14,277 nucleotides of DNA, taken from assembly GCA_023300205.1 (NCBI GenBank), contig JALZVD010000166.1:1-14277 (forward strand), in the 5' to 3' direction. This document shows, piece by piece, positions 1 to 14,277 of this stretch. This stretch comes from Akkermansiaceae bacterium (GTDB lineage Bacteria; Verrucomicrobiota; Verrucomicrobiia; Verrucomicrobiales; Akkermansiaceae). Each line of letters begins with the position of its first letter. Position 1 is the first letter of the stretch. The notes beneath the pieces were generated by a model, which worked only from the letters and a program-made list of their open reading frames with translations, searched no databases and was not told the origin of the DNA. A program made the translations under genes and the position numbers.

Positions 1-882
1 GCCACCAAGCCCCAGCTATTCCTATTCATGGGAGACTGCATCTACGCAGACACCCATGACATGAAGGTCATGCAAGCTAAATACAAAGCACTAGCTGACC
101 TCCCCGCATACGCCAAATTCTCTAAAAAGCACAAAATCATCCCCATCTGGGACGACCACGACTACGGCATAAACGACGCAGGAAATGAATATCAAGAGAA
201 AATAGAATCCCAAAAAATATTCCTCGATAGCCACAACTTCCCCACAGATCACCCCGCAAGATCACGCAAAGGAATCTATCACTCCCACACACAAGGACCA
301 AAAGGCAAAATCACCCAAATCATCAACCTAGATACCCGCTACCACCGTAGCCCACTTGATAAACGTAAAATAGCCAAACGCCAAACATACTTCCCAGTCA
401 CAGACCCAAAAGCAACCATCCTAGGAGCCCAGCAATGGGCATGGCTAGAAGCTCAGTTAAACAAGCCCGCAGACCTACGCATCATCGTCTCCAGTATCCA
501 AATCATCTCAGCAGAACACCGCTTTGAAAAATGGCAAAATATCCCCACCGAACGCAAACGCCTAATTCAGCTCCTAAAGAAATCCAACACCAAACGAGTC
601 CTCATCCTCAGCGGAGATCGTCATATGGCTGAAATCTCTAAACTCACCCCAGAAGAAACAGGCCTAAATTTTGACCTCCTAGAACTCACCTCCAGCGGTC
701 TCACCCACGCATACGCACCAAAAAGCCCTAACAAACATCAACTACCCGGCAGCTTCGTAAACATAATAAACTTTGGATCCTTAGACATCGACTGGTCTAA
801 CAAAATTCCAACAGTCACACTCAACATCCACGATCGGGACGGCAAGAAAATCTTCCATACAGAAACAGCCTTCAAGGAATAA
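1..882 (+). CDS. PhoD-like metallophosphatase / alkaline phosphatase D family, 5' end missing
   Basis: The frame is open from the first base, so the gene begins upstream; an ATG at 28 is internal. The 293 visible residues carry PhoD-family metal-site motifs: GDCIYAD (about residues 11-17 of the fragment), WDDHDYGIND (about 50-59) and, near the C-terminus, LSGDRHMAE. PhoD-type enzymes are metal-dependent phosphomonoesterases or phosphodiesterases, usually exported; the signal peptide and first strands would lie outside the window. The missing part probably holds the usual N-terminal strand and first motif. The stop TAA at 880-882 is 16 bp from the stop of the convergent glycosidase gene, with no evident hairpin between them. 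The family is fairly certain; the substrate (phosphate ester, phospholipid or teichoic-type polymer) cannot be told from sequence. Confidence 0.85.
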   Translation, partial: ATKPQLFLFMGDCIYADTHDMKVMQAKYKALADLPAYAKFSKKHKIIPIWDDHDYGINDAGNEYQEKIESQKIFLDSHNFPTDHPARSRKGIYHSHTQGPKGKITQIINLDTRYHRSPLDKRKIAKRQTYFPVTDPKATILGAQQWAWLEAQLNKPADLRIIVSSIQIISAEHRFEKWQNIPTERKRLIQLLKKSNTKRVLILSGDRHMAEISKLTPEETGLNFDLLELTSSGLTHAYAPKSPNKHQLPGSFVNIINFGSLDIDWSNKIPTVTLNIHDRDGKKIFHTETAFKE

Positions 883-898
883 CCCCCCTAAAAAGAGA

Positions 899-3577
899 TC
901 AATTACCATTCTTTCTCTCTATCTCCTTATCACGCTTATGAATCAAATGCGTAATCAGGGATGTCCATCCAGTCTGGTGAGATGCCCCTAAGCCCTCTCC
1001 TGTCTCAGCATTGAAATACTCATAATAAAGAATCAAATCCTGCCATTCCTTCTTATCTTTATAGTCCTCTACATCGCCAAAGCACGGTCGTCTCCCATCC
1101 TCACCCACTGTAAACAACGTCACTAAGCGAGCACAGAGATCGCGGGCCACTTCACGTAAATTGAGCTGATTACCCGAACCCTTAGGATACTCCACCTTAA
1201 AGGAATCCCCGTAGTAGAAATGATAACGTTCCAGCGCCTCGATAAGTAAATAGTTCGTGGGAAACCATATCGGCCCACGCCAGTTAGAGTTCCCGCCAAA
1301 CATATCAGTCTCTGATTCACCAGGAGTATATCGCACCTCATTCGTCTTCCCTCCATGAGTGAAAATAAATGGCTCTTTTTCATGCACCTTACTCAAGGAA
1401 CGAATCCCAAACTCAGACAAAAACTCATCAGGGTCTAACATCCGCTCCAGAGTCCTACGCAACTGATCTTCTGATGCCACAGAAAGCAAAGTCAGATCAC
1501 CTAACTCACGCTTATGAGCCTTGCGAGTACAGATATACTTATTTAAATCAGGCCTACTATCCAAGAACCACTCCAAGCGCTTTCTAAATTCTGGAAGCGC
1601 ATTCAAAGTCCCTTCCGTCAGTGTTAATGTAGCAAACAACGGTAATAACCCTACTAAAGAACGAGTCTTCAAATGCATCGGCGCCTTCTTATTAATGATC
1701 AGCTGGTCATAGTAAAACCCATCTTCCTCATCCCATAAGCCAGATCCACCAATGCTATTTATCGCATCAGTAATATTCACAAAATGCTCAAAAAACTTAG
1801 ACGCTATATCACCATATGCAGGATTCTCCGGAGCCAACTCCAGAGCCATTGACAACATCGTCAAACAATAACTCGCCATCCACGCAGTCCCATCAGCCTG
1901 ATTCAGAGAAGAACCATCCGGAAGCGCATGAGAACGATCAAAGACCCCAATGTTATCCAAGCCCAAGAAACCACCACCAAAGACATGACGCCCCTCACTA
2001 TCCTTGCGGTTCACCCACCAAGTAAAGTTAATCAAAAGCTTCTGGAATGCTTTTTCTAAGAAAAGCTTATCCCTCTCCCCTCGTGCTCCAGTGATCTTAT
2101 AAACCCTCCACACCGCCCATGCATGCACCGGCGGATTAACATCAGAAAAATTCCACTCATACGCCGGCAACTGACCATTCGGATGCATATACCACTCACG
2201 AGTAAGCAACAATAATTGATCCTTCGCAAAGTCAGGATCTACCGTCGCAAATGAAATCATATGGAACGCAGAGTCCCATGCAGCAAACCACGGATACTCC
2301 CACTTATCAGGCATAGACAATACATCCTGAGCATAGATATGCTGCCAGTCATTATTTCGCCCCTCCAGCCTCCTCGGTGAGAGCGGAGCGCCATCTGGGC
2401 TGTGATTCAACCAGTCCTTAACTACAAAATGATAAAATTGCTTAGTCCATAATAGTCCAGCATAAGACTGTCGGCTAATGAGCTTTTCTTCCTCAGCCAA
2501 ATGATCAGGAATAATATCACAATAAAACTCATCAGCTTCTCGGATACGTGCATCCATCGTCTCCTCAAATTCCTCAAACGCCGCAAAACCATTATTCTCA
2601 TCCCTCGCATGCAGCCGGCAACGTATCGAAATAGTCTCCCCAGCAGGAACCTCTAACTTGAAATAAGGTGCTGCCCTAGTTCCCTTTTGCTCAGGATTCA
2701 ACACATCTTCTTCGTGTTTGATCACATAACGATGGAATGCATCTTTCTTGTAAGCAGCCTTACTCGACCTTCCAAAGATAGCTTCCTCATTCGTCTCGTT
2801 CTCAGTAAATAGCCAGCTATCCAGCGGACAATCATCACTAGATTCAACATGAAATACAAACTCACCTAATGTCTCATGTTCAATCTTAAGAACACCATCC
2901 TCCAAATACATACTAGGCTTAACCTCAGGGATCTCACTCTTATTTCCTCCCTCCCAGATATTGCGGAACCACACCATAGGCAAAACATGCGCAGGTGCAG
3001 ACTCAGTCGCTCTATTCGTAATTGAAATCTTCCATAAGACATCCTCAGCTGTCCGCTTAGCCACCTCTTGAACAACGTCAAAATAACGATTATCATCAAA
3101 CACTCCAAGATCAGTCAACTCCACCTCTCGCTCAAGTCGGTTCAACTTACTATTAGCCTCCAATAATTTGGTATAAGGATACTTACACTGAGGATACTTA
3201 TACAGAACCTTCGTGTAAGAATGTGATGGCGTAGAATCTAAATAGTAATAACACTCTTTACAATCCTCGCCATGATTCCCCTCGTGCCCGCCAAATCCAT
3301 AAAGACGCTCCTTTAAAATACTATCCTGCCCGTTCCACAAAGCCGGCGCAAAGCACAACCTACCCTTCCTATCTGACCAGCCATTCAGCCCATCCTCACT
3401 CCAGCGATACACCCTACTACGCGCATGATCATGTGGAAATGCCGTCCAGCTATGCCCATGCTCAGTGTAATCCTCCCGAACCGTCCCCCACTGTCGCTCA
3501 CTAAGGTAAGGACCCCAACGTAGCCAGTTCTTAGAACGTTCTCGGTTTTCTTTAAGGCGTATATTTTCTGGTGTCAT
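899..3577 (-). CDS. GH63 / MGH1-like glycoside hydrolase (putative glucosidase)
   Basis: The 892-residue protein matches the long bacterial glucosidase group related to GH63, with an N-terminal beta-rich domain (about 1-340) and a C-terminal (alpha/alpha)6 barrel (about 365-890). Barrel landmarks are PWFAAWDSAF (429-438, with D435 as candidate general acid), GGNSNWRGPIWFPTNY (761-776), and the C-terminal NAETGEGLGASHQTGW (856-871, with E861 as candidate general base). An N-terminal C106-x-x-C109 pair follows a His/Gly-rich stretch. No signal peptide is visible, so the enzyme is probably cytoplasmic. Related enzymes hydrolyse alpha-glucosides or mannosyl/glucosylglycerate; which one applies is not decidable here. 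The gene lies downstream of sucD in the same direction but is separated from it by an intrinsic terminator, so it likely has its own promoter. A weak candidate is TTGAGA at 3626-3631 with TATGGC at 3604-3609, spacer 16. The ATG at 3577 lacks an obvious Shine-Dalgarno sequence. Confidence 0.85.
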   Translation of the reverse strand: MTPENIRLKENRERSKNWLRWGPYLSERQWGTVREDYTEHGHSWTAFPHDHARSRVYRWSEDGLNGWSDRKGRLCFAPALWNGQDSILKERLYGFGGHEGNHGEDCKECYYYLDSTPSHSYTKVLYKYPQCKYPYTKLLEANSKLNRLEREVELTDLGVFDDNRYFDVVQEVAKRTAEDVLWKISITNRATESAPAHVLPMVWFRNIWEGGNKSEIPEVKPSMYLEDGVLKIEHETLGEFVFHVESSDDCPLDSWLFTENETNEEAIFGRSSKAAYKKDAFHRYVIKHEEDVLNPEQKGTRAAPYFKLEVPAGETISIRCRLHARDENNGFAAFEEFEETMDARIREADEFYCDIIPDHLAEEEKLISRQSYAGLLWTKQFYHFVVKDWLNHSPDGAPLSPRRLEGRNNDWQHIYAQDVLSMPDKWEYPWFAAWDSAFHMISFATVDPDFAKDQLLLLTREWYMHPNGQLPAYEWNFSDVNPPVHAWAVWRVYKITGARGERDKLFLEKAFQKLLINFTWWVNRKDSEGRHVFGGGFLGLDNIGVFDRSHALPDGSSLNQADGTAWMASYCLTMLSMALELAPENPAYGDIASKFFEHFVNITDAINSIGGSGLWDEEDGFYYDQLIINKKAPMHLKTRSLVGLLPLFATLTLTEGTLNALPEFRKRLEWFLDSRPDLNKYICTRKAHKRELGDLTLLSVASEDQLRRTLERMLDPDEFLSEFGIRSLSKVHEKEPFIFTHGGKTNEVRYTPGESETDMFGGNSNWRGPIWFPTNYLLIEALERYHFYYGDSFKVEYPKGSGNQLNLREVARDLCARLVTLFTVGEDGRRPCFGDVEDYKDKKEWQDLILYYEYFNAETGEGLGASHQTGWTSLITHLIHKRDKEIERKNGN

Positions 3578-3665
3578 GAGGGTAATCGTTTAAATGTTAT
3601 CTTGCCATAAACTACATAGAATAAATCTCAAGCCATAACCGATTAAATTTTGTGCATTTAACCAC

Positions 3666-3695
3666 AAAAACGCCCTCCGTTTCCAGAGAGCGTTT
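3666..3695 (-). terminator. Intrinsic terminator of the sucCD operon
   Basis: Read on the minus strand just after the sucD stop, the RNA forms a 10-bp stem: arms 3686-3695 and 3668-3677, one G-U wobble, an 8-nt loop at 3678-3685. The stem ends in a U tract (the five A bases at 3666-3670 on the + strand, three of them in the stem base). The wobble only pairs in the minus-strand RNA; on the plus strand the same position is a C-A mismatch, which supports the assigned direction. Confidence 0.75.
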
Positions 3696-3723
3696 AAAAG
3701 ATTAACTGAGTCTAAAACCGTCT

Positions 3724-4617
3724 CTACTTCAGCATTCCTACAAGAGTTTTACCCATGTCTGACGGTGTCTCAGAAACTGCAATACCACACTCAGCAAGAA
3801 TCTTCTTCTTCGCCGCAGCGGTATCTTCTTCACCACCTACAATCGCTCCAGCATGTCCCATGCGGCGTCCAGGAGGAGCTGTTGACCCAGCAATAAATCC
3901 TGCAATTGGCTTCTTACAATGCTCAGCTGCCCAACGAGCCGCTTCTGCTTCTGCATTTCCACCAATCTCACCGATCATGATGATCGCTTCAGTCTCGTCA
4001 TCATCATTGAACATCTTCAAAACATCCAGATGAGAAGTTCCGTTGATCGGATCTCCACCAATACCCACACAAGTCGACTGACCGTAACCAAGCTCAGTAA
4101 GCTGATACACAGCCTCATAAGTAAGTGTTCCAGAACGTGACACAACACCAACGTTTCCACGCTTATGAATGTATCCAGGGGCAATACCAATACGGCAACC
4201 ACCATTCGAGTTCTCACCCCTACCTGGAGTCACAATCCCCGGACAGTTAGGCCCGATAAGACGCGTCTTACTTCCAGCCATCGCCGCCCTCACTCTCATC
4301 ATATCAGCCACTGGGATTCCCTCAGTGATCGCCACAACCAGCTCCATCTCTGCATCCACTGCTTCCAAAATCGCATCTGCTGCGAACGGAGGAGGAACGA
4401 ATATTGCAGACACTGTTGCGCCTTGCTGCTTAGCTGCCTCTTCCACCGTATCATAGATAGGAGTGCTGCTGCCAAAAGTCTGTCCACCTTTACCCGGTGT
4501 CACACCTGCTACGATCTGAGTGCCGTAGTCGATAGAAAGCTGTGCGTGCTTTCCACCAAATCCACCCGTGATTCCCTGTACAAGAACCTTAGTGTTTTCA
4601 TCTACTAGAATTGCCAT
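3724..4617 (-). CDS. sucD: Succinyl-CoA synthetase, alpha subunit
   Basis: This 297-residue protein is full length for SucD. It has the N-terminal CoA-binding Rossmann domain ([13 protein letters not shown] at 15-27), the [11 protein letters not shown] motif (122-132), and the ligase domain with the active-site phosphohistidine H255 in [12 protein letters not shown]. The alpha subunit carries the phosphohistidine that moves phosphate between succinyl phosphate and ADP or GDP in the TCA-cycle step succinyl-CoA + Pi + NDP = succinate + CoA + NTP. It pairs with SucC encoded directly upstream, 37 bp away. The start is preceded by AT-rich sequence without a Shine-Dalgarno site, so translation may depend on operon coupling or a leader-independent mechanism. 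An intrinsic terminator follows the gene. Nothing suggests damage or transfer. Confidence 0.97.
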
Positions 4618-4654
4618 TTTATTATTTTAAATTGAGTAATTAATATTGATTAGA

Positions 4655-5839
4655 TTATCCCTTAACTGCAGCAACGATTTTCTCCGCTGCGTCATTAAGG
4701 TTATCAGCTGGGATGACTGCAAGATCCGAGTTAGCAATAAGCTCACGCCCTTTCGCCACATTCGTTCCTTCCAGTCTCACTACGAGTGGAATGCTCAGCC
4801 CCGTCTCCGCAGCTGCGGCGAGAATCCCTTCTGCGATGATATCACACTGCATAATACCACCAAAGATGTTAACGAGGATTCCCTCTACCTTCGGATCAGC
4901 AAGAATGATTTTAAACGCAGCAGCAACCTGCTCCTTAGTAGCACCACCTCCCACATCGAGGAAGTTTGCTGGATCTCCACCACAATGCTTAATGATGTCC
5001 ATTGTCGCCATAGCGAGACCTGCTCCGTTAACGAGACAAGCAATGTTTCCATCAAGACCTATATAGTTGAGGTCATACTTAGATGCTTCCACTTCACGAG
5101 GATCTTCCTCAGTAGTGTCACGCATCGCTACAATATCTGGATGACGGTAAAGCGCGTTATCATCGAAGCCAAACTTAGCATCAAGTGCCAGAACATCACC
5201 ATCTGGAGTTACTACCAGCGGGTTAATCTCAACCATGTCGCAATCACATGAAATAAAGAGCTTATAAAGATTCTTAATTAACTTAGAAAACTGCTTAGCT
5301 GTATCACCAGTAAGACCATAAACCTTAATCAACTTACGCACCTGGAATGGCTGAAGGCCTGCTAGTGGGTGAATGTATTCTTTAACAATCTTCTCAGGAG
5401 TCTCCTCCGCAACTGCCTCAATGTCCATACCACCTTCAGTAGATGCTACAATCACTGGCTGGCACGTCGCGCGGTCGAGAAGAATCGAGAGATAAAACTC
5501 ACTCTCAATATCTACTGACTCAGCGATCATCACCTTGTTGACAAAACGTCCTTCCTCACCAGTCTGGTGAGTCACAAGCGTCTGTCCTAGCATCTGCGCT
5601 GCCAGCTCTTTGATCTCAGCTGGAGTATCTGCGAGATGCACTCCCCCTTTAAATCCATTCTTAAATGTGCCTTTACCTCTTCCACCTGCGTGGACCTGGG
5701 CCTTAACAACTAATCCGCTGCCTCCAATCGCATTGGCTGCTGCTTCGGCTTCTTCAGCAGTGCCTGCTACTTGCCCATTTGGGCTAGGCACTCCGAACTT
5801 TTCAAATAGCTCTTTCGCTTGATACTCGTGAATATTCAT
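4655..5839 (-). CDS. sucC: Succinyl-CoA synthetase, beta subunit
   Basis: This 394-residue protein has the typical SucC length and start ([12 protein letters not shown]). The ATP-grasp domain shows K46 and the HAGGRGK loop (50-56), EINPLVV (204-210) with metal/nucleotide-site residues, and [13 protein letters not shown] (220-232). The C-terminal CoA-ligase flavodoxin-like domain shows [11 protein letters not shown] (295-305) and [10 protein letters not shown] (324-333). The beta subunit binds the nucleotide and forms the succinate site; with SucD it makes the synthetase. ADP versus GDP preference was not determined. It is first in the sucCD operon. A Shine-Dalgarno sequence AAGGTGAG (minus strand, 5849-5856) sits 9 bases before the ATG and lies inside a small inverted repeat. 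Confidence 0.97.
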
Positions 5840-5848
5840 TGGTCGAAT

Positions 5849-5864
5849 CTCACCTTAATGGTGA
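5849..5864 (-). promoter_or_regulatory. sucC ribosome binding site within a small hairpin
   Basis: On the minus strand the Shine-Dalgarno sequence AAGGTGAG (5849-5856) overlaps an exact 5-bp inverted repeat, TCACC and GGTGA separated by 5 bases (5850-5864). In the mRNA the hairpin would pair the core GGUGA of the ribosome binding site. The stem is short, so any effect on translation is an inference; the ribosome binding site itself is clear. Confidence 0.5.
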
Positions 5865-5882
5865 TTGCTATGGTTCAAGATG

Positions 5883-5911
5883 GTATTAGCCTCATAGTCA
5901 AGGTGAAACAA
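5883..5911 (-). promoter_or_regulatory. Candidate sigma70-type promoter for sucCD
   Basis: On the minus strand TTGTTT (5906-5911) and TAATAC (5883-5888) are separated by 17 bp. The predicted start near 5876 would leave a leader of about 36 nt before sucC. The -10 match is weak (3 of 6), so this is only a candidate. Confidence 0.25.
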
Positions 5912-5925
5912 CCATGATTTAACTA

Positions 5926-5951
5926 TTAATAACAGTCATCACTGTCATTAA
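5926..5951. promoter_or_regulatory. 26-bp near-palindrome, possible operator
   Basis: Two 11-bp arms with a single mismatch flank a 4-bp centre (CATC, 5937-5940). The left arm is TTAATAACAGT (5926-5936) and the right arm is ACTGTCATTAA (5941-5951). The site lies between the divergent sucC and toxin genes, about 70 bp before the toxin ATG and about 15 bp upstream of the candidate sucC -35. Symmetry of this size in a divergent promoter region is typical of a dimeric repressor site. CopG-type antitoxins of toxin-antitoxin pairs often bind such sites in their own promoter, so the antitoxin is a natural candidate ligand; a TCA-cycle regulator is the alternative. No U tract follows, so it is not an intrinsic terminator. 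Confidence 0.5.
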
Positions 5952-6021
5952 AGACGCTAATGAAAAAAAATAATGTCTATAAACCTGATCTGTGTATAAA
6001 CTCTTTTAAATAGTAGCAGAT

Positions 6022-6300
6022 ATGGAACTCGACTTAATAGACACCCTAATTGACCTCAAGGAATACAAACCTCGTGAAATAGAAGAAGTAATGGAAGATC
6101 CATTCACCATCAGACTCCTTCCAGATCACGAGCGAGAAGATGGAGAATCTCGCTATTACATGATTGGCAGAACCATCGCAGACCGCTACCTCTTCCTCTG
6201 CTTTTGGACTGACGGAAAAAAAGCAAGAATCATCTCCGTAAGAAACCTCACTGAAGGTGAAAAACGCTTCTATGACAGACGCTACGCTGAATTCAAATAA
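6022..6300 (+). CDS. BrnT-like type II toxin
   Basis: This 92-residue protein resembles the BrnT family of RelE-fold ribonuclease toxins over most of its length: DPFTI (26-30), an acidic segment then GESRYYMIGRT (41-51), a hydrophobic strand (YLFLCFW), and the diagnostic C-terminal RIISVRN...EGEKRFYDRR (69-87). The usual N-terminal start with a WD..K...N..KHG-like helix is not recognisable; the segment before DPF is short and acidic. The toxin gene comes first and the antitoxin second, as in brnTA. No Shine-Dalgarno site precedes the ATG. Two TATAAA elements, at 5978-5983 and 5995-6000, are possible -10 boxes. The known role of the family is growth inhibition by RNA cleavage when the antitoxin is lost; here the function rests on similarity and the neighbour. 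Confidence 0.75.
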   Translation: MELDLIDTLIDLKEYKPREIEEVMEDPFTIRLLPDHEREDGESRYYMIGRTIADRYLFLCFWTDGKKARIISVRNLTEGEKRFYDRRYAEFK

Positions 6301-6320
6301 CTCATCTAAAACATCTTCAC

Positions 6321-6608
6321 ATGAAAACTATCAAAAACTGGACAGACCTTCCCGAGTTTAAAAATGAAAAAGAAGAACATGACTTCTGGCAAAAACATGA
6401 AATCCAAGGCGATCTCATGAACGGTTCTGTCCACGAGCCTGATTCACGTGAATCTACCACCATCACCCTTAGATTCGACCCCAGAATGCTATCTCGTATC
6501 AAGCGTATGGCTCGTAGTCGCTACCTAAACTACCAGTCCATGATGAAACAATGGCTCTCCGAACGCCTAGAAGATGAGACCCGCCGCTCGTCATCTGACT
6601 CTAAGTAG
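6321..6608 (+). CDS. CopG-family antitoxin (BrnA-like)
   Basis: This 95-residue protein has the two parts of the CopG-type antitoxin family that partners BrnT-like toxins. The N-terminal segment LPEFKNEKEEHDFWQKHE (10-27) corresponds to the family's FxSExEEaeFWexH-type opening. A ribbon-helix-helix domain (about 46-83) follows, with the TTITLRF strand, a basic first helix, and NYQSMMKQWLSERL as the second helix. It should neutralise the toxin encoded 20 bp upstream and bind DNA as a dimer, repressing the pair's own promoter. The nearest symmetric site is the 26-bp palindrome at 5926-5951. No Shine-Dalgarno sequence is visible, so its translation may be coupled to the toxin gene. Confidence 0.8.
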   Translation: MKTIKNWTDLPEFKNEKEEHDFWQKHEIQGDLMNGSVHEPDSRESTTITLRFDPRMLSRIKRMARSRYLNYQSMMKQWLSERLEDETRRSSSDSK

Positions 6609-6645
6609 TGGCTCTATTGCCAACCAATCGTAACACATTTGTTCC

Positions 6646-7080
6646 ATGTTTAAGCTCCCTGACTGGTGCTACCGCCAGCTACCATCATCTCATAAAATCT
6701 GGATCACACTCTGGATCACCTGGTTCGTCACACTCTGGTTTCTTTCCTCGGGTAAACCCACAATCCAAAACGGCCCCAATATCCCTAATATAGATAAGGT
6801 ATTACACTTTGGCTACTATATGATCGGAGGCTTCTTTTTCGCTAACTTCCTGCACTTAAATAGCGCCACTCCCTGGAATTGGAGGAGAATCATCACCACC
6901 TCATTAATCATAGGTGCTCTAGTAGGAGGATTAGATGAATACCGGCAGTCCTTCACTCCAGGTAGATCTGGCAACGATTTAGGAGACTGGATAGCTGATA
7001 TTTCAGGCACCCTTACAGGTGCCTATTATTGCTACTTCATGTGGATAAGAATCAATAAAAATCCATTAGTAAAACAATAA
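6646..7080 (+). CDS. VanZ-like family membrane protein
   Basis: This 144-residue protein carries the VanZ-like signature: DKVLHFGYYMIGG (50-62), then DEYRQSFTPGRSGNDLGDWIADISGT across 97-122. About four membrane segments are visible, at roughly 16-35, 54-71, 80-96 and 113-133. The family is named for a teicoplanin-resistance protein, but most members, including short stand-alone ones like this, have no known function and should not be called resistance genes. It lies 37 bp after the antitoxin gene and may be co-transcribed with it. Its 3' end converges on the OmpA-domain gene with only 12 bp between the stops and no clear terminator. Confidence 0.85.
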   Translation: MFKLPDWCYRQLPSSHKIWITLWITWFVTLWFLSSGKPTIQNGPNIPNIDKVLHFGYYMIGGFFFANFLHLNSATPWNWRRIITTSLIIGALVGGLDEYRQSFTPGRSGNDLGDWIADISGTLTGAYYCYFMWIRINKNPLVKQ

Positions 7081-7092
7081 ACAACAACCAGA

Positions 7093-8337
7093 TTACTTCC
7101 TAATCCTCCAGATCTCACAAAGCTGGTTTTCAGCATTCACAGATTTAGAAAATCGGTCAGTCTGACCCAAGTAAACCGCCTTTACCTCTTGCCCACTCTT
7201 CTTAAGCTGATTAACAATAGAAGCAACCGCCGTAGCCCGATTGGCAGAAATCTTTTGATTCGTGGCTGCATTTCCTGTCTTAGAAGCATAACCTACCACT
7301 AAAAAATAATCTCCAGAGTTAGTAATATCTATTTTATTTTTAATCTTCGTCTGATCAGTGAAATTCAAAATAGATGACCCTGTAGCAAAACGAACCTGCT
7401 GTAAGTTCTCAGCATTATGTTCTCCAGCAATTAAAGCATACGCTCCACGTAGCCTTTCTGTGCTCGCTCCTTCTAAGCCCTTCAACTCATAGTAAAGAGC
7501 CTGTGCATTAGCGGGAAGATCTGCATGTGACTTCACAAATAATTTACCAAAATCAACCTTAGTTTGTAGTGCCTGAAGCTGCCTACGTAACTCATCATTC
7601 TGCGCCTGTAACTCCGCTACCTTATCTCTATTCTTATTAGACTCCCCCATGTCCACCATCGAAAGCATCCTCTGCTCTAACTCCTGAATTTTGCGACTAA
7701 GTTCAGACCTCGTCATCTGCTCACGGCTCAAGTCCTGCTTAAGCTGCTGCATACTCTCATTACTTGGACGCCCCTGTAGCGTAGATATAATCGTGGCCTT
7801 TTCTGCATTACTATTTGAAAGCTGCTGAACCTGGTTCTGATACGTCTGAGCATTCCTTGCCAATGACTGTAACTGCACAATCTGGTTTTTCAAAGCTGCG
7901 TTATCACTCCCCAATCTAGAAATCGTATTCAGATTACCCTGTACCTCATTACCCAAGCGGTTCAGTTCATCCTTTGCCTTCGAGTATCCTGCCTTCAGCA
8001 TTCCATACTCAGATTGAATCGCATGAGTATTCTCTAAAATAGATGAAATCCTTCCCTCTAAAGCTGCCGCAGAAGCCCGGCCATCGATGCCACCCCCGCG
8101 CTCAGCATCGATCAACATCTGGTATTTTTCCTTCTCACTAAGATCTTCACTCCCCCCATTTATACCATTCCCCTTATAAAAAAACGCAACAGCTAACCCC
8201 ACAATAAGCATAAACAAGAGCACCAACGCCATCACCATATTAGGGTTCGGCTTATTGACAACTACCTGACTAGCGGGAGCTGTCGCCACAATCGGCGTAG
8301 AAGATGACTCGGTTGATGATTTTTCAGTATTTTCCAT
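7093..8337 (-). CDS. Membrane-anchored coiled-coil protein with C-terminal OmpA-like domain
   Basis: This 414-residue protein has a polar, Ser/Thr-rich N-terminus (1-33) and one transmembrane segment (34-54) not followed by a signal-peptidase site, so an inner-membrane anchor is likely. A long Gln/Leu/Glu-rich coiled coil spans about 95-260. The C-terminal OmpA-like domain begins near VRFATGSS (315-322), followed by YFLVVGYAS (344-352) and NQKISANRATAVASIV (360-375). OmpA-like domains bind peptidoglycan; an inner-membrane anchor plus coiled coil would place the domain at the cell wall, in the style of MotB-like or Pal-like tethers. No MotA-like partner is nearby. It lies 96 bp downstream of tsaD on the same strand; that gap holds a 7-bp tandem repeat but no convincing promoter. 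A precise function is not assigned. Confidence 0.75.
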   Translation of the reverse strand: MENTEKSSTESSSTPIVATAPASQVVVNKPNPNMVMALVLLFMLIVGLAVAFFYKGNGINGGSEDLSEKEKYQMLIDAERGGGIDGRASAAALEGRISSILENTHAIQSEYGMLKAGYSKAKDELNRLGNEVQGNLNTISRLGSDNAALKNQIVQLQSLARNAQTYQNQVQQLSNSNAEKATIISTLQGRPSNESMQQLKQDLSREQMTRSELSRKIQELEQRMLSMVDMGESNKNRDKVAELQAQNDELRRQLQALQTKVDFGKLFVKSHADLPANAQALYYELKGLEGASTERLRGAYALIAGEHNAENLQQVRFATGSSILNFTDQTKIKNKIDITNSGDYFLVVGYASKTGNAATNQKISANRATAVASIVNQLKKSGQEVKAVYLGQTDRFSKSVNAENQLCEIWRIRK

Positions 8338-8396
8338 AGTTATAGACGATGTTCTTCAACCAGTTTTGACAGAATAACCTCACTGTGCAAGTCACT

Positions 8397-8410
8397 ATAA
8401 TCGATAATCG
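8397..8410. repeat. Tandem 7-bp repeat upstream of the OmpA-domain gene
   Basis: The heptamer ATAATCG occurs twice head to tail in the gap between tsaD and the OmpA-domain gene, about 60 bp before the latter's start. Part of it (8402-8410) is a small palindrome, CGAT-A-ATCG. This could be a protein-binding site or chance in AT-rich DNA. Confidence 0.4.
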
Positions 8411-8433
8411 TTAAAAAAATTTACACTCCAGAA

Positions 8434-9486
8434 TCACTTCCTTAACTTAATATCATTCATCAGCATATTAGGATTCACATCACAGCATAAATCAGAGAAC
8501 TCTCCACGGATAAATCTCTGCAGCCCCACATAACCTATCATCGCCGCATTATCAGTACTCAAATGCGGTGAACACACCAACAACTCATACCCCGCAGCAT
8601 CACAAGCCTCCTCAAACGAACTCCTCAGAACCTTGTTACAAGAAACACCTCCTGACAAACTCAACTTACTCGCCTCACTCTCTCTCAATGCCCTCATCGT
8701 CTTAGCAACCAGAACATCAATAACAGCACGCTGAAATGACGCACACAAGTCAGGCAAGTCAGACTCCCTAGGCTTCCCCTCATCCGTATCCAACTCACTT
8801 AATGTATATAGCACAGCCGTCTTCAGCCCAGAAAAGGAAAAGTCATAATGCGGCTTCTTCAGCATCGACCTAGGGAAAGCATACGCCTTATCATCCCCTC
8901 CCTCAGCACACTTCTCAATTTCAGGCCCACCCGGATACGGCAACTGCAACATCTTCGCCACCTTATCAAAAGCCTCACCAGCCGCATCATCCAGCGTCCT
9001 CCCTATTAAGCGATAATCGCCAAATCCCCCACTCTCAATAATCATCGTATGCCCACCTGACACAACCAATGCTATATTACGCTCCACACCGTTATCCCTG
9101 CTAATAAATGGTGACAACAAATGCCCCTCCATATGATTCACCGATACAAACGGCTTCCCCATCGCCACAGCCATTGCCTTAGCCGCAGTATGACCAATTA
9201 ATAATGATGACGCCAGCCCAGGACCTCCCGTAGCACAGAATCCATCCATCTCCTCTATCTTCACCCCCGCATTCTTCAACGCTGTATTCACCAAAGGCAA
9301 CAACGCCAGCGAATGATTCCTTGATGCCAACTCTGGCACCACCCCACCATACTCGCGGTGGATCTCTATCTGCGAGCTAATCTCTGAACACAACACCTCA
9401 ACCTTCTTCCCATCACCCTCCAAATCCCGTAAAATAGCCACAGCGGTCTCGTCACAACTAGACTCTATCGCTAAAATAGTCACCAT
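8434..9486 (-). CDS. tsaD: tRNA N6-adenosine threonylcarbamoyltransferase
   Basis: TsaD, with TsaB and TsaE, transfers the threonylcarbamoyl group to A37 of ANN-decoding tRNAs to make t6A. The sequence shows ILAIESSCDETAVA (4-17), HREYGGVVPELASRNH (43-58), the metal ligands H118 and H122 in NHMEGHLL, FSFSGLKTA (216-224), and D312 in STDNAAMIGY; numbering is from the start chosen here. The open frame reaches an ATG at 9507, but a perfect AAGGAGG (9498-9504) lies just inside that version and 11 bases before the ATG at 9486. The latter start gives 350 residues and the usual family N-terminus, so I prefer it. A candidate promoter at 9520-9548 would also start RNA only a few bases before the 9507 ATG. 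The gene is divergent from the PBP pair. Confidence 0.95.
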   Translation of the reverse strand: MVTILAIESSCDETAVAILRDLEGDGKKVEVLCSEISSQIEIHREYGGVVPELASRNHSLALLPLVNTALKNAGVKIEEMDGFCATGGPGLASSLLIGHTAAKAMAVAMGKPFVSVNHMEGHLLSPFISRDNGVERNIALVVSGGHTMIIESGGFGDYRLIGRTLDDAAGEAFDKVAKMLQLPYPGGPEIEKCAEGGDDKAYAFPRSMLKKPHYDFSFSGLKTAVLYTLSELDTDEGKPRESDLPDLCASFQRAVIDVLVAKTMRALRESEASKLSLSGGVSCNKVLRSSFEEACDAAGYELLVCSPHLSTDNAAMIGYVGLQRFIRGEFSDLCCDVNPNMLMNDIKLRK

Positions 9487-9497
9487 CTTTGTCTCAT

Positions 9498-9504
9498 CCT
9501 CCTT
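9498..9504 (-). promoter_or_regulatory. Strong Shine-Dalgarno sequence of tsaD
   Basis: AAGGAGG on the minus strand is the only perfect Shine-Dalgarno sequence I noticed directly upstream of a start in the window. It lies 11 bases before the ATG at 9486 and downstream of the ATG at 9507, so it decides the start in favour of the shorter protein. Confidence 0.7.
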
Positions 9505-9519
9505 CATAATCGCAACTGC

Positions 9520-9548
9520 ATCATGAGCACACTAACCCACATTCTCAA
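9520..9548 (-). promoter_or_regulatory. Candidate promoter of tsaD
   Basis: On the minus strand TTGAGA (9543-9548, 5 of 6 to the -35 consensus) and CATGAT (9520-9525, 4 of 6 to the -10) are separated by 17 bp. The predicted start near 9513 gives a leader of about 27 nt to the preferred tsaD ATG. Confidence 0.35.
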
Positions 9549-9552
9549 GAAA

Positions 9553-9581
9553 TTGTTAACTTTTCACCTATATTTGATAAG
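9553..9581 (+). promoter_or_regulatory. Candidate promoter of the PBP pair
   Basis: TTGTTA (9553-9558) and GATAAG (9576-9581) are separated by 17 bp, each 4 of 6 to consensus. The -35 element is 4 bp from the oppositely directed candidate -35 of tsaD, so the two promoters would be back to back. The predicted leader before the first PBP gene is about 75 nt. Confidence 0.3.
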
Positions 9582-9589
9582 CCCCCACA

Positions 9590-9607
9590 CTTATTTAGCT
9601 TATTTAG
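9590..9607 (+). repeat. Tandem 9-bp repeat in the leader of the PBP operon
   Basis: CTTATTTAG occurs twice in direct, exact, head-to-tail order just downstream of the candidate promoter, so it would be at the very start of the mRNA leader. It may be a protein site or a replication-slippage duplication; no function can be assigned. Confidence 0.5.
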
Positions 9608-9664
9608 ATGAATTCGCTTTAACATCCGCCTCTTTTTCCCCAAAATCTCAGAAGTAACCAAACC

Positions 9665-11866
9665 ATGCCCGCCAAAAAAACAACGAGAAAGTCGACCAAA
9701 AAAACGGCACGTAAATCGACGAAAAAAAAACCGTCCACCTCCTCTCCCCCATCTCGTCCGCCACGTCCCAAAATAAAATTTGGCGCTAAAAAACGCACCA
9801 ACAGAAAACCATCCACCTCCTCTAACTCCAATAACATCTTCACTGGCATCTGGCGTATCCTCACCTCTCCATTCCGTTACACCCATCAGAAAACCCAAAC
9901 CTGGTCATCCTTTTCTAAATGGGCAACTCGCCTCTTCATCCCCCCCGCATTCATTGGACTTCTTTGCTTCATCATCCTCTGGGCCATCTACAGCACAAGA
10001 GCTAGCTTCATCTATGATCAAGACCTCGTTGCTAAAATGCCTTCGCGCAGCACCATCTTTGATAGACACGGTGAACCCATTGGCCACCTCCACGGCGACA
10101 ACCGCTTCATCGCAAAATACGAAAACGTCTCAGACAACTTCATCAAAGCTCTCATCGCTCGTGAAGATTCCAGATTCTACCAGCACAGCGGAGTAGACCT
10201 CCGTGGTCTCGCCAGAGGCGTCAAGGTCATGCTCATAGATGGCAGACGTGAAGGCGGCTCCACACTCTCCATGCAGCTCGCCGATAACTCATTCGACTAT
10301 AACGGCAAAAGCATCGACGGCAAATTACTAGAAATGGCACTCGCCAGAAAAATTGAAGCAGATTTCGAAAAAAAACAAATCCTAGAAATGTACATGAACC
10401 GTATCTTCTGGGGCGGCTCCATCAAAGGCATCGAATCTGCATCCAGAAATTACTTCGAAAAATCAGCCGCCCAACTCACCCTCGCAGAATCCGCCATGCT
10501 TGCCGGAATCATCAGTGCCCCAAATGCATTCACTCCATTCAGGCACCTAGACCGCGCTATCAAGAAGCGAGACATCACCCTACGCTCCATGGTCGAATAC
10601 AAGCTCATCACCCAAGCAGAGGCAGATGCAGCCATGAACGAAGAAATACATATCCGCCCACCAGAGCGCCGTATGAACAAAAAATCCTACGTCATGTCCA
10701 CACTCCAGCGCGAGCTAGACATCATTCTTGAGAGAAATAACATCAAAATGGGAGGCCTTACCATCAAGACAACCCTAGACTTAGAACTCCAGAAAAACGC
10801 CGAAAGCGCACTCCAAGAACACCTCCGCGATATCGAGCGTAAGCCATCCTACTTCCAAACCCACCAAACCCACTCTCAATACAGCAACATCCGCCACAAC
10901 AACCGTCGTGACCCAAAATACGTCCAAGGCGCCCTCGTCTGTATCGAAAACCACACCGGCGCCATCGTCTCCATCGTTGGAGGCAGAAACCCCTACCACT
11001 CAGAATACAACCGCGCCATCAGCGCCAGAAGACAAATCGGCTCCATCTTTAAACCCTTCGTCTTCCTCGCCGCATTTGATAAAGGAATGAACCCTCACCA
11101 ATACGTCAGTGATGACAGAATATTCAGAGGTGAAATAACAGGAGCTGACCCTAACTGGCACCCCAAAAACTCAGACAACACCTACCGAGGCAGCATCAAA
11201 ATCTCAGACGCACTCGCTCAGTCACGGAACACCCCAGCCATCAGAGTCGGGAATGTCGCAGGCTTAGACAACGTCATCTACACCGCCAAACAAGCAGGCT
11301 TTAAGCAAGCCATCCCAGAGCAACCATCCATCTACCTCGGTGCATTCAGCGCAACCCCGCTAGAAGTTGCCACAGCCTACACCGCATTCCCTAATGACTG
11401 CATCGTCTACCGTCCATTCCTCATCAATGAAATTATCGATGAAGATGGCACCACCGTCTACCATGGCTCAGGCATCGTCGGCTGGGACAACCACTCTTCA
11501 AGAACCGCCTCTCGTGCAGTCTCTAACATACTAGAGCAAGTCACCACTAACGGCACCGCAAGCCGCCTCAGAACCACTCACGGATTCCATAAACCAGCTG
11601 CGGGTAAAACGGGCACCACCAATAAATCACGTGATGGCTGGTTCGCCGGCTACACCTCAAGACTCACCTGTGCAGTCTGGATCGGCATGGATGACAACTC
11701 ACCCATCTACCCTGGCGCTACTGGAGCATCACTCGCTCTTCCTGTCTGGGCAGACTACATGAAAAAAGCAGACTCCAGATACCCCGCAGGATCCATTAAA
11801 AACCGCGCCATCATCGTAGAGCCTAACTCCGTAAACACCCCTCCAAGAGCCACCATCGTAGAATAA
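9665..11866 (+). CDS. Class A penicillin-binding protein with intact transpeptidase domain (PBP1A/1C type)
   Basis: This 733-residue protein has a strongly basic cytoplasmic tail (1-50: 14 Lys, 6 Arg, no acidic residue), a membrane segment at about 89-110, a GT51 glycosyltransferase domain (about 130-300) and a transpeptidase domain (about 415-700). All transpeptidase motifs are present: S460-x-x-K463 (GSIFKPF), S520-R-N522 and K648-TGT. The GT51 domain keeps the candidate catalytic E167 (EDSRFYQHSG) and E223 (GKLLE). However, motif 2 reads STLSMQLADN with D207 where lysine is usual, and G219 stands where an arginine normally precedes KxxE. Class A PBPs polymerise lipid II into glycan strands and crosslink peptides on the periplasmic side. 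The start is the first ATG, without a Shine-Dalgarno site. The second PBP gene follows after 8 bp. Family and transpeptidase activity are firm; glycosyltransferase strength is in doubt. Confidence 0.93.
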   Translation: MPAKKTTRKSTKKTARKSTKKKPSTSSPPSRPPRPKIKFGAKKRTNRKPSTSSNSNNIFTGIWRILTSPFRYTHQKTQTWSSFSKWATRLFIPPAFIGLLCFIILWAIYSTRASFIYDQDLVAKMPSRSTIFDRHGEPIGHLHGDNRFIAKYENVSDNFIKALIAREDSRFYQHSGVDLRGLARGVKVMLIDGRREGGSTLSMQLADNSFDYNGKSIDGKLLEMALARKIEADFEKKQILEMYMNRIFWGGSIKGIESASRNYFEKSAAQLTLAESAMLAGIISAPNAFTPFRHLDRAIKKRDITLRSMVEYKLITQAEADAAMNEEIHIRPPERRMNKKSYVMSTLQRELDIILERNNIKMGGLTIKTTLDLELQKNAESALQEHLRDIERKPSYFQTHQTHSQYSNIRHNNRRDPKYVQGALVCIENHTGAIVSIVGGRNPYHSEYNRAISARRQIGSIFKPFVFLAAFDKGMNPHQYVSDDRIFRGEITGADPNWHPKNSDNTYRGSIKISDALAQSRNTPAIRVGNVAGLDNVIYTAKQAGFKQAIPEQPSIYLGAFSATPLEVATAYTAFPNDCIVYRPFLINEIIDEDGTTVYHGSGIVGWDNHSSRTASRAVSNILEQVTTNGTASRLRTTHGFHKPAAGKTGTTNKSRDGWFAGYTSRLTCAVWIGMDDNSPIYPGATGASLALPVWADYMKKADSRYPAGSIKNRAIIVEPNSVNTPPRATIVE

Positions 11867-11874
11867 ACTCATCT

Positions 11875-13557
11875 ATGAACCAAGCCACTAGAGCACATAA
11901 AAAAAGACTCTCACTTCCAGAATGGACACCCAGCTGGCTTAAAATACTGATCAAATTAGGCCTCCGCATCACATTCATATGCACCATCCTCATCATCATC
12001 GTATCCCTATTCTACTACTACCTCGCCTCACAATATAACCTAGACCAAGTAGCAGAAGTCACCCAGCCTAACCTCATCCTCGCAGAAGACAGCTCTCAAC
12101 TCGCCGCTATTGGCGGAGACTCACATAAGCTAGTCACTTATTCACAAATCCCCCCCCACCTAATCCAAGCCCTCCTCACCCGTGAAGACAGCAGATTCCG
12201 TGACCACATCGGGATCGACATCTGGGGCCTAGGACGCGCCACCCTAAAGAACCTCGCCACCATGTCCTACCAAGAAGGAGCCTCCACCATCTCCATGCAG
12301 CTCACCAAAAACACCTTCGACAACAAATCAAAATCCCTCCACAGAAAACTCCTAGAAATAGCCATCACACTCAGACTCGAATCCAGATACGACAAAAACG
12401 AGATCCTCACCCACTACCTCAACCGCATCTACTTCGGCAGCGGATCATACGGCATAGAAGCAGCCGCTAACACCTACTTCGGAGTCCCCACAAGTAAGCT
12501 CACCCTAGGTCAGTCCGCACTCATCGTAGGCATCATCCGCGGCCCCCACATCTTCTCACCATTCAACAACCTAGAAAAAGCCACCGCCCAGCGTGATCAA
12601 GTCCTAGAGCGCATGCACAGCACAGCAAAAATCACCGAAGAACAAAAAATAACCGCCATTAAAGCCCCTCTAAATTTAGCGGATAAATCCCAACAACCCA
12701 CCAACTCCAGCTACGCTGTGACATCCATACGCAGACACCAGCGACAAATCATAGACACCTCAGAAATCAACCAAGGAGGACTCACAATCACCTCCACCAT
12801 CAATAAAAAACTCACAGACACCATCACATCAGACATCAAAGAAATCACCTCAACCATCAACCAAAATAACGACACACCACTCCAAATCGCAGTCGTCATC
12901 CTAGAAAATAAAACCGGCGCCATCCGCACCATCATTGGAGGATCAGACTACCGTAAATACCCATACAACCGCGCACTAGACAGCAAACAAGAACTAGGAG
13001 CCGCATTCTCACCATTCATCTACCTAGCTGCTCTAGACAGAGGAAAAATCCCACTGAAAAATCAACCCATCATCTCAGCCCAACAAATCGGAACCAAAGA
13101 ACTCCTCGGATACTGCTCCAGATTCAGCATCACCCACAAACCAGCAGCAGAACCCAATGACCTCTATCGAGGCAGCATCTATGCCTCGCCACTCCAGCTC
13201 GCCAGTGCCTTCTCCATCATCCAGAACAAAGGCATCCTTGCAGAATCCTACTTCGTTGAAAACATCACCAACAAAGACTCCACCATACTATTCTCGAACA
13301 CAACCTACCAAAAAGAAACCACCTCAAACGGAGCCGCCATCAATTGCCTAAACATGCTCACAAAAAACATCAGCGGAAAAAGAACCATCCAGCTCACAGC
13401 CTCTCCATACAAACACCTCTGGGTCATCACCTCAACCGCCAAACACACAGCCGTCATCTGGGCTGGTCACGACCTCCCAAAAACCATCCCTGATCAATCA
13501 GACCTCACTAATAAACTTTCCTCTATGAGCCTCATTTGGTTACAATCTGCTAAATGA
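11875..13557 (+). CDS. Class A PBP paralogue: intact GT51 domain, degenerate transpeptidase domain
   Basis: This 560-residue protein has a short basic tail, a membrane segment at about 28-50, a complete GT51 domain (about 70-240) and a reduced transpeptidase-like domain (about 335-555). GT51 motifs are canonical: E104-D-SRF-x-x-H111-x-G, GASTISMQLTKN (135-146, with K145), and R157-K-LLE161. The transpeptidase scaffold is recognisable (GAIRTIIGGSDY, PFIYLAALDRG, SPLQLASAF), but SxxK is replaced by A376-A-F-S379. About 42 residues that include the SxN motif are missing. The KTGT position, aligned by W516 and HTAVIWAGHD, reads IQLT. It should polymerise glycan but cannot acylate a stem peptide or penicillin by the normal mechanism. 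The frame is uninterrupted, so this is not simply a broken gene. It begins 8 bp after the first PBP gene and is surely co-transcribed with it. Confidence 0.9.
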   Translation: MNQATRAHKKRLSLPEWTPSWLKILIKLGLRITFICTILIIIVSLFYYYLASQYNLDQVAEVTQPNLILAEDSSQLAAIGGDSHKLVTYSQIPPHLIQALLTREDSRFRDHIGIDIWGLGRATLKNLATMSYQEGASTISMQLTKNTFDNKSKSLHRKLLEIAITLRLESRYDKNEILTHYLNRIYFGSGSYGIEAAANTYFGVPTSKLTLGQSALIVGIIRGPHIFSPFNNLEKATAQRDQVLERMHSTAKITEEQKITAIKAPLNLADKSQQPTNSSYAVTSIRRHQRQIIDTSEINQGGLTITSTINKKLTDTITSDIKEITSTINQNNDTPLQIAVVILENKTGAIRTIIGGSDYRKYPYNRALDSKQELGAAFSPFIYLAALDRGKIPLKNQPIISAQQIGTKELLGYCSRFSITHKPAAEPNDLYRGSIYASPLQLASAFSIIQNKGILAESYFVENITNKDSTILFSNTTYQKETTSNGAAINCLNMLTKNISGKRTIQLTASPYKHLWVITSTAKHTAVIWAGHDLPKTIPDQSDLTNKLSSMSLIWLQSAK

Positions 13558-13603
13558 ATATCTGAAATACAACTTTTAAGAATAACACAGGTTCTATCAT
13601 CAC

Positions 13604-14277
13604 ATGAAAACTATCCTAATACTCCTCTCCCTCTTCAGCACCCTACTCGCAGACCCTCAGGTCACCTCATGGTTCACTCAGAACTCGAGCAAATACGCTC
13701 GTATCTATGAAACCACTGCTGACGAGTCAGCGCTAAACTCAGTCACAACCTGGAGCCGTGGACAAGGCACACAGGCACAACCAACCTACTCCGGAGTCCA
13801 CGAAATTTCAACCTCCAACAACTGGCTCTACATCCGCACCACTGGACTCGCCTCCCACCTCATGGGCCCATGGTATCTTAATGCAGCCAAGACAAACCTC
13901 TTCCCAAACTACCCATCAAATACCAATACCATCTACCGTATCCCAAGAAACCCTACATTCTCCACTGATCCAAATGCTAAATCTCCCACCACCCTCGGAG
14001 CCGTAGGATACTACGTCAACGGAGTAGCCATGTTCAACTGCCTAGACGCATTCTCATACTCTAACGCAAATGCTGATGACGCCGGCCCTAACACAGCATT
14101 CACAGGTGATGGCATCTGGAACCGGGACGCCTACGTGAATGAAAATGTCACCTTCGATGCCGCAAACGCCCACCAAGCCGGTAACAGATACCACTATCAC
14201 GCCAACTCACCAGCACTCCGCCATCAACTAGGTGACAGCGTTGACTACAATGCCACCACAAACACCTACACAGAAAA
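13604..14277 (+). CDS. YHYH-domain secreted protein, 3' end missing
   Basis: The ATG at 13604 opens a frame that runs without a stop to the window edge (224 complete codons). Residues 1-16 form a signal peptide (hydrophobic core ILILLSLFSTLLA, cleavage likely after A16). The mature part contains VGYYVNGVAMFN, a GDGIWNRDAY-like segment, and the family-defining NRYHYHANSPALRHQLGD with Y196-H-Y-H199. YHYH proteins are exported and are found in various marine and environmental bacteria; their biochemical role is not established as far as I know, and the His-rich motif suggests metal binding. The gene starts 46 bp after the second PBP gene in the same direction, with no terminator seen between them, so read-through is possible. 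The C-terminal part is outside the window. Confidence 0.85.
   Translation, partial: MKTILILLSLFSTLLADPQVTSWFTQNSSKYARIYETTADESALNSVTTWSRGQGTQAQPTYSGVHEISTSNNWLYIRTTGLASHLMGPWYLNAAKTNLFPNYPSNTNTIYRIPRNPTFSTDPNAKSPTTLGAVGYYVNGVAMFNCLDAFSYSNANADDAGPNTAFTGDGIWNRDAYVNENVTFDAANAHQAGNRYHYHANSPALRHQLGDSVDYNATTNTYTE

What the first reader, a model, noticed from the sequence alone, without database searches (positions are those of the whole stretch)
9665..13557. Tandem class A PBPs with reciprocal active-site losses: a split bifunctional enzyme
The two adjacent paralogues look complementary. The first keeps SxxK, SxN and KTGT, but its GT51 domain has D207 and G219 where K (in QLxKN) and R (in RKxxE) are usual. 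The second keeps those GT51 residues (K145, R157, E104, E161) but has lost all three transpeptidase motifs. The GT51 segments align without gaps (constant offset of 62), so the substitutions are not alignment artefacts. From knowledge of GT51 enzymes, the basic residues contact the lipid substrate phosphates. The inference is division of labour: one protein mainly crosslinks, the other mainly polymerises, and the tight gene pair keeps them in equal supply.
Basis: partly seen in the sequence, partly recalled or inferred. Interest (0 to 1): 0.8.

Follow-up and report, generated by a model that had tools for sequence, protein, structure and literature searches.

The report
Cell-wall polymerase and crosslinker split apart
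In this bacterium and about half of the sampled relatives in its family, including the gut bacterium Akkermansia, normally two-in-one cell-wall enzymes look as if they have divided the work, one copy keeping the crosslinking site but lacking key polymerising residues and its sisters the reverse; no activity has been measured.

Summary
P1 (9665-11866) keeps SxxK, SxN and KTGT, but its GT51 domain has D207 and G219 where E. coli PBP1b has K274 and R286, and S284 where it has K355. P2 (11875-13557) keeps basic residues there and has lost all transpeptidase motifs, yet is predicted to fold as a whole class A PBP with a pseudo-transpeptidase domain.

Relatives show more than one odd pair. The TP-dead P2 is a paralogue found widely in Akkermansiaceae. 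P1 has lost K274 and/or R286 equivalents in four lineages with different substitutions (Rubritalea, g12, g10/g13, Akkermansia): 56 of 113 family genomes, 0 of 14 outgroup genomes. A third class A PBP is also GT-canonical with a dead SxxK (41 of 41).

P1 is canonical in two relatives of the same genus. P2 is unlinked in 45 of 96 genomes. Three g12 genomes lack P2 beside an altered P1. E. coli PBP1C also lacks pocket residues. Division of labour is the best explanation; activity is untested.

The parts
9665..11866 (+). P1: class A PBP, 733 aa, transpeptidase motifs intact, GT51 active-site basic residues substituted
10070..10591 (+). P1 GT51 domain
   Evidence: PF00912
10163..10165 (+). P1 E167, catalytic Glu equivalent to E. 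coli PBP1b E233, kept
10283..10285 (+). P1 D207, aligned to E. coli PBP1b K274
   Evidence: non-basic in 46 of 113 family P1, one per genome
10319..10321 (+). P1 G219, aligned to E. coli PBP1b R286
   Evidence: non-basic in 30 of 113 family P1, one per genome
10331..10333 (+). P1 E223, aligned to E. coli PBP1b E290, kept
10514..10516 (+). P1 S284, aligned to E. coli PBP1b K355 (basic active-site residue said to tune the catalytic Glu)
   Evidence: non-basic in 16 of 113 family P1, one per genome
10928..11689 (+). P1 transpeptidase domain
   Evidence: PF00905
11042..11053 (+). P1 SxxK (S460, K463)
11222..11230 (+). P1 SxN (SRN at 520-522)
11606..11617 (+). P1 KTGT (648-651)
11875..13557 (+). 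P2: TP-dead class A PBP, 560 aa, GT51 motifs intact
12100..12618 (+). P2 GT51 domain
   Evidence: PF00912
12307..12309 (+). P2 K145, aligned to E. coli PBP1b K274
12343..12345 (+). P2 R157, aligned to E. coli PBP1b R286
12706..13554 (+). P2 pseudo-transpeptidase domain (about residues 278-560), predicted folded but without SxxK, SxN or KTG

Best explanation
The pair is part of a split of class A PBP labour. P1 is the crosslinker: its transpeptidase motifs are intact, while its GT51 domain has lost the basic residues that hold the donor-lipid pyrophosphate, so it should polymerise lipid II poorly or not at all. P2 and the third class A PBP (P3) carry intact GT51 sites on a catalytically dead transpeptidase fold and should make the glycan strands that P1 crosslinks. 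The P1 GT51 domain is probably kept as a strand-binding or activating module, because its fold and catalytic glutamates stay under purifying selection. Shown here: the sequence pattern, its distribution, its appearance in four lineages and the constraint. Inferred: the activities, any hand-over of strands, and any P1-P2 contact.
For: Mapping of D207, G219 and S284 to K274, R286 and K355 of E. coli PBP1b. K274A and R286A are said to lose GTase activity, and K287A to lower it by about 40% (passage of PMC6286386). Change of P1 in four lineages with different residues: D/E-N-G in 9 of 11 g1 genomes, E-N-Q in 11 of 14 g12, S/A-D-R in 26 of 26 g10+g13, K with A/S/T at the Arg position in 10 of 10 Akkermansia (g3). 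0 of 14 same-order outgroup genomes lack any of the three basic residues, nor do the 19 same-order P1-type sequences (15 from further genomes). P2 keeps all three basic residues in 99 of 99 sequences and P3 in 48 of 49. P2 has no TP motifs but a predicted full class A fold. P3 has Thr in place of the nucleophile Ser in 41 of 41 and no Lys in 39 of 41. Two genomes named A. muciniphila hold the same three proteins.
Against: P1 GT51 keeps both catalytic glutamates in 113 of 113 family genomes at the columns examined and its dN/dS is like that of canonical P1, which fits a working enzyme as well as a binding module. New basic residues appear nearby (position 195 in g1 and g10/13, 251 in g10/13, loop lysines in g12) and could compensate. 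E. coli PBP1C has Gly, Gln and Gln at PBP1b positions 286, 290 and 355, yet GT activity was reported for it (Schiffer and Holtje 1999, recalled, not read). Three g12 genomes have altered P1 with no P2 at its usual spot and none found. 49 genomes have P2 beside or along with a canonical P1. In the control four other conserved columns (176, 308, 264, 199) also change in many P1. A same-class genome outside the order (G244) has Ser at the K355 column while keeping the other two.
Confidence: 0.55

Rival explanations
1. P1 remains a working bifunctional enzyme whose GT51 pocket holds the pyrophosphate in another way, through new basic residues or a changed donor step. P2 is an extra polymerase and there is no strict division of labour.
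For: The catalytic Glu pair and the Gln271, Thr267, His240 and Lys287 equivalents stay invariant in changed P1. Median dN/dS of P1 GT51 in changed groups is 0.05-0.13, close to its TP domain (0.04-0.18). New basic positions. E. coli PBP1C lacks several pocket residues too.
Against: Three basic residues are replaced at once in 6 of 9 altered g1 genomes, with Asp or Glu at K274 in all 9. Single Ala mutants at K274 or R286 are said to be inactive in E. coli PBP1b.
Confidence: 0.27
2. Loss by drift: the GT step of P1 became dispensable because P3, P2 and two SEDS polymerases supply glycan, and P1 and P2 do not work together. The pattern is redundancy, not cooperation.
For: P3 is GT-canonical and two SEDS proteins are present. 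P2 is unlinked in 45 of 96 genomes and missing beside altered P1 in three g12 genomes. GT51/TP distance ratios are somewhat higher in two altered groups (g12 1.20, g3 1.07) than in most canonical ones.
Against: Drift should loosen the whole GT51 domain, but 17 of 28 conserved columns never change in 113 P1, dN/dS stays low, and the ratios are not raised in g1 (0.81), g10 (0.77) or g13 (0.84).
Confidence: 0.13
3. P1's cage-less GT51 is an allosteric or strand-receiving subunit in a P1-P2 or P1-P3 complex, so that a bifunctional synthase works in trans (a bolder form of the best explanation).
For: Retained catalytic residues under purifying selection. Order P1 then P2 on the same strand in 51 of 51 loci holding both. 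The P2 pseudo-TP domain is also predicted folded.
Against: No interaction was tested. Linkage is lost in Akkermansia, g10 and part of g13.
Confidence: 0.15

Closest known systems
Class A penicillin-binding proteins (E. coli PBP1b, A. baumannii PBP1a)
   Same: Domain order, GT51 and TP folds, and the motifs each protein retains.
   Different: In the textbook bifunctional enzymes one chain holds both sites; here the intact sites are in different chains.
SEDS-class B PBP pairs (RodA-PBP2, FtsW-FtsI)
   Same: A polymerase and a crosslinker as separate proteins (general knowledge).
   Different: The proteins here are class A by descent and carry both domains; two SEDS and two class B proteins are present besides.
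Monofunctional GT51 enzymes (S. aureus MGT, MtgA)
   Same: GT51 activity expected without transpeptidation, as for P2 and P3.
   Different: P2 and P3 keep a transpeptidase-like domain; monofunctional enzymes have none (general knowledge).
E. coli PBP1C
   Same: A natural class A PBP whose GT51 lacks several of these residues.
   Different: PBP1C also has Gln at the E290 position; P1 keeps both Glu. It is not one of a tandem class A pair.

Membership tests
Class A PBP (P1) | GT51 plus transpeptidase domain in one chain behind an N-terminal membrane helix | tested here: met
   PF00912 and PF00905 over cut-off; long helix 82-116 in the model; membrane insertion itself not predicted
Class A PBP (P1) | SxxK, SxN, KTG intact | tested here: met
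   121 of 121 sequences of the P1 set
Class A PBP (P1) | GT51 catalytic Glu pair intact | tested here: met
   E167, E223
Class A PBP (P1) | GT51 active-site basic residues intact | tested here: not met
   D207, G219, S284 in place of K274, R286, K355
Class A PBP (P1) | lipid II polymerisation | not testable with these tools
   needs biochemistry
Class A PBP (P2) | GT51 catalytic and basic residues intact | tested here: met
Class A PBP (P2) | SxxK, SxN, KTG intact | tested here: not met
   no SxxK seen among 121 sequences of the P2 set
Class A PBP (P2) | transpeptidase fold present | tested here: met
Monofunctional GT51 (P2) | GT51 domain with no transpeptidase domain | tested here: not met
   a transpeptidase-like domain is retained

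The most novel reading that the evidence does not exclude
A repeatedly evolved split of class A PBPs: in several Akkermansiaceae lineages including A. muciniphila, class-A crosslinking rests on one paralogue whose GT51 lost its pyrophosphate pocket, and class-A polymerisation rests on two paralogues with pseudo-transpeptidase domains, the three working as a bifunctional synthase in trans.
Probability: 0.38. Interest if true: 0.78.

Novelty: new variant of a known kind. Interest (0 to 1): 0.62.

Why it matters
Class A PBPs are the textbook case of polymerisation coupled to crosslinking in one chain. A lineage in which nature has separated the two sites while keeping both folds would test whether coupling needs one polypeptide and what the spare domains are for. 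It reaches Akkermansia muciniphila, which can be grown. It predicts that beta-lactams act on one class A PBP there and moenomycin-type inhibitors on the others.

Tried and rejected
Relaxed selection on P1 GT51 was expected if the domain were dead. dN/dS did not show it (median dS is 0.9 or more in nine of the 11 groups, so the ratios are rough). GT51/TP distance ratios are not raised in g1, g10 and g13, but are a little higher in g12 (1.20) and g3 (1.07) than in the canonical groups with more than one pair (0.63-0.97); one g12 canonical pair gives 1.45. I dropped the word 'degenerate'.

A first version of the column control counted six Akkermansia genomes twice and ranked column 284 among the top five. 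With one P1 per genome columns 207, 219 and 284 rank second, fourth and seventh of 28. The control is therefore weaker than I first had it.

P2 as an exclusive, obligate partner was rejected: unlinked in 45 of 96 genomes, and gone from between P1 and the gene that follows P2 in G137, which abuts P1 in G087.

At first I read genus g3 as lacking P2 (E limit 1e-68). Looser searches found a divergent one, so that reading was withdrawn.

Phylum-wide background gave mostly Akkermansia and distant hits whose pocket columns align poorly; I draw no rate from it. One P2-like protein in another family (L323, G295, 3% contamination) may be a stray contig.

Papers: PMC6286386, PMC4810414, PMC12539705, PMC3608906, PMC8119973, PMC8406291, PMC6456298 and PMC7554673 were seen only as passages; in PMC6053601 the terms asked for gave no passage. 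Terrak 2008 was not held; Schiffer and Holtje 1999 is recalled. Of the ten paper searches no listed title or start of abstract reports this split; two found nothing, the lists of the others were capped or nearly so, and the library lacks most subscription journals.

Rows dropped before counting: one 178-aa P2 fragment at a contig end (G131); L003, a shorter copy of L007; duplicates within a genome. Of 155 family genomes searched, 113 have a P1 that I fetched and classed. In one search an outgroup genome (G044) with Cys at the N275 column counts as canonical, because the three basic residues are kept; and a g12 sequence (L059) whose Arg column is a gap in that alignment counts as canonical because one search shows DRKLLE. 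Five g13 genomes listed there as 'no P2 fetched' have P2 places. The tree is FastTree; the P1 clade has support 0.40 only, P2 0.996, and the order of canonical and altered P1 within g12 is poorly resolved, so the number of origins there is uncertain.
Full report
What is there. The window lies in an unnamed Akkermansiaceae genome (G000, 2.47 Mb, 83% complete). Its genus g1 is probably Rubritalea: contig 1 of G005 has the same length (4159517) as the contig of a protein named Rubritalea profundi. Two class A PBP genes lie head to tail: P1 at 9665-11866 and P2 at 11875-13557. P1 keeps SxxK, SxN and KTGT. P2 has GAAFSP at the SxxK place, a deletion at SxN and no KTG. By alignment to E. coli PBP1b, P1 has Asp, Gly and Ser at K274, R286 and K355, while P2 has Lys, Arg and Arg. 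Both keep the two glutamates E233 and E290. [quoted passage not shown] PMC8119973 (passage) names K355 as a residue that modulates the catalytic Glu.

Relatives. Among 121 P1-type and 121 P2-type proteins the TP split is complete and most P1 (95 of 121) have a non-basic residue at the Lys position. I then searched 155 family genomes with each protein, fetched loci (with for genus g3) and classed 282 GT51 proteins into P1 (133), P2 (99) and P3 (50) by motif, origin and tree. P2 forms one clade (support 0.996). Of 113 family genomes with a P1 fetched, 56 have a non-basic residue at the K274 or R286 column: g1 9 of 11, g12 11 of 14, g10 10 of 10, g13 16 of 16, g3 10 of 10. The fetched P1 of g2, g6, g7, g8, g9, g11, g14, g15 and g16 are canonical, as are 14 of 14 same-order outgroup genomes and the 19 same-order P1-type sequences (five of them from genomes already counted). 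The substitutions differ by lineage, and on the tree the altered groups lie apart, so about four origins are likely. P2 was fetched or located in 52 of the 56 altered genomes. The other four are all in g12: in G105 the P1 frame runs to the end of its contig, and G087, G094 and G119 have no P2 beside P1 and none found elsewhere. In G087, P1 sits next to the gene that follows P2 in G137, so P2 was lost from that place.

Is it decay? Probably not. I chose 28 GT51 columns only by conservation in P2, P3 and outgroup P1, and counted changes in one P1 per family genome. Seventeen columns never change, including both glutamates, and four change once. Seven change in 16 to 53 genomes: 176 (53), 207 (46), 308 (36), 219 (30), 264 (19), 199 (17) and 284 (16). 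Three columns drawn at random would all fall among those seven about 1% of the time (own arithmetic). Changes at 284 occur only in g1 and g3, two of the altered lineages. Median dN/dS of P1 GT51 is 0.05-0.13 in altered groups and 0.09-0.20 in canonical family groups; dS is mostly near or above 1, so this is rough. Distance ratios of GT51 to TP are not raised in g1, g10 and g13, and slightly higher in g12 and g3. The pocket changed while the rest of the active site was kept.

The third protein. P3 (G000 contig 98) has canonical GT51 residues, but its nucleophile motif reads GTAFF: Thr for Ser and Phe for Lys. Thr replaces Ser in 41 of 41 P3 sequences, 34 from the family and 7 from outgroups, and Lys is gone in 39. 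So in the window genome, as far as it is assembled, the only class A transpeptidase with intact motifs is P1, while canonical class A GT51 sites are in P2 and P3. Two class B PBPs and two SEDS proteins are also present. Two genomes named A. muciniphila have the same three proteins: P1 with K-I-S-Y or K-I-A-Y at columns 207, 208, 219 and 284, P2 with R-N-R-R and no SxxK, P3 with R-N-R-K and TxxL. One of them (CSUN-56) has a fourth class A PBP.

How it most likely works. P2 and P3 polymerise lipid II; P1 crosslinks the strands and uses its GT51 domain for something short of full polymerisation, perhaps holding the nascent strand. The activities, the hand-over and any contact are inferred. The main doubt is that P1's GT51 may still work: it keeps its catalytic residues, has new basic residues nearby, and E. 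coli PBP1C also lacks pocket residues. PMC7554673 (passage) says PBP1C has no known role under standard conditions; GT activity of PBP1C is recalled from Schiffer and Holtje 1999.

Linkage. In 51 loci holding both genes, P1 and P2 are on the same strand with P1 first, and in 50 of them the gap between frames is under 280 bases. In the other 45 of the 96 genomes with both fetched, P2 is elsewhere, including all 10 of g3 and all 10 of g10. Tight linkage is therefore not what maintains the pattern.

Verdict. It is a new variant of a known kind, with activity still to be measured.

Noticed in passing
L007 901-3480 (G000 contig 98): Third class A PBP with canonical GT51 and a transpeptidase whose SxxK reads TAFF; Thr at the Ser position in 34 of 34 family and 7 of 7 outgroup sequences.
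   Followed up: yes
L211, L212 (G015, G027): Reduced genomes of genus g5 gave a single class A PBP hit each, of the TP-dead P3 type, plus three transpeptidase-family hits of class B size each.
   Followed up: partly
L343 4014-6326: E. coli PBP1C has Gly, Gln and Gln at PBP1b positions 286, 290 and 355.
   Followed up: partly
L350, L353 (A. muciniphila CSUN-56): A fourth class A PBP, SxxK intact, columns K-N-A-Q, perhaps PBP1C-like.
   Followed up: no
L291 (G244, same class, other order): A class A PBP with Ser at the K355 column but Arg at the other two.
   Followed up: no
window 6022-6608: BrnT-type toxin gene followed by a CopG-type antitoxin gene.
   Followed up: no
window 9665-9830: P1 begins with a Lys/Ser/Pro-rich tail of about 55 residues with low predicted confidence ahead of the helices.
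   Followed up: no
L323 (G295): P2-type protein in a genome of another family of the order; that genome has 3% contamination, so it may be a stray contig.
   Followed up: no
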